A DNA stretch of 64,000 nucleotides. Origin: Microcoleus sp. FACHB-68 (GTDB lineage Bacteria; Cyanobacteriota; Cyanobacteriia; Cyanobacteriales; Oscillatoriaceae). Below the pieces are notes generated by a model. The model had not been told where the DNA came from. It made no database searches and saw only the letters and a program-made list of their open reading frames with translations. This document shows, piece by piece, positions 1-64,000 of the stretch (position 1 is its first letter; each line of letters starts with the position of its first letter). Location of the stretch: contig NZ_JACJOT010000013.1 of NCBI RefSeq assembly GCF_014695715.1, positions 248,001 through 312,000 of the forward strand. The letters run 5' to 3'. A program made the translations under genes and the position numbers.

Positions 1-3000
1 TTGAGAATTTCTAGGTCTGTCACTGCAAGGGTATCGGTAGCAACTTGTTCAGCGGTTACGCCTTCGAGAGTGCTGGCGATCGCAGCAGCGAAGGTTTCGC
101 GAATGTAGCCGGTATCAACCGACCCTTCCAAGCTCAAACCGAGTTCCGTAGCGCCGTTGAGCATGAACTCGCGAATTTGCTTAACATCGAGTTCAGCAAC
201 ATCTTTGACCCCGTACTCCACCTTCAGCGCATCGGCATTTGCCTGTACCGCGATAAAGGCTTCGTAATCGAAGGCTGACAGGCTGCTGACTGTGAAACCG
301 ACTTCCTGGGACTTCTCGCTGTACACATACTCAAGCAATTTAGCTTCGCTCAAGGTCGCGACTACTTCACCGGCTGCGGTGGTGAGGCTCTCTTGCTGGG
401 CCATGTAGCGCACGTAGCTGCTGTCAACATACTCGCCCAACCCGCCATACTTGTACTCGAAGACCAGATTTGCACTCAGACTCGCAACCTCAGTCACATC
501 AATCTTGAAGAAGTTAGCAATTGCAGCTTGCTCGGTGGTCTTGATCTCGGTGACGATTTCTTGATCCAAGAAGGTGTCGAGCTTCAGCCCTTTCTTCAAG
601 CCCTGGCCCTTCATGAAGGCGACGATTTGACCTTGACTGACTTCTTCGATGGTGGTAACACCGTAAGCTTCTAACAGCGCAGTCCTGTTGGCTTCGACAG
701 CAGCGTATCCTTTGACGTTGAAGGCAGACAACTTCTTAACACCTGGTGCCCATCCTTCGCCGTGTGCGTGCAGTTTGATTTCAAAGTCATTGAGGTCTTT
801 GACCAGTTTGCCGTCGGCAGTTTGTTCCGCACCATATTTCATGCGATAGAACTTGGTGTCGATGTATTCGCCACCGTCACCCAAGAAGAAGCGGGCGATC
901 TTGTTCGCATCGAGGGTTGCAATGGCTGCGTCGTCGGTCAAGCCGAAGGCGTTTTTAATTTGAACTTTGAACTTGGCGGTGTAGAAGTCGGTATCGACGT
1001 AGTCCTTGATGTCGAGCTTGAGTTTAAAGGCTTCTTTGCCAATAAATTCTTTGATTTTCGTCTCGCCAATCTTTTCGAGTTCTGCGTCATCAACGGTCTC
1101 GCTGCCAAAGAAGTGCAATTTCAATTTGACTTTGATATCTGCATCTTGGAGCATGCCCTTGAAGTCGATCTCGCTCAAGCCAAATGTTTTGTCTGAGGCC
1201 AGTTGCAGCATACAAGCCTCGATGTCTTTCACATCAATGGTTTGCGCTGTGATGGCCGCTTTGATCTTGACAACGAGTTCCTCAGGGCTGAGGGCTTCGA
1301 TCTGGGTGTCGTCTAGAGCCAGTTCTGTTGCAAAGAACTTGGCGATTGTGAGGGTGTATTTAGACAGACCATACTCAATATTGATGACGGGAGCAGCCTC
1401 GTTCACCGCATATTGAATAAGTAGGTCGTTTGTGAAGGTGGCGCTGTCTTGAACCTCTGCTGTTGTGATGCCAAACTCTTCGGTGGCGTACTCGGACAAC
1501 TCCTTGAGGTTTATCACCTTGGCTGCTTTGACATCAAAGAAGGCCGACAGTTCCAATCCCATTGTTGCGCCTTCGCCAACGGTGCAGTATTCAAACAAAG
1601 CTTTGTAGTCTACTGAACCATCGATTTTGGTGAATTGGGTTTCGAGTTCGGGGTTCTTGGCTAAGACGAACTCAAAGCTAAATAGCGTGGTTGGACTTTC
1701 GCCGACTTCGATCAGCGCGTTGGTGGCTTGCTCTTGGGTGAAGGCTTCGATCTGGGCGCTGGTGTAACCGGCTTCTACGAGTTTGGCAATAACTTCAGCA
1801 CTTTCAAGCTTGATGGTAATGGTGGCGCTTTCTACGAAAGGCGCTGGGTCTAAACTTTCCGCATCTACGAAAGCTTGGACTTCTGCAATTTGTGCTGCAG
1901 TCAGGGTGCCCGAGAAGTCAATGGCGGGGAACTGAGCTTGCAGTAGCGTGAGATGGGTCTTGATAACGAAGTCGATGTTGAACACCGGGCTTCCTCCGGG
2001 GCCGGGTTCGCCGCCGGGTTCGCCGCCGGGTTCGCCGCCGGGTTCGCCGCCGGGTTCGCCGCCTGGAGTGCCGCCTGGAGTGCCGGTTGGCGGGACGAAA
2101 ACGGGAGCACCGCCGCCTGAGCCGCCGCCAACAACTGAATCGGTGCCTTCGCCGCCGTTGATGGTGTCGGAGCCTTCGCCGCCGTTCATGGTGTCGTTGG
2201 GTTCACCGCCGTTCACGCTGTCATTGCCTTGGCCGCCGTTCACGCTGTCATTGCCGGTGCCACCATCAACCATGTCGTTGCCTTCGCCGCCGGCCATGTC
2301 GTTGCCTTCGCCGCCGGCCATGTCGTTGCCTTCGCCGCCGGCCAAGTCGTTGCCTTCGCCGCCGGCGAGACCTTCAGCGGGGGGTTCGCTGATAAAGTAG
2401 CCGATGTCAACTTTATCGGAGGGGCTGATGCCTGCCTGCAAACCAGCGCCGGCCATGAATTCGACAACTTGCGCGTAGCTGATTTCTTCGAGTGATGCCA
2501 CACCAAAGAATTTGATCAGGACTTCAGCGTTGGTGGCTTTGTAGCCGTTAACATCGATGAGTGAGGAGAAGGAACGCTCTTCGTTAATGCCGTACTGGAA
2601 GAAGTGCATCACTGCTTCCTTGTAGCTCATCCCGGCTAGGTCTGAGTGAGCTGTCAGGTAGAATTTGACATCAAAGACTGCCGAGAAGGAACGCCCTTCT
2701 TCAACGCCGTATTGAATCAGGTGTTGCAGTGCTTGCTTAGCACTCATCCCGTACAAATCTTTGTTTTCTTGCCGGTAGTAATTGAGGTCGCAGAAAGCAG
2801 AGAACTGGCGGTTCTCATCGAATCCATATTCGACTAGGTGTTGCAGTGCTTCTTTGGTGCTCTTACCGCTTAGGTCTTTGTTGGTTTGCTTGTAGAAATC
2901 AAGGCTGACGAATGCGGAGAACTCACGATTTTCTTCAAGTCCGTGTTCGACCAGGTGTTGCAGAGCTTCTTTGTTGCTCTTGCCGGTTAAATCTGCGTTA

Positions 3001-3620
3001 ACTTCCTTGTAGTAGTTAATGTCTACCACTGCCGAGAATGTGCGATTTTCTTCCATCATCCCGTGATTGAGGAAGTGAACCGTTAAGTCTGCATCGCTCA
3101 TGCCCTCTAAGTCTTCGTTGCAATCACGATAGACGTCTACATCAAAAATGCCGAATATTGTAGAAAATTTGCCTGGGCCATTAATGTAATCGAGGATTTG
3201 GCTGTCAGTGAGGTCTTCCACGCTGTCTACCCCGAATTCCAAAGTTAATTGGGCGGAGTATTCAATGCGAAGGTAGTTGATTTTGATGATATCGATGGAA
3301 CTGACATTGTCTGTATTGCCATCAGTGGGCTGAGTTATTCCGCCGCCGCTCATGCCGCCGCTCATGCCGCCGCTACCACCGCCACCGGACAGTTTGCCGG
3401 TGTCGCCTTTCATATTGCCGCTGCCACCAGACATTTGGACTACGCTGCCGCCACTATTGCTGCTGTTGCCGCTGTTGCCGCCGCCATTTTTGTTCTTGCG
3501 ATTAACACCACGAATGTTGGGGCTGCTATTGTTGCTGCGGAACTTTCTGTTGGGAGATGTCGATTCTTCGCTGGTGATTTCTGACTGATTGTTTTCGAGT
3601 TCGAGTGAATCCGTAGCCAT
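1..3620 (-). CDS. Giant RTX-like repeat protein, C-terminus beyond the window
   Basis: The reading frame is open for about 1206 codons from an ATG at 3620 to the left edge, so the 3' end is missing. Residues 1-115 are low-complexity Asn/Gly/Ser/Met-rich sequence with GGMSGGMSGGG-type runs, and there is no signal peptide. Residues about 170-353 hold five to six imperfect 38-39-residue modules built around FSAxxDxxYYxxxNxDLxGxS and EALQHLxxxGxxExR. Residues about 409-500 are nonapeptide-like GGEGND and GGxGNDS repeats typical of hemolysin-type calcium-binding (RTX) proteins. Residues about 510-543 form a PGGE tandem linker. The remainder contains further diverged modules such as FFLGDGGEYIDTKFY and YGGLGEYVDSSYV. 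RTX repeats bind calcium and usually mark type I secretion substrates. Secretion or surface location is therefore inferred; no function is assigned. No exporter lies next to it in the window. Confidence 0.85.
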   Translation of the reverse strand, partial: MATDSLELENNQSEITSEESTSPNRKFRSNNSSPNIRGVNRKNKNGGGNSGNSSNSGGSVVQMSGGSGNMKGDTGKLSGGGGSGGMSGGMSGGGITQPTDGNTDNVSSIDIIKINYLRIEYSAQLTLEFGVDSVEDLTDSQILDYINGPGKFSTIFGIFDVDVYRDCNEDLEGMSDADLTVHFLNHGMMEENRTFSAVVDINYYKEVNADLTGKSNKEALQHLVEHGLEENREFSAFVSLDFYKQTNKDLSGKSTKEALQHLVEYGFDENRQFSAFCDLNYYRQENKDLYGMSAKQALQHLIQYGVEEGRSFSAVFDVKFYLTAHSDLAGMSYKEAVMHFFQYGINEERSFSSLIDVNGYKATNAEVLIKFFGVASLEEISYAQVVEFMAGAGLQAGISPSDKVDIGYFISEPPAEGLAGGEGNDLAGGEGNDMAGGEGNDMAGGEGNDMVDGGTGNDSVNGGQGNDSVNGGEPNDTMNGGEGSDTINGGEGTDSVVGGGSGGGAPVFVPPTGTPGGTPGGEPGGEPGGEPGGEPGGEPGPGGSPVFNIDFVIKTHLTLLQAQFPAIDFSGTLTAAQIAEVQAFVDAESLDPAPFVESATITIKLESAEVIAKLVEAGYTSAQIEAFTQEQATNALIEVGESPTTLFSFEFVLAKNPELETQFTKIDGSVDYKALFEYCTVGEGATMGLELSAFFDVKAAKVINLKELSEYATEEFGITTAEVQDSATFTNDLLIQYAVNEAAPVINIEYGLSKYTLTIAKFFATELALDDTQIEALSPEELVVKIKAAITAQTIDVKDIEACMLQLASDKTFGLSEIDFKGMLQDADIKVKLKLHFFGSETVDDAELEKIGETKIKEFIGKEAFKLKLDIKDYVDTDFYTAKFKVQIKNAFGLTDDAAIATLDANKIARFFLGDGGEYIDTKFYRMKYGAEQTADGKLVKDLNDFEIKLHAHGEGWAPGVKKLSAFNVKGYAAVEANRTALLEAYGVTTIEEVSQGQIVAFMKGQGLKKGLKLDTFLDQEIVTEIKTTEQAAIANFFKIDVTEVASLSANLVFEYKYGGLGEYVDSSYVRYMAQQESLTTAAGEVVATLSEAKLLEYVYSEKSQEVGFTVSSLSAFDYEAFIAVQANADALKVEYGVKDVAELDVKQIREFMLNGATELGLSLEGSVDTGYIRETFAAAIASTLEGVTAEQVATDTLAVTDLEIL

Positions 3621-4888
3621 ATAAAACCTCTGGTGATAGTAGAGAAACAGTTATCTTGGAGTCCAAGATGTTGCGAGTGCTTGAGTCACGTTATCTAAGT
3701 TGCATTTACCCAATTCGGTAGCTTCTGCAACGATACTTTTACATTCCCTTTAGGTGCTTACACAGTTGAAGCACACTTTTTATCCTTTAAAAAAGCTGCT
3801 CAAGATGCTAACTTCACTAAATTACATTTCCCAAGTTTTGATGCACCAAAAGCAACTGCTCTCACGATCACTAAATAAGAGTGTTGTGATCATTTATGCC
3901 GCTTAACAATTATTTTGCTTATCGGACACAAGCAGTTTTTTATTTCTTTCCCTGTTATTTATATTATCCTACTTTTTCTATCTGGCAAGATGTTTTTTAT
4001 GGTTTTTGGATAAATTTTTAAAAGTTCAGTAATATCACTAATTAAAGATTTGATTAAATTTATAAATTAATTTAAGAGCTATTTCTTTTATTGAAATGTC
4101 ATCAGGGAATTTACGGAAAAGGCTTAAATATAAATATAAAATAAGCAAGTCATTCCAAAATTAAAAACTTCAAAAAACAGTACCCAAACGCAAGATTATG
4201 CGTCTGCCAAAATTGGGAACTTCAGACATTAGAGACAATCTTGTCAAGTCTGAGTTGGACTGATAATTTGAAGTTTATTTTGATTAATACGCGAGAATCT
4301 GTAAAAGATTTCTAGCAGCATAAAAATTTTGACTGGTTTGACAACTTAATAGTTCCCAGATGGCGGCGGATTCTAACGTTGAGCTGCTCTATTTGCGAAC
4401 GCACTGCCGGCTTCAGCTATTAATTGTTCGTGTGATTTAAGCCGGCAGTCTAAACGGAAGCTAACAGACTTAAGAAAAAAATAATTACTAGATAAGGTCT
4501 ATTTTTTGAATCATCCTAAAGATAGATTTTGTTTTTTAAACAAAAATACTTGACTTATCAGTCGCTTTGAGATTCACATCCCTACATAAATCTCTAGGTG
4601 GTAAATGTCGGGTTTTTCAAAGAGCTTTCTTGCAATTCATTAATGTCTTACGCTTCCACTCTGGACAAAAGCGGACATTCATTTCGTCACTACAGTCGCT
4701 AGCAAAATTTTCACACTACACTCTCACATCTCAAGGTCTTCATCAAAGTCTGAAAAATCTTTTTGGCGTGCGCCTCTTGTTCTGTTATATTCCACTCAAA
4801 ACTCAGGACAATTGGGCTAAATCGCTGTTTATACTTTTAACGCCGGCACAGCGAACGTCCCCGACGAAATGTAATTGGGTGTAGTATG

Positions 4889-4969
4889 AATCAAACGAAT
4901 CGGGTTCGGTCAGCTTGAGAATCGTTGAGAATTGCTGCGTGTGTTGTTGAGATGGCCATTCGTTTGATT
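4889..4969. repeat. 12-bp perfect inverted repeat, 57-nt spacer
   Basis: AATCAAACGAAT at 4889-4900 is matched exactly by ATTCGTTTGATT at 4958-4969. It overlaps the 3' end of the minus-strand coding remnant. It may be a transposon-end relic or an RNA stem; neither is proven. Confidence 0.5.
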
Positions 4970-5087
4970 TCATCGGGGGTGACTGCTCCGATCTTTAATA
5001 AAGCTGCAAGATGGCTTTGAGATGCCGGCAGTGTCTGAGTGCGATTAGCTGAGGGTTTAGCTTTTCGCTTGAAAAAAGCGGGTTTTC
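4899..5087 (-). pseudogene. Possible small gene or gene remnant, unrecognised
   Basis: On the minus strand a stop-free frame of about 63 codons follows a TGA and ends with TGA at 4899-4901. It reads through KRKAKPSANRTQ, SHLAALLKIGAVTPDEIKRM and ends ILNDSQADRTRFV. The composition looks protein-like (charged helix, Ala/Leu-rich), but the only ATG (at MAIST) would leave 22 residues, and no good upstream start or Shine-Dalgarno sequence is visible. The tail overlaps the 12-bp inverted repeat. It may be the 3' remnant of a lost gene. I do not recognise the family. Confidence 0.3.
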
Positions 5088-5197
5088 AGACATCCTGAAC
5101 ATTTAGGACATAAAGACTTACCGCTTTGTTCCGGAAAATCCTTTTAAGTGTCGGATATCCTCTAGAATTTGGGTTGTGTGCGCGGGGAAATCATAAT

Positions 5198-5587
5198 ATG
5201 GCATTTGAACAGTACGAATTCACCGGCAGCCAGAACGAGCTGATTCGGGATCTGGCTAAGAAAATGCGCTTTGTGAGCTACTTCCTGATCGGGGTGGGAG
5301 TCTTGTCTGCCATTGCCGGCTTACTGACGGTGTTACGAGGGGGAGGCGGCAGTATCATCAACGGCATTGTTTACATCGTCATTGGCATCTGGACAACCAG
5401 TGCAGCCTCTTCTTTTCAAAAAATTGTGGATACTCAGGGAAATGATATCGAGAACTTAATGCTTTCCCTGGGAGAGTTGAGGAAACTTTATACTTTCCAA
5501 TACTGGCTTTTAATTATTGCCCTTGTTTTTCTGGCACTTGTATTTGTGCTGGCTTTGCTAGGAGGGTTAACTGGAGCCGGCACCTAA
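5198..5587 (+). CDS. Small three-helix membrane protein, unknown function
   Basis: The protein has 129 residues, beginning MAFEQYEFTG. An earlier in-frame start exists at 5126, but the ATG at 5198 follows a purine-rich GGGGAAA stretch and gives a normal cytosolic N-terminus, so I prefer it. A polar segment of about 25 residues (QNELIRDLAKKM) precedes hydrophobic helices at about 27-48 and 55-72. A soluble stretch with FQKIVDTQGNDIENLMLSLGEL follows, and a final helix lies at about 100-125. I do not recognise a named family; it looks like a small inner- or thylakoid-membrane protein of cyanobacteria. It stands alone and converges on gcvP, whose stop is 167 bp away. Confidence 0.75.
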   Translation: MAFEQYEFTGSQNELIRDLAKKMRFVSYFLIGVGVLSAIAGLLTVLRGGGGSIINGIVYIVIGIWTTSAASSFQKIVDTQGNDIENLMLSLGELRKLYTFQYWLLIIALVFLALVFVLALLGGLTGAGT

Positions 5588-5753
5588 GCTAACCAGCATT
5601 AAACTTGCAGCTTTGTTACAAAGTGCGATTGGGATAAAAGCTTAAAATTCAGCAAATAGAGAACTTTGAATGCAAAAATGAATAGTTAAGTTTAATGCTA
5701 ATTAGCTTAGACCGCCGGCATTTGATCGGGTGGGCAATGCCCACCCAACTTAT

Positions 5754-8699
5754 TTATGCCGGCGAGTATGCCTCCATTGGCAAACAAGAACAGACAAAAT
5801 TGCGATCACCAAAGGCATTGTCAATCCGCCCGACTGCCGGCCAGAATTTGTGTTCGCGAGTCCACGGAACCGGGAAAGCCGCTTGTTCGCGCTCATAAGA
5901 ATGGTTCCATTCCGCTACCATCAAGCTTTCTGCCGTGTGGGGCGCATTCTTGAGAACGTTATCTTCAGCATCCGCCTGACCGAGTTCAATTTCCTCGATT
6001 TCGTGGCGAATGGCTATCATCGCATCACAAAAACGGTCGAGTTCTTCCTTCGATTCACTTTCTGTGGGTTCTACCATCATGGTTCCCGCCACCGGCCAAG
6101 AAACGGTAGGCGCGTGGAAGCCATAATCCATCAAGCGTTTGGCGATGTCATCCACTTCAATACCGGCACTCTTTTTCAGAGATCGCAAATCCAAAATACA
6201 CTCATGGGCCACTAAGCCGGCTTTTCCTTTGTACAGCACAGGGTAGTAAGCTTCTAATCGGCGGGCAATGTAATTTGCATTCAGAATCGCCACCTTGGTT
6301 GCTTGCGTCAAGCCGGCAGCGCCCATCATTACAATGTACATCCATGAAATCGGCAAAATGCTAGCGCTTCCCCAAGGCGCAGCCGAAACCGCACCCACTG
6401 AAATTTGAGAATTTTCTCCATTCTTAATTCTCAATTCTTCGTGTTTAACAACCCCGTGTTGAGGTAGGAACGGCACCAGATGGGAGGCGACACCAATGGG
6501 ACCCATGCCAGGACCGCCGCCGCCGTGGGGGATACAGAAAGTCTTGTGCAAGTTTAAGTGACAGACATCTGCGCCAAAATCTCCTGGCCGGCATAACCCG
6601 ACTTGAGCGTTCATATTCGCCCCGTCCATATAAACTTGGCCGCCTTGGGCGTGGACAACCTCGCAGATTTCCTTAATTTGCTCCTCGAATACGCCGTGAG
6701 TCGAGGGATAAGTCACCATCAGGGCGGCAAGTTCTTTGCTGTGCTTTTGTGCCTTATCCTTGAGATCGTCGAGGTCAACGTTGCCTTGAGTGTCACAGGC
6801 AACCGGCACAACTTTCATGCCGCACATGACTGCACTCGCTGGATTTGTCCCGTGGGCTGACTGGGGAATGAGACAGACATCCCGGTGTGCTTCTTGCCGT
6901 TGTTCGTGGTATTGACGAATCACCAACAGGCCGGCATATTCGCCTTGAGAACCGGCATTCGGTTGTAGGGAAACTCCCGCAAAGCCGGTGATTTCTGCTA
7001 ACCATCGCTCAAGTTGCCCGAACAAGATTTGATAACCTTGAGTTTGAGAACGTGGCGCAAAGGGATGAAGTTTGTTGAATTCTGGCCAACTCACCGGCAT
7101 CATTTCCGCTGTGGCGTTCAGCTTCATGGTGCACGAACCCAAGGGAATCATTGAGGTTGTCAGGGACAAGTCTTTTGCTTCTAACTGGTGTAGGTAGCGC
7201 AAAAGCTCGGTTTCCGAGTGATAGCGGTTGAAAACGGGGTGGGTGAGATAGCTACTGCTGCGGAGTTTAAGGCGTGGCCATTCTCCGCTGTGCAATAATT
7301 CTTCAACCGTGAAGGGGAGAGTTTCGCTGCCGGCGAAAATATGCCAGAGGTCAAGCAAGTCTGTGACTGTGGCGGTTTCGTCTAGGGAAATGCCGATGGT
7401 TGTAGCATCAATGGTACGCAGGTTAATTCGATTAACTTCAGCGGTTTGCAGAATCTCTTCCAGGGATTTTGACCCTAATTCTACCCGCAGTGTATCGAAG
7501 AAGGGTTCTGAACCGATGCTGTAGCCCAGACGTTTCAAGCCGACTGCCAGGATAGCAGTTAATTGATGAACTCTCTGGGCAATTCGTTGCAATCCTGTCG
7601 GCCCGTGGTAAACGGCATACATGGAAGCAATAACAGCTAGCAGCACTTGTGCAGTACAAATGTTACTGGTAGCTTTATCACGACGAATATGTTGTTCTCG
7701 TGTTTGCAAGGCTAAACGCAGCGCCGGCTTACCGTTGGCATCTTGGGAAACGCCGACGATTCGCCCTGGAACTTGCCGTTTATAAGCTTCTCGCGTGGCA
7801 AAATAGGCTGCGTGAGGTCCCCCATATCCGAGGGGAACTCCGAAGCGCTGGGTGCTTCCAACGGCAATATCTGCTCCAAATTCGCCGGGGGGTTGCAAGA
7901 TACAAAGACTTAAAATATCTGCCGCCACTGTCACCAAGGCACCGGCACTGTGGGCTTTTTCAACAAAAGGCCGGTAATCGTAAATTGCCCCATCACTGGC
8001 GGGATATTGCAGCAGCGCCCCAAAAATTGCTTGTTCAAAGTTAAACGTTTGGTGATCGCCGACAATGACTTCAATCCCCAGTGGTTTAGCGCGAGTTTGC
8101 ACAACTTCGATGGTTTGGGGATGGCAGTTTTGGGATACAAAGAAAGCTTTGGCTTTTGTTTTGCAGAAGCCATAGCTCATCGCCATCGCTTCTGCGGCGG
8201 CTGTGGCTTCATCCAGTAGAGACGCGTTGGCAATTTCCAAGCCGGTGAGGTCGATAATCATCGTCTGGAAATTCAGTAATGCTTCCAGACGCCCTTGGGC
8301 AATTTCCGCTTGATAAGGCGTGTAAGCGGTATACCAGCCGGGATTTTCTAGGATGTTGCGCCCGATAACCGGCGGGGTGATACAGTCGTAATAGCCCATG
8401 CCCGTGAATGAGCGGAACACCTGATTTTTTGAGGCAATCTGTTTCAATGTTGCCAAGGCTGCGTATTCGGTTTGCGCTTCCGGCAATTGCAGCGGTTGAG
8501 TCAACCTGATTACTTGGGGGACTGTTTTATCGATGAGGGTGTCAAGGGATGGCAGCCCTAGCACATCAAGCATTTGCTGAATTTCATCGGAATTAGGGCC
8601 AATGTGCCGATGAACAAATGTATCGGTCGGCGCAAGGTCAGGGTTCAGCAAACTTGATAAATTGGTCTCTGTGCTAGCTGTGGTATTCAAATTAGGCAT
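5754..8699 (-). CDS. gcvP: Glycine dehydrogenase (aminomethyl-transferring), P-protein
   Basis: The protein has 981 residues, the full length of the single-chain P-protein. It decarboxylates glycine with pyridoxal phosphate and passes the aminomethyl group to the lipoyl arm of GcvH, as part of photorespiratory glycine breakdown and one-carbon supply. The N-terminal half starts with [17 protein letters not shown] and contains [15 protein letters not shown]. The C-terminal half contains [15 protein letters not shown] and the cofactor site [16 protein letters not shown], with the Schiff-base lysine near residue 719. The start is an ATG at 8699. The gene lies 830 bp downstream of gcvH on the same strand with a terminator-like hairpin between them, so it is probably transcribed from its own promoter. 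Confidence 0.97.
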
Positions 8700-8933
8700 A
8701 TAACTCTAACGGTTTAAGAATTTGACTGTGTGCGGCTTCCACCTTGATCCCGACTGGATATCCTATGGCAGGGTGTGGAACGTGAGGTTAACTTGCGCCG
8801 GCGGCTAATTTGTAAACAGTCTGTACCTCTACTTATTATTTTGCAACATAACTTAAAGTTTACAGGTAGCTCTGGGCATTCAGCGTACAGTCAGTAAGGT
8901 TTTCAGGCTGGGATTTTGGCTGTTATGGGGGAT

Positions 8934-8996
8934 TGGGCATGGGGCATTGGGCATGGGGCATGGGGCATGGGGCATGGGGCATGGGGCATGGGGCAA
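8934..8996. repeat. GGGGCAT heptamer tandem array
   Basis: There are eight consecutive heptamers, GGGGCAT with TGGGCAT variants, plus a partial ninth. The array is followed directly by CAAGGCTTCGCCAACCTAAAGG. The same two elements occur together again at 13221-13311. It is G-rich on one strand and may be prone to slippage. Confidence 0.9.
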
Positions 8997-9292
8997 GGCT
9001 TCGCCAACCTAAAGGTATGGGCATGGGAGAAGGACAGACAGTTTTTTTCGTTCGCAGCAATCAGAAAGTTATAGGCTCGTTAACTTACTTATAGGTAGCC
9101 CATTCAAAGGCACAGACTATCAGAAGGTCAAAAAATAATAGTTGCTTTATAGTTGCAATTAATAAGTTTTGTCAAAGTTAAAATCTAAACTATTTATAAG
9201 CTTTCATAACTTTGCGTTTATTTCACTAAACATAAAAATCGACCCGCTAAAATTGGGTGATTGCTTTGAGTTTGGAAGGATGCCGGAAAGAA

Positions 9293-9336
9293 AAATTGCC
9301 CTAGAAAGCTGATGAGGACGCTTTCCAGGGCAATTT
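9293..9336 (-). terminator. Rho-independent terminator downstream of gcvH
   Basis: A 17-bp stem (arms 9293-9309 and 9320-9336, one mismatch) encloses a 10-nt loop. Read on the minus strand it ends in a run of five T followed by CTTT. It lies about 190 nt after the gcvH stop codon. Confidence 0.8.
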
Positions 9337-9528
9337 AATAAGCTCACAATTCTTAGGCGCAGGTAAGGGTTCAATCGGAAAATAGAAAACCCCTGATTTC
9401 ACTTTGTTTGACAACTTGCTTGCTCAGCCGCTGTGCGTCTAGCGCTGTTTTTAGAAGAGATTGAGAGCGAACCTTAAAAAAGAAATGATGAAACTTAACT
9501 GTTTTAACCTGGGGTTGGGGATTGCCGG

Positions 9529-9918
9529 CTAGTCTCCCTCTACCAAGCCGCGATACTCATCCGATGACATCGCCTCATCTAGCTCATCCGCATCGTCAAT
9601 GCGAAGCTTGAGCAGCCAGCCTTCTCCATAGGGATCGTCTCCCACTTGTTCCGGTGCCTCAATCACTTCGGCATTGCGTTCCACGACGGTGCCGGAAATT
9701 GGGGATTTGAGGTCTTCAACCGCTTTCACTGACTCAATTGTTCCAAAAGTATCGCCCTTTCGCAAAGCTTCGCCAATTTCTGGCAGTTCCAGAAACACGA
9801 TGTCTCCGAGCTGATCGACGGCAAAGGCACTGATGCCAACGGTGGCAATTTCACCATCAAGCCGCACATACTCGTGGGTGTCGAGATACTTCAAATCGTC
9901 AGGATATTCCAAGCTCAT
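9529..9918 (-). CDS. gcvH: Glycine cleavage system H protein
   Basis: The protein has 129 residues, the usual length for the lipoyl carrier protein that shuttles the aminomethyl intermediate from P to T protein and is reoxidised by L protein. The beta-rich core opens with [15 protein letters not shown]. The lipoylation motif [19 protein letters not shown] places the modified lysine at residue 65. The tail [11 protein letters not shown] is typical. The start is an ATG at 9918. The gene is divergent from the alpha/beta hydrolase (about 150 bp between starts) and lies between gcvT and gcvP on the same strand, although the three are not contiguous. Confidence 0.97.
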
Positions 9919-10072
9919 GTTACTTCCTCACACAACATAGATAAAAGGATTCGCGCAACTGGCGGGTTCTCAGCTCAGGATTGCCGGTGCCCGGAATCTA
10001 GCCGGTTATAGCATTAAGTTACTCGTACAGATTATTCCTCAAACTTTCAATTCTGGGTATGTGGTGCTGCAA

Positions 10073-10969
10073 ATGAAGCGAAAAACGTTAAGACATCTGC
10101 TGCTGGGCGAATTTTCCTTTAAACGTTTAGGACGCTCTGCCATTATTATTTATGCCTTTGTTTGTTTTTACGCGTACTTTTTTACAGATCGATTGATTTT
10201 TCAGCCACCTGTAGCCAGTTATGAGGATTCTCGTGAGACGATCAAGCTGATCTCAGCGGATGGTATTCAGATTGCTGCTATCTATTTGCCGAATCGAGAG
10301 GCAACTCACACGATTCTCTACAGCCACGGAAATGCAGAAGATTTGGGGAATATTCGCTGGATGCTTGAGGATTTGCAGAAGATGGGGTTTGCTGTCTTCG
10401 CTTATGATTATCGGGGCTATGGGATAAGTGAGGGGAAAGCGACTGAGCAGGGTGCTTATGGGGATATTAACGCTGCCTATAATTATCTGACGCAGAAGCT
10501 GGGTGTGTCACCGGCACGAATTATTATCTACGGACGTTCGGTGGGTTCTGGGCCATCCGTTAATTTAGCGAGTCGGGTTAATGCTGCCGGTTTGATCTTA
10601 GAAAACCCTTTTCTCTCGGCTTTTCGGGTGATTACACGCATTCCGATTGTACCGTTTGACAAGTTTAGCAATATTGACAAAATTCAGCAGGTGCGCTGTC
10701 CGGTTTTGGTCATGCATGGCACTGCTGATGATCTGATTCCATTTTGGCACGGGCAGCAATTGTTTGCGGCTGCAAATGAACCGAAGCGCTTTTTGTGGGT
10801 TGAGGGTGCTGGCCATAATGATGTGATGGAAGTGGCCGGCGATCAGTATGCCAAAGCGTTGCGGGAGTTCGTTCAGTTGCTAAAAACTCGCTCCTTAACC
10901 TCTGTCTCTGACTCGCTTCCCGCCCACGATGATGTTACTTCTCAAGCAATTCTACGAGGCCGGCGATAA
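10073..10969 (+). CDS. Membrane-anchored alpha/beta hydrolase (ABHD17/FrsA-like)
   Basis: The protein has 298 residues from the ATG at 10073; an in-frame GTG at 10061 is an alternative start, and neither has a clear Shine-Dalgarno sequence. A basic N-terminus precedes one hydrophobic helix (about 20-38, AIIIYAFVCFYAYFF), which probably anchors it in the membrane. The hydrolase fold then shows the oxyanion region YSHGNAEDLGN, the nucleophile elbow YGRSVGSGPS, the acid in HGTADDLIP and the catalytic histidine in EGAGHNDV. The family includes serine esterases and thioesterases; the substrate cannot be read from sequence. Its 3' end overlaps the convergent M28 peptidase gene by 35 bp. Confidence 0.88.
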   Translation: MKRKTLRHLLLGEFSFKRLGRSAIIIYAFVCFYAYFFTDRLIFQPPVASYEDSRETIKLISADGIQIAAIYLPNREATHTILYSHGNAEDLGNIRWMLEDLQKMGFAVFAYDYRGYGISEGKATEQGAYGDINAAYNYLTQKLGVSPARIIIYGRSVGSGPSVNLASRVNAAGLILENPFLSAFRVITRIPIVPFDKFSNIDKIQQVRCPVLVMHGTADDLIPFWHGQQLFAAANEPKRFLWVEGAGHNDVMEVAGDQYAKALREFVQLLKTRSLTSVSDSLPAHDDVTSQAILRGRR

Positions 10970-11867
10970 CTTTTTGTAAACCGGCAACGACGCGGGCAGT
11001 GCTGTCAAAGTCGATTTTATCGGGCGTATCTTGTGGGGTGTGGTAGTAGGGATAGCGGAAGGGCGCGGTATCTGTCACCATAATCGCCTGATAACCTTGC
11101 TGCCAGAATGCCCATTGATCTGACCAACCGACGCCGGGAACGTCTGCCGGCAGGGCTGCGCCTTCGCTGGGAAATTTCGCATGGGTACGGAAAGCGCCAA
11201 CAACTTGTTGCAATAGTTGAGCGCTTTCTGAGTTGCTAACAAAACCGATGAAGTTGCCCGTGAGGGGATAGCTGGCAGCGAGGGGCAAGGGGTATTTCTG
11301 GCTGCCAATTTCGTCGGAGTAGTAGCCGATGGTTTCTAGGCTAAGCATGGCAACGACTTTTTCATGACGCTTATGGCAGCGTTGGGCATACCGCAGGCTG
11401 CCCATAGAAGGGGTGCCAAAAAATGGGGCTTCTTCGTTGACAAAGGCGACAAAGCGCAGGGTTCTAGACGGTTTTGTGCCGGCAAATGCTCTAGCTAAAG
11501 CAAGTACGGCGGCTGTGCCGGTGCCGTTATCATTCGCGCCGGCACAGTTGGGAACCGAGTCATAATGACCGCCAATGATGACAATTTCATCTAGCTTGTC
11601 AGTGCCGGCAATCTCAACTTCCAGGTTATGGAACGTTTGCCCGTCGATGTCAAAACTTTGCCGGTGGACTTGATAGCCGCTATCTACAAATGAGACTTCT
11701 AAAAAATTTGCAGCAGCAGTGAGCTGTTGATAGCGCCAGCAGTTACGCTCTCCAATTTGGCCGGCTAGCTGTTCAATATCCCGCCGCAGGGCGTCTCGAA
11801 TGACGATTTCCTGGGCGGTTAGCGGTAGCATCTCACCACTGTAGCTTTCTCCTGGCATCTGGATCAT
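10935..11867 (-). CDS. M28-family zinc metallopeptidase (aminopeptidase-like)
   Basis: The protein has 310 residues. The M28 signature includes the first metal ligand in IIGGHYDSVPNC, the bridging aspartate in AGANDNGTGTAAVL, the catalytic and metal-binding glutamates in FVNEEAPFFGTPSMGS, and the late ligand region YPYYHTPQDTPDKIDF. No signal peptide is visible, so it is probably cytoplasmic. The family cleaves N-terminal residues from peptides; some members act on modified substrates, so the true substrate is open. The ATG at 11867 follows AAGGAA at suitable spacing. It lies 112 bp downstream of gcvT on the same strand and converges on, and overlaps, the hydrolase gene. Confidence 0.9.
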   Translation of the reverse strand: MIQMPGESYSGEMLPLTAQEIVIRDALRRDIEQLAGQIGERNCWRYQQLTAAANFLEVSFVDSGYQVHRQSFDIDGQTFHNLEVEIAGTDKLDEIVIIGGHYDSVPNCAGANDNGTGTAAVLALARAFAGTKPSRTLRFVAFVNEEAPFFGTPSMGSLRYAQRCHKRHEKVVAMLSLETIGYYSDEIGSQKYPLPLAASYPLTGNFIGFVSNSESAQLLQQVVGAFRTHAKFPSEGAALPADVPGVGWSDQWAFWQQGYQAIMVTDTAPFRYPYYHTPQDTPDKIDFDSTARVVAGLQKVIAGLVELLEK

Positions 11868-11979
11868 GGCAAAATTCCTTAATCGCTAAAGCACTTTCAC
11901 AACGAGTTTAAGCACTCAAAAAAATGTCTTCCCTCTGCCTATCTTCTTAGCTGCCCCCGCTCTCCCGCTCTCCCTCTGA

Positions 11980-13140
11980 TTATTTAGAGGGTCGATTCGG
12001 TGAGCGATAAAACGGACGCTTGACAACAACGGCTGGATGTAATTTTCCCCGAATTTCAACTTCGAGTTGTTGGCCGGCAGTGGCTAGCTGGGGAGGAACG
12101 TAAGCCATCGCAATTGGATAGCCCAGTGTGGGTGAGGGTGCGCCACTGGTAACGACGCCCACCGGCTGGCCGGCATGAAGGATGGGATAGCCGTGACGGG
12201 CGATGTGACGTCCTTCCATTTGCAGTCCTACGAGTCGCCGGTTTAAGCCGTCTCGCTTTTGCTGTTCTAGGGCTGATCGACCGATAAAGTCGCCTTTGCT
12301 GTCGAGATGGACAACCCAACCTAAGCCGGCTTCTAGGGGTGTTGCGGTATCATCAATATCTTGCCCATAAAGTGGCATAGCAGCTTCCAAACGCAGGGTA
12401 TCCCGTGCCCCTAGTCCGCAAGGAGTGACGCCGGCTGCCAGGAGATTTCGCCATAGCTGAATGGCAATTTGTGGGTCTACCATGATTTCAAAGCCATCTT
12501 CGCCGGTGTAGCCGGTTCGGGCAAGGAAAGCGGGCGCACCCAGCACGGAAGTTTCTAAATGACCGAAGGGCTTCACCGGCTTGAGATCGGCGTCTACAAA
12601 CGGCTGGAGATAGCTGGCGGCTTGTGGGCCTTGAAGGGCGATCAGGGCTTTTTCTTGGGATAAATCTTGCAAATCAATTTCTGTTGATTTTAGGTGGGCC
12701 AATAGCCATGCTTTGTCTTGGGACTGGGTGGCGGCATTGACGATGATCATTCCTCTGTGTTCACCGCTATCGGTTTGGCCTTGGTAATAGAAGATGATGT
12801 CGTCTAGGATGGTGCCTTGATCGTTTAATAAAACAGTGTACTGGGCTTGTCCTGGTTGCAGCCGGCTCAGATCCGAGGGCACTAAAAACTGAAGCTGTTC
12901 GATTAGCTGTTTACCTTTTAGGGCGAATTTGCCCATGTGGGAGATGTCGAATATTCCCGCTGTGGTGCGAACTGCTTGGTGTTCCTGGTTGATGCCGGCA
13001 TACTGCACCGGCATTAAGAAGCCGGCAAAATCGGTCATCCGGGCATTTAGTTCGACAGAAAGAGCGTACAGGGGTGTCCGGGCGGGTGCTGTTTCTGGAT
13101 GCAAATCTTTGGTTTCGCTGTTGTGGGTTGACTTAGTCAC
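11980..13140 (-). CDS. gcvT: Glycine cleavage system T protein (aminomethyltransferase)
   Basis: The protein has 386 residues. It transfers the methylene group from aminomethyl-GcvH to tetrahydrofolate and releases ammonia. Diagnostic segments are the N-terminal TPLYALSVELNARMTDFAG, then MPVQYAGINQEHQAVRTTAG with FDISHMGK, then GYTGEDGFEIMV, LGARDTLRLEAAMPLYGQD and LGWVVHLDS. The C-terminal barrel has VGVVTSGAPSPTLGYPIAMAY. The start is a GTG at 13140. With gcvH and gcvP it supplies three of the four glycine cleavage components; the shared L protein (dihydrolipoamide dehydrogenase) is not in the window. Confidence 0.97.
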   Translation of the reverse strand: MTKSTHNSETKDLHPETAPARTPLYALSVELNARMTDFAGFLMPVQYAGINQEHQAVRTTAGIFDISHMGKFALKGKQLIEQLQFLVPSDLSRLQPGQAQYTVLLNDQGTILDDIIFYYQGQTDSGEHRGMIIVNAATQSQDKAWLLAHLKSTEIDLQDLSQEKALIALQGPQAASYLQPFVDADLKPVKPFGHLETSVLGAPAFLARTGYTGEDGFEIMVDPQIAIQLWRNLLAAGVTPCGLGARDTLRLEAAMPLYGQDIDDTATPLEAGLGWVVHLDSKGDFIGRSALEQQKRDGLNRRLVGLQMEGRHIARHGYPILHAGQPVGVVTSGAPSPTLGYPIAMAYVPPQLATAGQQLEVEIRGKLHPAVVVKRPFYRSPNRPSK

Positions 13141-13220
13141 AAATTGTTTTTATGCCGGTGAATATTTTCTATATTAAAGGCACTCTTTAAATCTCAAACT
13201 TTGTCGTAGATTCTCTCACT

Positions 13221-13311
13221 ATTGGGCATGGGGCATGGGTCAAGGCTTCGCCAACCTAAAGGTAGGGGCATGGGTCAAGGCTTCGCCAACAAGAACGGTA
13301 GGGGCATGGGG
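13221..13311. repeat. Dispersed GGGCATGGG / AAGGCTTCGCCAAC repeat
   Basis: Two copies of the element GGGCATGGGTCAAGGCTTCGCC occur back to back, separated by an AACCTAAAGGTAG-like spacer. They match the array at 8934-9017. GGCTTCGCC can form a very short hairpin. Confidence 0.85.
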
Positions 13312-13367
13312 AACTGGCCACTCAGGACTCAGAACTCAGCACTAACTTTACTCAGCACTCAGCACTA

Positions 13368-13399
13368 AAGAAAAGGCTCAAGCATTGCTGCCTGAGCCT
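13368..13399 (-). terminator. Terminator of the RRM protein gene
   Basis: AGGCTCA (13374-13380) pairs with TGAGCCT (13393-13399). On the minus strand the stem is followed by TTTCTTT. It lies about 90 nt after the RRM gene stop. Confidence 0.7.
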
Positions 13400-13484
13400 G
13401 TTTAGATTAAATTACTTCCTGAGACTGATAGCGCTTAAAAGTGAATTAAGCTTTCTTGTCTGAGTCTGGATTTGGCTTCACAAC

Positions 13485-13790
13485 TTAGTAGCGGCGAGAG
13501 AAGCTGTTGTTCCGCCGGCCACCACCGCCACCACCAGGACCGCGATCCTCACGAGGCTTGGCTTTGTTCACTTTCAGATCCCGGCCCATCCATTCAGCAC
13601 CATCAAGCGCTTCAATGGCTGCGGTTTCTTCGGCTTCGGTTTCCATTTCAACGAAACCAAAACCACGAGGACGACCTGTTTCCCGGTCGGTGGGTAGCTG
13701 AACACGCTTGACAGAACCATATTCTGCAAAAACGGCGCTCAAGTCTTCTTGGGTCACTTCGTAGGATAGATTGCCTACATAAATAGACAT
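13485..13790 (-). CDS. Cyanobacterial RRM-type RNA-binding protein
   Basis: The protein has 101 residues and one RNA-recognition motif: RNP2 is IYVGNLSY at residues 3-10 and RNP1 is RGFGFVEM at about 42-49. A short glycine-rich tail (GPGGGGGGRRNN) follows, ending in SFSRRY. This is the architecture of the cyanobacterial Rbp family, often cold-induced and implicated in RNA stability or mRNA localisation. The 3' side has a clear terminator (13368-13399). The gap to the next upstream feature, the tRNA, leaves room for a long 5' leader, which is common for this family; I could not define the promoter. Confidence 0.93.
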   Translation of the reverse strand: MSIYVGNLSYEVTQEDLSAVFAEYGSVKRVQLPTDRETGRPRGFGFVEMETEAEETAAIEALDGAEWMGRDLKVNKAKPREDRGPGGGGGGRRNNSFSRRY

Positions 13791-14077
13791 AAATTGTCTC
13801 CAAAACTCAATAGGTGTAGAGATTGATATTTCGGAGAGTAGCTTGTCAAGATCAAAAGGAAAATGCCTGTCAACACTAGAAACAAACGCTGCAACCGAAT
13901 TTAACTCTCAAATACGATCCTAGCATAGCTTTCAGCCTTGAGGAGGAGATTTGCCAACGCGTGAGAAAATCAATAGCTGGCTGTGAAAGTATAAGGATAT
14001 ATCATCAATTTTGACCAAATTTTGCTTGCCTGAGCGCAAAATATTGGCACCGATCACATTATTTTATGCAGATTATA

Positions 14078-14150
14078 TGGAGCTAAGCGGACTCGAACCG
14101 CTGACCCCCTCAATGCCATTGAGGTGCTCTACCAACTGAGCTATAGCCCC
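14078..14150 (-). tRNA. tRNA-Ala (anticodon GGC)
   Basis: The minus strand folds as a standard 73-nt tRNA. The acceptor GGGGCTA pairs with TAGCTCC (one G-T), the D arm is GCTCAGTTGGTAGAGC, and the anticodon arm CCTCA-ATGGCAT-TGAGG reads GGC. The T arm has GGTTCGAGTCC. CCA is not encoded. Confidence 0.97.
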
Positions 14151-14221
14151 TTCCAGCGCTTTATTATCTTGCCTTAAGTGTTAGCGATTCGTCAAGTCTT
14201 TTTCACCGGCTTTTTTTATTT

Positions 14222-14264
14222 AACTGAAAGCTAGGGTGATCATCTCAGATTCTAGCTTTCGGTT
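14222..14264. terminator. 13-bp hairpin downstream of the 14277-14618 gene
   Basis: AACTGAAAGCTAG (14222-14234) pairs with CTAGCTTTCGGTT (14252-14264), including one G-T pair. It begins 12 nt past the stop of the minus-strand membrane protein. There is no T run on the minus strand, so it may be a processing or stability hairpin rather than a classical terminator. Confidence 0.5.
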
Positions 14265-14276
14265 TATAACTGGGCC

Positions 14277-14618
14277 TTATCTCAGACGCAGCTGTGTTGT
14301 TGTCTGCAAGTTAGAAGCCGGCATGACTTCGCTACCGACGAAGGGGATACCTTCATCCATTAGCCCATCCCATTCAGAAACCCAGCTTAGATATTCTTGA
14401 TCGATTGATCCATCAAGTGAATAAGGCTGCTGGGTCATTTGTGTGACGTAGCCGATATAGCCACCCATCAAAAAATAAACCGCCACCATAGCCGCTGCTG
14501 CTGTTGCAACTAGGGTGCCGGCCAACATTAAGGCAAACTCCTGGTTTTCCACTGCCTCTTGCATCAGGTGCAGTGACCAAGCTACCAGGGCAATAACAAT
14601 AATCAGTATTATGAACAT
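14277..14618 (-). CDS. Small two-helix membrane protein, unknown function
   Basis: The protein has 113 residues from the ATG at 14618; an upstream in-frame GTG at 14663 would add 15 residues. It has two hydrophobic helices, MFIILIIVIALVAWSLHLM at the N-terminus and ALMLAGTLVATAAAAMVAVYFLMGG at about 28-52. A soluble acidic tail follows (YLSWVSEWDGLMDEGIPFVG). No family is recognised. It lies alone between tRNA-Ala and hisF on the same strand, with a hairpin just after its stop. Confidence 0.65.
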   Translation of the reverse strand: MFIILIIVIALVAWSLHLMQEAVENQEFALMLAGTLVATAAAAMVAVYFLMGGYIGYVTQMTQQPYSLDGSIDQEYLSWVSEWDGLMDEGIPFVGSEVMPASNLQTTTQLRLR

Positions 14619-14767
14619 CACTTTACATAATTTAACTTTTGATATCTTGACATATTGTAACACTTAGCTCAATAAGTGCAACGAGCTGATGTCAAGTCTT
14701 GGTTCCCTGGTTTTTTGGCAAAGTGAGAAGCTTGGAAACTGCATCCTTCCTAATTTCTCATAATCCT

Positions 14768-15538
14768 TTAGAGCAAACGCACGGGGACTTGATGGGCGGC
14801 TAAGTGTTGTTTAATTTCAGAGACGGTTAACTGTCCGTAATGCAGCAGAGAGGCTAAAAGAGCGGCTTCTGCTTGACCGGCACTGAGGGCTTCATAAATG
14901 TGATGACAGTTGCCGGCACCACCTGAAGCAATGACTGGAATTTGCACTTGTTCAGCAATCGAGCGGGTTAACGCTAAGTCATACCCAGCTTGAGTTCCAT
15001 CGGCATCCATACTCGTCACCAGCAGCTCACCTGCACCGCGCTGCTCAACTTCTTTCGCCCATGCCAGCGCATCAATGCCGGTGTTTTCTCGTCCGCCCCT
15101 GACATAGACATCCCAGCCTGGATTTGCTGGATCGGAGCGCCGGCGGGCATCTATAGCCACTACAATACACTGGTTGCCAAACCGCTCACTGGCCTTATTA
15201 ATAAACTCAGGATCGCGCACAGCAGCGGAGTTTACGCTCACTTTATCCGCACCGGCTCGTAACAATTTTTTAATAGTTTCTAAGTTTTGGATGCCGCCGC
15301 CGACTGTCAACGGTATAAATACCTGTTCTGCGGTGCGGTACACCACGTCATAGATAATATCGCGGTCTTCATGAGTGGCTGTAATATCCAGAAACACCAA
15401 TTCATCGGCACCGGCCTCATTGTAAACCTGAGCTAGCTCTACCGGATCGCCGGCATCCCGCAGGTTGACAAAATTCACACCTTTGACGACCCGACCGGCT
15501 TTAACATCCAGGCAGGGTAAAATTCGCTTGGCCAGCAT
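14768..15538 (-). CDS. hisF: Imidazole glycerol phosphate synthase, cyclase subunit
   Basis: The protein has 256 residues, the normal HisF length. With HisH it converts PRFAR to imidazole-glycerol phosphate and AICAR in histidine synthesis. The half-barrel repeats begin [20 protein letters not shown], in which the first catalytic aspartate lies in CLDVK. The partner aspartate is in [14 protein letters not shown]. Phosphate-binding loops are LTVGGGIQ and IASGGAGN. I set the start at the ATG at 15538 because AAAGGAG sits 5 nt upstream; the longer frame to 15559 would include that ribosome-binding site. hisH is not adjacent. Confidence 0.97.
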
Positions 15539-15610
15539 AGTAACTCCTTTAAAGTACAAACGCCACTGACAGCGAGTTCTGCTGGCGTTCCGATTATGAA
15601 GATTAACGCA

Positions 15611-15767
15611 AGACAGCCGGTTTTGAAACTATCTAACTGTGTAACTGGATGTGTTACTGGGCTATTCCCTATTTTTCCCTAATTTTGGATGCCGGTTACA
15701 CATCCTGAAGCGGGTGAATTTTGTTCACCTGATTACACACAAATTTTCTTTAATGAACCGGCTGTCT
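15611..15767. repeat. Nested inverted repeats between hisF and the kinase operon
   Basis: The outer arms AGACAGCCGGTT (15611-15622) and AACCGGCTGTCT (15756-15767) are exact inverted repeats of 12 bp. Inside them GGATGTGTTACTGG (15647-15660) and CCGGTTACACATCC (15692-15705) pair with two mismatches. A small hairpin GGTGAA/TTCACC lies near 15713-15729. The element fills most of the 235-bp gap. It may act as the terminator or a structured end of the kinase operon, or it may be a MITE-like insertion. Confidence 0.7.
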
Positions 15768-15773
15768 GCTTGC

Positions 15774-18700
15774 TTAAGAAGCAGTTGAGTTGTTTAGAGG
15801 GATGGGGACAACCGAATTCGCCAATCGCTTTAATGGCAGTGTCACAGTAAACGTCGTGCCGGCACCCAGTTCGCTTTCCACCGCTACCTTGCCGCCGTGT
15901 AAATCCACGCACTGTTTAACGACAGCTAGCCCCAGTCCTGTGCCAGGGAGAGTGCCGACATTTTGGGCGCGATGGAAAGCTTCAAACAATCGAAGTTTAT
16001 CTTCAGCAGGAATGCCAATTCCTTCATCTTGAATTTTGAAGATGATCTCGGAAGCTTGGCAACAAAGTTCAAACCGAATTGTCCCCCCTTGAGGAGAATA
16101 TTTGATAGCATTTGAAAGCAAATTGCCGAGGAGTAGTCGCAACAACTTTGGATCGAGATAAGCTTCGATAAATTCGTTTTGGCTCAGAAAAAAAAGCGTG
16201 TGTTGACCAACTGATCCCATTTGGGTTGCTTGTACCACTTCGCGACAAAATTGCGTTAATTCAACCACGGTTGGGTTAAATGGAAGCCTGCCGGCTGTTG
16301 TTTGGCCGATAAATAAAACATCTTCTAATAATTGAATCATATTCACAACCGAGGTTTGAATTCGCACCAAATGTTCCATTTTTTTCTGATTGTTTTCACT
16401 TGGCCATATTTGAAAGTAATATTCTAGTAAATCTGCAGAAGAAATAATCGTACTTAATGGCGTGCGAAACTCGTGAGAAACCATTGAAACAAAGCGAGTT
16501 TTAAGTTCGCTGAGTTCTTTTTCCTTTTCTAAAGCATTCAGAAGTTCGGCTTCTACTAGCTTGCGTTCGCTAATGTCTTCCGCAATGCCGGCAATACGAT
16601 AAACTTCTCCAAGTTGATTGCGAACAGGAAAAGTCCGCGCCCAAATCCAGCGAATCTCTCCATCAGAGCGCACAATTCGGTACTCTTTATTGATGTATTG
16701 TTCTCCTACCCTGGATTTGTTGAAAGCACTAAGTACGTGCGCTCGATCATCGGGATGGATAGAGTCAAACCACGATCTCGGCTGCTCGTAAAGACTCTGG
16801 CAGGTACGACCCCAAATTTTTTCGTAAGCAGGACTGATGTAGAGCATATCCTTCGCATCAAGAGAAACCATCCAAATCACTTGATGGATGTTTTCTGCAA
16901 GTTGGCGGAAACGCTCTTCGCTATTTTGCAGCAATTCCACAGCCTGCTTGCGTTCGGTGATGTCTTCGACTGTGCCGACATAACCAATTGGCTGGCCTTG
17001 ATCTGACAACAAAGGCGATGATCGGATATGAGCAAAACGAATAATTCCCTCTTTCGTTTGGAAGCGAAACTCGTCAGAGTATTCCCTACGTTCACGAGTA
17101 AATTCAGACCAATCTTGAAATACCCGTTCGCGATCATCTGGATGGATTGAGTTCGTCCAACCTGTTCCTACGCTTTCTTCTAAAGTGAAACCACAGATAG
17201 CTTGACAGCGGGGGTTCGTGTAGCTACACCGGCCTTCAGTATCAGTAATGAAGATACCCACTGGCGAACAGGCACCTAAAGAGCGAAATAATTCTTCGCT
17301 CGATCTTAATTCTTCCTCTGCCTGCTTGCGTTCGGTGATGTTTTGCGCCACAATCATGCCGGCTAAAATTTCACCGCGCTCGTTTTTCACCGGCAGTGCG
17401 TGGGCGCTGTAAATGCGATTTGCATACTGATATTCAGCCTGGGTTTGGGTGCCGGCGAGTGCGGCGCGATAAATCGGTTCTAGGCTTTCACAGTGTTCGG
17501 GTGGGTAGACTTCCCAAATGGTCTTTCCTTCTAATAACTGTTTAGAAAGACCCACGGTTTCTAACTCTTGACCTTCTGCGAGGGTGTAGCGGAGATCTTG
17601 ATCAAACAAGACAACAGCGCCATCAGGGAAATTTCTCGCCAGTGTGGAATAAAGCTCTTGACTTTTTTGCAGAGCAGCCTCTGCTTGCTTGCGTTCTGTA
17701 ATATCTATCCAGACGCCAATAATCTCAAGCACTTCGCTGCTATCGTTGGGGGCGACAACAGCGCGATCAAGAAACCAAAGATAGGAACCATCAGCACACT
17801 GCCAACGGTATTCAACCGTAATTTCGCCTTTTTCGACTATAGTTTCAAAACTGTCGCGTACTCTTTGTTGATCATTAGGATGCAGCCTCGACCCCAACCA
17901 GTAAGGATCGTCAGTGAACTGGTGGCTAGGGAAGCCGGTAATGCGTTCAACATTTTCGCTCACCCACGTAGTCTTGAAGCTGCCGGAGGCGTGTGCACTG
18001 TAGAGCACCACGGGAACTGAGCGCAGGAGGAAAGCTTGTCGCTGTTCGCTCTCTCGCAGCGCCTCTGCTGCGTGCTTGCGCTCGGTGACATCGCGCAAGA
18101 CTGATAAATGCTGGCCGGGGAGAATATGGGCAGTTGCGGAAAACTCTACATCTCGCAACGAACCATCCAGTCGCACAATCCGAAATTCTCCAGTTTGCTG
18201 CCCTTGTTGCAGAAAAATTTGCCACGCTTGGTCAAAATTTACATTCTGCGCTGTAAAGTCTGCTATACAGCGGCCTATGAGCTGTTGCTGGGACAGGCCA
18301 AAAAGGTGACAGGCGGCTGGATTGGCCTGGAGATAACTGCCGGCATCATCTGCAATCAGAATTGCGTCAAGAGCATTGTCAAAGATAGCCCGTAGTTGTT
18401 GTTCTCTCTCAGCTAATGCAGCCGCAGCTTCTACGCGGTCGGTAATATCTCGTACGGTGGCAACAACTGACTCAACGCTACCATCGCTGCCGTGAATTGG
18501 ACTTAAGATGTACTCGAAGTCTCGCAAACCCTTAGCCGTGGGGAACTTCATCTCGGCCCTCAAGGTTAACCCGCGCTCGAAGACTGCTTGCCGTTGGGTG
18601 TCAAATATCTCCATCTTCTGTGCCGGCAACCCTAGCTGAGGCCAAGTTTTCCCGATGATTTCTGTTTGCTGGAAGCCCAAGGTGCTAGCGCCGGCAAGAC

Positions 18701-20183
18701 TGACGTAGGTATACGTCCCGCTGCGGTCAAACAGGTAGAAGAGGTCTGGAGAGGCTGAAAGAATTTCGTCAAGGGTTCTGGCTTGCTGTTCGAGCAAAGC
18801 GGCTAACCTTTGTTGTTCTGCTTCTGCCTGCTTGCGAGCGCTAATGTCTTGGATGACCGTAATGAAATATTTCGGTTCACCTAAAGCGGTTGGTATCGAT
18901 TCGGATTCAATGAATTCACTATGATTCTCGCGTATGAGTGAGACTGTAACCTGACTCCAGATTACAGAACCATTTTTGCCGATCCAACGCTTTTCTAAGG
19001 CAAAAGTCTGGATCTGGCCGGCAAGTAGCGAACGGGTATTATCAAGGGTCACCTCTAGGTCATCTGGATGAGTGATCTCCTGAAATGTCTTTGACAACAG
19101 TTCTTCTGGGGTGTGTTCGACAATGTCGCCAAAGCGCTGATTAACGCGGACAAACCGGCCATCTGGCGAGACGTGAGCGATCCCCACAGCGGCTTGCTCA
19201 AAAGTGGCGCGAAATCGCTGCTCGCTTTCCCTGAGCGCTTTCTCGGTCTGCTGGCGCTCGGCCACTTCTGCCAAAAGTTGCTGATTCGCCTGTCTTAATT
19301 GAGCTGTGCGTTGCTGCACTTTGTGTTCTAGCTGTTCGTTCAGCTGTTGCAGTGCCGCCTGAGATTGCTTGCGCTCCGTGATATCGCGACCTTCAGCAAT
19401 CAGTAACAAAACTTGACCTGTCTCGTCCTTCACCGGCTTGAGGGAGAAGTCAATGGTCATGATGGCATCTGTTGCAGAAGGCAGATCCATTTCATAACGA
19501 ACCAATTCGCCGGCTGCGGCACGGCCAATGGCCGCTTGCAATTGTTTTTGTGCCGGTGTCAGCGCTACAGAGGATGAAGTTTGCAGCTCTGTGGCCTGAT
19601 CTTGCTTCCACCACCGGCACTCCCAAAACAGATGTCCCACAACGTCTGTATGGGTAAGTTTGCAGAAGTCGAGTGCTGTCTGGTTGGCTTCCACCAGCGT
19701 GCCGTCGGGTTTAAGCACTGCAATGAAGTGGAATGTCTGGTTGAAGATTGCCCGCAAGCGTCTCTCGCTTTCACTTAGCGCTTTCAATGTTTGCGTGCGA
19801 TCAATCGCATAGCGAATGGCACGCTCTAGTAAAGGCGCATCGATCTGGCCTTTGGTCAGGTAATCTGCCGCGCCGGCTTTCATGATCTCAACGTCTACTG
19901 CGTAGTCTCTTTGGCCGGTCAGAAAGATCGCGGGCGCTTGCTGTTCCGAGTTGAGTGCCTCACGCAAAACTTCCAATCCATTACGCTTGCCCAGACAGTA
20001 GTCAATCAGATACACGTCGTGTTCATGACGGGCGATCGCATCTAAAGCTTTCTCACACGTATCGGCCCATTCTAGGATGAACTTTTTTCCCTTAATCTCA
20101 GAGAGCAAGTCTCTTGTGATCACGTAGTCGTCTTCGTCGTCTTCTACCAAAAGCACTTTAACGTGGCTGTTGTCCATATCCAT
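15774..20183 (-). CDS. Receiver / eight-PAS / histidine kinase signalling protein
   Basis: The protein has 1469 residues from the ATG at 20183, chosen because GGAG sits 6 nt upstream. Residues about 5-130 are a receiver domain (VLLVEDDEDD, phosphoacceptor in DVYLIDYCLG, conserved lysine in YLTKG). Eight PAS domains follow, most ending in DITERK- or DISERK-type PAC tails, with a coiled coil (QLNEQLEHKVQQRTAQLRQ) after the first. The C-terminus is a HisKA domain with the phosphorylatable histidine in VSMVSHEFRTPLS and an HATPase with NAIKYSP, DEGIGIP and GTGLGL motifs. No membrane helix is seen, so it is cytoplasmic. It overlaps the preceding response-regulator gene by 26 bp, implying co-translation. 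The ligands of the PAS domains cannot be read. Confidence 0.93.
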   Translation of the reverse strand: MDMDNSHVKVLLVEDDEDDYVITRDLLSEIKGKKFILEWADTCEKALDAIARHEHDVYLIDYCLGKRNGLEVLREALNSEQQAPAIFLTGQRDYAVDVEIMKAGAADYLTKGQIDAPLLERAIRYAIDRTQTLKALSESERRLRAIFNQTFHFIAVLKPDGTLVEANQTALDFCKLTHTDVVGHLFWECRWWKQDQATELQTSSSVALTPAQKQLQAAIGRAAAGELVRYEMDLPSATDAIMTIDFSLKPVKDETGQVLLLIAEGRDITERKQSQAALQQLNEQLEHKVQQRTAQLRQANQQLLAEVAERQQTEKALRESEQRFRATFEQAAVGIAHVSPDGRFVRVNQRFGDIVEHTPEELLSKTFQEITHPDDLEVTLDNTRSLLAGQIQTFALEKRWIGKNGSVIWSQVTVSLIRENHSEFIESESIPTALGEPKYFITVIQDISARKQAEAEQQRLAALLEQQARTLDEILSASPDLFYLFDRSGTYTYVSLAGASTLGFQQTEIIGKTWPQLGLPAQKMEIFDTQRQAVFERGLTLRAEMKFPTAKGLRDFEYILSPIHGSDGSVESVVATVRDITDRVEAAAALAEREQQLRAIFDNALDAILIADDAGSYLQANPAACHLFGLSQQQLIGRCIADFTAQNVNFDQAWQIFLQQGQQTGEFRIVRLDGSLRDVEFSATAHILPGQHLSVLRDVTERKHAAEALRESEQRQAFLLRSVPVVLYSAHASGSFKTTWVSENVERITGFPSHQFTDDPYWLGSRLHPNDQQRVRDSFETIVEKGEITVEYRWQCADGSYLWFLDRAVVAPNDSSEVLEIIGVWIDITERKQAEAALQKSQELYSTLARNFPDGAVVLFDQDLRYTLAEGQELETVGLSKQLLEGKTIWEVYPPEHCESLEPIYRAALAGTQTQAEYQYANRIYSAHALPVKNERGEILAGMIVAQNITERKQAEEELRSSEELFRSLGACSPVGIFITDTEGRCSYTNPRCQAICGFTLEESVGTGWTNSIHPDDRERVFQDWSEFTRERREYSDEFRFQTKEGIIRFAHIRSSPLLSDQGQPIGYVGTVEDITERKQAVELLQNSEERFRQLAENIHQVIWMVSLDAKDMLYISPAYEKIWGRTCQSLYEQPRSWFDSIHPDDRAHVLSAFNKSRVGEQYINKEYRIVRSDGEIRWIWARTFPVRNQLGEVYRIAGIAEDISERKLVEAELLNALEKEKELSELKTRFVSMVSHEFRTPLSTIISSADLLEYYFQIWPSENNQKKMEHLVRIQTSVVNMIQLLEDVLFIGQTTAGRLPFNPTVVELTQFCREVVQATQMGSVGQHTLFFLSQNEFIEAYLDPKLLRLLLGNLLSNAIKYSPQGGTIRFELCCQASEIIFKIQDEGIGIPAEDKLRLFEAFHRAQNVGTLPGTGLGLAVVKQCVDLHGGKVAVESELGAGTTFTVTLPLKRLANSVVPIPLNNSTAS

Positions 20184-20637
20184 CCCCAACTCCGTTAGGT
20201 GGCAGTTCGACAATTCCAAACCAATATTTGCTTAAAGTTTCCATGATATCGACAAGAGAATCAAAGGTCATGGGCTTGGTAATAAACGAGTTTGCCCCGC
20301 CATCATAGGCAGTTTTGATATCTTCATGAGTCTTTGAGGTTGTGAATACCACAATCGGAATTCGTCGTAAATCTGGGTCAGCTTTGATTTCATTGAGTGC
20401 CTGTCGCCCGTCTTTTTTGGGTAGGTTCAGATCAAGCAGAATGATTGCCGGTCGGGGTGAGTTTTCCTGGGTATATTGGCCACGCCGGTACAAATAATCC
20501 ATTAATTCTTCGCCATTTTCAACGCAGTGAAGATCGCTTAATACGGAGCTTTCCTCTAGCGCATCTTGGGCTAAAAGCCGGTCATCTGGATCGTCTTCAG
20601 CCAGCAAAATCGTGATGGGGCGGCGGCGCTGATTCAC
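20158..20637 (-). CDS. CheY-like response regulator (Rcp1 type)
   Basis: The protein has 159 residues in a single receiver domain. ITILLAEDDPDDRLL carries the acidic pocket, D69 in IILLDLNLPKKDG is the phosphoacceptor, FTTSKTHEDI holds the conserved Thr/Ser and FITKP the lysine. The extended YLYRRGQY loop is typical of cyanobacterial phytochrome-type regulators (Rcp1). It has no output domain, so it probably relays phosphate or acts by protein contact. The start is a GTG at 20637. That codon overlaps the stop of the upstream kinase in the tetranucleotide GTGA, and its 3' end overlaps the next kinase by 26 bp, so the three genes form one operon. Confidence 0.95.
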   Translation of the reverse strand: MNQRRRPITILLAEDDPDDRLLAQDALEESSVLSDLHCVENGEELMDYLYRRGQYTQENSPRPAIILLDLNLPKKDGRQALNEIKADPDLRRIPIVVFTTSKTHEDIKTAYDGGANSFITKPMTFDSLVDIMETLSKYWFGIVELPPNGVGDGYGQQPR

Positions 20638-22271
20638 TTTAGATTTCCTCCTTTGAACTGTTTTACCGGCAGCATAACCGTAAAGGTTGCTCCCTCTCCT
20701 AGTGAGCTTTTGGCCGTGATACTGCCGCCGTGGCGATCAACAATTTTGCGACAAATTGCTAAACCGATGCCGGTGCCTTCGTATTGACTGCGGCTGTGCA
20801 AACGTTGAAAAGGGACAAAAATTTTATCAAGGTACTTTTGCTCAAATCCGATGCCGTTATCTTCTACTGTAATCTGATAAAACTCCTGATAGGAAATATT
20901 GCCGGCTGGGGTTTCCTCGACTTGGTTCACCAGTTGACTGCGGATCTTAACGGCGGCGCTTTCTTCGGGCCGGCTGAATTTCAAGGCATTGTCAATTAAA
21001 TTTTGCAGCAATTGGCGCATCTGAGTTGGATCGGCTTCCAGGCTTGGCAGTTCTCCAATGTCTACAGATCCACCTGAAGACTCGATCCGCGTTTCCAGAT
21101 CACACAGCACTTCTGTTGCGACTGTAGCAAGATTAACTTTAACAAAAGATTGAGCTTGAGTGGCCACTCGCGATATGGCTAGCAAGTCGTCGATTAACGT
21201 TTGCATTCGTTTGGCTGCATTGTGCATTCGCTCTAGATAATCTCGCCCTTGAACGTTGAGCACATCTCCGTATTTGACCTTCAGCCGGTCGCCAAAGGTT
21301 TGGATTTTTCGCAGCGGTTCTTGCAAGTCGTGGGAAGCTACATAAGCAAAATCTTGCAATTCGCGGTTTCTCACTTCTAGTTGAGCTGAGTAGGCTTTTA
21401 AGACTTCCTCAGCCTGTTTAAGTTTTGTGATGTCTCGCCCCACGGCTTGGATCTCTACACAACTGTCTTGATCGTCAAAAATTGCTCGGTTACTCCACTG
21501 CTGAGTGCGGATTTCTCCGTGAGAGTTGAGGATGCGATGGGTGATAGTAACTATCGGCTTTTCTTTGCTCAGAGCGTTTAGTTGTGCTTTGACTTTTTCT
21601 AAGTCTTCTTCCAAAATCATTGGGCAAAAGCTGCTGCCAATCAAATCCTCTTGGGTTCCCCCAAAGTAGCGACAGTAAGCTTGGTTGACGAAGGTGAGGG
21701 TGCCTTCGGGCAAAAAGCGACAAATCAGTTCAGTTTGATCTTCAACGATCGCGCGGTAGCGAGCTTCGCTCTGACGCAGTGCTTCCTCACTTTTCTGGCG
21801 CTCAAGGATTTGCTTTTCCAGGTTTTGGTTGATGAGCGCGAGCTGGGTAGGACTAGGAAGTGCGAGTGCTTGGGGAAGCAAGGGGATGAGTTGGACAGCG
21901 GTGTAGAGGGAAACAATTGCGGTAAAGGCTTTAATGATGCCAGCTACCCAGTAGTTCGGATGCCAGAGTGTCCACACTTCCATAATATGGGTGGTGCCAC
22001 AGGCAATGATGAAGGCTCCAAATAACCAGAAAATCCACCGAAAGGGTAAGTCGCGCCGGTGTTGCACGAAGTAGATTAGGGTGATTGGAATCGAGTAATA
22101 GGCAAGTGCGACTAAAGAATCTGACACGACATGAAGCCACACTAATCCGGGTTTCCAGAGGTAGCACATCCCGTGCGGCATAAAGCCTGCCGGTAGATGC
22201 AACTGGCCGGGGTGAATAAGTTCTCCCGCTGAAAGTAAGCTGGTTAAGAAGTTGATCATGAAATTTTCCAC
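20634..22271 (-). CDS. Ethylene-receptor-like membrane histidine kinase
   Basis: The protein has 545 residues. Three membrane helices at about 45-130 match the ETR1 ethylene-binding domain: VVSDSLVALAYYSIPITLIY, FRWIFWLFGAF, and IIACGTTHIMEVW. The Cu(I) ligands of ETR1 correspond to C91 and H95, and the conserved aspartate to D51. A coiled coil (145-170) and one PAS domain (about 170-285, ending DITKLKQAEE) follow. The HisKA histidine is H314 in YVASHDLQEPLRK, and the HATPase has NLIDNALKFS, DNGIGFE and GTGIGL. This is the same architecture class as the Synechocystis ethylene sensor SynEtr1. Ethylene or copper binding is inferred from the conserved residues. The GTG at 22271 is preceded by AGAAGGGA; ATG 22259 is the alternative start. 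Confidence 0.92.
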   Translation of the reverse strand: MENFMINFLTSLLSAGELIHPGQLHLPAGFMPHGMCYLWKPGLVWLHVVSDSLVALAYYSIPITLIYFVQHRRDLPFRWIFWLFGAFIIACGTTHIMEVWTLWHPNYWVAGIIKAFTAIVSLYTAVQLIPLLPQALALPSPTQLALINQNLEKQILERQKSEEALRQSEARYRAIVEDQTELICRFLPEGTLTFVNQAYCRYFGGTQEDLIGSSFCPMILEEDLEKVKAQLNALSKEKPIVTITHRILNSHGEIRTQQWSNRAIFDDQDSCVEIQAVGRDITKLKQAEEVLKAYSAQLEVRNRELQDFAYVASHDLQEPLRKIQTFGDRLKVKYGDVLNVQGRDYLERMHNAAKRMQTLIDDLLAISRVATQAQSFVKVNLATVATEVLCDLETRIESSGGSVDIGELPSLEADPTQMRQLLQNLIDNALKFSRPEESAAVKIRSQLVNQVEETPAGNISYQEFYQITVEDNGIGFEQKYLDKIFVPFQRLHSRSQYEGTGIGLAICRKIVDRHGGSITAKSSLGEGATFTVMLPVKQFKGGNLK

Positions 22272-23220
22272 TGATTTTCCCTTCTTCCCTACCAGGGAAA
22301 TTGGGGCCGGTTTATTGGGTGTTTAATGTTAATTTAATAAAAAATTTTTATGCTTTGTAGCCACTACTTTATTATGGGAAAGCATTCAGGTCATCAATCT
22401 TTAGTTCGATCCCCCACCCACTGCGATCCTTTGCTATGCCTGGAGGGCACACTACGCTAATTCGCCTATTACGAAATTGGGGGGCTTGCCTTCACAGGGT
22501 TGTACAGTGGTCTTGAAACAATGATTTTTATTTTTTCTTAAGCTTAAACCGGCATCTCTCTAGTTTCAGAACGTTCACTAAAATTTTCCTTCCTAAATTT
22601 CCAGCCCTTGCCTAAAAATTCTGTTCTTGTTACTCAACCCACCAAATTAACATAAGTTCCTCCAGTTAGCCTTTGAGTTTAAAAAGCACTTAATTTATTA
22701 TTTTATCTTAATCAACAAAGTTGGGTGTTCCCACAAAGAGAATAACCTTTGTTCACAGTTAATGCTGCGCTCGGTTGTCTGGATGTTTGCTTAGGAGGTG
22801 ATCGCCTGTCTTATTTTTGTTTAAAGCCTTTCTCTTATCCAAAAGTTTCAATCCAAGGGTCTGTTTCCGTAGAAACACGTACCTGCTCTCTATCACTTAT
22901 TTTTTTAAACCTGATATTTCCATAAAAATACTTAATTATTATTAAGTAAATACTAACTATTTTTTCCTGAATTCTAAAATTTTTGACAATGACAGGCAGA
23001 CTCAAACCCTAATGACATTCGATTAAGACTGGTAGCTTAATGGTTACCAACACTGTACATTTGCATTAGATAAATTGTGCCGGCTGAAATTATGAATAAC
23101 GCACTTCTAATACAGACTTCTGAAACTTTTATCGGTAAGTTTTGTGAGCTTGATACTGGGAATAGGGAGAAGCGTGGAGGGCGAAATGTCACCCTCCACA
23201 CTTTTATCGCCCTTCCAGCT
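22272..23220. other. Intergenic region upstream of the ethylene-kinase operon
   Basis: This 949-bp AT-rich gap carries the promoter region of the leftward kinase operon at its left end and the bciB terminator hairpin at its right end. I found no convincing gene. A short open frame from 23077 is only a chance reading across the terminator. Confidence 0.6.
23174..23199 (-). terminator. Hairpin downstream of bciB
   Basis: GTGGAGGG (23174-23181) pairs with CCCTCCAC (23192-23199), an 8-bp GC-rich stem starting 22 nt after the bciB stop. The T-rich side (ACTTTTAT) is on the plus strand, so on the minus strand it may be only a 3'-end hairpin. Confidence 0.55.
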
Positions 23221-24429
23221 TTAAGATTCTGGCAATTTATACTGTCCTACAATCCGCTTAGCGTACTCTGGCACATGAGCTTCTAATTTCTCTGGGTGAT
23301 TGCGCTTCACATATAAATAATTGCGGGTGAAGTGAGAATCGATTGAGAAACGAGCATATTCCAAGCCTTTAGGGCCAATTTTTTCAATGACAATGCCCAT
23401 CAATTTGGCCGCCCACATGGGCAAAGTTACGCCGTTGTCGTATGCCGGAATGCTTTGCTGTACGGCTTTTTTACGATCTCCTTGAGACATCACCGGCTGC
23501 GTATCTAGCTGCTCTTTCACCAAATCTAGCATCTGTTGGCCGGTGTCATTGCGAACCACAATCCACTGCCAGCCAAAAGGCGCACCCATATAGCCAACAA
23601 CTAAATCTGCCAAGGAATTAACGTAATCAAAACAGCTCATACACGAAGGCGCAAATACGTCTTTTAGCTGGTTAGTTTTGAGGCCAAAAAAAGGTACTTT
23701 TTCAATCGAACCGTCTTCGTGTTTGAAGTGAACTTGAAAGTCTTGCATAAATTCGTAATGCACGACTGTTTCAGGAGACCGGCTGGTGGTATCGAGGAAT
23801 TTTTGCAAGCCGGCGCGACTGACATTATCGACACAAGGCGTACCTAAAACGTAGAGCTTTTCTAAGCCTAGCTGTTTTTCCACAGCCCGCAGTGCTTGAA
23901 TTTGGCAACCGACACCAATAACCAACAGCCGCTTCATTCCAGATTGCTCGATTTGCTCTAATACTGAAAGATTAGGCGATAGGGTCGGCTTGTTGACTTT
24001 GGCTGCAAGCACTTCCTCTGGTGTCCGCGCAATCACCGGCATCGGCCCAAATCGGTCTTCTTTGGTATTCTGAACGCAGACGACGCCTTCAACGATGCCG
24101 CGATTCAGCATTTCGCAGGCAATTGAACTAACAATTCCCGTCCACTGTGCTCCTTCAATTGGCTGCTTTTTACGCGCCGCCATCATATCTTGACTGACAC
24201 CAAAGTACCAATCATCCGGGTTATCCAAATTGCGTGAACGTCCGTGGGCTTCTTCTTCGAGTTCGGCAATATGCTGATGGATAAAAGCGCAGGCTTCCTT
24301 GACATAATGCACATAATAGGTGTCGCACAGTCCGCATTCGCTGCACAATTCTTTAGCCGGTCTGCGGCTGGAAGGCTTGAGGGCTTTGGCTTTCTTATGT
24401 TTGGCAGAGTCAGGAGTCGTGATGGTCAT
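23221..24429 (-). CDS. bciB: 8-vinyl reductase of chlorophyll synthesis (F420-hydrogenase-beta type)
   Basis: The protein has 402 residues of the FrhB/FdhB family that in cyanobacteria includes the ferredoxin-dependent divinyl (proto)chlorophyllide 8-vinyl reductase (slr1923/BciB type). Iron-sulfur ligands are visible in CSECGLCDTYY near the N-terminus and in PSCMSCFDYVNSLADLVVG at about residue 265. The FrhB body shows LLVIGVGCQIQALRAVEK and VLGTPCVDNVSRAG. A lysine-rich stretch (KHKKAKALK) precedes the first cluster. It is monocistronic, with a hairpin 22 nt after the stop. The closely related 7-hydroxymethyl chlorophyll a reductase is an alternative, but that activity belongs to plants and related organisms, so BciB is preferred. 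Confidence 0.88.
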   Translation of the reverse strand: MTITTPDSAKHKKAKALKPSSRRPAKELCSECGLCDTYYVHYVKEACAFIHQHIAELEEEAHGRSRNLDNPDDWYFGVSQDMMAARKKQPIEGAQWTGIVSSIACEMLNRGIVEGVVCVQNTKEDRFGPMPVIARTPEEVLAAKVNKPTLSPNLSVLEQIEQSGMKRLLVIGVGCQIQALRAVEKQLGLEKLYVLGTPCVDNVSRAGLQKFLDTTSRSPETVVHYEFMQDFQVHFKHEDGSIEKVPFFGLKTNQLKDVFAPSCMSCFDYVNSLADLVVGYMGAPFGWQWIVVRNDTGQQMLDLVKEQLDTQPVMSQGDRKKAVQQSIPAYDNGVTLPMWAAKLMGIVIEKIGPKGLEYARFSIDSHFTRNYLYVKRNHPEKLEAHVPEYAKRIVGQYKLPES

Positions 24430-25124
24430 TGAAACTTGGTTTTTTAAGCTGGGATGACTTCTCTCACAATACCTCAGCGCTCGATCTTGCGATGCATTCG
24501 CCTCATTTCTTTGTTTGCGCCGGCTGTATCTGAACGCTCACAACGTCTCGAACCTATTGCGCCGGCTTGAGTTGAGCCGATTTTCTTGTTCATCAAAAAC
24601 TTAACAAAATTACAACTGCCGTAAGTTTACTGAGCTGTCACAGCACTCTTGAGTTAGGACTTGGTGAAATCCTTTGCCGATAAACCTTGCGGGCGCTGAG
24701 GGCAAGGATCGCTCAAGATACCACTGCCGAATGGTTTCAGAATTTATATCTATCTATCACAATATAGAGAACGAGCGATTGCAATTGAGTCTTTGCACTG
24801 CGTATTGATTCTTTCAAGCCATGTAATCCGGTTTATAAAGTTCTTGTAAAGAGAATAGCTAAAAACTTCAAAATTCGGTGAAAACTGGGTAATTGTGCAG
24901 TTTTGTCAGGAAGTTGTGACATTAATCCGTTAAATTCTAGATACAGTCTGTATATTCCTTAAGTAATTCCACTATAAGTTCAGAGTTAGTGGAACGATTG
25001 AGGAACTCTCGCGCATCTACACTCCGTAAAATTCTTGAGAATATTCATCAAAGTCTTGCAGGGTAAAGCTTTGAAGATAGCTCTCAGTTAGTCAAGTCAG
25101 TCCATCCCAGCACAGGAGTGAATT
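24430..25124. other. Divergent promoter region, bciB / glycosyltransferase
   Basis: This 695-bp non-coding gap must hold both divergent promoters. The right end has the ribosome-binding site AGGAG 6 nt before the ATG at 25125. I could not define -35/-10 boxes with confidence, and no RNA gene is recognised. Confidence 0.6.
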
Positions 25125-26354
25125 ATGGTTAGCGCCTCTAAACTCAACAATTTAATTAAAAACGGCAAGAAACAGCCACCTATACAGAATAATCGCGAGG
25201 ATAGCGCAGTTAAACCAGTCCTCGCGATCGCCAGTCATGAAGGCAACCCGCATAACCCAAAAACTTGGTCAGGTACTTCCAGCAATATTGCTAAAGCACT
25301 GGAAGATTTGGGGATTAGTGTTTTAGGTATTAATGCTCATCTCAATAGATATCAGAAACGGGCTTGTACGCTGATTCACCAGATGTCTGGACTAGGCAGC
25401 GACTTTTGGGGAGGGCCGGTTTTTCGGGGTGAAAGTGGGAAAATTATCCAGCGTCAAGTCAAAGCTTTAGGTTGTAAAAAAGTTCTGCACATGGGGCAAC
25501 TATCGCTTCCCATGCCGAAGATTAATCCCGGTGTTGAACACTATTTGGTGTGTGACAGAACTCGAAATTTGTGGAATAAACGTTCCAATCTTGAGGGCTA
25601 CACGCCAAAAATGCTAAAAATTGCTGAGCGTTTGGAGTGGGAATCTTTCGCTCAAATCAAGCACTTTTTCCCTTTGTCTCAATACGTCCGCGATAACCTG
25701 ATCGATTATTACCAAATTGACCCCAGCCGAATTACCGTAATTAACACCGGCAGAGGCAGCCTTCAACCTTTTTATGGGGAAAAAGACTACAAAAACGGTC
25801 ATATCTTATTTGTTGCAAAAGATCGTTTTGAAGCAAAAGGTGGCCCTTTACTCCTTGAAGGGTTTAAAATTGCTCAACAGAAAAATCCATCCCTGAAACT
25901 GGTAATTGTCGGTCAAGAAAACTACAAACATTTAAATGGAGTTATTCCTAACCTGACAGTTCACGGGTTTATTCCTTGGGGGGAAGAACTGCAAAATTTG
26001 TTCAATACAGCGGCTTTATTTGCAATGCCGGCAATCAATGAAGCCTGGGGATTAGTTTATTTGGAAGCTTTGGCAACTAAAAACCCAATCTTGGCACTCA
26101 ATCGCACTTCTTTGCCGGAAATTACGCAAAATGGAAAATATGGGTTTTTGATGGATGAGCAAACACCCGAAAGAATGGCAGAGTTACTGCTAGACACGTT
26201 TTCTGATCCTGAAAGATTGCAGAAAATGGGGGCTGCCGGTCAGAAGCATTGTCTCGAATCTTATTCATGGCAACAAACGGCTAGCAAAATTGCCAGCGTG
26301 ATGCTAGATATTCCCGCTTCAAAGTTGAAAGCAAAAGAGTTCACTTTGGTTTGA
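25125..26354 (+). CDS. GT4-family glycosyltransferase
   Basis: The protein has 409 residues. After a polar N-terminus (about 28 residues) the GT-B fold begins with KPVLAIASHEGNPHNPKTWSG. The nucleotide-sugar half has ILFVAKDRFEAKGGPLLLEG, LKLVIVGQENY and the E-x7-E signature of retaining GT4 enzymes in NEAWGLVYLEALA. The acceptor and sugar are unknown; surface polysaccharide synthesis is a plausible guess. No transmembrane helix is seen. AGGAG lies 6 nt before the ATG, and a strong terminator follows at 26447-26478, so the gene is a single transcription unit. Confidence 0.9.
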   Translation: MVSASKLNNLIKNGKKQPPIQNNREDSAVKPVLAIASHEGNPHNPKTWSGTSSNIAKALEDLGISVLGINAHLNRYQKRACTLIHQMSGLGSDFWGGPVFRGESGKIIQRQVKALGCKKVLHMGQLSLPMPKINPGVEHYLVCDRTRNLWNKRSNLEGYTPKMLKIAERLEWESFAQIKHFFPLSQYVRDNLIDYYQIDPSRITVINTGRGSLQPFYGEKDYKNGHILFVAKDRFEAKGGPLLLEGFKIAQQKNPSLKLVIVGQENYKHLNGVIPNLTVHGFIPWGEELQNLFNTAALFAMPAINEAWGLVYLEALATKNPILALNRTSLPEITQNGKYGFLMDEQTPERMAELLLDTFSDPERLQKMGAAGQKHCLESYSWQQTASKIASVMLDIPASKLKAKEFTLV

Positions 26355-26446
26355 AAATCAAACTTTTGCTGTTGAACTTAAAAACAGAAATATTCGTTTT
26401 TGAGCTAGATTGACTTCGCTGTAAAAAGTCGTAAATTAACATTTTT

Positions 26447-26478
26447 AGCTCGTTGGTAAACTCACCAACGGGCTTTTT
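26447..26478 (+). terminator. Terminator of the GT4 gene
   Basis: AGCTCGTTGGT (26447-26457) pairs with ACCAACGGGCT (26464-26474) around a 6-nt loop, followed by a run of five T. It lies about 90 nt after the stop codon. Confidence 0.85.
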
Positions 26479-26543
26479 GCTGAGGTTGCCATCAAGCGAA
26501 GCCGGTGATCAACTGAGTTGAATGATGTCGCATACTGGTTAAT

Positions 26544-27926
26544 ATGCACAATTCACGTCAACTCGCATTTCTCGCACTCCGGGATGTACACCGGCAGGGT
26601 GCTTTTACCGATGTTGCCCTTGACAAATGGCTGCAAAAAGCCAGCGCTGGGGCAGAACCTCCGATGCCGGCTGATCGGCGATTAGCCACGGAAATCGTCT
26701 ATGGTTGTGTCAGAAGACAGCGGACTCTTGATGCTCTCATCGACCAACTCGCTAAAAAGAAAGCTGATCGGCAACCGCCTGATCTCCGCACAATTTTGCA
26801 CATTGGGTTGTACCAACTGCGCTATCTAACTCAGATTCCTGCCGCAGCGGCAGTTGATACCACGGTGCAGCTAGCTAAGCAAAATTCATTAACAGGTCTT
26901 TCAGGATTTGTCAATGGGTTGCTGCGGCAATACTTACGTCTTCTCCAAGATGAAGCCGGCACTGAGGATTCCTCGTTTCAAAACGATCCACTGCAACTGC
27001 CGGCAGATCCGCTACAGCGTTTGGGCGTCTTGCACAGTTATCCCGACTGGATGATTCAAAGTTGGCTAGACAGATTGGGTTTTGCAGAAACAGAACAGCT
27101 CTGTGAGTGGTTCAACACTTCCCCAACCATTGATCTGCGTGTTAATATCTTACGCTCCTCGATAGAAGAAGTGGAGGCAGCGCTGCAAAGCGCCGGCGTG
27201 CCGATCAGTCGCGTCCCCCATTTACCGCAAGCCTTAAGATTAACCAGTGGTGCCGGTGCGATTCAAAATTTGCCGGGATTTAGTGAAGGATGGTGGACTG
27301 TTCAAGATAGCAGCGCCCAGATGGTTAGCTATTTGCTCGACCCACAACCGGGAGACGTGGTAATTGATGCGTGCGCCGCACCCGGAGGCAAAACAACCCA
27401 CATCGCAGAATTGATGGGCGACACCGGCACGATTTGGGCGTGTGATCGAGCGAATTCCCGACTTAAAAAAGTTAAAGAAAATGCTGAGCGGATCGGGCTA
27501 AAATCAATTCAAATTTGTGCCGGCGACAGTCGCAACTTTCCCCAATTTACTCATTTAGCCAACCGTGTCTTACTCGATGCCCCGTGTTCGGGTTTGGGAA
27601 CCCTACACCGGCGAACCGATGCCCGGTGGCGTCAGACACCGGAAAACATCCAAGAACTCTCTCAACTTCAGGGACAACTGCTTGAACAAGTTGCCGGCTG
27701 GGTTAAAACCGGCGGCGTTCTGGTTTATGCGACGTGCACCGTGCATCCCTTGGAAAATGAACAGGTTATTGAAACATTTCTAGGGCGTCATTCTAACTGG
27801 AATATTGAGCTGCCGGCTGCAAATTTTCCCGTTCCACCCACCCCAGAAGGTTGGGTGAAAGTTTGGCCCCACCGCTATCAAATGGACGGGTTTTTTATGG
27901 TGCGATTGAAGCGTGAAAAAGACTGA
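26544..27926 (+). CDS. rsmB: 16S rRNA (cytosine-967-C5)-methyltransferase
   Basis: The protein has 460 residues. An N-terminal NusB-like domain (about 1-150, AFLALRDVHRQGAFTDVALD, IGLYQLRYLTQIPAAAAVD) precedes the Rossmann methyltransferase domain. SAM is bound through DACAAPGGKTTHIAELM. The two conserved cysteines lie in LLDAPCSGLGTLHRR and in YATCTVHPLENE, the latter being the nucleophile. The order of domains and the length match RsmB/Sun, which methylates C967 of 16S rRNA during 30S assembly. It is followed after 30 bp by the TerB-like gene, probably in the same transcript. Confidence 0.96.
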   Translation: MHNSRQLAFLALRDVHRQGAFTDVALDKWLQKASAGAEPPMPADRRLATEIVYGCVRRQRTLDALIDQLAKKKADRQPPDLRTILHIGLYQLRYLTQIPAAAAVDTTVQLAKQNSLTGLSGFVNGLLRQYLRLLQDEAGTEDSSFQNDPLQLPADPLQRLGVLHSYPDWMIQSWLDRLGFAETEQLCEWFNTSPTIDLRVNILRSSIEEVEAALQSAGVPISRVPHLPQALRLTSGAGAIQNLPGFSEGWWTVQDSSAQMVSYLLDPQPGDVVIDACAAPGGKTTHIAELMGDTGTIWACDRANSRLKKVKENAERIGLKSIQICAGDSRNFPQFTHLANRVLLDAPCSGLGTLHRRTDARWRQTPENIQELSQLQGQLLEQVAGWVKTGGVLVYATCTVHPLENEQVIETFLGRHSNWNIELPAANFPVPPTPEGWVKVWPHRYQMDGFFMVRLKREKD

Positions 27927-27956
27927 ACAAACACACAGGTTTGCGGGAAAACAACA

Positions 27957-28379
27957 ATGGCAGACAACTCTAGTGCCAAACAACTCGTCAAAATCCTGAT
28001 TGGTGCCGCTTGGATTGACGGGCAAATCCAGCCAGAAGAACGCAGACATCTCCAGCAGGTGGCTAAAGACAAGGGTTTCGCTGACGATGCCGAGATTCAG
28101 CTACTGCTGTTTGAATTCAGAACTGTAGAGCCAAAAGAGTGCTACCAGTGGATTAGAGAATATCTGGGCGAACACCCCACATCTGAAGACTTTCACGACT
28201 TAATTGAAGCGATTAACGCGGTTGTTTATAGCGATGGGTTGGTAGCGATGGAAGAAGCAAGGCTTCTGACAAACATTAAGCTGATCGATCCTGCCAGCGC
28301 TTCATCTGAGCCGGCCTTCAATAACGTATTAAAAGCCGTTCAACAGCTTTACCAGCGCTGGCTTGGCTATCAAAATTAA
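27957..28379 (+). CDS. TerB-like helical protein
   Basis: The protein has 140 residues and is all-helical. It has the two acidic, EF-hand-resembling segments usual for TerB-like proteins: AAWIDGQIQPEERRHLQQVA near residues 17-36 and INAVVYSDGLVAMEEARLL near 82-100. Related domains occur in tellurite-resistance TerB and in many cyanobacterial proteins without known tellurite function. I would not infer tellurite resistance, since no other ter genes are nearby. It lies 30 bp after rsmB and is followed by a hairpin at 28393-28424. Confidence 0.75.
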   Translation: MADNSSAKQLVKILIGAAWIDGQIQPEERRHLQQVAKDKGFADDAEIQLLLFEFRTVEPKECYQWIREYLGEHPTSEDFHDLIEAINAVVYSDGLVAMEEARLLTNIKLIDPASASSEPAFNNVLKAVQQLYQRWLGYQN

Positions 28380-28392
28380 TAACCTTACAAGC

Positions 28393-28424
28393 GAGGGCGG
28401 TCTTTGTAGATCGAGTGCGCCCTC
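28393..28424 (+). terminator. Hairpin after the rsmB-terB-like unit
   Basis: GAGGGCG (28393-28399) pairs with CGCCCTC (28418-28424), starting 13 nt after the stop. There is no strong T run. Confidence 0.5.
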
Positions 28425-28434
28425 TCACTAAAAC

Positions 28435-28467
28435 GCACCCCAGCGCTCAATCGCTGAGCGTGGGGCG
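28435..28467 (-). terminator. Terminator of the Psb35-like gene
   Basis: On the minus strand CCCCA-CGCTCA pairs with TGAGCG-(bulge)-TGGGG, followed shortly by GTTTTAG. It lies about 25-55 nt after the stop at 28490. Confidence 0.65.
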
Positions 28468-28489
28468 AAAATTACAAATAAACTCAAGT

Positions 28490-28711
28490 TCACCGTTTCG
28501 GTTCACCAACACCTGGGGTTTCTTCTTTTTTGACTTTAGGCACAATATCAGGACGCTCTTTATCTTCCCAGCCGGGTGGACGCTTGGAGTTATACCATGC
28601 AACCGAGCCAATTGTAACAGCAGCAATAAATCCGACTACATAGACCAAGGTAAAAGAGAGTGGAAAACTCTCAGCACCCGTACCGACACTGACATCCATT
28701 AAGACGTTCAT
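28490..28711 (-). CDS. Small thylakoid membrane protein, probable Psb35 family
   Basis: The protein has 73 residues: a short N-terminus, one transmembrane helix (LSFTLVYVVGFIAAVTIGSV, about 18-37) and a conserved basic/proline-rich tail beginning AWYNSKRPPGWEDKERPDIV. This pattern fits the cyanobacterial Psb35-type small protein reported to accompany CP47 with high-light-inducible proteins in photosystem II. I base that on resemblance of the YNSKRPxGWEDKERPD segment as I remember it, not on an alignment. The ATG at 28711 is preceded by AGAGG. The gene converges with the TerB-like gene and has its own terminator. Confidence 0.6.
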   Translation of the reverse strand: MNVLMDVSVGTGAESFPLSFTLVYVVGFIAAVTIGSVAWYNSKRPPGWEDKERPDIVPKVKKEETPGVGEPKR

Positions 28712-29020
28712 AAATGATAAATCCTCTTAGTAATCGCAAAATTAGTATAACCAGCTATTAGGGTTCTTCGATTCTTCCATTAGACAGAAAAAGTTAGTAC
28801 AACCGGCAAAGCGATCCCGTTTGAGGGGCTTACCCTTCAAAGCATAGCGAGTTGGAGCAGGCCAGAGAGGAAGCGGGAAAAGATATAATCCAGAGCGGTC
28901 TTTTACTCATTGGCAGCCAGTAGAAATCCAGGCAGGAGGGAGCGAACATCCCCCCTAACCGCTCAAATTGAAATGGGCACAAGAGAACTTTGCCGGCTAT
29001 TGAGGCAGGGGTTCACAACC
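28712..29020. other. Intergenic region, Psb35-like / PBP
   Basis: This 309-bp gap holds the upstream region of the leftward small membrane-protein gene and the 3' flank of the penicillin-binding protein gene. I see no gene or clear terminator in it. Confidence 0.5.
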
Positions 29021-31420
29021 TTACTGAGGTGGATAATAGTCTTGGGATGCCGGCTGCTCGTAATAATTCCCTGAACTTTCTGGAGCTGAGTTACCTTGAT
29101 CGTAGTATTGCCCGGAGTTATAGCCCGGATCAGGGTTGCTGTAACCTGTGTTGGAGTTGGGCTGAGGGGGTGGGGCCGGCAGCGGCAGCGTAATCATTTC
29201 AGCATTCACCGGCTTCGCTTTAATACTGGCTTGACGACCTTCGATTTCTGGCAGTTCTGGGAATTCTTCTATCGGCATTCCTTCCACCGCTTTGGACATA
29301 AACTCGCGCCAAGTAAACGCAGCGGTGCCACTTGTCCCCCAAGTCGGGTAGCTGTCATCATTGCCCAGCCATACCCCCGTTACCAATTGGGGGATATAGC
29401 CAATAAACCAGAGGTCACGGGCTTCCTCAGAGGTGCCGGTTTTCCCAGCCACTTGCCGATCGGCCAGTTGTGCCGGCGCGCCAGTGCCGTTTTGCACCAC
29501 TCTTTCCAGCATCCAAGTCATCAGCGCCGCCGAATCTTTGTCCACCACCCGTTTCTGTTTTAAATTCCCATCGTAGAGAACTTTACCCCGCCCGTCTGTC
29601 ACCTTGGTAATGCCGTGGGCTTCCATAAAGTTACCTTGGGCTGCCAGAGTTCCGTAGCCGTTGGTGAGTTCTAACAAGTTCACCTCAATCGCACCGAGGG
29701 CTAGGGCGTAGTAAGGCTTGAGTTCTGTTTTAATCCCCATGTCACGGGCGAGTTTGATCGTCGGTTCAAACCCCACATCTGCCAACACCTTCACGGCAAC
29801 AATATTAATCGAAGAGGTGAGGGCATCCATCATGGAAGTCCAACCGCGATAGGTTTTGCCGTAGTTCTGGGGTTTGTACCCATCAATCGACAGCGGTGCG
29901 TCTAGGTAACCATCGTAGGGAGAGAAGCCGGCTGCTATCGCAGCTGTATAGACAAATCCTTTAAACGTGGAACCTGGCTGCCGCTGAGCCTGAGTGGCGC
30001 GGTTGAATTGGCTCGTTTCAAAATCATTTCCCCCAACCAGTGCCTTAATTTCACCATTACGGGGGTCAATGGACACTAAAGCCGCTTGCTCAAATCCTTG
30101 AGCCGGCCCGTCCAGTTCAATCGCATCTTTGACCACTTTTTCGGCAATTTTCTGCCACTTGCGGTTGAGCGTTGTCTCCACCGTCAGACCACCCATTTCA
30201 ATGGACTCTGTTGAGACATACCGGGGCAGTTGCTGCTTGATGTAGGTTGTAAAGTAGGCAGACTCGATCTGAAGACGCTTGGGTATTTTGGGATTGAGCT
30301 TCAGGGGGCTGTTAATCGCTGCATCCGCCTCTGCTGCGGTAATAAACCCCGCCTCCTGCATTTCCCGCAATACGATATCGCGGCGATCTTGTGCCACTTT
30401 CGCATTCACTAAGGGAGAGTATTCCGTGGGGGCTGGAGGCAAGCCGGCAATCGTGGCCATTTCTGCTAAGGTCATTTCGTCCACTTGTTTGCCGAAATAA
30501 ACCCAGGCCGCGTCGGCCACCCCATAAGCGCCTGAACCCAAATAAACGAGGTTGAGGTAGCGTTCTAAAATCTGTTCTTTTTTCATCTCTCGCTCAATTT
30601 TTCGAGCGAGTAAGGCTTCACGAATTTTGCGTTCTGCACTCGGATCTTGATTGAGGAATACAATCCGAGCCAATTGTTGCGTGATTGTACTGCCCCCTTG
30701 CACGACATCTCTGGCCAATACGTTCAAGACACTTGCTCTCAGAATGCCTTGAAAATCTACACCTTCGTGCTTGTAAAAGCGCCGGTCTTCGATGGCAATA
30801 AATGCTTCAACCAACTTGGGAGGGATTTCTTCAATTTGTAGCTTTTCTCGCGTTGCCTCCCCCATTTGTTCTAAGATTGCGCCGTCTGCGGCTTTGATCG
30901 TCAGGGTTTTTCCGCGAACAAAGGTTAATATTTCTGAGGTTGCCGGTAAGCTGCGCTCCAAAGAATGCAAACCCACGCCTACAGCCAGCGCCCCACTTCC
31001 CACACCGACCAAACCGAGACCAATCCAAAATGAGCGCCGCTGGTGTAAAGGTTTCTCGCGCAGGCTCTTTTGAGCTGCCTTCGCGATTGGCCCTATCGGT
31101 TTGAGTGTGGTGGCCAGTTTCGTCACCAATGGCGTTTCGCGAATTGCCTGAAGCCTCTTTTTCAACAAAGATGAACCCGGAGTCTTTGCGGCTTCTGGTT
31201 CTTGAGGCGCTTGTTCTTGATGGGCTACAGATGACTCAGGCGTGCTTTCCGGTTCTGGTTCTTGATGTTGTCGTTCTTGATGTTGAATTTCTGGTTCTTG
31301 AGCTTCCAGCCTATCTAGCGCTGGATCTTCATGAACAAAGCTGGGTTTTCCAGCCTCAATTCCAGTAGAGCTTTTGCTCTTTGTGGATATATCCTTGAGT
31401 TTTGAGAGAAACTTTGACAC
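29021..31420 (-). CDS. Class A penicillin-binding protein (glycosyltransferase/transpeptidase)
   Basis: The protein has 799 residues. Residues 1-130 are an unusual cytoplasmic extension rich in Glu, Gln and Pro (EPEIQHQERQHQEPEPE). A membrane anchor follows (FWIGLGLVGVGSGALAVGVG, about 132-151). The GT51 glycosyltransferase shows the catalytic EDRRFYKHEGVD and GGSTITQQLARI. The transpeptidase has the SxxK serine in RQPGSTFKGF, SxN in TSSINIV and KTG in VAGKTGTSEEARD. A Pro/Asn/Tyr/Gln-rich tail ends the protein (after about residue 745). It polymerises and cross-links peptidoglycan. The start is a GTG at 31420 with GAGGG 6 nt upstream. It is related to PBP1A; the exact paralogue is not assigned. 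Confidence 0.94.
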   Translation of the reverse strand: MSKFLSKLKDISTKSKSSTGIEAGKPSFVHEDPALDRLEAQEPEIQHQERQHQEPEPESTPESSVAHQEQAPQEPEAAKTPGSSLLKKRLQAIRETPLVTKLATTLKPIGPIAKAAQKSLREKPLHQRRSFWIGLGLVGVGSGALAVGVGLHSLERSLPATSEILTFVRGKTLTIKAADGAILEQMGEATREKLQIEEIPPKLVEAFIAIEDRRFYKHEGVDFQGILRASVLNVLARDVVQGGSTITQQLARIVFLNQDPSAERKIREALLARKIEREMKKEQILERYLNLVYLGSGAYGVADAAWVYFGKQVDEMTLAEMATIAGLPPAPTEYSPLVNAKVAQDRRDIVLREMQEAGFITAAEADAAINSPLKLNPKIPKRLQIESAYFTTYIKQQLPRYVSTESIEMGGLTVETTLNRKWQKIAEKVVKDAIELDGPAQGFEQAALVSIDPRNGEIKALVGGNDFETSQFNRATQAQRQPGSTFKGFVYTAAIAAGFSPYDGYLDAPLSIDGYKPQNYGKTYRGWTSMMDALTSSINIVAVKVLADVGFEPTIKLARDMGIKTELKPYYALALGAIEVNLLELTNGYGTLAAQGNFMEAHGITKVTDGRGKVLYDGNLKQKRVVDKDSAALMTWMLERVVQNGTGAPAQLADRQVAGKTGTSEEARDLWFIGYIPQLVTGVWLGNDDSYPTWGTSGTAAFTWREFMSKAVEGMPIEEFPELPEIEGRQASIKAKPVNAEMITLPLPAPPPQPNSNTGYSNPDPGYNSGQYYDQGNSAPESSGNYYEQPASQDYYPPQ

Positions 31421-31732
31421 AACAGACCCTCACACACCACCAGATGATTCAGCCCTATTAACCCTTCGCTTGAGCCATTGGAAGGATACACCAACAATAT
31501 CCTCTCCGCAACGGTAGGCTAGAACTTCTCTACTCAAGTTGCAGACACCACCCCAAACAAAGCCAAACAAAGACTAACTACATTCGCTTTATTTTAGACC
31601 GGGAAATCGAAAATTGCGCTTTTGCTGTCAATTGTTCCCATTTAGGGTTCAGCGAATAATGGTTTGTCTAACTAGCCTGTTAAGAGGCTCTGACAACTCT
31701 ACTTACAGCTGAACCCAGAGGGATCAGAACAT
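31421..31732. other. Intergenic region, PBP / chlG
   Basis: This 312-bp gap carries the probable promoter of the PBP gene on its left and the 3' flank of chlG on its right. No gene, RNA or strong hairpin is seen. Confidence 0.5.
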
Positions 31733-32752
31733 TTAAACAAAGGCACGTCCCAAGGCTATAGCGGTAAAGAGCATTCCAAAGACGAGGAAAGGTTGAGCGC
31801 TTGCCTGATATTTAACATCATTTTCCAGGGGATTCCGCAGAAAATACATATCCTGGAAAGTAATTTGAGGAATAATCAGCAACACCAGAATCACGGCGTA
31901 GAGGTTTTGGTGAATGCTGACCAAGTAAGCGGCGATTCCTGCTTGAAAGACATCAATCATCATCACGCAGATCCAAGCGGCTGTGGTAATGCCAAACATC
32001 ACCGGCAGCGATTGTAAGCCAAGCTGCCGGTCGCCTTCAACGCTTTTAAAGTCGTTGACAACGGCAATTCCCAGGCCGGCCAAACTGTAGAATAAGGTCA
32101 AAATCATGATCGTGGGATTAAGATCGCCAAATAAGGCGTGGCCGGTCCACCAAGGCAGGGCAATGTAACTGGCACCCAGGGCGTAGTTACCCAACCAGCC
32201 GTTTTTCTTGAGCTTTAGGGGTGGGGCCGAATAAATATAAGCCAAAAAAGATCCGCCAAGGGCGATGGCGGTGATGGTGGGGAATTCATGGCCGGCCCAC
32301 ACATCTAAGGCATAAGCTAAGCCAATTCCCGCTACTAATAACACCAAAATTTGGGTGATGACTTGAGGAATTGAGATAATACCCGATGGAATGGGGCGGT
32401 ACGGTTCGTTGATGGCGTCAATTTCGCGGTCGTAAAAATCATTGAGGGTTTGGGTGTAACCCACCAATATAGGGCCAGACAGCAGCATACAAGCCGCTGC
32501 TATTAGCACATTTTCCAGTGTCCAGGTGAACCGGCCCGAAGAAGCCGCCCCACACAGCACACCCCAAATCAGGGGTATCCAGGTGATCGGTTTCATTAGC
32601 TGCAAGCGAATCTTCCAGATGGAGGTTTCGCCACCGGCAGCGCCTTTCATGCCTAATAGTTGTCTGGTTTTAGCGCTGCGATCTGTCTGGGTTGCTGCTG
32701 CGTCGGCAGCCCCCTCGGCTTGATTTGGCGAAGAAGTTGGAGGATTAGACAT
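31733..32752 (-). CDS. chlG: Chlorophyll synthase
   Basis: The protein has 339 residues of the UbiA prenyltransferase superfamily. It esterifies chlorophyllide a with phytyl or geranylgeranyl diphosphate in the thylakoid membrane, the last step of chlorophyll a synthesis. The first prenyl-diphosphate/Mg motif NDFYDREIDAINEPYRPIPS at about residues 104-123 is diagnostic of ChlG. The second aspartate motif lies in NDFKSVEGDRQLGLQSLP. About eight hydrophobic helices span the rest. The N-terminal 50 residues are polar and Ala/Gln-rich, as is common. It lies 82 bp downstream of the Get3/ArsA-like gene and may be co-transcribed with it. Confidence 0.97.
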   Translation of the reverse strand: MSNPPTSSPNQAEGAADAAATQTDRSAKTRQLLGMKGAAGGETSIWKIRLQLMKPITWIPLIWGVLCGAASSGRFTWTLENVLIAAACMLLSGPILVGYTQTLNDFYDREIDAINEPYRPIPSGIISIPQVITQILVLLVAGIGLAYALDVWAGHEFPTITAIALGGSFLAYIYSAPPLKLKKNGWLGNYALGASYIALPWWTGHALFGDLNPTIMILTLFYSLAGLGIAVVNDFKSVEGDRQLGLQSLPVMFGITTAAWICVMMIDVFQAGIAAYLVSIHQNLYAVILVLLIIPQITFQDMYFLRNPLENDVKYQASAQPFLVFGMLFTAIALGRAFV

Positions 32753-32834
32753 TGGGGAATTGGGGAGTTGAGGAATGGGAAGCCGGGACTAGGGGATGTG
32801 ATCTCCCAATCTCGGCCCTCTAAACGACTGATTG

Positions 32835-33932
32835 CTAGGCAAATGAGACAATTAAGGATTGATTTTGAAACTTAGCTCCTTTGACTTGTCTGCCTTTCAA
32901 CTCTGGGGGGAGGAAGATGTTGCGCCGCTGATCACCGGCTTCTATGGTGACTTCTGGGCCGTACTGAGTCAGTTTGACTTGCTTTTTGTCAAAACCGGGC
33001 AGAAATAGGCTGACGGTGCGCTCAGCAACGTTAATGGTGATCGGTTTAGGTACGCTGCCGGCCTTGCTGAAATCTGGCAGGGCATCTATTAGCGGTTGCC
33101 AGTTATCATCGCTACACAAGGGAACTGAGCTGATTGGCAGCGGATCGAATTCGCCTGCCAACGTATCGGCTGCCGGCACTTGATTCAGGATCGCCCCTCC
33201 AACGCTTAGCCCGACTTGTTGGGCGCTGCCCCAGAGGTAACGGGCGGTGGCGATGGCTGCTTGGCTGCCGGTAGTGACTAAGTAAGCAGTGACTTGGTTC
33301 GGATCGGCGACTGCGTCCTTCCACTTATCCAGCACTTTGTTAAATTCCTGAGTGGGTTGGGAAAAGTTATCCCCCGACCAATCTACATTCAGAACAGAAC
33401 TGGTGACAGGTTGGATAAAGGGCGATAAGGTTTTGCCCAAGTCGGAATCGGCAAATACCTGACGAAACCGGCGGATATACCAGCTAACAATTTCTGGGGA
33501 ACCCAGCATTCGCAAGGTAGTTTGATCGCCGGTGCCATCGTAGATAATTACGTCATACTGGCCGCTGCTGTCATACTCACGGATGGCATTCAAAATTAAG
33601 ATACTATCCATCCCTGGCACGACCCCTAATTCTTGGCCAAAAACGGCTTTGAAGAAAGGTGTGCGGACATATTGCGCTTCTAGTTTTTTTACCTCTTCCC
33701 AACCCCGTTCTAGTAGCACAGATGTCTGAAACTGCACTGCTTTTAGGTTTGGGGCGATCTCTTGCGGATCTGGCCCAATAGCTTCTCCAAGCAGTATACC
33801 CAGCCCTGGCCCAGGGTCAGAGCCGGCAAGTAGCACTCGCTGCCCAAGGCTGGCAAATTTCTTGGCAGCGGCAATTGCAATGGTGGTTCGGCCTGTGCCG
33901 CCTTTACCCAAAAATGTTAAAAACCGGGCCAT
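32835..33932 (-). CDS. Get3/ArsA-family ATPase with C-terminal Hsp20-like domain
   Basis: The protein has 365 residues. The N-terminus has the deviant Walker A FLGKGGTGRTTIAIA, followed by a Walker-B-like VIIYDGTGDQTT region with switch features typical of ArsA/Get3 ATPases. The last 75 residues form a beta-rich, alpha-crystallin-like domain (RTVSLFLPGFDKKQVKLTQ). That domain arrangement is seen in photosynthetic-lineage Get3-like proteins. No arsenite-binding cysteine cluster is seen, so a role in arsenic export is unlikely; a targeting or chaperone ATPase role is inferred. ATG 33932 is preceded by AGGGA. It sits 82 bp upstream of chlG. Confidence 0.85.
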   Translation of the reverse strand: MARFLTFLGKGGTGRTTIAIAAAKKFASLGQRVLLAGSDPGPGLGILLGEAIGPDPQEIAPNLKAVQFQTSVLLERGWEEVKKLEAQYVRTPFFKAVFGQELGVVPGMDSILILNAIREYDSSGQYDVIIYDGTGDQTTLRMLGSPEIVSWYIRRFRQVFADSDLGKTLSPFIQPVTSSVLNVDWSGDNFSQPTQEFNKVLDKWKDAVADPNQVTAYLVTTGSQAAIATARYLWGSAQQVGLSVGGAILNQVPAADTLAGEFDPLPISSVPLCSDDNWQPLIDALPDFSKAGSVPKPITINVAERTVSLFLPGFDKKQVKLTQYGPEVTIEAGDQRRNIFLPPELKGRQVKGAKFQNQSLIVSFA

Positions 33933-34114
33933 GTTTATTCCCTATGCTGACAGCATCCAACGATATCGAGTGCAGCACTCAAAAATCCAAGTTTTCCTTA
34001 TGTTAGCGGTCGCTTTGGATGTGTGCCACACTCCGGCTTAACTGTCGTTTGTCGTTTGTCCTTGGTCTGTTGGGCGCTACTTTTGACAAACGACAAATGA
34101 CGGCTGGCATCTAA

Positions 34115-34318
34115 CTACTGTTGTAGCGGTTCTAGTTCGTCTTCAAAGAACCAGGTGGAAAATTTGTCATCAAACCGGACAAATACTCCAACGCCGCTGC
34201 CATCCACCATTTTAAATTGTTCGATGGTGCCGACTGGATTCTGCTTGAGCTTGCCGACTACGTTGGCCGGCAGCCGGTCTCTCAGACGGCACACTCTCAC
34301 TCTCTGACCTATTTCCAT
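34115..34318 (-). CDS. petP: Cytochrome b6f complex subunit PetP
   Basis: The protein has 67 residues, starting MEIGQRVRVCRLRDRLP. The small SH3-like fold shows GVGVFVRFDDKFSTWFFEDEL, matching the cyanobacterial PetP (DUF2862, Ssr2998) family. PetP is a peripheral cytoplasmic-side subunit of the cytochrome b6f complex that affects linear versus cyclic electron flow. I chose the ATG at 34318 because AGGAG precedes it. The longer frame to 34450 adds 44 residues unlike the family. Confidence 0.9.
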   Translation of the reverse strand: MEIGQRVRVCRLRDRLPANVVGKLKQNPVGTIEQFKMVDGSGVGVFVRFDDKFSTWFFEDELEPLQQ

Positions 34319-34459
34319 TCCGACTCCTAGTGATAGACCATTCCAAAGTTTATCAGCGGGTGTATAGAATTGTATCGATAAATTGGCATCTGTATGTTTT
34401 GTGGGGAATTGCCGGCAGATCGGGGATTGGGGGCGGATGAGCTGCGGCAATGAATAAAA

Positions 34460-35710
34460 TTAATCTTTCTTGCCAATCACTTCTATGGCAGCTTCCAGGG
34501 CAATGGCGACATGAGTCCAGTGTGTGCCCCCCTGGCAGAAGACAATATAAGGCTCCCGCAGCGGCCCATCGGCTGAAAATTCCGAGGTACTGCCATCGAT
34601 AAATGTGCCGCCGGCCATCACCAACTGGCTTTCATACCCTGGCATCGGTGCCGGCACGGGGTCAAGATAGGAACCCACGGGGGAATGCTGCTGAATGGCG
34701 CGGCAAAAGGCAATTAATTTTTCAGGGGTTCCCAGCTGAATGGCTTGGATGACATCCCGGCGCGGTGCCATTGGGGGCGGATTCACGGGATATCCCAGCT
34801 TGTCGAAAACATAGCCGGTGAGGTGATTGCCTTTCATGGCTTCCCCAACCATTTGAGGGGCTAAAAATAATCCTTGCATTAACAATCTGTTACAATCAAA
34901 GGTAGCGCCGCCGCTACTGCCTATTCCGGGGGCTGTGAGCCGGCACGCGGCTGCTTCGACCAAGTCCGCTCGACCGGCAATGTAACCACCGCTAGGAACG
35001 ATGGTGCCGCCGGGATTTTTAATTAATGAGCCGGCAATCAAATCAGCACCGACTGCCGGGGGTTCCCGTTCTTCTATAAATTCCCCGTAACAGTTATCGA
35101 CAAAGCACACCGTTTGGGGATTTTGCCCCTTGATAATCTTGACAATCTTTTCAATATCTGATATTGACAAGCTCGGACGCCAAGAATATCCGCAAGAGCG
35201 CTGGATCAAAGCCAAACGGGTTTTCTCGGTGACAGCAGATGCCAAAGCTTGCCAGTCAATGGTGCCGGTGTTGGCTAAGGGGAGTTGCCGGTATGTCACG
35301 CCAAAATCCATGAGTGATCCTTGGCCAGACCCCCGCAATCCAATGACTTCTTCTAATGTGTCATAAGGAGGGCCGGCAACCGCCAGCATTTCATCCCCCG
35401 GACGGAGCACGCCATACAGGGCGCAGGCGATAGCATGAGTGCCAGAGACAAACTGCACTCGCACTGCAGCAGCCTCAGCGCCCATGACCTCAGCAAACAC
35501 ACGATCTAACGTTTCTCGCCCCAAATCATCGTGACCATAGCCGGTGACGCCGGCAAAATGGTGAACCCCGACACGATGAACCCGAAAGGCATCCAACACG
35601 CGTTTGAGATTTTGCTTGACCTGAGCGTCAATTCCAGAAAAAATCGGAGACAGTGCCTTTTCTGCTGCCTGTAGCTGCTGAATGCTATCCATTAACCCCT
35701 CGCCGGCCAT
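34460..35710 (-). CDS. PLP-dependent enzyme, methionine gamma-lyase/aluminium-resistance (YnbB) type
   Basis: The protein has 416 residues from the ATG at 35710. An ATG at 35692 has GAGGGG close upstream and may be the real start, giving 410 residues. It is a fold-type I PLP enzyme of the family often annotated as aluminium resistance protein. The presumed cofactor lysine lies in IAGSLIKNPGGTIVPSGGYI. The aspartate region is VCFVDNCYGEFIE, and the N-terminal segment VHHFAGVTGYGHDDLGRETLD is conserved. The biochemical role in cyanobacteria is uncertain; a C-S lyase-like activity is only inferred from the superfamily. It is divergent from desC, with starts 62 bp apart, and 141 bp upstream of petP. 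Confidence 0.85.
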   Translation of the reverse strand: MAGEGLMDSIQQLQAAEKALSPIFSGIDAQVKQNLKRVLDAFRVHRVGVHHFAGVTGYGHDDLGRETLDRVFAEVMGAEAAAVRVQFVSGTHAIACALYGVLRPGDEMLAVAGPPYDTLEEVIGLRGSGQGSLMDFGVTYRQLPLANTGTIDWQALASAVTEKTRLALIQRSCGYSWRPSLSISDIEKIVKIIKGQNPQTVCFVDNCYGEFIEEREPPAVGADLIAGSLIKNPGGTIVPSGGYIAGRADLVEAAACRLTAPGIGSSGGATFDCNRLLMQGLFLAPQMVGEAMKGNHLTGYVFDKLGYPVNPPPMAPRRDVIQAIQLGTPEKLIAFCRAIQQHSPVGSYLDPVPAPMPGYESQLVMAGGTFIDGSTSEFSADGPLREPYIVFCQGGTHWTHVAIALEAAIEVIGKKD

Positions 35711-35771
35711 CTAGGTGCGCGGAGTTCATTATGGCGCAGATTGGGTCAAATAGTTCGCACAAAATATCTTC

Positions 35772-36629
35772 ATGACGATCGCACCTTTAAAACAAGAACA
35801 GACTTTACAAGAAACGCCGCTTCGCCCCAAGTGGACGGTGATCATCTTCATGGCAGTCGTCCACCTCGCTGCTCTTTTAGCGTTCTTGCCCAGTAACTTT
35901 AGCTGGGCAGCAGTGGGAGTCGCCGTTTTCCTTCACTGGGTAACGGGTGGCTTGGGCATTACTCTGGGTTTCCATCGCCTCGTGACTCACCGTAGTTTCC
36001 AGACTCCCAAGTGGCTGGAGTATTTTCTAATTTTCTGCGGTTCCCTCACTTGCCAAGGCGGCGTGACTGATTGGGTGGGGCTACACCGAATGCACCACTT
36101 GCACTCGGATCAGGAGAAAGATCCCCATGATTCCAACAAGGGCTTTTTGTGGAGTCACATGACTTGCTGGTTCTATCACATTCCAGCCGATAAAGAAGTT
36201 GATCGCTTTACCAAAGATATTGCTGATGACAAAGTTTATCAGTTTTTAAACAAGTATTTTTTCCCGCTTCAAATTGGTTTAGGCGTTTTGCTTTACTTTT
36301 TGGGAGAAGCCTATTCTCCAGGGTTAGGCTGGTCATTTGTTGTTTGGGGTATCTTTGTTCGCTTGGTTGTAGTTTTTCACTGCACTTGGTTTGTGAACAG
36401 CGCCACTCATAAATTCGGCTACCGCACCTTTGACTCTGATGATAAATCTACCAATTGTTGGTGGGTGGCTTTAGTGACTTATGGTGAAGGCTGGCACAAC
36501 AATCACCACGCTTGTCAATATTCTGCCCGTCACGGTCTGCAATGGTGGGAAATTGATTTAACGTGGATGACGATTCAATTTTTGCAAGCCCTCGGTTTAG
36601 CCACTAAGGTGAAATTAGCCGACAAGTAG
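35772..36629 (+). CDS. desC: Delta-9 acyl-lipid desaturase
   Basis: The protein has 285 residues. It introduces the first double bond into stearoyl (C18:0) chains of membrane glycerolipids, using ferredoxin. The three histidine boxes that hold the di-iron centre are HRLVTH (about 68-73), HRMHH (about 105-109) and HNNHH (about 238-242). Four hydrophobic segments fit the membrane desaturase fold. Members of the family are typically induced by cold in cyanobacteria. It is followed 27 nt later by a strong terminator, so it forms a single unit. Confidence 0.95.
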   Translation: MTIAPLKQEQTLQETPLRPKWTVIIFMAVVHLAALLAFLPSNFSWAAVGVAVFLHWVTGGLGITLGFHRLVTHRSFQTPKWLEYFLIFCGSLTCQGGVTDWVGLHRMHHLHSDQEKDPHDSNKGFLWSHMTCWFYHIPADKEVDRFTKDIADDKVYQFLNKYFFPLQIGLGVLLYFLGEAYSPGLGWSFVVWGIFVRLVVVFHCTWFVNSATHKFGYRTFDSDDKSTNCWWVALVTYGEGWHNNHHACQYSARHGLQWWEIDLTWMTIQFLQALGLATKVKLADK

Positions 36630-36656
36630 TTCATAACGAATGGCTAATAGACAGTT

Positions 36657-36698
36657 GAGTGGGTATTTCTTGTGTAGAGAAACCCACTCTATTTTTTT
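36657..36698 (+). terminator. Terminator of desC
   Basis: GAGTGGGT (36657-36664) pairs with ACCCACTC (36682-36689), with TTTCT/AGAGA extending the stem inward, followed by a run of seven T. Confidence 0.9.
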
Positions 36699-36976
36699 GT
36701 TTGTTTCAAGGGATAATTCTCTATGTAGGCCTGACTATCCGCTGGTTATCATTTATGGTTTTACAAACTTTAAATTTTGAACGATAACGGAAGATTAAAG
36801 TATCAAGGGTTTCTATTTTTTATTGAATTAGATAAAAATATCATTTTATAAATTAACGGTTATAAAATTTTTGGCCAAGATGAAGTTAGCTTTTTCTAAA
36901 TAGATTATCCGTTTATACGAAATTAGTAAATTGTATTATTTTTTGTCTGTTGTTCGCAATGTGCCGGTGAAAAAAA

Positions 36977-37026
36977 GTCAGTTCTTTTCTGACATAATTG
37001 CAAAAATCCTCCTTTTGGGGGATTTT
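36977..37026. ncRNA. Tandem hairpins without an adjacent gene, possible small RNA end
   Basis: GTCAG/CTGAC (36977-36981 with 36989-36993) is followed by a 10-bp stem AAAATCCTCC/GGGGGATTTT with a TTTT loop (37003-37026). They lie about 350 nt past the desC stop, beyond its terminator, so they do not belong to that gene. They could mark the 3' end of an unannotated transcript; no homology is recognised. Confidence 0.25.
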
Positions 37027-37887
37027 GTATCAATATTTACAAATTAGAAATAGATTAGCTTAAGTACCAGGCTTAAGGTAGTGATTGGCAAAAAAGTCAA
37101 TTGAGCCGGTGCATCCTTAATGATAAGCACAGAGTCCGCTCTCTCTACTCTGGGGATCTTGTCAAGCCCTCTTCAATGGCAATCCCATTGATTAAGCCTC
37201 TGTATAAAACAACCAAAGTCAGTTGATTTCAAATAAAACCTAGACAAGTCTTAGTTAATAGCTAGGGCGAATTTTTGCCAGAGTTTGACAACATTCTGCT
37301 AATCGTCTGTTTTTATATAAGTTCAAATACCTGCCTTAGTCAGATAAATAAGGTGGCCCTCAGAAAATGCATAATATAGATCGTAAAAGTTAAAAAGTTT
37401 TATAATAAAAATTCTAAAATCCATCTAATCTAAAAAGCTTTTTATTATTAAGAATAAAGTTTTTAAACTTCAGCTTTAGCTATAGCAATCCTAAATTAAT
37501 TATCAGATTTATAGTAACCGAAATGCAAGCACAGCAAGCTTTTGGGGGCGGTGAGCCTTGAACAAAGCTCTAGGATTGCTAAAGCAATGGCTGAATGTTT
37601 AAGAAAAGAAATGCCAATTTGGCAGCTTATCAATAAATCAAAGCGCCATAATGATAATGGCTGGGCAGCCGATAAAATAAAAAGCAAGGCTAAAGCTCAA
37701 TATCTATAATAATTTAAAGATTTAGATAGAGGATTTTAGCAAAACCTTTAAGGATTAAAGAAGATTGTGTAAAGTTTCCTAGTTTAAGTTGCAATTGATT
37801 AACAAACAAACAGAAAATTATCTCATTAGGGTGCAGCTACAGAACTGATGAACAGAGCGATTTATTAAGAAATAAAAGAGGAAAAAT

Positions 37888-40389
37888 ATGACAGTTTACA
37901 CAGGTACTGCGGGTAATGACTACTTTATAGGTGGAGAGGAAGATGATTCTTTATTTGGATATGCCGGCGATGACACCCTAGATGGGGGAGGTGGCAATAA
38001 CTATATAGAAGGAGGTGCCGGTAATGACAGTCTTAGAGGTGGTGATGGCAATGACTTTCTCGATGGCGGGGAAGGTGATGACACCGTATTTGCCGGCGAT
38101 GGCTTTGGTGACGCCACTGTTATTGGCGGAGGCGGCAATGACTCGCTCAAAGGCGGTTATGGCAATGACACCCTAGATGGCGGCATTGGCAATGACACTA
38201 TATTTGCCGGCGATGGCTATGCTATGGCCACCGTTATTGGCGGGGAAGGTAATGACTGGCTATACGCTCTAGTCGGCGACAACTACTTTGATGCCGGCAC
38301 CGGCAATGACACAGTTGTGGGTGGGGACCACGATGGCTCTATTAAGGGAGGAGAGGGCGATGACTCGCTCGATGGCGAACGGGGGAATGACACCATAGAT
38401 GGGGAAGCCGGCAACGACATACTGAGAGGAACGTACCTCAACGGCGGAGAGGGCAATGACTTGCTTTCTATCAGTGTTGGTGGTGCTGATGGCATTTTCT
38501 ATGGCGGAGCGGGGAACGACACCTTCTATGACGGAGAAGGTTTTCACCAGATGTATGGCGAAGACGGTGACGATTGGCTGCTTGTTGGCCCTAGCGCTAG
38601 GGGTGGCTTCCTTGATGGCGGCAATGGCAATGACTGGATCGAAAGCGAGGGTGGCAGAGGCAGTATTACCGGCTTGGGTGGTGAAGGCAATGACACACTG
38701 CTCAGCGGTCTCGGTAATGACTCTTTAGATGGCGGGAATGGAAATGACTTGCTGTTTTTTAATGGGTATGGCGGGATCGGTTTGAGCACTAATAATACCC
38801 TCATCGGAGGAGCCGGCGATGACACACTGGTTGACGAGCAGCAGAGGAGCTACCTCGATGCTGGGGATGACAATGACTTGCTTTATAGCAGGGGATTCGA
38901 CAGCACCCTCAATGGAGGAGCCGGCGATGATACCCTCGATAGCAATGGAGGTAACTTACTGGACGGGGGAGAGGGCAATGACTTGCTTTATAGCAGCGGC
39001 TATGGCAATAACAACCTGATCGGAGGAGCCGGCGATGATACCCTCAGTAGCTATGGCAGTAACTTACTGGACGGGGGAGAGGGCAATGACTTGGTTTATA
39101 GCAATTTTTATGGTGGTAATAACACTCTCATGGGAGGAGCCGGCAATGACAAGCTTATCGGAGACATTAATTCTGAGTTGCTTGAGGGTGGGGAAGGCAA
39201 TGACTATATCGTCGGCGATTCGGGTTACTATGCCTTTGATCGTGACACCCTAAGAGGCGGAGGGGGTAATGATTTTCTCGATGGGGGAAGTGGCAGTGAC
39301 TCGCTCGAAGGCGGGGACGGCAATGACACCCTAAACGGTGGAACTGATGGCGATGATACTCTCGATGGGGGAGCCGGCAATGACATTTTAAGAGGAGCCA
39401 GCGGAGGGGAGGCCGGTGGTCAGGCCACAATTTATGGCGCACAGGGCGATGACATTATCTATGGCAGCTCTTCAAAGCATAGTTCCAATGACTACTTGGA
39501 TGGCGGCACCGGCAATGACACGATCGTTGGCTATGGTAGTAGTTTTGGCACAAGCTATGCAACCCTAATCGGTGGTGAGGGTAATGACTCTCTCGTGACA
39601 GGGGTGAATTACGGTGTGAGCAACCTGGATGGCGGTGCCGGCAATGATACTCTCATCGGTTCCTATGGCGATGACTACTTGCAAGGGGGAGCCGGCAATG
39701 ACACTATCGAGGGCGGCTATAGCAACGATACCCTGATTGGCGGCCCTGGACTCGACAGCCTCAGTGGCAGTTTTGGCAACGATCTCTACATCGTTGAAAA
39801 TGCCAACGAAATTATCAAAGAAAACTTGGATGCCGGCAAGGATAGCGTCGAGTCTAGCGTCAGCTTCACCTTGGGGGCCAACCTCGAAAACCTTATCCTA
39901 ACGGGCACAGCCACAATTAACGGCACCGGCAACGCCCTTGACAATATCATCACCGGCAATGAAGCGAACAACGTCCTCAATGGTCGTGATGGCAACGATA
40001 CCTTGATTGGGGGTGCCGGCAACGACAACTTAATTGGCGGCAATGGCAGGGACTGGTTGATTGGGGGAACCGGCAACGATGCGCTTACCCTGGGTAGCGA
40101 TCAGGTCACTGACACCGTTGTTTATGCTACCGGGGATGGAAGTGATACGCTGAATCAATTTCTCCGGGGTGCTGGGGGTGATGCGATCGCATTTATTGAC
40201 ATTGCTGCGATTGATGTTGTCAAGAGTGGCAGCAGCACACAATTGCGTTTAGCCGATGGCATTTCTGGCAATAGCGGCTTTGGCAGTGGACAGGTGCTGC
40301 TAACTCTGGTGGGAAGCACGGGTTTCAATGCCGGCAATATGAGTGAGAATGTCGCATCTGAGAACACAGCGCAGTTCTTCTTTAGCTAA
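37888..40389 (+). CDS. RTX / hemolysin-type calcium-binding protein
   Basis: The protein has 833 residues, beginning MTVYTGTAGNDYFIGG. Nearly the whole chain consists of GGxGNDxLxG-type nonapeptide repeats that fold as a calcium-loaded parallel beta-roll. The repeats run to about residue 630, then NDLYIVENANEIIKENL and LGANLENLILTGTATINGTG (a common cyanobacterial RTX C-terminal module) precede a last repeat block. The end is a non-repeat tail finishing AQFFFS. Such proteins leave the cell by type I secretion using an uncleaved C-terminal signal. No catalytic domain is visible, so a structural, adhesive or S-layer-like role is possible. AGAGGA precedes the ATG. No ABC/HlyD pair is adjacent; the nearest lies at 45281-52306 and probably serves the graspetide. 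Confidence 0.92.
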   Translation: MTVYTGTAGNDYFIGGEEDDSLFGYAGDDTLDGGGGNNYIEGGAGNDSLRGGDGNDFLDGGEGDDTVFAGDGFGDATVIGGGGNDSLKGGYGNDTLDGGIGNDTIFAGDGYAMATVIGGEGNDWLYALVGDNYFDAGTGNDTVVGGDHDGSIKGGEGDDSLDGERGNDTIDGEAGNDILRGTYLNGGEGNDLLSISVGGADGIFYGGAGNDTFYDGEGFHQMYGEDGDDWLLVGPSARGGFLDGGNGNDWIESEGGRGSITGLGGEGNDTLLSGLGNDSLDGGNGNDLLFFNGYGGIGLSTNNTLIGGAGDDTLVDEQQRSYLDAGDDNDLLYSRGFDSTLNGGAGDDTLDSNGGNLLDGGEGNDLLYSSGYGNNNLIGGAGDDTLSSYGSNLLDGGEGNDLVYSNFYGGNNTLMGGAGNDKLIGDINSELLEGGEGNDYIVGDSGYYAFDRDTLRGGGGNDFLDGGSGSDSLEGGDGNDTLNGGTDGDDTLDGGAGNDILRGASGGEAGGQATIYGAQGDDIIYGSSSKHSSNDYLDGGTGNDTIVGYGSSFGTSYATLIGGEGNDSLVTGVNYGVSNLDGGAGNDTLIGSYGDDYLQGGAGNDTIEGGYSNDTLIGGPGLDSLSGSFGNDLYIVENANEIIKENLDAGKDSVESSVSFTLGANLENLILTGTATINGTGNALDNIITGNEANNVLNGRDGNDTLIGGAGNDNLIGGNGRDWLIGGTGNDALTLGSDQVTDTVVYATGDGSDTLNQFLRGAGGDAIAFIDIAAIDVVKSGSSTQLRLADGISGNSGFGSGQVLLTLVGSTGFNAGNMSENVASENTAQFFFS

Positions 40390-40397
40390 CGATATCT

Positions 40398-40425
40398 GGC
40401 GGGTTGTTGCCGGCAGCTACCCGCC
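40398..40425. terminator. Hairpin between the RTX gene and maf
   Basis: GGCGGGT (40398-40404) pairs with ACCCGCC (40419-40425). It sits in the 38-bp gap between two convergent stop codons and could serve both. GTTT follows on the plus strand. Confidence 0.6.
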
Positions 40426-40427
40426 GT

Positions 40428-41081
40428 TTAAGCCGGTTGGGGTTGCCAAAAATCTGTCACGTTATACCCAAGTTCGCCAATCATGTGCCGCAGCAGTGGC
40501 AAACTCAGGCCAATGACGTTAGTGTGGCAACCTTCAAGTTTTTCGACAAAAAGACCGCCTTTGCCTTCGAGGGCGAAGCAACCGGCGCACTGAAGCGGTT
40601 CGCCGGTAGCAACATAAGCTTCAATTTCGCTATCGCTGACATTGGCAAAATAAACTCGCGTGATCTGGTAGCGCACGAGTGTTTTCCCTTGAGCCAAATC
40701 AATTAATGTATGGCCGGTGTAGAGTTCTCCAATCGATCCGCGCATTTGCTGCCAGCGTGCGATCGCTTCGGCTGAGTCAGCCGGCTTGCCGTGAATTTCA
40801 CCTTTTAGCCACAAAACCGAATCACACCCCAAAATCAGCCAGGACGCCAAACTTGGTGCTTCTTCCAAGGTATGAGCCGGCAAATCCCCAACTTTCAAGC
40901 GTTCTGCAATGCTTTCAGCTTTCAGTTTGGCGAGGGTTTGCACCAATTCGGCTGGGTTGCTGGTTTGAATTTGCGACTCATCAATGTCGCTAGGGCAGAC
41001 AATGGGAGGGATGCCGGCGCTTTGCAGTAACCGGCGTCGCGCAGGGGATGCAGAGGCGAGTAACAATAAAGGCAGTCCCAT
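40428..41081 (-). CDS. maf: Maf-family nucleotide pyrophosphatase
   Basis: The protein has 217 residues. The N-terminal signature [15 protein letters not shown] and the segment [19 protein letters not shown], with IGELYTGH after it, identify a Maf/HAM1-like house-cleaning enzyme. It hydrolyses non-canonical or modified nucleoside triphosphates to monophosphates. The central [17 protein letters not shown] stretch is typical of the family. Substrate subclass (dTTP/UTP versus m7GTP) is not resolved by eye. It converges with the RTX gene; the stop codons are 38 bp apart. Confidence 0.93.
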
Positions 41082-41236
41082 AAGAATAGAAAGGGGTGAT
41101 TTGTCTAGTTATTCGGGGCGCTTTTGCTTGGCCGGCTGTAGGCGGTTTGCCGATATTGTAAGAGCGGGTTTATTGTAACCCACCCATACAAATTCCCAGC
41201 CGGTTGTGATGACCACTGAATGCTGAACACAGATAT

Positions 41237-41779
41237 CTAATCAAGAGAGAAAGAATTGACGACTTGCTCAAACAACTGCTGCACTTTTGGCCAGCGTTCT
41301 TCTGTTGCTGAAGCGCTTAAGGTGTAGAGTTTACCCCGACCAATGGCCACACTGGCCAGATTGTGCCGTTGTTGAGTGGGCAGTTTAATCGTATGTTCCA
41401 ATATATAGTAAGTCTTGTCGCCGACCTGCTTCTGCTCAGCATTGACTAATTCTGCTTCGCGTCCTGAGTTGGGAGGGCCAAGGCTGCTTTTGGAGAGTTT
41501 GTAACCCACTTCGCTAGGCGTTCCTAAATCAGCGAGGGTTTTATTTGCCGGCATTGGATTGATTACGACGCTGACGTTCTCGGTTTCCTGAATTAAGTCC
41601 CGAAACACAACATCTGGGCCGTTGTTGACTTTCGTTTCCACCCAGCCATTAGGATAGAGGAATTTATACCCATCGGTGGTATCGACGTAGCCTTTTAAGC
41701 CGGCGGTGGCGGTAGCTACGCAACCGCTTAGGGTTACGGTAAGTATGACGAGAAGTATTGCTGCAATTCGTTTGATCAT
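41237..41779 (-). CDS. psbP: CyanoP, PsbP-like photosystem II lipoprotein
   Basis: The protein has 180 residues from the ATG at 41779. A lipoprotein signal peptide (MIKRIAAILLVILTVTLSGC) ends in the lipobox LSGC, so the mature protein is anchored to the lumenal face of the thylakoid. The PsbP fold shows GYVDTTDGYKFLYPNGWVET, NVSVVINPM and a C-terminal LYTLSASATEERWPK. CyanoP assists photosystem II assembly or repair rather than being a stoichiometric subunit. A longer frame reaching 41881 would bury the signal peptide, so I reject it. Confidence 0.93.
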   Translation of the reverse strand: MIKRIAAILLVILTVTLSGCVATATAGLKGYVDTTDGYKFLYPNGWVETKVNNGPDVVFRDLIQETENVSVVINPMPANKTLADLGTPSEVGYKLSKSSLGPPNSGREAELVNAEQKQVGDKTYYILEHTIKLPTQQRHNLASVAIGRGKLYTLSASATEERWPKVQQLFEQVVNSFSLD

Positions 41780-42202
41780 GTCAGCGGTTGCCTTTATGCT
41801 GTGCCTTTCCTTGCGGGGGGCGATGTCAGACCAGTTTTGATTTTTAATTGTTAATTTTTGATTGACCCGCACCCCAGTCAAACCGGATTCAGCGCGTCAG
41901 TCAATCTTGCAATTTTCAAGCAAAATGGCACGCGGGTTTCCCCCCATCTAGGTTCATTGTCTCATCTGGTGTCGGCAAAAGATTAATGTTGAGGCAATTA
42001 AAAAAACCTCTGCCGGTGTGGTGGAGGCTGGCATAGTGCGCTTGGCAAATGCCCTTTGATCAGCTGCCACACATTTAATTTTTTTGATCAGATTGAGGGG
42101 GTGATGCTCAATTTGGGTTACAAAAGCTTTTTTTTAAGACGCGAAACCCTGATTAGACAAGGCCAACCGCTTGCTAACCATAATTGTATTCAGAAAGTTA
42201 AC
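41780..42202. other. Intergenic region, psbP / membrane protein
   Basis: This 423-bp gap holds the upstream region of psbP. On the minus strand near 41997-42035 a CCTC...GAGG hairpin is followed by seven T, a possible terminator for the membrane-protein gene that ends at 42203. No gene is seen. Confidence 0.5.
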
Positions 42203-42898
42203 TCACTGGTTCGGGGTTTCCCTTAATCCAAGACTGATTTGTTTAACATTTTCTAAAATCAACCAAAATACCCAAATAAACCCAACCTTCATAACTATTA
42301 ATTGCAATAATTTGTAATCTAAAAAATTATTACCTTGAATCAAATTTTTCAATATAAAAGAAGACAATCCGATAAACATCAGCCCTATACGAAGCCATAA
42401 TACTGTAGTAATAAGTTTCGGTATTTTAAAAATAATTATTTTCCATAAGAATGCAAGTATAAGAAAGAAAATTCCGAAAATACATTCAATGCCAGCATCG
42501 ATGTATAACAAGGTAATATTGCCTGGAATAGCTAGTGAAACAATAAACTTGCTATACCAAAATACTACATATAAGGAGTTACAGACCAAGCCTAAGCCGA
42601 TAAAGAAAAAGAATATTCTCAATAAACCACCTGTCAATGTGCTAATTGCGCCTTTTTTAACTAGCACATCGTTGCGTTTTACCGTATAGTGATTTAATCC
42701 TGACAAACTAGCTTTAAAGGTTACGTCATACTTAGCTAATTCTCCACTTTCAGTGGCTTCAAATTGGTGGCGAGAGGATCGACCCAAGTTTCGTTTTTCA
42801 GAAACTGTTTTATTGTCGTAGATGATGCGTTCCTTCCCTCTTCCATCACGAACCAACTGTAGCTCATGGGCACCGAGGCTAAAGCGAGTTTCAGACAT
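42203..42898 (-). CDS. Multi-helix membrane protein with cytoplasmic N-terminal domain, unknown
   Basis: The protein has 231 residues. The first 80 are soluble and beta-prone (FSLGAHELQLVRDGRGKERI, NHYTVKRNDVLVKKGAISTL). About five hydrophobic helices follow between residues 88 and 220. The gene is noticeably AT-rich compared with its neighbours, and CCGGC motifs are absent from it, hinting at later acquisition. AGGAGG sits 7 nt upstream of the ATG at 42898. No family is recognised. Confidence 0.75.
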   Translation of the reverse strand: MSETRFSLGAHELQLVRDGRGKERIIYDNKTVSEKRNLGRSSRHQFEATESGELAKYDVTFKASLSGLNHYTVKRNDVLVKKGAISTLTGGLLRIFFFFIGLGLVCNSLYVVFWYSKFIVSLAIPGNITLLYIDAGIECIFGIFFLILAFLWKIIIFKIPKLITTVLWLRIGLMFIGLSSFILKNLIQGNNFLDYKLLQLIVMKVGFIWVFWLILENVKQISLGLRETPNQ

Positions 42899-43265
42899 AA
42901 GTACACCTCCTTTTTTAGCTCAACCTGGTTGGGTAGCAATGAACAACACTGTAATCATACCAAATCCGGGATAATTAGCGACTGGTTAACCCTTATCTAA
43001 TCAGGGTTTCGTTTCTAAAAAAAAGTCTGACAACCGGATTTAGTATGAGTGGTAGAGTGGGTGAGGAAGTCGGGGATTTTTACCCGTTCGGTTACAATCT
43101 AAATTAAATGCGTTTTAGCTTATTGAATTGAGTTGGATGGTTATGATTAATGTTTACGAAGTTACTTTTGAGCAGCGGACAATCTCTATAATTGAAGGCT
43201 TTTCGACTTCGCTGTCCTAGGCTTTCCCAAACGATTAATCATAAGTTTTCAACCGTAATTTGAGA
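42899..43265. other. Intergenic region
   Basis: This 367-bp gap is upstream of the leftward membrane-protein gene. A 25-codon frame from 43144 (MINVYEVTFEQRT) lacks a ribosome-binding site and is not called. ATGATTAAT at 43144 and ATTAATCAT near 43234 form a 9-bp inverted repeat around it. Confidence 0.5.
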
Positions 43266-43646
43266 TTATTGACTCGTTGCCGGCGAACAAAGGCTTTGGA
43301 CTGCTTGGTTCCAGATGTGGCGACCGGCTTCTTTTGCGGGTGATTCTCCAAGCGGAAATTCAGCGAGATAAGTTTCTTCATCAATGCCGTCAGAAATCAG
43401 CCGGCAAACTCCTTCGCCGGTTCGCTGAATGTCGCTTGCTGAAGTTTCCGATAAAATCGCCCTCGCATCTTCTGACATCTCGCGAGACAGAAGGGCTTCT
43501 TTAAACTGTGCGGCGCTATCCTGTTGCACACTATCTACAGGAGTTGGAAACTCGAAATTCGGATTATCTTGCTTGGCTGCAAAAGACGGGGTGGCAATGG
43601 CAAATAAAAGGCCGGCAGCGATAAATCCGTAGCAAAGGCGTCTCAT
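43266..43646 (-). CDS. Secreted small protein, DUF732-like
   Basis: The protein has 126 residues. The ATG at 43646 follows GGAG by 7 nt. A TTG one codon upstream is in frame but less likely. The signal peptide RRLCYGFIAAGLLFAIATPSFA is predicted to be cut before AKQDNPNF. The mature 100-residue helical domain contains two cysteines, in GEGVCRLISDGIDEE and QSLCSP, spaced as in DUF732-type domains, so a disulfide is plausible. It is periplasmic or extracellular; the function is unknown. Confidence 0.75.
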   Translation of the reverse strand: MRRLCYGFIAAGLLFAIATPSFAAKQDNPNFEFPTPVDSVQQDSAAQFKEALLSREMSEDARAILSETSASDIQRTGEGVCRLISDGIDEETYLAEFPLGESPAKEAGRHIWNQAVQSLCSPATSQ

Positions 43647-44161
43647 CAATGTACTCCAAATGTATTTGGGTTGCTGACTTGAACACAGAAGTTAGCAATC
43701 GGTGCCCTAATCAGACAAATCTTTACATTAAATGAGTCAGCCTGTCTGCCTGATTGAGATTGTTCCCGGTAACGCTAACTGAAGGTTGGTTTAAGCTGCC
43801 GGCAACCCACCTTATCTGAATTTAAACATAAAAGTTTATTAATTTTTTTAATTTATCTGCCCAGGTAATTAAGTTTTGTATCTTTGCTGATGCAGAATTT
43901 TTGGACTCAAACCGTTTTTTAAGGGAATAAGATAAGCCGGTTTAAGATTCGGGCTTTTCCATTATTTTTTTAGCAAATAGCGGTGAGTTCAAGGTTATCT
44001 TGAGCTTTTTATAAATCGCTTTAAATTTAGAGAGGGTAAATATTTGTAGTAAGAAGAGAGGAGGCATACCCACAAAGTTCGCGCCTCTATCTGATTAAGT
44101 TTAGAGACGCGGTTGACTTGTGAGAGAATTAAACAAAATTATTATGCTGAAAAGTTATGAG

Positions 44162-44269
44162 CTATAGTCCGCTTTGCATGGCGACCAAGCCAATCACCGC
44201 AACGCTCATCAAAACCAGTAAAGCTCCCATTGAAAGTGATTGACTAAGCTGAGTATTTGAGATTTTCAT
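44162..44269 (-). CDS. Putative 35-residue single-helix membrane protein
   Basis: The minus strand encodes MKISNTQLSQSLS followed by a hydrophobic helix (MGALLVLMSVAVIGLVAM, residues 14-31) and the tail QSGL, then TAG. The size and layout resemble the very small photosystem, b6f or NDH subunits of cyanobacteria. The sequence does not match any I know (not PsaM, PetN, PetM, PsbX or Psb30). The Shine-Dalgarno sequence is weak (AGAGAC). It is isolated from other genes. Confidence rests on the clean amphiphilic N-terminus and the well-formed helix. Confidence 0.5.
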   Translation of the reverse strand: MKISNTQLSQSLSMGALLVLMSVAVIGLVAMQSGL

Positions 44270-44370
44270 ATTTTAGTCTCTGTATTCTTACTGAGGTTCT
44301 CATAACAATAACAGAACTTCCTACAACTATACAAAACATTAAAATCTTTTAAAGAAACGTAAACTATCTT

Positions 44371-44406
44371 AAAAAACGAACTCGACTTTTATTGCGGTAG
44401 AGTTCG
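44371..44406 (-). terminator. Terminator of the response-regulator gene / graspetide operon
   Basis: CGAACTC (44377-44383) pairs with GAGTTCG (44400-44406). On the minus strand the stem is followed by six T. It lies about 115 nt after the stop at 44520. Confidence 0.75.
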
Positions 44407-44519
44407 CTTAAAAGCCGAGTTTGGAGGGTTTAGAAATAGATTTTTAGCTGAAATAGGGCTGCCGGCACCGGCTTTCAACGTTCAATATCTTAGATGCCGG
44501 CACCGGCAACGCTTACTGG

Positions 44520-45209
44520 CTACTTTGTTAAGCCGTGTTCCAAGGCGTAGCGGACTAATTCAGTGCGGCTATTGGTGCCGGTTTTGCTAAATAGCCGGCT
44601 AACATACTTTTCCACATTGCGAACACTGGTTTCTAAGCGGCGGGCAATTTCTTTATTCATCAACCCTTGAGCAACCAGATCCAAAACACTTTGCTCTCTG
44701 GGAGTCAAGTCAATTTTAATCGGTGCCGGTGTCTGCGTAATGCCACTACGACCCGTCAGTAAAGACTTAATCTCAGCAATTTGACTGGCAAGCTCAGTAA
44801 TATCAGGCGTTTCACCATCGCCAGTCTTTGCCGTCGCCTCTCGCCTCTCCAGCAAATTTTCTACAATTGCCACCAATTCATCGGGGTCAAACGGCTTAGA
44901 AATATAGGCATCACAGCCGGCTTGATAGCCTAGAATTCGGTCAGATGTCATGCCTCTAGCAGTTAAAAACACCACCGGCAACGCCTTAAAACGAGGGTCA
45001 TCTCGCAATTGCTTGAGAAACTGATAGCCATCGACTTGGGGCATCATCACGTCCGTAATCACCAAATCAGGCCGTTTCTGCTGCACCAGTTCCCATCCGA
45101 GATTGGCATTACTGGCTACGTTCACACTAAATCCACTGTCTTCTAGATAAGCTTGCACTGCTTCGCGCAATCCAGGCTCATCATCGACCAGTAATAATTG
45201 TGCTGACAT
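44520..45209 (-). CDS. NarL/LuxR-type response regulator (Ycf29-like)
   Basis: The protein has 229 residues. The receiver domain (1-120) has LLLVDDEPGLREA, the phosphoacceptor aspartate in LVITDVMMPQVDGY, and FLTARG and YISKPFDPDE. After a linker that includes SQIAEIKSLLTG, the C-terminal LuxR-type helix-turn-helix reads LTPREQSVLDLVAQGLMNKE with VRNVEKYVSRLFSKTGTNSR. It binds DNA when phosphorylated; the partner kinase is not adjacent. AAAGGGA precedes the ATG. It follows the hlyD-like gene by 71 bp on the same strand and may share its transcript, so it is a candidate regulator of the graspetide locus. It also resembles the widely conserved Ycf29 regulator, which would make it housekeeping. 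Confidence 0.9.
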   Translation of the reverse strand: MSAQLLLVDDEPGLREAVQAYLEDSGFSVNVASNANLGWELVQQKRPDLVITDVMMPQVDGYQFLKQLRDDPRFKALPVVFLTARGMTSDRILGYQAGCDAYISKPFDPDELVAIVENLLERREATAKTGDGETPDITELASQIAEIKSLLTGRSGITQTPAPIKIDLTPREQSVLDLVAQGLMNKEIARRLETSVRNVEKYVSRLFSKTGTNSRTELVRYALEHGLTK

Positions 45210-45280
45210 GGATGTTCCCTTTCTGCTAATTTATTTAACTTTAGCAACGATAAGGACGCGAAAGGATGCCGGCAGCTTGT

Positions 45281-46768
45281 TCACAAATCCGTCAGTAGCC
45301 TTGCCTTTCTGAGAATAAACGTCAGAACCGTCTCTTTTCTAGAAATAATATCAGCCGTGCCTTGCATCCCAGCTTGAATCGGACATTTGCGATCACCCTG
45401 AACCAAAGCAAGGTTTTCCGGCTGAACCGTCACTTCAAAAAAAGCAGCGTTTGAGGTGGGAGTTTGGGGAGATTGTGAATTGACGTCAGGCTTCATTGCA
45501 TCCGGTGAAACTCCCGTCACCTTGCCTTTAAGGATGCCGTAATCAGGATAAGGACAGGCAGACACTCGCATTTGCACAGCTTGGCCGGCTTTCACGCGGC
45601 TGATATCTTCAGATGACACCAGCGCTTTCACCACCAAAGGCGCTTCACTGGGGGAAATTTGAGCAATCAGATCCCCTGGACGCACCATTTGAGAAGTGTT
45701 ACGGAGATTAAGCTGATGAATCGTGCCAGAAACCGGCGCGCGAATCACAGTATATTTCAGTTCAGTTTCTATTTGTTGCAGTTCTTGCTGATCGCGGCCC
45801 AGTTGGCTTTGGAGTTCAACTTTTCGCTGAATTAACTGTTCTCGTTCCTGATTTAATCTCGCTAAGGTGGCAACACCGGCAGCTTTTTCCTGATCAATTT
45901 TCTCCCTTGCCATTGCCACGATTGCCTCACTCGGATCAAGGCCGGCTGATGCCCCTTGCAATCGCGCTTTTGCCGCCTCAATCGCTTGTTGTTGCCGCTC
46001 AATTGCTTGCTTTTGGCCGGCAATCACCGCTTTTTGCTGTTCAACGGCTTCTTCTTGTTGCTCAACTGCAAGTTTAACTTCCTCGAATTGATCTTGAGAA
46101 AGTCCGCCAGATTCAACTAAAGGCTGATACCGATCTCGCCTCGTCCTCGCTGACTTTAAAGCCGCCTCAATCGATCTCAAATTCGCCTCGGCTGACGTTA
46201 AATCTGCCTGCGCTTTTTGCAATTCTTCTTCAGAACTCCTTAAATTGGCTACAGCTTCGGAGACTCCAGCTACAGAGGTTACTTGCTGATTTTGATAGTC
46301 CCGTTGAGTGCGAATTAAATCTGCTTGAGCTGAGGCAACCATGCGGTTATTGCGGTCAGTTTCTGCTGCAACTTGACCGTCTATCGCCTTCATTTGAGCA
46401 TCGAGTTGAGTGAGTTGGAGTTGGTTGTTTTGAATATTTCCTTGCAGTTGATTTTTTTTAGTTTGCAGTTGTGAATCATCAATATAAGCGATCACTTCTC
46501 CCTGTTTGACTGCTTGATTTTCTTTGATTTCAATTCGGTTAACGCTGCCTTGAGCAGCCGCTTGAATGAGTCGCAGATCGCCGGTGGGGCGAACTGTTGC
46601 AGCGGCTTTAACAGTAACATTGTATTTTGTGATAGCAGCAACGGTGACGCCAATGCCAAATGTTGCAACCAAAAAGAGTCCGCCCAGCCTTGTCCACAGA
46701 CTGATAGGCGGGAGAAATTCGTTACTATTAAGTGGTTGAAAAAATTCTGAGTCTGATTCACTCAACAT
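45281..46768 (-). CDS. HlyD-family membrane-fusion (adaptor) protein
   Basis: The protein has 495 residues from the ATG at 46768 (MLSESDSEFFQPL). The longer frame overlaps the ATP-grasp gene and is less likely. One N-terminal helix (LGGLFLVATFGIGVTVAAIT, about 27-46) anchors it. A split biotinyl-lipoyl domain (AQGSVNRIEIKENQAVKQGE and YTVIRAPVSGTIHQL) flanks a long coiled-coil hairpin of about 220 residues rich in Gln, Glu and Ala. A beta-barrel C-terminal part follows. Such adaptors link an inner-membrane ABC exporter to an outer-membrane TolC channel. It starts 17 bp after the MdnC-like ligase gene, and the matching peptidase-ABC exporter lies at 50162-52306. Confidence 0.92.
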   Translation of the reverse strand: MLSESDSEFFQPLNSNEFLPPISLWTRLGGLFLVATFGIGVTVAAITKYNVTVKAAATVRPTGDLRLIQAAAQGSVNRIEIKENQAVKQGEVIAYIDDSQLQTKKNQLQGNIQNNQLQLTQLDAQMKAIDGQVAAETDRNNRMVASAQADLIRTQRDYQNQQVTSVAGVSEAVANLRSSEEELQKAQADLTSAEANLRSIEAALKSARTRRDRYQPLVESGGLSQDQFEEVKLAVEQQEEAVEQQKAVIAGQKQAIERQQQAIEAAKARLQGASAGLDPSEAIVAMAREKIDQEKAAGVATLARLNQEREQLIQRKVELQSQLGRDQQELQQIETELKYTVIRAPVSGTIHQLNLRNTSQMVRPGDLIAQISPSEAPLVVKALVSSEDISRVKAGQAVQMRVSACPYPDYGILKGKVTGVSPDAMKPDVNSQSPQTPTSNAAFFEVTVQPENLALVQGDRKCPIQAGMQGTADIISRKETVLTFILRKARLLTDL

Positions 46769-46785
46769 GATTAAAATAAAGCCAG

Positions 46786-47763
46786 TTATTTTTGAGACTG
46801 AGCGAGCAAAATATCCGCGATTGCATGGGAAATCGGTAAACCAGGGCACAATTCCAGCCAGAAAAACTCCCCGACTGGGTTAACTTCTAGGAAAATATGG
46901 CGACCGTCTGGCGTTAAGATTAAGTCAAGCGCTCCGTAATTTAAGCCAAAGTTGCTCATTAACTGTAGCAGCTTTTCTTCGAGTCTCTGGGGTAAATTAT
47001 AGGGTTTCCAATCATCTATCAGGGCTAAGCCTTGCCTGCGCCAATCGTGACGCGCCTTCTCCGAACTTTGAGAATCAATTGAGGCGGTAAACAACTGCTT
47101 CCCGACAACAATTGTGCGTAATTCTAAGGCTTTGGGAATATGTTCCTGAAATGTCATCGGACAAAAGCACAGTCCATCAAGATTTTCTAGATCCTCAGCA
47201 GTTAAAGGATTGGTGAAAACGACTTTTTCTACACCCTCTTCATAAATTGCAAAATAGGAATGCATTTTGGTGATTAAATTTCCCTCGCACTCGTGGGCAA
47301 ATTCTCGCACGGATTGGGGATTATTGGTCATTAAAGTGCGTGGCGTATCAATCCCCAATTCTCGTGCAACTTGCAACTGCAATTGTTTGTTTTCCGCCCG
47401 CCGCAGATGGGGCACTGGATCAAGGTGAAAAGCTTTAAGGCTAGCGATCATGCCTTGAACAGTCGCCCGTGATTCTTGAATCGAGGCTTGTCTGAGTTGG
47501 GCATCCATTGTGTTAGGAATTCGCCCGCCAATTCTGAGCCGGCGATACCAGACGGCGGAAACTTCACGCAGATCCAGTTGCTCTTGTTCAGTAGCGATCA
47601 TTAATCGCTCTTTTCCGTTACTGTAGTAGATATCTAGCTGAATCTCTGTGGGAAATTGATCTGTGTTAAAACGAAATGCTTTGCCGCCTTGTTTTTCGAT
47701 GGCGTCGATTACCATCGGGATGCTTTCGTTATCTTTACTATGGGTAATAATTAAAACTGTCAT
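46786..47763 (-). CDS. mdnC: Microviridin ATP-grasp ligase, MdnC/MvdD type (ester-forming)
   Basis: The protein has 325 residues. It starts MTVLIITHSKDNESIPMVID and contains FRFNTDQFPTEIQLDIYY, VSAVWYRRLRIGGRIP, RRAENKQLQLQVARELGI and the ATP-grasp end YGALDLILTPDGRHIFLEVN followed by PVGEFFWLE. These segments match the MvdD/MdnC ligase that in microviridin synthesis activates acidic side chains with ATP and closes the two omega-ester (lactone) rings between Thr/Ser and Asp/Glu. Assignment to the ester-forming paralogue rests on the NDESIP-type start and the GEFFWLE motif as I recall them. The start is an ATG at 47763 without a strong Shine-Dalgarno sequence. It lies 193 bp after the MdnB-like gene and 17 bp before hlyD. 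Confidence 0.93.
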   Translation of the reverse strand: MTVLIITHSKDNESIPMVIDAIEKQGGKAFRFNTDQFPTEIQLDIYYSNGKERLMIATEQEQLDLREVSAVWYRRLRIGGRIPNTMDAQLRQASIQESRATVQGMIASLKAFHLDPVPHLRRAENKQLQLQVARELGIDTPRTLMTNNPQSVREFAHECEGNLITKMHSYFAIYEEGVEKVVFTNPLTAEDLENLDGLCFCPMTFQEHIPKALELRTIVVGKQLFTASIDSQSSEKARHDWRRQGLALIDDWKPYNLPQRLEEKLLQLMSNFGLNYGALDLILTPDGRHIFLEVNPVGEFFWLELCPGLPISHAIADILLAQSQK

Positions 47764-47956
47764 AGGATTTTAGATTTTAGATGTTTTCAAGCTTATTTAT
47801 TTTTATTCGGCTCTATGCTTCCAGAATTTTAAGCCCCAGAATCAAATAATTTTGTAATGAGTATTTGAATTAATTTTAACAAACTTCTGTCATTAGCCAA
47901 GAATTTAAGCATTTGGCTTACCTTAGAAAGATGAAACAGCAATTACTTAACAAAAT

Positions 47957-48943
47957 TCAACGCTGCTCAGATAATAAAGTATCTGCAATTGCCTCAGAAA
48001 TTGGAAGGTTTAAATCTCGCTCTAACATTCCCCATTCCCCTGTCGGGTTAACTTCAAGAAAGATATATTCACCGTCTGGTGTTTGGATAAAATCGAAGGC
48101 TCCAAAAAGTAGCCCAAACTCTGCCATAAAAATATTAAGACCATCGGCAATTTGACTTGGGATTTCTGCCGGCTCCCACACACACTCTCCGGGTTTAGCA
48201 TTACGCCAATCCATTGTTGTTGCGGAATAACGAGATGCATCGAGTGCCCCAGCAAACAATTTCCCTGCCACAAAGATCACTCGCAATTCTCTCAATTTTG
48301 GAATTTGCTCTTGGAAAACCATCGGACTATAACGCAGTGATTCAGCATCTGCCAGATCCGCTTCTTTAACTTCGCTGGTATACAGGAAAAAAGCGGAGCC
48401 TTCCATACTTGCTGAAAGGGGGGTCAAAAGTTTAGCCACCATTTTTCCCTTCAGTTGTTGAAAAAAGTCTCGTGCTTCTTGAGGATCGTTGGTAACGAGC
48501 GTTTGGGGAATTTGTAAGCCGGCTTTTCTGGCAATTCTAAGCTGACGCAACTTGTTTTCTGCGGCGGAAATGTGTCGCAAATCATCCACCCAGCGCACCT
48601 CACTGAGGCTGTCTAAGAAGCCGAGAAGGGCAGCGCGTGACTCTCGACGACAAGCGTACTGGTACTGTGGTGATAATTCTGGACTCAGCTTGGGTTCCCA
48701 AAGCCGGCGCATCCAAACTGATCGCACTTGCTCTGTGCTGATAGATTTGTCTTGATAGTGAAGCCGGTGATGCAGTCTTTCGCTATCAATTTGAGCTGAA
48801 AGTTGCAGATTCATTGGGAATTGATCGGTGTCGAGACGAAAAGGTTGTGCCCCGCGCTGAACGATGGCTTCGGCAACGCGATCAATCGTGAAGAAATCTC
48901 CACTGTGGGTGAGCAATAAAACAATATTGCGAGACAAACTCAT
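47957..48943 (-). CDS. mdnB: Microviridin ATP-grasp ligase, MdnB/MvdC type (amide-forming)
   Basis: The protein has 328 residues from the ATG at 48943 (MSLSRNIVLLLTHSGDFFTI). A longer frame to 48991 adds a phenylalanine-rich stretch and is not favoured. Motifs run parallel to the MdnC paralogue: FRLDTDQFPMNLQLSAQ, RSVWMRRLWEP, SAAENKLRQLRIARKAGLQ, MVFQEQIPKLRELRVIFVAG and FGAFDFIQTPDGEYIFLEVN with PTGEWGMLE. GEWGMLE separates it from the GEFFWLE paralogue. In characterised pathways this enzyme closes the lactam between lysine and a glutamate after the lactones are formed. It lies 178 bp downstream of the precursor gene on the same strand. Confidence 0.93.
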   Translation of the reverse strand: MSLSRNIVLLLTHSGDFFTIDRVAEAIVQRGAQPFRLDTDQFPMNLQLSAQIDSERLHHRLHYQDKSISTEQVRSVWMRRLWEPKLSPELSPQYQYACRRESRAALLGFLDSLSEVRWVDDLRHISAAENKLRQLRIARKAGLQIPQTLVTNDPQEARDFFQQLKGKMVAKLLTPLSASMEGSAFFLYTSEVKEADLADAESLRYSPMVFQEQIPKLRELRVIFVAGKLFAGALDASRYSATTMDWRNAKPGECVWEPAEIPSQIADGLNIFMAEFGLLFGAFDFIQTPDGEYIFLEVNPTGEWGMLERDLNLPISEAIADTLLSEQR

Positions 48944-49121
48944 GAAAAAAAATGCGGTGAGGTGGGCAAACAAAAAAGGTTGCAAACCCAAAAATCCGCA
49001 GAACTGATTAACTGGGAATCAGATAACTGCGGATTATAAGCTATGCAGTTATTACTTGTTGCAGTTTGCTGGTTTCCAAAGCCGGCTGTCTAATTGCATT
49101 AAACTCAGCTTGATCAAGCCA

Positions 49122-49415
49122 TTACAGGCAGCCGCCGGAGTCCTCGGCATCAGACGGGTACTTCATTGTCACCATGACTTCCCCTTCATCTTCGGCATCA
49201 GATGGGTACTTCGTCGTTGTCACGTCTCCACCCTCTTCTTGGTCAGATGGATACTTTTCAGTTACAGCAATTCCGCCGCCGTTACATTTTGATTTTTTCC
49301 TGCATTTACCGCCGGCTGCGGCTTCCATATCCTCTTCAGAAAGTTCTTCAATGTTCTGGCTTTCTAGGAAGCGGGCGAAAAAGGGAACTGCTTTTTCGTT
49401 TGGCATTTCAGACAT
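49122..49415 (-). CDS. mdnA: Tri-core microviridin-type graspetide precursor
   Basis: The protein has 97 residues; the ATG at 49415 is preceded by AAGGAG. The leader has the microviridin recognition helix PFFARFL (11-17). It ends with LSEEDMEAAAGG (25-36), an excellent fit to the double-glycine leader consensus read by C39 peptidases. A basic linker KCRKKSKCNGGG (37-48) with two cysteines follows. Three cores follow: TEKYPSDQEE (52-61), TTKYPSDAED (67-76) and TMKYPSDAED (83-92), separated by Gly/acidic spacers. The C-terminus is SGGCL with a third cysteine. Each core keeps the ring-forming Thr, Lys, Ser, Asp and acidic pair. Products of this family usually inhibit serine proteases; this one's target is unknown. 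Cores 2 and 3 are nearly identical in DNA, suggesting recent duplication. Confidence 0.95.
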   Translation of the reverse strand: MSEMPNEKAVPFFARFLESQNIEELSEEDMEAAAGGKCRKKSKCNGGGIAVTEKYPSDQEEGGDVTTTKYPSDAEDEGEVMVTMKYPSDAEDSGGCL

Positions 49416-50161
49416 GAGTATATTACTCCTTTCTTTGTAGCAGTCAATTTTTGGATAGCAAAAATCTGGCTAGCTGAATACCACTCAGTTTCAGACTGAA
49501 GCCGAAAGACGTTTCTCAGGAATTGTGGGTTCCTTGTTTTAAAAAAATGTTACTTGAAATTTAGTAAAATTTCTAGATAAGTATTTTTACTTTTCTTCCG
49601 AAAAAACTGATATTTTCAGTAGGTTACACGCGATCCCCAGGACTTGACAATCGCATTTGCATTAAGATAGGGTTAAGCGATCAAAGTAATGATTTCCGCC
49701 GGCTAAAAAATCAAAACCAATTTTTTAAAGCGATCAGTGTTTGGCCAATAGCATGAAAATCCGGATGAGGAAGAAATACGCGCTCGGTTTCATGCAGTTA
49801 TTTCAAGATTGGTAGTAGACAGAGAATTTTTAGAATGTGTGCTTTAATGCCAGAAAGTTTCCTAGGAATTATTTAAATTTTCTCGAATAGGGGAAAGTTG
49901 GGATAAGTTTGGATAGCTGAGTTGGCATATTTCTAAATTTTGTCAAGATTAATTTTCTACCGGCGGCTTTGTGATCCCAAGCAAATTTGCTTCAACCCAG
50001 GTCAATCAAAGATATTCAACCTAAGAGGTTTCTAGCCGGCTTGAGGGTTGCAATCTCGCTTCAAGGCAGGAACACTGAGAGGATATCTAAGACTTCTCTG
50101 ACATCTTCTCAGCCAAGCCGGCATCTACCATCATTAAAGATGCGCTTTCCCTTAAAGACGA
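49416..50161. other. Divergent control region, graspetide operon / exporter
   Basis: This 746-bp gap lies between the precursor gene (leftward) and the exporter gene (rightward), so both promoters should be here. A TTGACA box at about 49645 on the plus strand could be a -35 element, but the -10 is unclear. I searched both strands for a second precursor with KYPSD or PFFARF motifs and saw none. The sequence is AT-rich on the left and richer in CCGGC near the exporter. Confidence 0.55.
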
Positions 50162-52306
50162 ATGAAATACCAGGTTGTTTTACAGCACAGTGAAGAAGAC
50201 TGTGGGGCTGCTTGTCTTGCCACCATTGCTAAACAGTACGGGCGCACGTTTACCCTCAACCGTATCCGGGAAGCCGTCGGTACCGGCCAGTTGGGAACGA
50301 CCTTACTAGGACTGAAACGGGGTTCAGAGGTACTTGGTTTCAATGCTAGAGGCGTTAGGGCTTCACCTGAAATTTTAGACAAGATGAAAGAAGCCCCTTT
50401 GCCGGCGATCATTCACTGGATGGGCTATCACTGGGTGGTTTTGCATGGACAGCGGGGTAAGAAATATGCGATCGCTGACCCGGCTGTTGGCATCCGTTAC
50501 CTGTCTAAGGAAGAGTTAAGGGAGGGCTGGGCCAATGGCTTGATGCTTTTACTTGAACCCGATCCCGTCCGCTTTTCTTCCCAGTCCGATGATAAAATTA
50601 GCGGTTTTGGGCGTTTCTTTAAGCCGGTGTGGGCTTATCGAGGCATTCTGGGTGAGGCTTTTCTAATTAATCTTGTTTTAGGGATGCTGTCTTTAACTTC
50701 CCCGTTTCTGCTGCAAATTCTCACCGATGATGTGCTGGTTCGTGGGGATACGCAGTTGCTTACAGGTGTGGTCATTGCTGTTGTGATTATGAACTTTCTC
50801 AGCAGCAGCCTCCAGCTCGTCCAGTCTAACCTGATTGCTCACTTTGCCCAACGGTTACAGTTAGGGCTAGTGCTGGAATTTGGAAGAGTCATTTTGCGTT
50901 TACCCCTAAGCTATTATGAAGCGCGTCGCAGTGGTGAAATTGTCAGCCGGCTACGAGATATTCAAGAAATTAATCAGTTAGTTTCCCAAGTCGTTATCCG
51001 TCTTCCCAGCCAATTATTCATTGCTGCGATTTCTTTGAGCTTTATGCTGTTCTACAGTTGGAAACTCACCATAGCTGCCTTTTTATTTGCACTTTTAATG
51101 ACCTTCTCGACAGTCATTTTTCTGCCGGCACTTCAGCAAAAAACTCGAACCTTATTAGTTTTAGAGGCAGAAAATCAGGGCGTCTTAGTCGAAACCTTTA
51201 AGGGCGCACTCACCCTAAAAACCACCACAGCAGCCCCCCAATTTTGGGAAGAGTTTCAGAGCCGGTTTGGTCGCCTAGCTAACGTGACATTCCGCACAAT
51301 TCAAATTGGCATTATCAATAATACCTTTTCTGGGTTAGTTTCCAGTATCAGCAGCGTTGCCTTGCTTTGGCTCGGCAGCAGTTTAGTGATTAGCCAAGAA
51401 TTAACCATCGGTCAGCTATTGGCATTTAACAGCATGAATGGTAATTTCATCGGCTTCATCGGCACAATCGTCGGATTTGTGGATGAATTTACGATGGCTC
51501 AAACGGCTACACAACGCCTGACAGAAGTGATTGACTCGACTCCTGAAAGTCAGAACGACTATCAAAAGCCGATTGCTAAAATTCCCGGCAATGCTGACAT
51601 TATTTGTACGAACCTCAACTTTTATCATGCGGGTAGAGTTGACCTTCTCAAGGAATTTTCTCTCAAAATCCCTGGCGGTAAAGCCACTGCTTTAATCGGT
51701 AAATCTGGCTGTGGCAAAAGTACCCTGGCTAAGCTGATTGCGGGTTTACACTCACCCCAATCAGGCAATATTCGCTTTGGCATTTATAATATGCAAGACC
51801 TTTCTTTGGATTGCTTGCGCCAACAGGTTGTCCTAGTCCCGCAAGACGCTCACTTTTGGAGCCGGTCAATTATTGAAAATTTTCGTTTGGGTAATCCTTA
51901 CGTGACATTTGAGCAAATCGTTACGGCTTGCCAAATTGCTGAGGCTGATGAATTTATTAGTAAGTTACCCGATAAATATCAAACCGTTTTGGGAGAATTT
52001 GGCGCAAATATTTCTGGAGGACAGCGGCAGCGACTAGCAATTGCCAGAGCGATTGTTAATGATCCGCCTGTATTAATTTTAGATGAATCCACAGCCGGTT
52101 TAGATCCGGTCAGTGAGGCTGAAGTTCTAGACCGGCTGCTGTCCTACCGGCAAGATAAAACGACCATTACAATCAGTCACCGCCCTAGAGTGATTGAGCG
52201 TGCTGAGTGGATTGTGTTTCTAGAAAATGGTCAATTAAAATTACAAGGTTCTGTGGAGGATTTGCGAAAACTTCCCGGCGATCATATTAATTTCTTAACG
52301 CCTTAA
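50162..52306 (+). CDS. Peptidase-containing ABC exporter (C39 peptidase / ABC transporter)
   Basis: The protein has 714 residues. The N-terminal C39 cysteine peptidase has C14 in HSEEDCGAACLATIAKQYG, H90 in MGYHWVVLHG and D106 in IADPAVG. A six-helix transmembrane domain follows (about 165-440), with LTSPFLLQILTDDVL and a cluster near IGQLLAFNSMNGNF. The nucleotide-binding domain has Walker A LIGKSGCGKSTLAKL (about 512-526), signature ISGGQRQRLAIARA and Walker B VLILDESTAGLD. It should cut the graspetide precursor after Gly-Gly and export it with the HlyD-like adaptor. An outer-membrane TolC is not in the window. Its stop is 2 bp from that of the convergent GT2 gene. Confidence 0.95.
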   Translation: MKYQVVLQHSEEDCGAACLATIAKQYGRTFTLNRIREAVGTGQLGTTLLGLKRGSEVLGFNARGVRASPEILDKMKEAPLPAIIHWMGYHWVVLHGQRGKKYAIADPAVGIRYLSKEELREGWANGLMLLLEPDPVRFSSQSDDKISGFGRFFKPVWAYRGILGEAFLINLVLGMLSLTSPFLLQILTDDVLVRGDTQLLTGVVIAVVIMNFLSSSLQLVQSNLIAHFAQRLQLGLVLEFGRVILRLPLSYYEARRSGEIVSRLRDIQEINQLVSQVVIRLPSQLFIAAISLSFMLFYSWKLTIAAFLFALLMTFSTVIFLPALQQKTRTLLVLEAENQGVLVETFKGALTLKTTTAAPQFWEEFQSRFGRLANVTFRTIQIGIINNTFSGLVSSISSVALLWLGSSLVISQELTIGQLLAFNSMNGNFIGFIGTIVGFVDEFTMAQTATQRLTEVIDSTPESQNDYQKPIAKIPGNADIICTNLNFYHAGRVDLLKEFSLKIPGGKATALIGKSGCGKSTLAKLIAGLHSPQSGNIRFGIYNMQDLSLDCLRQQVVLVPQDAHFWSRSIIENFRLGNPYVTFEQIVTACQIAEADEFISKLPDKYQTVLGEFGANISGGQRQRLAIARAIVNDPPVLILDESTAGLDPVSEAEVLDRLLSYRQDKTTITISHRPRVIERAEWIVFLENGQLKLQGSVEDLRKLPGDHINFLTP

Positions 52307-52308
52307 TT

Positions 52309-53274
52309 TTAGGGCTGGATAAATTGTTCAATTTCCCGCGCTTTTTCTGCTAAATTTGCTTCTCGTTGCCCCGTTGTTCTCGCCTGAAAACAAAAGAGAT
52401 CGAGGGGTGTACTTAATAAATCTGCCAAGCCGGCTTTTCCCAGACTTGCTTTCACACTAGCAGCCGGCAATTCTTTCAACAACCACCGGCTGAGGCGATA
52501 AAGATATTCTTTCGCAGTCAATTCCCGCATTAAATCGATGCCGTGCAATTCGTGCAAATACTTGTTAGATTCACCATAACGCCGCCACTGACTTCGTAAC
52601 TGCCGCAAAGTTGAGCGATGCCGGTGTTGCACAATCGCATCTGGGGCAAATTCTAGCTGCCAATGAGTTTGCCGCAAAATTCGCCAGCAAATATCAGCAT
52701 CGCCGCCAGTCGTTAAATAAGGGCGAAATAAACCGACTTCTTCTAACACTTGCCGGCGAATTGCTAAATTTGCCGTTTGACCATAAGGACAAAAAGGATG
52801 AGCTAAGGTATGCTTTTGGGATAAAGTATCCTGCCGGCTGGCGTATTTTTCCAGCAGAGTTTCACCGGCAAGTGCCTCAATTTCACCGGCAACAATTCCC
52901 ACATTTTCCTTGACAAATGGCTGAATTAATGTATTTAACCAGTTAGGGTTGGGCCGGCAGTCGGCATCGGTGAAGGCAAGAATGTTGCCGGTTGCAGCAC
53001 GAATGCCGGTATTCCTAGCGGCATAAGAACTTTGAATTTGATTCTCGCTGAGGTGGCGGAAACCCTCACCGGCAGATGCAATCAGGGGGCCGGTGTGATC
53101 GCTGCTGTTATTGTCTACGAGCAAATATTCAACTAAATGCGTTGGGTAAGTTTGTAATCGCAAACAATTTAGTAAATCTGGTAAATCTGCCTCGCCATTG
53201 TAAATCGGAACAATGACGGAAACTCTGGGTAAAAAAGCCGGGTTGCTGAAGTTATTTGCTTGGCTGGGAGACAT
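52309..53274 (-). CDS. GT2-family glycosyltransferase
   Basis: The protein has 321 residues from the ATG at 53274; an in-frame GTG at 53310 would add 12. The GT-A fold shows VSVIVPIYNGEADLPDLLNC, LLVDNNSSDHTG, the DxD-like metal site in ILAFTDADCRPNPNW, TTGGDADICWR and a catalytic region around QLEFAPDAIVQHRHR. It transfers a sugar from a nucleotide donor, probably to a polysaccharide or lipid; substrates are unknown. No transmembrane helices are seen. The gene is convergent with the exporter and 80 bp downstream of nothing else on its strand except mraY (stop at 53391 reads toward it). Confidence 0.9.
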   Translation of the reverse strand: MSPSQANNFSNPAFLPRVSVIVPIYNGEADLPDLLNCLRLQTYPTHLVEYLLVDNNSSDHTGPLIASAGEGFRHLSENQIQSSYAARNTGIRAATGNILAFTDADCRPNPNWLNTLIQPFVKENVGIVAGEIEALAGETLLEKYASRQDTLSQKHTLAHPFCPYGQTANLAIRRQVLEEVGLFRPYLTTGGDADICWRILRQTHWQLEFAPDAIVQHRHRSTLRQLRSQWRRYGESNKYLHELHGIDLMRELTAKEYLYRLSRWLLKELPAASVKASLGKAGLADLLSTPLDLFCFQARTTGQREANLAEKAREIEQFIQP

Positions 53275-53390
53275 ATTGATAGATTGAAGGTTTTCTGATG
53301 AATTTGGCACCCAGCCAAGCGTGCAGGCAGATTTTGTCTAACAGTTTCTCCGTTTCAATGCTGCCGGCGCATCTGTCAGCGTTTTAGTCA

Positions 53391-54530
53391 TTAATGAAGC
53401 ACCAGGGCGAGGAGAACGAGGATTGCGTTAATCACATAAAAAACGCCTACTATTTTGATTTCGCGCCATCCCGAAAGTTCTAAATGATGGTGAAGGGGTG
53501 CCATTTTAAACAGGCGTTTGCCAATTCCATCTGGGCCTTTTGTGGCTTTATAATATCCCACTTGAGCCATTACAGACAACGTTTCAACGATTAGAATGCC
53601 GCCGATAATAAAAAGACTCCAGAGGCTATTTGTGAGAATCGCCACAGATGCTAAAGCGCCTCCCAGTGCCAAAGAGCCGGTATCCCCCATAAAAACACGA
53701 GCGGGGTTGCGGTTATGTGCCACGAAACCGAGACAGCTACCGCTGAGACAGGCGCAGAAAATCGCCAAACCGGCAGAGGTTGGTGCAACCACTACAGCGA
53801 AACCCAGGAACGCAATCGCACCGAGTCCGCCCATTAGTCCATCCACGCCATCGGTGAGGTTAGTGGCGTTACTTTCTGCTACTAGCACAAATACTGCCAA
53901 GGGCCAAAATAGCAGCCCTAACGGAATCGCTAAACCGAGGGGTAAAAGAATTGTTGTGATACTTGCCGGCTCAACCGATTCTAGAAAGTACGTCTGGATG
54001 AACAACCACAGACAAAACAGCCCACCAAATCCCACTTGTAAGGCGAGTTTCATTTGAGGCGAAATGCCTTTATTCGATTTGCGGCGTAGGATTTGCCAGT
54101 CGTCCAGCCAACCAATAAAGCCATAGGCAAGGGTTAAGGCGGCTACAGCGATCACCGGCATGAAATCGGGCGCTGAGACTGCCGGCGAAAAACCAGCCCA
54201 CAGCAGCGCCACCAGCACGCCCACCGGCACAAAAAACACCCCGCCCATTGTCGGAGTGCCGGCTTTTTTCAAATGTGCTTGAGGGCCATCTTCTCGAATA
54301 ACTTGGCCGGTTTTTAGCTGCTGCAGTAGCGGCACCACCCAGTAGCCCAACCCCGCTGTTAGCAAGGCAGAAACTAACAGGGGCAACGTCAGGGAGAACC
54401 CTAAATTGAGAAACCTGCCGGCTGTCCAATCCAAAATCAGCGCTGCTGCACTCAGCCCAACGCCCAGCAGCCAAAACAGATTCGTGCCTGAAAGGTTTAA
54501 TGCGTTGCCAGAAAATGATTTAGCGTCCAC
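53391..54530 (-). CDS. mraY: Phospho-N-acetylmuramoyl-pentapeptide-transferase
   Basis: The protein has 379 residues and about ten membrane helices. It transfers phospho-MurNAc-pentapeptide to undecaprenyl phosphate to make lipid I for peptidoglycan. Signature segments are REDGPQAHLKKAGTPTMGG, the aspartates in GFIGWLDDWQILRRK, SNATNLTDGVDGLMGG, RVFMGDTGSLALGGAL and the cytosolic histidines in KRLFKMAPLHHHLELSGW. The start is a GTG at 54530. It is a housekeeping gene not clustered with other mur genes here, as is common in cyanobacteria. Confidence 0.97.
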   Translation of the reverse strand: MDAKSFSGNALNLSGTNLFWLLGVGLSAAALILDWTAGRFLNLGFSLTLPLLVSALLTAGLGYWVVPLLQQLKTGQVIREDGPQAHLKKAGTPTMGGVFFVPVGVLVALLWAGFSPAVSAPDFMPVIAVAALTLAYGFIGWLDDWQILRRKSNKGISPQMKLALQVGFGGLFCLWLFIQTYFLESVEPASITTILLPLGLAIPLGLLFWPLAVFVLVAESNATNLTDGVDGLMGGLGAIAFLGFAVVVAPTSAGLAIFCACLSGSCLGFVAHNRNPARVFMGDTGSLALGGALASVAILTNSLWSLFIIGGILIVETLSVMAQVGYYKATKGPDGIGKRLFKMAPLHHHLELSGWREIKIVGVFYVINAILVLLALVLH

Positions 54531-54762
54531 AAAGTTTTTATTTCACTCCACACACCAATAATCCGAAGACGGCGCTCAAGTCTCCGCTCAAAAAAAAGTG
54601 TGAGGGGTAAAGGGTTAAGGGTCAAGGATTTGGGATGAAAACTCAAGGCAGTGGGAGTTTGAGAGGTAGAAATTATTTGCACTCCACACTCCCCACTTTA
54701 GCCAATGCGTTACCTGTACGCTGGGTGAGCGAATACACCCCTCACACGTCGTTGTTTAGTCT

Positions 54763-55002
54763 TTATTCCTCCAAATCAAGCTCATCATCATCATCATCAT
54801 CGAGGTCAAAGGTGCCCTCATCCACAGCCATCAGTTCAGAAATTTCTTCTTCCTCATCCAGATAGCCGGCAAGCTCGTGAGAGTCACGGGCGATCAAACG
54901 ACCTGTGTTTTCCAACCAGTCTAAAAGGGAAGTCTCTTGATTCAATGGAATCACATCCGCCGGCTCATGACGAGATTCTTGACGCAGAGAAGGGTTATAC
55001 AT
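54763..55002 (-). CDS. Small acidic protein, DUF3134 family
   Basis: The protein has 79 residues. The N-terminal part (MYNPSLRQESRHEPADVIPL, then SLLDWLENTGRLIARD) matches a cyanobacteria-specific DUF3134 pattern. The tail is extremely acidic (FDLDDDDDDELDLEE). Function is unknown; the protein is cytoplasmic, without signal peptide or membrane helix. GGGAG precedes the ATG by 7 nt. It is divergent from the glycosyltransferase gene that starts at 55139. Confidence 0.85.
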   Translation of the reverse strand: MYNPSLRQESRHEPADVIPLNQETSLLDWLENTGRLIARDSHELAGYLDEEEEISELMAVDEGTFDLDDDDDDELDLEE

Positions 55003-55138
55003 TCTTACACTCCCACGACTAAAGTCGATCCGCTATTGCAACTTGTGCCCTAAGTCATCTTACACGAGCCGGCAGAAAGTATGTTTATGATCAGTTGTCA
55101 GACTGTCAAAAAAAGATGTGAACGGGAGTCATCTGAGG

Positions 55139-56815
55139 ATGAGTACGAGTTCGGCTGTTTTTTATATCAAGGATGGTTTCGATACGAGTGGTAAACAACT
55201 GCTCGGTCGTCAAGCGGCAGGTGAAGGTTTTCTTAAAGGTTTAGTCAAGTATGGAACAGCAGAGCGTCTCTACTGTTACACAGGGCACCGGCAAGATTTC
55301 AGCGATTTTTGCCAACGGATAGAACCTTGGGCAAAACGCCCCCGTCCTGTCCGGTGGCTACCGGCTGACAATCCCACAAGCCTTGCTGAAGCCGGTGGTA
55401 TTTACAAACCCGATCCGAGCATTTCTGACTTGGTTTGGATGCGGCGATTTACAGATGAGCGTGCTTATAGTATTTGTGGGGTAACTCACACCATCGTTAG
55501 CAGGCCGGCAACCAAAGCAATTGGAGATTTACTGATAGCGCCGGTGCAGCCTTGGGACGCTTTAATTTGCACATCTGTTGCGGTTAAAACGGCGGTTGAG
55601 CGCCTTTTAGAAACCTGGGCTGAGTATTTAGCCCAACGCACCGGCAGCAAGCCTGTGACTGAGATTCAACTGCCGATTATTCCCCTAGGTGTTGATTGTG
55701 ATGCGTTTCCCCAAAGCAGTGAGGCGCAAGAGATTCGCAGCCGGATGCGTCAAGAACTGGGCATCGCTCCCGATGATATTGTGGTTCTGTTTGTGGGGCG
55801 CTTAATTTTTTATGCAAAAGCGCATCCAGTGCCGATGTATTTGGCTTTGGAGCGGGCCGTTCAAGCAACCGGCGCGAAAGTTCATCTAATCCAGGCCGGC
55901 TGGTTTGAAGATGCGAGGGAAGAGGCTGACGGCAAAAACAGTCCTCAGCGATTTTGTCCTTCCGTGAATGCAATTTTTCTAGACGGACGTGAGCCGGCAA
56001 TTCGTTCGGGCATTTGGTCTGTTGCTGATATTTTTATATCCCTTGCCGATAATATTCAAGAAACATTTGGTTTGACGCCAATTGAAGCCATGTCTCAAGG
56101 ATTGCCAGTGATTGTTTCTGATTGGGATGGCTATCAAGAATCGGTGCGTCATGAAATTGATGGATTTAGAATTCCCACAATTATGCCGGCAGCGGCAGAT
56201 GGCATCGATTTCGCATCTAGTTATCTGAATGACAATTTAAATTACAGTTCTTACATCGGTCATGCTGCGATGGTAACGGCTGTTGATATTGAGGCTTGCA
56301 CTCGCGCATTAATTACTTTAATTGAGGATAGGGAACTAAGACAGCGCATGGGAGAAAATGGGAAAACCAGGGCAAGGGAGGTTTACGATTGGAAAGTGAT
56401 CATCCCTGCGTATGAGCAGTTATGGCAAGAACTCGCTGAGATTCGCACTCAAAAGCCGGTGTCTTTTCCGACGCCTGCCGGTGCTCCACCTTATCCCCTG
56501 TGTGACGATCCTTTCCGGTGGTTAAGTCATTATTCAACGGCCCATCTGGACAGCAAAATAATTCTCGGTTTGGGTTCAATGGCCACGCCGGCACATCTAG
56601 AGGGACTGCGAAAAACCTGGAACACTAATTTTGGTGCGCCGAGAAGAACGTCGGCGGCCACTGTCGATTCAATTTTAGCTACCATTAAACAAGAGGGTTC
56701 TCTTTCTGTGGGAGACATCCTCAGCCGGTTTGCCCATCAAAATCCCGCACAAGCACAACATCTATCTCGCACTTTGGTTTATCTTTTAAAATTTGATGTC
56801 CTGCGCCTTCAATAA
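55139..56815 (+). CDS. Large GT4-type glycosyltransferase with C-terminal helical extension
   Basis: The protein has 558 residues from the ATG at 55139 (a GTG at 55118 is the alternative). The GT-B catalytic region has IIPLGVDCDAFP, DIVVLFVGRLIFYAKAHPVP, KVHLIQAGWF, and the E-x7-E-like signature in ETFGLTPIEAMSQGLPVIVS. It also has DWDGYQESVRHEIDGFRIPT. The last 120 residues form a separate small domain (TVDSILATIKQEGSLSVGD, HLSRTLVYLLKFDVLRL) that looks like a winged helix. That is unusual for a glycosyltransferase and may be a binding module. Donor and acceptor are unknown. Confidence 0.88.
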   Translation: MSTSSAVFYIKDGFDTSGKQLLGRQAAGEGFLKGLVKYGTAERLYCYTGHRQDFSDFCQRIEPWAKRPRPVRWLPADNPTSLAEAGGIYKPDPSISDLVWMRRFTDERAYSICGVTHTIVSRPATKAIGDLLIAPVQPWDALICTSVAVKTAVERLLETWAEYLAQRTGSKPVTEIQLPIIPLGVDCDAFPQSSEAQEIRSRMRQELGIAPDDIVVLFVGRLIFYAKAHPVPMYLALERAVQATGAKVHLIQAGWFEDAREEADGKNSPQRFCPSVNAIFLDGREPAIRSGIWSVADIFISLADNIQETFGLTPIEAMSQGLPVIVSDWDGYQESVRHEIDGFRIPTIMPAAADGIDFASSYLNDNLNYSSYIGHAAMVTAVDIEACTRALITLIEDRELRQRMGENGKTRAREVYDWKVIIPAYEQLWQELAEIRTQKPVSFPTPAGAPPYPLCDDPFRWLSHYSTAHLDSKIILGLGSMATPAHLEGLRKTWNTNFGAPRRTSAATVDSILATIKQEGSLSVGDILSRFAHQNPAQAQHLSRTLVYLLKFDVLRLQ

Positions 56816-56890
56816 TTTCATCTTCCGTAGGGGCACAATTCGCAGCGTGCCCCGACAAGAGGGAATTCCACCTAACAAGTAACAACAATT

Positions 56891-57478
56891 ATGATAGGAA
56901 AATCTGACTTATTAGAAATAATTGCCGGCAAAAATCGCGGACTGCTGGCAACAGAAACAGATAAACTGGCCATTCTCGCGGCAGTCGCGCAACTGGAAGA
57001 CCGTAACCCCACTCCCAGACCTGTAGAAGCTGCCGAACTGCTAGATGGAAATTGGCGCTTGCTTTACACCACCAGTCGGGGACTTTTAGGGATTGATCAG
57101 TTCCCTTTGCTCAAACTCGGCCAAATCTATCAGTGCATCCGCGTCAAAGACGCAAAAGTTTATAACATTGCCGAAGTTTATGGTGTGCCTTACTTAGAAG
57201 GTATTGTTAGCGTTGGCGCTACCTTTGAGCCGGTTTCTGAACGTAGAGTTCAAGTGAAATTCAATCGCTCAATTATCGGGATACAGCGCTTCATTAACTA
57301 TCAATCACCTGAAGATTTAATCGAGCAAATTGAAGCCGGCAAAAAATTTATCGCCATTGATTTTCCCATTGAAAGCCGCGAACAGCAAGGTTGGTTAGAT
57401 ATTACCTATTTAGACGAGAACCTGCGGATCGGTCGCGGCAACGAAGGTAGTGTGTTTGTCCTGACAAAAGGGCGATAA
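56891..57478 (+). CDS. PAP/fibrillin-family protein (plastid-lipid-associated)
   Basis: The protein has 195 residues. The PAP/fibrillin domain covers nearly all of it: LLDGNWRLLYTTSRGLLGID near 50-69, GQIYQCIRVKDAKVYNIAEV, VGATFEPVSERRVQVKFNRS and WLDITYLDENLRIGRGNEGS near the C-terminus. These lipocalin-like proteins bind lipids or carotenoids and protect thylakoids in plants and cyanobacteria. No signal peptide is seen. It sits 28 bp before the nuclease-like gene and is probably co-transcribed with it. Confidence 0.92.
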   Translation: MIGKSDLLEIIAGKNRGLLATETDKLAILAAVAQLEDRNPTPRPVEAAELLDGNWRLLYTTSRGLLGIDQFPLLKLGQIYQCIRVKDAKVYNIAEVYGVPYLEGIVSVGATFEPVSERRVQVKFNRSIIGIQRFINYQSPEDLIEQIEAGKKFIAIDFPIESREQQGWLDITYLDENLRIGRGNEGSVFVLTKGR

Positions 57479-57506
57479 ATTCAAAATTCACCACTTCAAA
57501 ACTGAT

Positions 57507-58316
57507 ATGCGCTTATCCCAAGGGCAACTAAATCTTTTAGAGACTTGCCCCCGCAAATTTCAAAACACCTATCTGGAACAATTAAGTTCACCGGCTTCCC
57601 CAGAACAGCAAGACCGGCAAGACTGGGGAAGCCGGTTTCACTTGCTGATGCAGCAGCGCGAATTGGGTTTACCCATAGAATCTTTGATAGAAGAAGACCC
57701 TCAATTAGAGCGCTGTCTGACGGCTTTTATTAATGCGGCACCAGAAATTTTAACTCCTGATCCTGCTAAAAAAAGCGGGATTTTCCGTCAAGCTGAGCAT
57801 TGCCGCACGTTAAATTTTAAAGGATATTTACTCACCGTTATTTACGATTTATTAATAGCTGAAGCGAAAAATGCTCAAATCCTTGACTGGAAAACCTATC
57901 CCAGCCCGCAAAATAGAAGCCGGTTAGAAAAAAATTGGCAAACCCGATTGTATCTTTATGTTTTGGCAGAAACAAGCAACTATTTGCCCGAACAAATTTC
58001 TATGACTTATTGGTTTGTTCAGTCTCCTTTAGAAACGTCGGATCTGCCGTCTTTACAAAGCCTGAAATTTTCATATAATGACTCTTTGCACCAACAAACA
58101 AGAGCAGATTTAACGCACTTATTGAGCAATTTGGATCTTTGGCTGCAACAGTATCAAGAAACAGGAGAAGCGTTCCCTCAAGTGCCGGCAGCAAACGGTC
58201 ACTGTACTTCCTGTAATTTTGGGGTTCGTTGTGAGCGCTCAAGAGAGACAGCAGAAGCAGCCGGTACTCTTAGCAACTTGCCAAATCTTGCTAATATTCA
58301 GGAAATTTCACTATAA
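57507..58316 (+). CDS. PD-(D/E)XK nuclease-family protein with Cys cluster
   Basis: The protein has 269 residues. The N-terminus RLSQGQLNLLETCPRKFQNT and the central KGYLLTVIYDLLIA with ILDWKTYP match the RecB/Cas4-type PD-(D/E)XK superfamily. The metal ligands are the aspartates in YDLL and LDWK, with the lysine after them. Cysteines in ETCPRKF and in the C-terminal GHCTSCNFGVRC have the arrangement of the iron-sulfur staple found in AddB/Cas4. No cas genes or repeats are nearby, so this is more likely a stand-alone repair-type nuclease than CRISPR machinery. It follows the PAP gene by 28 bp. Confidence 0.85.
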   Translation: MRLSQGQLNLLETCPRKFQNTYLEQLSSPASPEQQDRQDWGSRFHLLMQQRELGLPIESLIEEDPQLERCLTAFINAAPEILTPDPAKKSGIFRQAEHCRTLNFKGYLLTVIYDLLIAEAKNAQILDWKTYPSPQNRSRLEKNWQTRLYLYVLAETSNYLPEQISMTYWFVQSPLETSDLPSLQSLKFSYNDSLHQQTRADLTHLLSNLDLWLQQYQETGEAFPQVPAANGHCTSCNFGVRCERSRETAEAAGTLSNLPNLANIQEISL

Positions 58317-58692
58317 AAAAAACCCTTTTCCCGTTTGAATTTGGCAAGGGTGAGTCATGAGTCTTTTAGAAGTTAGCATTGGAATTTTAAATTTACCCCT
58401 TTGGAAAGAGGCAGCTTTGGGCTAGATGAGATAAGATAAATCACCCACCTACTCTAGCTTAGAGCTTCGCGACAATGAAGCAAAGAATAAGCCAAAAAGG
58501 ACAGATTTAACGCCTCTGGAAGTGCCGGCAACTGCCCATCAAAGCCGGTGTTGTGCCTTGACGATTTGTGATCAGAACATTTAAGAGAAAAAGGCAACAA
58601 CAAGTGGTAATCTGACATCTTGCCGGTGATTAAAGACAAGAGAATAGTCGGCTAATACACTGGTAGAATAAAACCTGCATCGGAGTTACCTG
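58317..58692. other. Intergenic region before the antiporter gene
   Basis: This 376-bp gap begins with a weak ACCCTT/AAGGGT hairpin after the nuclease gene and ends with the antiporter ribosome-binding site GGAG. No gene is seen. Confidence 0.5.
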
Positions 58693-60795
58693 GTGAACGA
58701 TTTTTGGCACTTCCTGAACAACGGGTGGCACGGACTGAACTTACCTTCAGTGATGGCTTATCCGGCTCAAATTTTTCCCAAACCGATTACCGCTCCAGTG
58801 CCGGTTTTTTTGACCATCATGGCGATCATGCTAGTCGCGCCATTGTTGTTTGAGCGGATCAAATTACCGGGCATTGTCGGCCTAATTTTGGCTGGAGTCA
58901 TTGTGGGGCCAAATGGTCTTGGCATCTTGGATCGTGACGTCACCATCGTCCTGTTAGGTACAGTTGGATTGCTGTTTTTAATGTTCATGGCCGGCTTAGA
59001 AACCAGCCTCGACGACCTCAAAACGAACGCCAATAAAGCGATTATTTTTGGGCTAGCCACCTTTATTATCCCAATGGTGTTGGGGACTGGGGCAATGTTG
59101 CTCTTGGGGTACGGCTACCTGGCGGCAATCTTGGTGGCATCGTGTTTTGCGACTCATACGCTTTTAGCACTACCCATCCTCACCAAGCTGGGAATTATGC
59201 GAACGCAGACGGTAACGGCAACGCTGGGTGGAACCTTAATTACCAACGTGCTGGGACTTTTGGTGCTGGCGGTTGTCGTCAAAGCGCATGGAGGAACCCT
59301 CACCTTAAGTTTTTGGTTATTTCTGATTCCGTCACTTGTCATCTATACCTTCGCGACTTTATGGGGAGTCCCAAAAATCGGGCGGTGGTTTTTCCGACGT
59401 TTTGGGCATGACGAAGGTGCAGAATTTACCTTCGTTTTAGCTACCTTATTTGTGGTATCTTATGCCGCAGAATTGATTCAAATTGAGCCAATTATTGGGG
59501 CGTTTTTAGCCGGCATTGCGATCACGCAACTGATTCCCCAGCTTAGTCCCTTGATGAACCGCATTCAGTTCATCGGCAATACTTTATTTGTGCCATTCTT
59601 TCTCATTTCAGTCGGGATGCTGATCGATCCGCTGATCTTGGTGAAAGAACCTCGCTCTTTGCTAGTCGCAGGCGTGATGATCGGTGCAGAAGTCCTCAGT
59701 AAATTTTTGGCGGCTTGGGGTCCAGGAAAGCTGTTTGGCTTTAGCTTTAACAGCACGATGGTGATATTTGGTCTGTCAGCCGCACAGGCAGCTTCTACCT
59801 TGGCAGCGATTACAGTTGCCTATGAAATCAAGCTGGTGGATCAATTAACAGTTAATGGCATTATTGCCATGATTTTGGTGACTTGTATTGCGTCTCCCTG
59901 GATTACAGAACGCTGGGGTAAAAAACTTCAGTCAGAGTTGGCAAGCGGACAGAAACCGGAGAGCAGCGCTGGGGAAGAGTTATTGAGTAATGCCGCAAGT
60001 ATAGAGAACTTCACTTCACGGGTTTTGGTGCCGGTGGCTAACCCGAATACTGAAGATAACCTGCTGCAATTAGCAATGATACTCGCTAAATCTGCCCAAG
60101 GCACTTTGCTGCCGCTTCATGTCATATCCGATAAAGGAGGGCCAATTTCAGTTGCCGCTAAAACTCAACAAAATCAATTATTGGCTGTAGCAGAAACGGC
60201 GGCGCACGCAGCGGTAACGGCAGTTGAACCAATCGGTCGAATTGACGATTCTATCGATAAAGGAATTGTGCGTTCCTCAGAAGAACGCAATGCCAGCTTA
60301 ATTATTTGCGGTTGGAAAGGCTACTCAAGTTATCAGGAAAACTTTTTTGGTAGCGTCATTGATAATGTGATGCGTCGCGCATCGGTGCCGGTGTTGATTT
60401 CCCGGTTTTCGCAACCCATTAAAAATACAACGCGCATTTTTTTAGCGATTGCCCAGATGGAAACATCTTCCTCAAAATTTCAGCAAACAGTCGGCATTGC
60501 TAAGATAATATCCGTGGAGCTTAAAGCTCCTCTGCAACTATTGTTGGTAGTCAACAAAAATGACAGTGGACTAATCGATTTAGAATCAGTTGGATTAGAG
60601 CAAACTACTCCGATTCAACTGGTGCGGGGAAAATTTGTGAGCAAAGTCTCAAGGATGTTACAAACGGATGATTTACTGATCTTAACTGCCGGCACCAATC
60701 CTCATGTTTTTGGGATGCCGGCTTTAGGGGTTCAACCAGAAGCGATCGCTCGCGCTCACCCAGAGGTTTCAGTCATTGTCGTTCACTTCCCCTAA
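58693..60795 (+). CDS. CPA2-family cation:proton antiporter with universal-stress-protein tail
   Basis: The protein has 700 residues from the GTG at 58693 (GGAG 8-9 nt upstream). About twelve membrane helices occupy residues 30-410 and begin with VFLTIMAIMLVAPLLFERIK, PGIVGLILAGVIVGPNGLG and the core helix FMAGLETSLDDL. Ion-path residues are probably in EPIIGAFLAGIAITQL and SVGMLIDP. The cytoplasmic part (about 435-700) carries two universal-stress-protein-like units, seen in VLVPVANPNTEDNLLQLAMI and ASLIICGWKGYSSYQENFFG with VPVLISR. Such proteins exchange Na+ or K+ for H+ and may be gated by nucleotide binding in the tail. A terminator follows at 60875. Confidence 0.93.
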   Translation: MNDFWHFLNNGWHGLNLPSVMAYPAQIFPKPITAPVPVFLTIMAIMLVAPLLFERIKLPGIVGLILAGVIVGPNGLGILDRDVTIVLLGTVGLLFLMFMAGLETSLDDLKTNANKAIIFGLATFIIPMVLGTGAMLLLGYGYLAAILVASCFATHTLLALPILTKLGIMRTQTVTATLGGTLITNVLGLLVLAVVVKAHGGTLTLSFWLFLIPSLVIYTFATLWGVPKIGRWFFRRFGHDEGAEFTFVLATLFVVSYAAELIQIEPIIGAFLAGIAITQLIPQLSPLMNRIQFIGNTLFVPFFLISVGMLIDPLILVKEPRSLLVAGVMIGAEVLSKFLAAWGPGKLFGFSFNSTMVIFGLSAAQAASTLAAITVAYEIKLVDQLTVNGIIAMILVTCIASPWITERWGKKLQSELASGQKPESSAGEELLSNAASIENFTSRVLVPVANPNTEDNLLQLAMILAKSAQGTLLPLHVISDKGGPISVAAKTQQNQLLAVAETAAHAAVTAVEPIGRIDDSIDKGIVRSSEERNASLIICGWKGYSSYQENFFGSVIDNVMRRASVPVLISRFSQPIKNTTRIFLAIAQMETSSSKFQQTVGIAKIISVELKAPLQLLLVVNKNDSGLIDLESVGLEQTTPIQLVRGKFVSKVSRMLQTDDLLILTAGTNPHVFGMPALGVQPEAIARAHPEVSVIVVHFP

Positions 60796-60874
60796 CAAGT
60801 GCTTACCGCTTATCCCGCTCGACAGCACCTTTAGCCTAGAGGAGCAACTTTCCTTCTTTTTTTAACAGGAGGCA

Positions 60875-60898
60875 GCCGGTTTGAACCCGGCATTTTTT
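60875..60898 (+). terminator. Terminator of the antiporter gene
   Basis: GCCGG (60875-60879) pairs with CCGGC (60887-60891), followed by a run of six T, about 80 nt after the stop. Confidence 0.7.
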
Positions 60899-61082
60899 AT
60901 GGCAATTTTTAGTAATTTATCTAGCAAAGATGAGAGAAAGATTTCGCCGGCTTAAAACATGAATTAACTGCCGGCACAACCATTAGAGGTAATTTTTAGG
61001 GCGCTCACCGGCACGTCGGGCCGCACAGAGCAACCCCTTAACTGAGTACAATTTAAACAACGATATTGAGTCTAGCCCTGAC

Positions 61083-61832
61083 ATGGTACAGTATCAACCT
61101 GGAGTCTACCTCCCAAGCAGTGCTGAACTTCCTTGTTCCGATGACACGCCTGTGGATAACGAAGACCAAAATTTTGTCCCTAATTTCCTGTTGTTCTTGC
61201 TCGAATTTCTCTGGGCAGATCGTTTGGATTGGTTTTTTAGTGTGGATATGGGTATCTACCATACAACCGGCGTCAGCCCATTAGTGCCCATTGTTCCAGA
61301 TGGGTTTCTCAGTTTAGGAGTGGAACGTCGCAAAGGAGGAAATTCAAGGTCGAGTTATGTCCTTTGGGAAGAAAATGGTGTTCCCCCAATTTTTGCTTTA
61401 GAAATGGTTTCTCTGACCTACGGGGGAGAATACGATAGCAAAATGGATATCTACGCCCGATTGGGAGTTTTATATTATGTGATTTATAACCCCAAATTTT
61501 GGCAGCGTGATCGCCACACGCCTCTAGAAGTTTATCGCTTGGTCAATGGGGCGTATGAATTGCAGATCGGAGAACCCTTTTTTATGCCAGAAATTGGGTT
61601 AGGAATTGGGCGAGCAATTAGAAGATTTGGGGGCGTGCAACGCGAGGTTCTCTACTGGTACGATGAGCGCGGCAGTCGGTATTTAGCATTAGAAGAAGTT
61701 GAGCAACAAGCACGAGAGCAACTGGCAATTGAACGTCAGCAGCGAGAGTTGCTTCAGCAGCAGGCTGATGAATATGCAAAATTACTTGAGCAATACCGGC
61801 AGCGCTTTGGTGAACTGCCGGCACAAGAGTAA
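61083..61832 (+). CDS. Uma2-family protein (DUF820 restriction-endonuclease-like)
   Basis: The protein has 249 residues. The PD-(D/E)XK-like Uma2 core shows VPIVPDGFLSLGVERRKGG, PPIFALEMVSLTYGGEYDSK, MDIYARLGVLYYVIYNPKF and LEVYRLVNGAYELQ. The catalytic residues are expected in the VPDG and ALEMVS segments. The C-terminal 45 residues are a Gln/Glu-rich coiled coil (EEVEQQAREQLAIERQQREL), common in cyanobacterial members. These proteins are numerous in cyanobacteria and their role is unresolved; some may be remnants of mobile elements. The start is an ATG at 61083 with no strong ribosome-binding site. Confidence 0.9.
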   Translation: MVQYQPGVYLPSSAELPCSDDTPVDNEDQNFVPNFLLFLLEFLWADRLDWFFSVDMGIYHTTGVSPLVPIVPDGFLSLGVERRKGGNSRSSYVLWEENGVPPIFALEMVSLTYGGEYDSKMDIYARLGVLYYVIYNPKFWQRDRHTPLEVYRLVNGAYELQIGEPFFMPEIGLGIGRAIRRFGGVQREVLYWYDERGSRYLALEEVEQQAREQLAIERQQRELLQQQADEYAKLLEQYRQRFGELPAQE

Positions 61833-62015
61833 ATCCAACAGCGACTATCACCGGCTTGCCTTGAACCGGCAGCCCTTTCAGCGGATCATGAGTTGGCACA
61901 ACTGGATATGCCGGCTTGACGTTAACATATTCTCTGATGGGCGATTTACTGGACTTGATATGAATTGCCAGTCAATCTCCTTTCCTATGCCATTTCACAA
62001 AGGAAATAAAAACTG

Positions 62016-62780
62016 ATGAGTGAACTACGTGCTTTGATTTTTGACGTAGATGGAACTTTAGCAGATACGGAACGGGAGGGGCACAGAGTCGCATTTAATC
62101 GTGCTTTTGCAGAGGCCGGCTATGATTGGAATTGGTCAGACTCTTTGTACAGCGAATTGCTGGCGGTTACGGGAGGTAAGGAGCGCATCCGCTTTTACTT
62201 GAACGACTACCTACCTGATTTTCAGCCACCTGAGGATTTAGAGCAGTTCATTACCGGCATTCATGCCCTGAAAAATAAACACTACCAAGAATTACTCTCT
62301 GCCGGTGCGGTTCCCTTGCGCCCCGGTGTAAAGCGATTGATCGCAGAAGCGCGAGAGAATAACTTGCGTTTAGCGATTGCGACGACTAGCGCTGTGCCGA
62401 ATGTATTGGCTGTGTTGGGAGAAATGCTTGACCCTGCTTGGTTCGAGGTGATTGCTGCCGGCGACATGGTTGCAACGAAAAAGCCCGCACCAGATATTTA
62501 TTACTACGCGCTGGAACAGATGGATTTACCGGCTGCCGATTGCCTGGTGATTGAAGATTCCCATCATGGCTTTCAGGCTGCCTGTCAAGCGGGTTTAAAG
62601 GCTGTTGTGACGGTTAACGAGTACACCCAAGCAGAAGATTTTACCGGCGCGTGCCTGGTGGTAGATTCCTTGGGAGAACCCAACCAGCCTTTTCGGGTTT
62701 TGGCTGGGGATGCCGGCGGTGCTACTTATGCGGATTTAGCTCTATTGCGCCGCTTGCACGGTGGCAACGGCAACGGCTGA
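62016..62780 (+). CDS. CbbY-like HAD phosphatase
   Basis: The protein has 254 residues. HAD motif I is ALIFDVDGTLADTEREGHR (nucleophile and acid aspartates), motif II lies in LRLAIATTSAVPNVLAVL, motif III is the lysine in DMVATKKPAPDIYYYAL, and motif IV is VIEDSHHGFQAACQAGL. The helical cap and VTGGKERIRFYL resemble CbbY, which removes the Rubisco inhibitor xylulose-1,5-bisphosphate. The cyanobacterial role is inferred from that resemblance; a general sugar-phosphate phosphatase is the alternative. AAAGGAA precedes the ATG. It stands alone. Confidence 0.92.
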   Translation: MSELRALIFDVDGTLADTEREGHRVAFNRAFAEAGYDWNWSDSLYSELLAVTGGKERIRFYLNDYLPDFQPPEDLEQFITGIHALKNKHYQELLSAGAVPLRPGVKRLIAEARENNLRLAIATTSAVPNVLAVLGEMLDPAWFEVIAAGDMVATKKPAPDIYYYALEQMDLPAADCLVIEDSHHGFQAACQAGLKAVVTVNEYTQAEDFTGACLVVDSLGEPNQPFRVLAGDAGGATYADLALLRRLHGGNGNG

Positions 62781-62853
62781 GCCGGCTGAAAAGGAGAGTT
62801 TTTAGCTATTTAAAAACTTTCTCGGTATTGAAAACATTTAAAACTTAAAAACT

Positions 62854-64000
62854 TTATTCGTTTTGTTTAAACTTATGAAGTAAATGTTTTTGCTGTTTTG
62901 GCTGTAGAATTGGGATTTCAATAATAAACTCTGTTCCTTCGCCTACTTCTGAAATACATTCCAATCGCCCCTTGTGTTTTTCAACCACAATTTGGTAGCT
63001 AATAGATAATCCTAAGCCAGTGCCTTTCCCCACCGGCTTAGTGGTGAAAAACGGTTCAAACAAATGCTGGCGCACAGATGCCGGCATTCCAATTCCGTTG
63101 TCAGCAATTCGGATAAATATCCAATTGCTGTCTAGTACGCCGGTGCGAATCCGAATCGTTGGGGGCTGTTCCTTGTTCAGCGCCACTCGCTCATTGCTAC
63201 CAACCGAAGGCACAAAACTTTGAACCTCCTCCAGCGCATCAATGGCATTATTAATGATATTCATAAACACTTGATTGAGGGTGCCGGCATAACACTCGAC
63301 TGCGGGCAAAACCCCATATTCTTTGATAATCTCAACCGGCTGAATTTTTGATTTAGGTTTTAGCCGGTGATGCAAAATCAGCAAAGTGCTATCGATGCCT
63401 TCATGAATATCAACTCGCTTCTTTTCTGCTTCATCCAATCGGGAAAAATTGCGTAAAGACAAAACAATTTTGCGGATACGTTCAGCCCCTAACTTCATCG
63501 AATCTAGTAATTTTGGCAAATCTATAATCAGAAAATCTAGGTCAATTTTCTCAGACTGATCGCTAATTTCTGGAGTTAAATTAGGATATGACTGTCGGTA
63601 AAGCTTTAGCAAGTGCAGCAAGTCTTTAATATATTGGCCGGCATAAGATAAATTCCCATAGATAAAATTAACAGGATTATTAATTTCATGGGCAATGCCG
63701 GCAACCAACTGCCCCAAACCCGACATTTTCTCGGCTTGAATAAGCTGAGCTTGGGTTTGTTGCAAATCTTGTAGCGCAGTTGTGAGCTGATCCGCCTTTT
63801 GCCGCAATTGAGTTTCCGATTGCCGCAGGGCATTTTCAACCCGCTGACGCTCGATAATGTCTTCCAAAAGCATAGCATTCGCTGCTTGAAGTTCTGCTGT
63901 GCGTTCCTCAACCTGTCTTTGTAAATCATCATGAGCTTGTTGCAGCGCTTTTTCCGCCCGCACGCGCTCTAAAACTTCACTTTGCAATCGCTCGTTTGTG
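62854..64000 (-). CDS. Sensor histidine kinase, N-terminus beyond the window
   Basis: The frame is open to the right edge, so the sensor part is missing; a TTG at 63987 is an internal codon, not a start. The visible part has a long coiled coil (LQQAHDDLQRQVEERTAELQ and ALRQSETQLRQKADQLTTAL). The HisKA histidine lies in LVAGIAHEINNPVNFIYGNL. The HATPase has MNIINNAIDAL, IADNGIGMP, LFEPFFTTKPVGKGTGLGLS and GEGTEFIIEIP. This AHEINNP subclass is common among cyanobacterial kinases with upstream PAS, GAF or HAMP domains. No response regulator is adjacent on the visible side. Confidence 0.93.
   Translation of the reverse strand, partial: TNERLQSEVLERVRAEKALQQAHDDLQRQVEERTAELQAANAMLLEDIIERQRVENALRQSETQLRQKADQLTTALQDLQQTQAQLIQAEKMSGLGQLVAGIAHEINNPVNFIYGNLSYAGQYIKDLLHLLKLYRQSYPNLTPEISDQSEKIDLDFLIIDLPKLLDSMKLGAERIRKIVLSLRNFSRLDEAEKKRVDIHEGIDSTLLILHHRLKPKSKIQPVEIIKEYGVLPAVECYAGTLNQVFMNIINNAIDALEEVQSFVPSVGSNERVALNKEQPPTIRIRTGVLDSNWIFIRIADNGIGMPASVRQHLFEPFFTTKPVGKGTGLGLSISYQIVVEKHKGRLECISEVGEGTEFIIEIPILQPKQQKHLLHKFKQNE

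Follow-up and report, generated by a model that had tools for sequence, protein, structure and literature searches.

The locus described here raises the question of what a short reading frame with three repeated cores encodes: is it a working peptide precursor gene, and if so, in what form would its product leave the cell? The frame lies in the window, the whole 64,000-nucleotide stretch of Microcoleus sp. FACHB-68 DNA that was analysed, and a preliminary description had called it a three-core microviridin-type graspetide precursor. The gene content, motifs, conservation and purifying selection that we observed point to a class II multi-core microviridin cluster, in which the cores would be cyclised, the leader cut by a C39 peptidase and a 61-residue inhibitor with three cages exported. 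We put the probability of this reading at roughly 0.93. The region holds the following features:

44520..45209, minus strand: response regulator with receiver and LuxR-type DNA-binding domains (PF00072, PF00196), adjoining the cluster
45281..46768, minus strand: HlyD-type exporter adaptor, 495 aa from the ATG at 46768 (PF13437, E=2.4e-19)
46786..47763, minus strand: MvdD-family ATP-grasp ligase, 325 aa (TIGR04184), putatively lactone-forming by homology
47957..48943, minus strand: MvdC-family ATP-grasp ligase, 328 aa from the ATG at 48943 (TIGR04185), putatively lactam-forming by homology
49122..49415, minus strand: class II microviridin precursor, 97 aa, with an ATG start and matches to NF033738 and Inhibitor_I10
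49308..49310, minus strand: codon of Gly36, the second Gly of a double-glycine motif, with predicted C39 cleavage after it
49420..49447, minus strand: weak promoter-like match TTGACT-16-TAATAT, just 5' of the precursor start
50162..52306, plus strand: ABC exporter with an N-terminal C39 peptidase domain, 714 aa (PF03412, PF00664, PF00005)

The open reading frame list and a motif search reproduced the 97-residue frame, the microviridin leader motif PFFARFL (residues 11–17) and the positions of the three cores, TEKYPSDQEE (residues 52–61), TTKYPSDAED (67–76) and TMKYPSDAED (83–92). The published core consensus TX1KYPSDX2(D/E)(E/D) (PMC5934393) has three exact matches in the precursor, starting at residues 52, 67 and 83. 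In profile searches the precursor matched NCBIfam NF033738 (microvirid_RiPP; E=1.1e-22, 80.6 bits, cut-off 26 bits) and Pfam Inhibitor_I10 (E=8.9e-28, 96.7 bits, cut-off 21 bits), in each case over three stretches. A search of the whole 6.53 Mb genome with NF033738 (E ≤ 0.001) returned 49122..49415 as the sole match and no second precursor. With MvdC and MvdD ligases directly downstream and cores that fit the consensus, the assignment as a three-core microviridin-type graspetide precursor is borne out; the observation is real and the gene likely functional. The double-glycine leader site (residues 35–36), the C39 exporter and three Cys residues (38, 44 and 96) were details absent from the preliminary description. 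The promoter-like match is not evidence by itself, because the region held two such matches against 1.9 expected from shuffles, and no terminators of the type scanned for were found in 48900–50300.

Microviridin classes were reportedly defined in a 2017 paper by Ahmed. According to the literature, class II precursors bear GG motifs and as many as five cores and are often accompanied by C39 transporters (PMC13039773; PMC7823629), and class I precursors have a single core and mostly lack a GG motif and a peptidase gene in the cluster (PMC13039773). The precursor found here combines three cores on a single leader with a GG motif at residues 35–36 and a C39 domain (PF03412) in the adjoining ABC exporter, which is the class II pattern; three cores and GG do not fit class I. 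Class I microviridins share the leader motif, the core consensus and the ligase pair with the window, but have one core only.

That multi-core forms are known in cyanobacteria, as had been stated beforehand, is confirmed by the Anabaena three-core system, by a Nostoc plasmid and by a non-random, mostly Nostoc-type sample of 115 loci with 111 distinct precursors, the window's own included. It combines loci near one MvdD-type ligase with the top NF033738 loci and with two stretches of plasmid, and the leader pattern was widened to take in PFFARYL precursors. Two to five cores were found in 77 of the 111 distinct precursors (one core in 34, two in 20, three in 45, four in 8 and five in 4); these counts are lower bounds, because the pattern misses imperfect cores. 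Of the 77 multi-core precursors, 72 had GG ahead of their first core, versus 7 of the 34 single-core precursors.

Because the core pattern itself sets or limits most residues, what it can reveal is the variation at X1 and X2. Among the 227 cores of the 77 multi-core precursors, X2, the residue after PSD, was G in 62, N in 37, S in 35, Q in 29, H in 19, A in 15, R in 9, K in 6, E in 5, F in 3 and T in 2, with C, I, L, D and W once each. W after PSD occurred in 16 of the 34 single-core precursors versus this one multi-core core. It had been suggested that Gln or Ala after PSD and the lack of an aromatic C-terminus might be new. These tallies show both to be usual in multi-core precursors, and a novel core chemistry was rejected. 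As to the exact core sequences, the suspected novelty survives for one of the three: among the sampled loci TTKYPSDAED occurs in the window's own genome only, whereas TMKYPSDAED is also present in genomes G047 and G090 (L012 and L112, L018) and TEKYPSDQEE in G047. X1 was L in 68 of the 227 cores, K in 50, Q in 45, R in 26, E in 13, M in 12, N in 5 and H in 4, with A, T, D and Y once each, and the sole Thr is that of core 2 in the window. Within the genus, X1 was Glu in core 1 and Met in core 3 in all three genomes, while core 2 had Thr, Met and Ala.

The 41 distinct three-core arrays had three different X1 residues in 32 cases, two alike in 9 and all alike in none. On a scale of 0–2, cores at the same position resembled each other at X1 and X2 with a mean of 0.72, versus 0.20 for cores at different positions (0 of 500 within-array shuffles reached the observed value). 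This says that the order of the core array is inherited; it does not imply selection, because the arrays share ancestry and are mostly of Nostoc type.

The precursor, the MvdC-type ligase, the MvdD-type ligase and the HlyD adaptor follow one another in this order on the same strand, and the ABC exporter is divergent, starting 747 bases past the first base of the precursor. Its C39 domain spans residues 2–134 (PF03412, E=3.8e-36), and near its N-terminus lies DCGAAC, which we take to be the C39 active-site motif. For the HlyD adaptor the reading frame list has a GTG start at 46849, and the congener genes share the 1488-base length; the adaptor scored below the NCBI type I cut-off (TIGR01843, 168 bits versus 208.65). 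The response regulator next to it is uncertain as a member of the cluster: its identity exceeds 99% in both congeners, and its dS (0.09 and 0.12) is lower than that of the five cluster genes (0.18–0.43).

The leader ends at residues 25–36 with LSEEDMEAAAGG, presumably a double-glycine site, with GG at 35–36 and K as the next residue. Judged from this sequence, the C39 domain of the exporter would cut after Gly36, and the ABC–HlyD system would export the 61-residue remainder, presumably via a TolC-type channel encoded elsewhere. The GG leader end suggests that the exported product is likely a single 61-residue chain bearing three tricyclic cages. The chain left by this cut (KCRKK...SGGCL) has a computed mass of 6489.92 Da, or 6327.82 Da (monoisotopic) with nine dehydrations and reduced Cys. 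For the full-length precursor the computed monoisotopic masses are 10474.70 Da unmodified and 10312.61 Da after nine dehydrations, any loss of the N-terminal Met aside. Further GG pairs at residues 46–47, 62–63 and 94–95 could allow other cuts.

It is possible, although we do not favour it, that the chain is also cut between the cores during or after export, which would release three small, separate microviridins that differ in P1. Such products would resemble microviridins A–K, first isolated by bioactivity, which derive from single-core class I precursors (PMC13039773). However, GG occurs in 44 of the 150 linkers between adjacent cores in the sample, which led us to reject it as a general internal cleavage signal, and the second linker of the window precursor, EGEVMV, is without GG. 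Literature listings showed no title announcing a published structure of a multi-core microviridin product, although such a structure may exist all the same, and the excerpts available from the literature on class II microviridins hold no statement on the final form.

Each cage would be a serine-protease inhibitor head, with X1 (P1, after Thr) setting the specificity: Glu, Thr and Met in cores 1 to 3. In relatives, position 5, between Thr4 and Lys6 and equivalent to X1, enters the S1 pocket of trypsin (PMC7823629). Met at X1 would make subtilisin the predicted target of core 3, in analogy to the F5M variant of microviridin L (PMC7823629). An uncut three-headed inhibitor with P1 Glu, Thr and Met that keeps its specificities by position and blocks several protease classes at once is a tentative and rather doubtful extension of the preferred reading. 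Export without cutting would make multi-core precursors a natural source of multi-headed protease inhibitors in which P1 can be tuned head by head, a property useful in inhibitor design.

An adjoining C39 exporter is not general to multi-core clusters, because a C39 gene was found beside 14 of 54 multi-core versus 2 of 18 single-core loci, a non-significant difference (p=0.33; 80 loci, of which 8 without a recognised precursor were left out; flanks of at most 8 kb, with some contigs short). In a group of Nostoc-type multi-core loci, most with GG leaders (L033, L034, L036, L039–L043 and L045–L049), nothing in the flanks of at most 8 kb matched the window's C39 domain; these clusters may thus rely on a leader protease and an exporter encoded elsewhere.

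The two ATP-grasp ligases were identified with high scores. The MvdC-type ligase reached 501.6 bits with TIGR04185 (equivalog cut-off 425), scored on a longer reading frame, and its best match among solved structures in a sequence search was AMdnB (7m4s; E=3.2e-139), with the alignment starting at residue 1. The TTG start at 48991 in the reading frame list is probably too long. The MvdD-type ligase reached 530 bits with TIGR04184 (equivalog cut-off 475), and its best structure match by sequence was 5ig9 (E=3.7e-126), which we take to be MdnC of the microviridin J pathway. Second came CdnC (7mgv), presumably the ligase of chryseoviridin. Chryseoviridin is described as a multicore graspetide with omega-ester rings, made by a dual-function ligase and distantly homologous to microviridins (PMC8939145); like the window, it has several cores per precursor. 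The MvdD-type ligase carries Lys166 and Asp280, compared by residue number with K165 and D280, which are named as essential in AMdnC of Anabaena (PMC5934393). The pairing of MvdC and MvdD ligases in one cluster is that of microviridins (group 1 graspetides). A profile search found no GNAT acetyltransferase (MdnD/MvdB) domain among the six proteins scanned.

By analogy with these relatives, the PFFARFL helix of the precursor would recruit and activate both ligases. The MvdD-type enzyme would first close two omega-ester rings per core and the MvdC-type enzyme would then close an omega-amide from the core Lys, giving up to nine dehydrations for three cores. Work from 2018 on the three-core precursor of Anabaena sp. 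PCC 7120 showed that AMdnC lactonises three cores in vitro, with five dehydrations as the most abundant product where six were expected (PMC5934393). Nine lost waters, the expectation of the preliminary description, are right as an upper figure. The same five of six lactones lend some weight to the idea that cyclisation of the cores stays incomplete in vivo, with lactams missing or one core open, so that a mixture of products arises; this is unlikely, since the cluster encodes both ligases and these are under strong purifying selection (dN/dS 0.07–0.10 versus the two congeners). A point against the preferred reading is that core 2 and core 3 both have a terminal Asp and would need a Lys–Asp lactam, versus the Lys–Glu lactam of reviewed microviridins (PMC7823629). 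This predicted ring is compatible with the consensus, which permits a terminal Asp, and Asp ended 146 of the 227 multi-core cores.

The cluster is conserved within the genus. NF033738 had one match in each of the three genomes of the genus examined, the window's own included, the orthologues in both congeners (G047 and G069) have three cores each, and the whole cluster was found in both. Identity to the congeners was 95.7% and 85.6% for the precursor, 95.7% and 94.1% for MvdC and 93.5% in both for MvdD. Precursor dN/dS versus the two congeners was 0.20 and 0.22, which indicates purifying selection; the values were 0.04 and 0.06 for the exporter and 0.17 and 0.21 for HlyD. By MvdD-type ligase, a Microcoleus vaginatus MAG came closest among named relatives (94%). 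It is no further evidence, because it is the same genome as congener G069 (M. vaginatus WJT46-NPBG5 MAG), with exactly overlapping sequences. That the precursor frame is a non-functional relic or a chance reading frame is highly improbable in view of the strong family matches, the orthologues in both congeners, a dN/dS of about 0.2 and the complete cluster. An even sampling of the order gave an NF033738 match in 66 of 388 genomes.

The cluster is of a known kind, because three-core work and descriptions of class II have been published; its arrangement is already known in cyanobacteria, and new among the sampled loci is the exact core TTKYPSDAED. AMdnA, AMdnB and AMdnC of Anabaena resemble the window in the leader-binding motif, the three cores and the MvdC- and MvdD-type ligases, a likeness that draws on the published description (PMC5934393) and the AMdnB structure match. 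The subject of that paper, as far as its available text goes, is macrolactonisation rather than the final product. On plasmid unnamed2 of Nostoc sp. UHCC 0870 (L115), the five genes recur with unchanged order and orientation and are already annotated as C39-ABC, precursor, MvdC, MvdD and HlyD, with the C39 transporter divergent and the precursor assigned to the microviridin/marinostatin family. Its MvdC-type ligase is 60% identical to that of the window, and its precursor has four cores (two KYPSD and two KFPSD) versus three. To a sample mostly of Nostoc type, the window adds a complete, well-conserved multi-core cluster in a Microcoleus-like lineage.

Some minor observations concern single proteins and loci. 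HlyD is less conserved, at 86.9% identity in both congeners, than the ligases (93.5–95.7%) and the exporter's ABC part (97%); identity of the exporter's C39 domain is 95.7% and 89.3%. A disulfide conserved in the genus was not supported, the Cys count being 3 in the window precursor, 1 in G047 and 2 in G069; one restricted to the window species is possible, with Cys 38, 44 and 96 all in the predicted product. Five-core precursors with a PFFARYL leader were found in two Moorena loci (L050 and L067), the latter with a second precursor of three cores, and one Cylindrospermum locus (L090) encodes two different three-core precursors, at 5668–5928 and 6369–6629.
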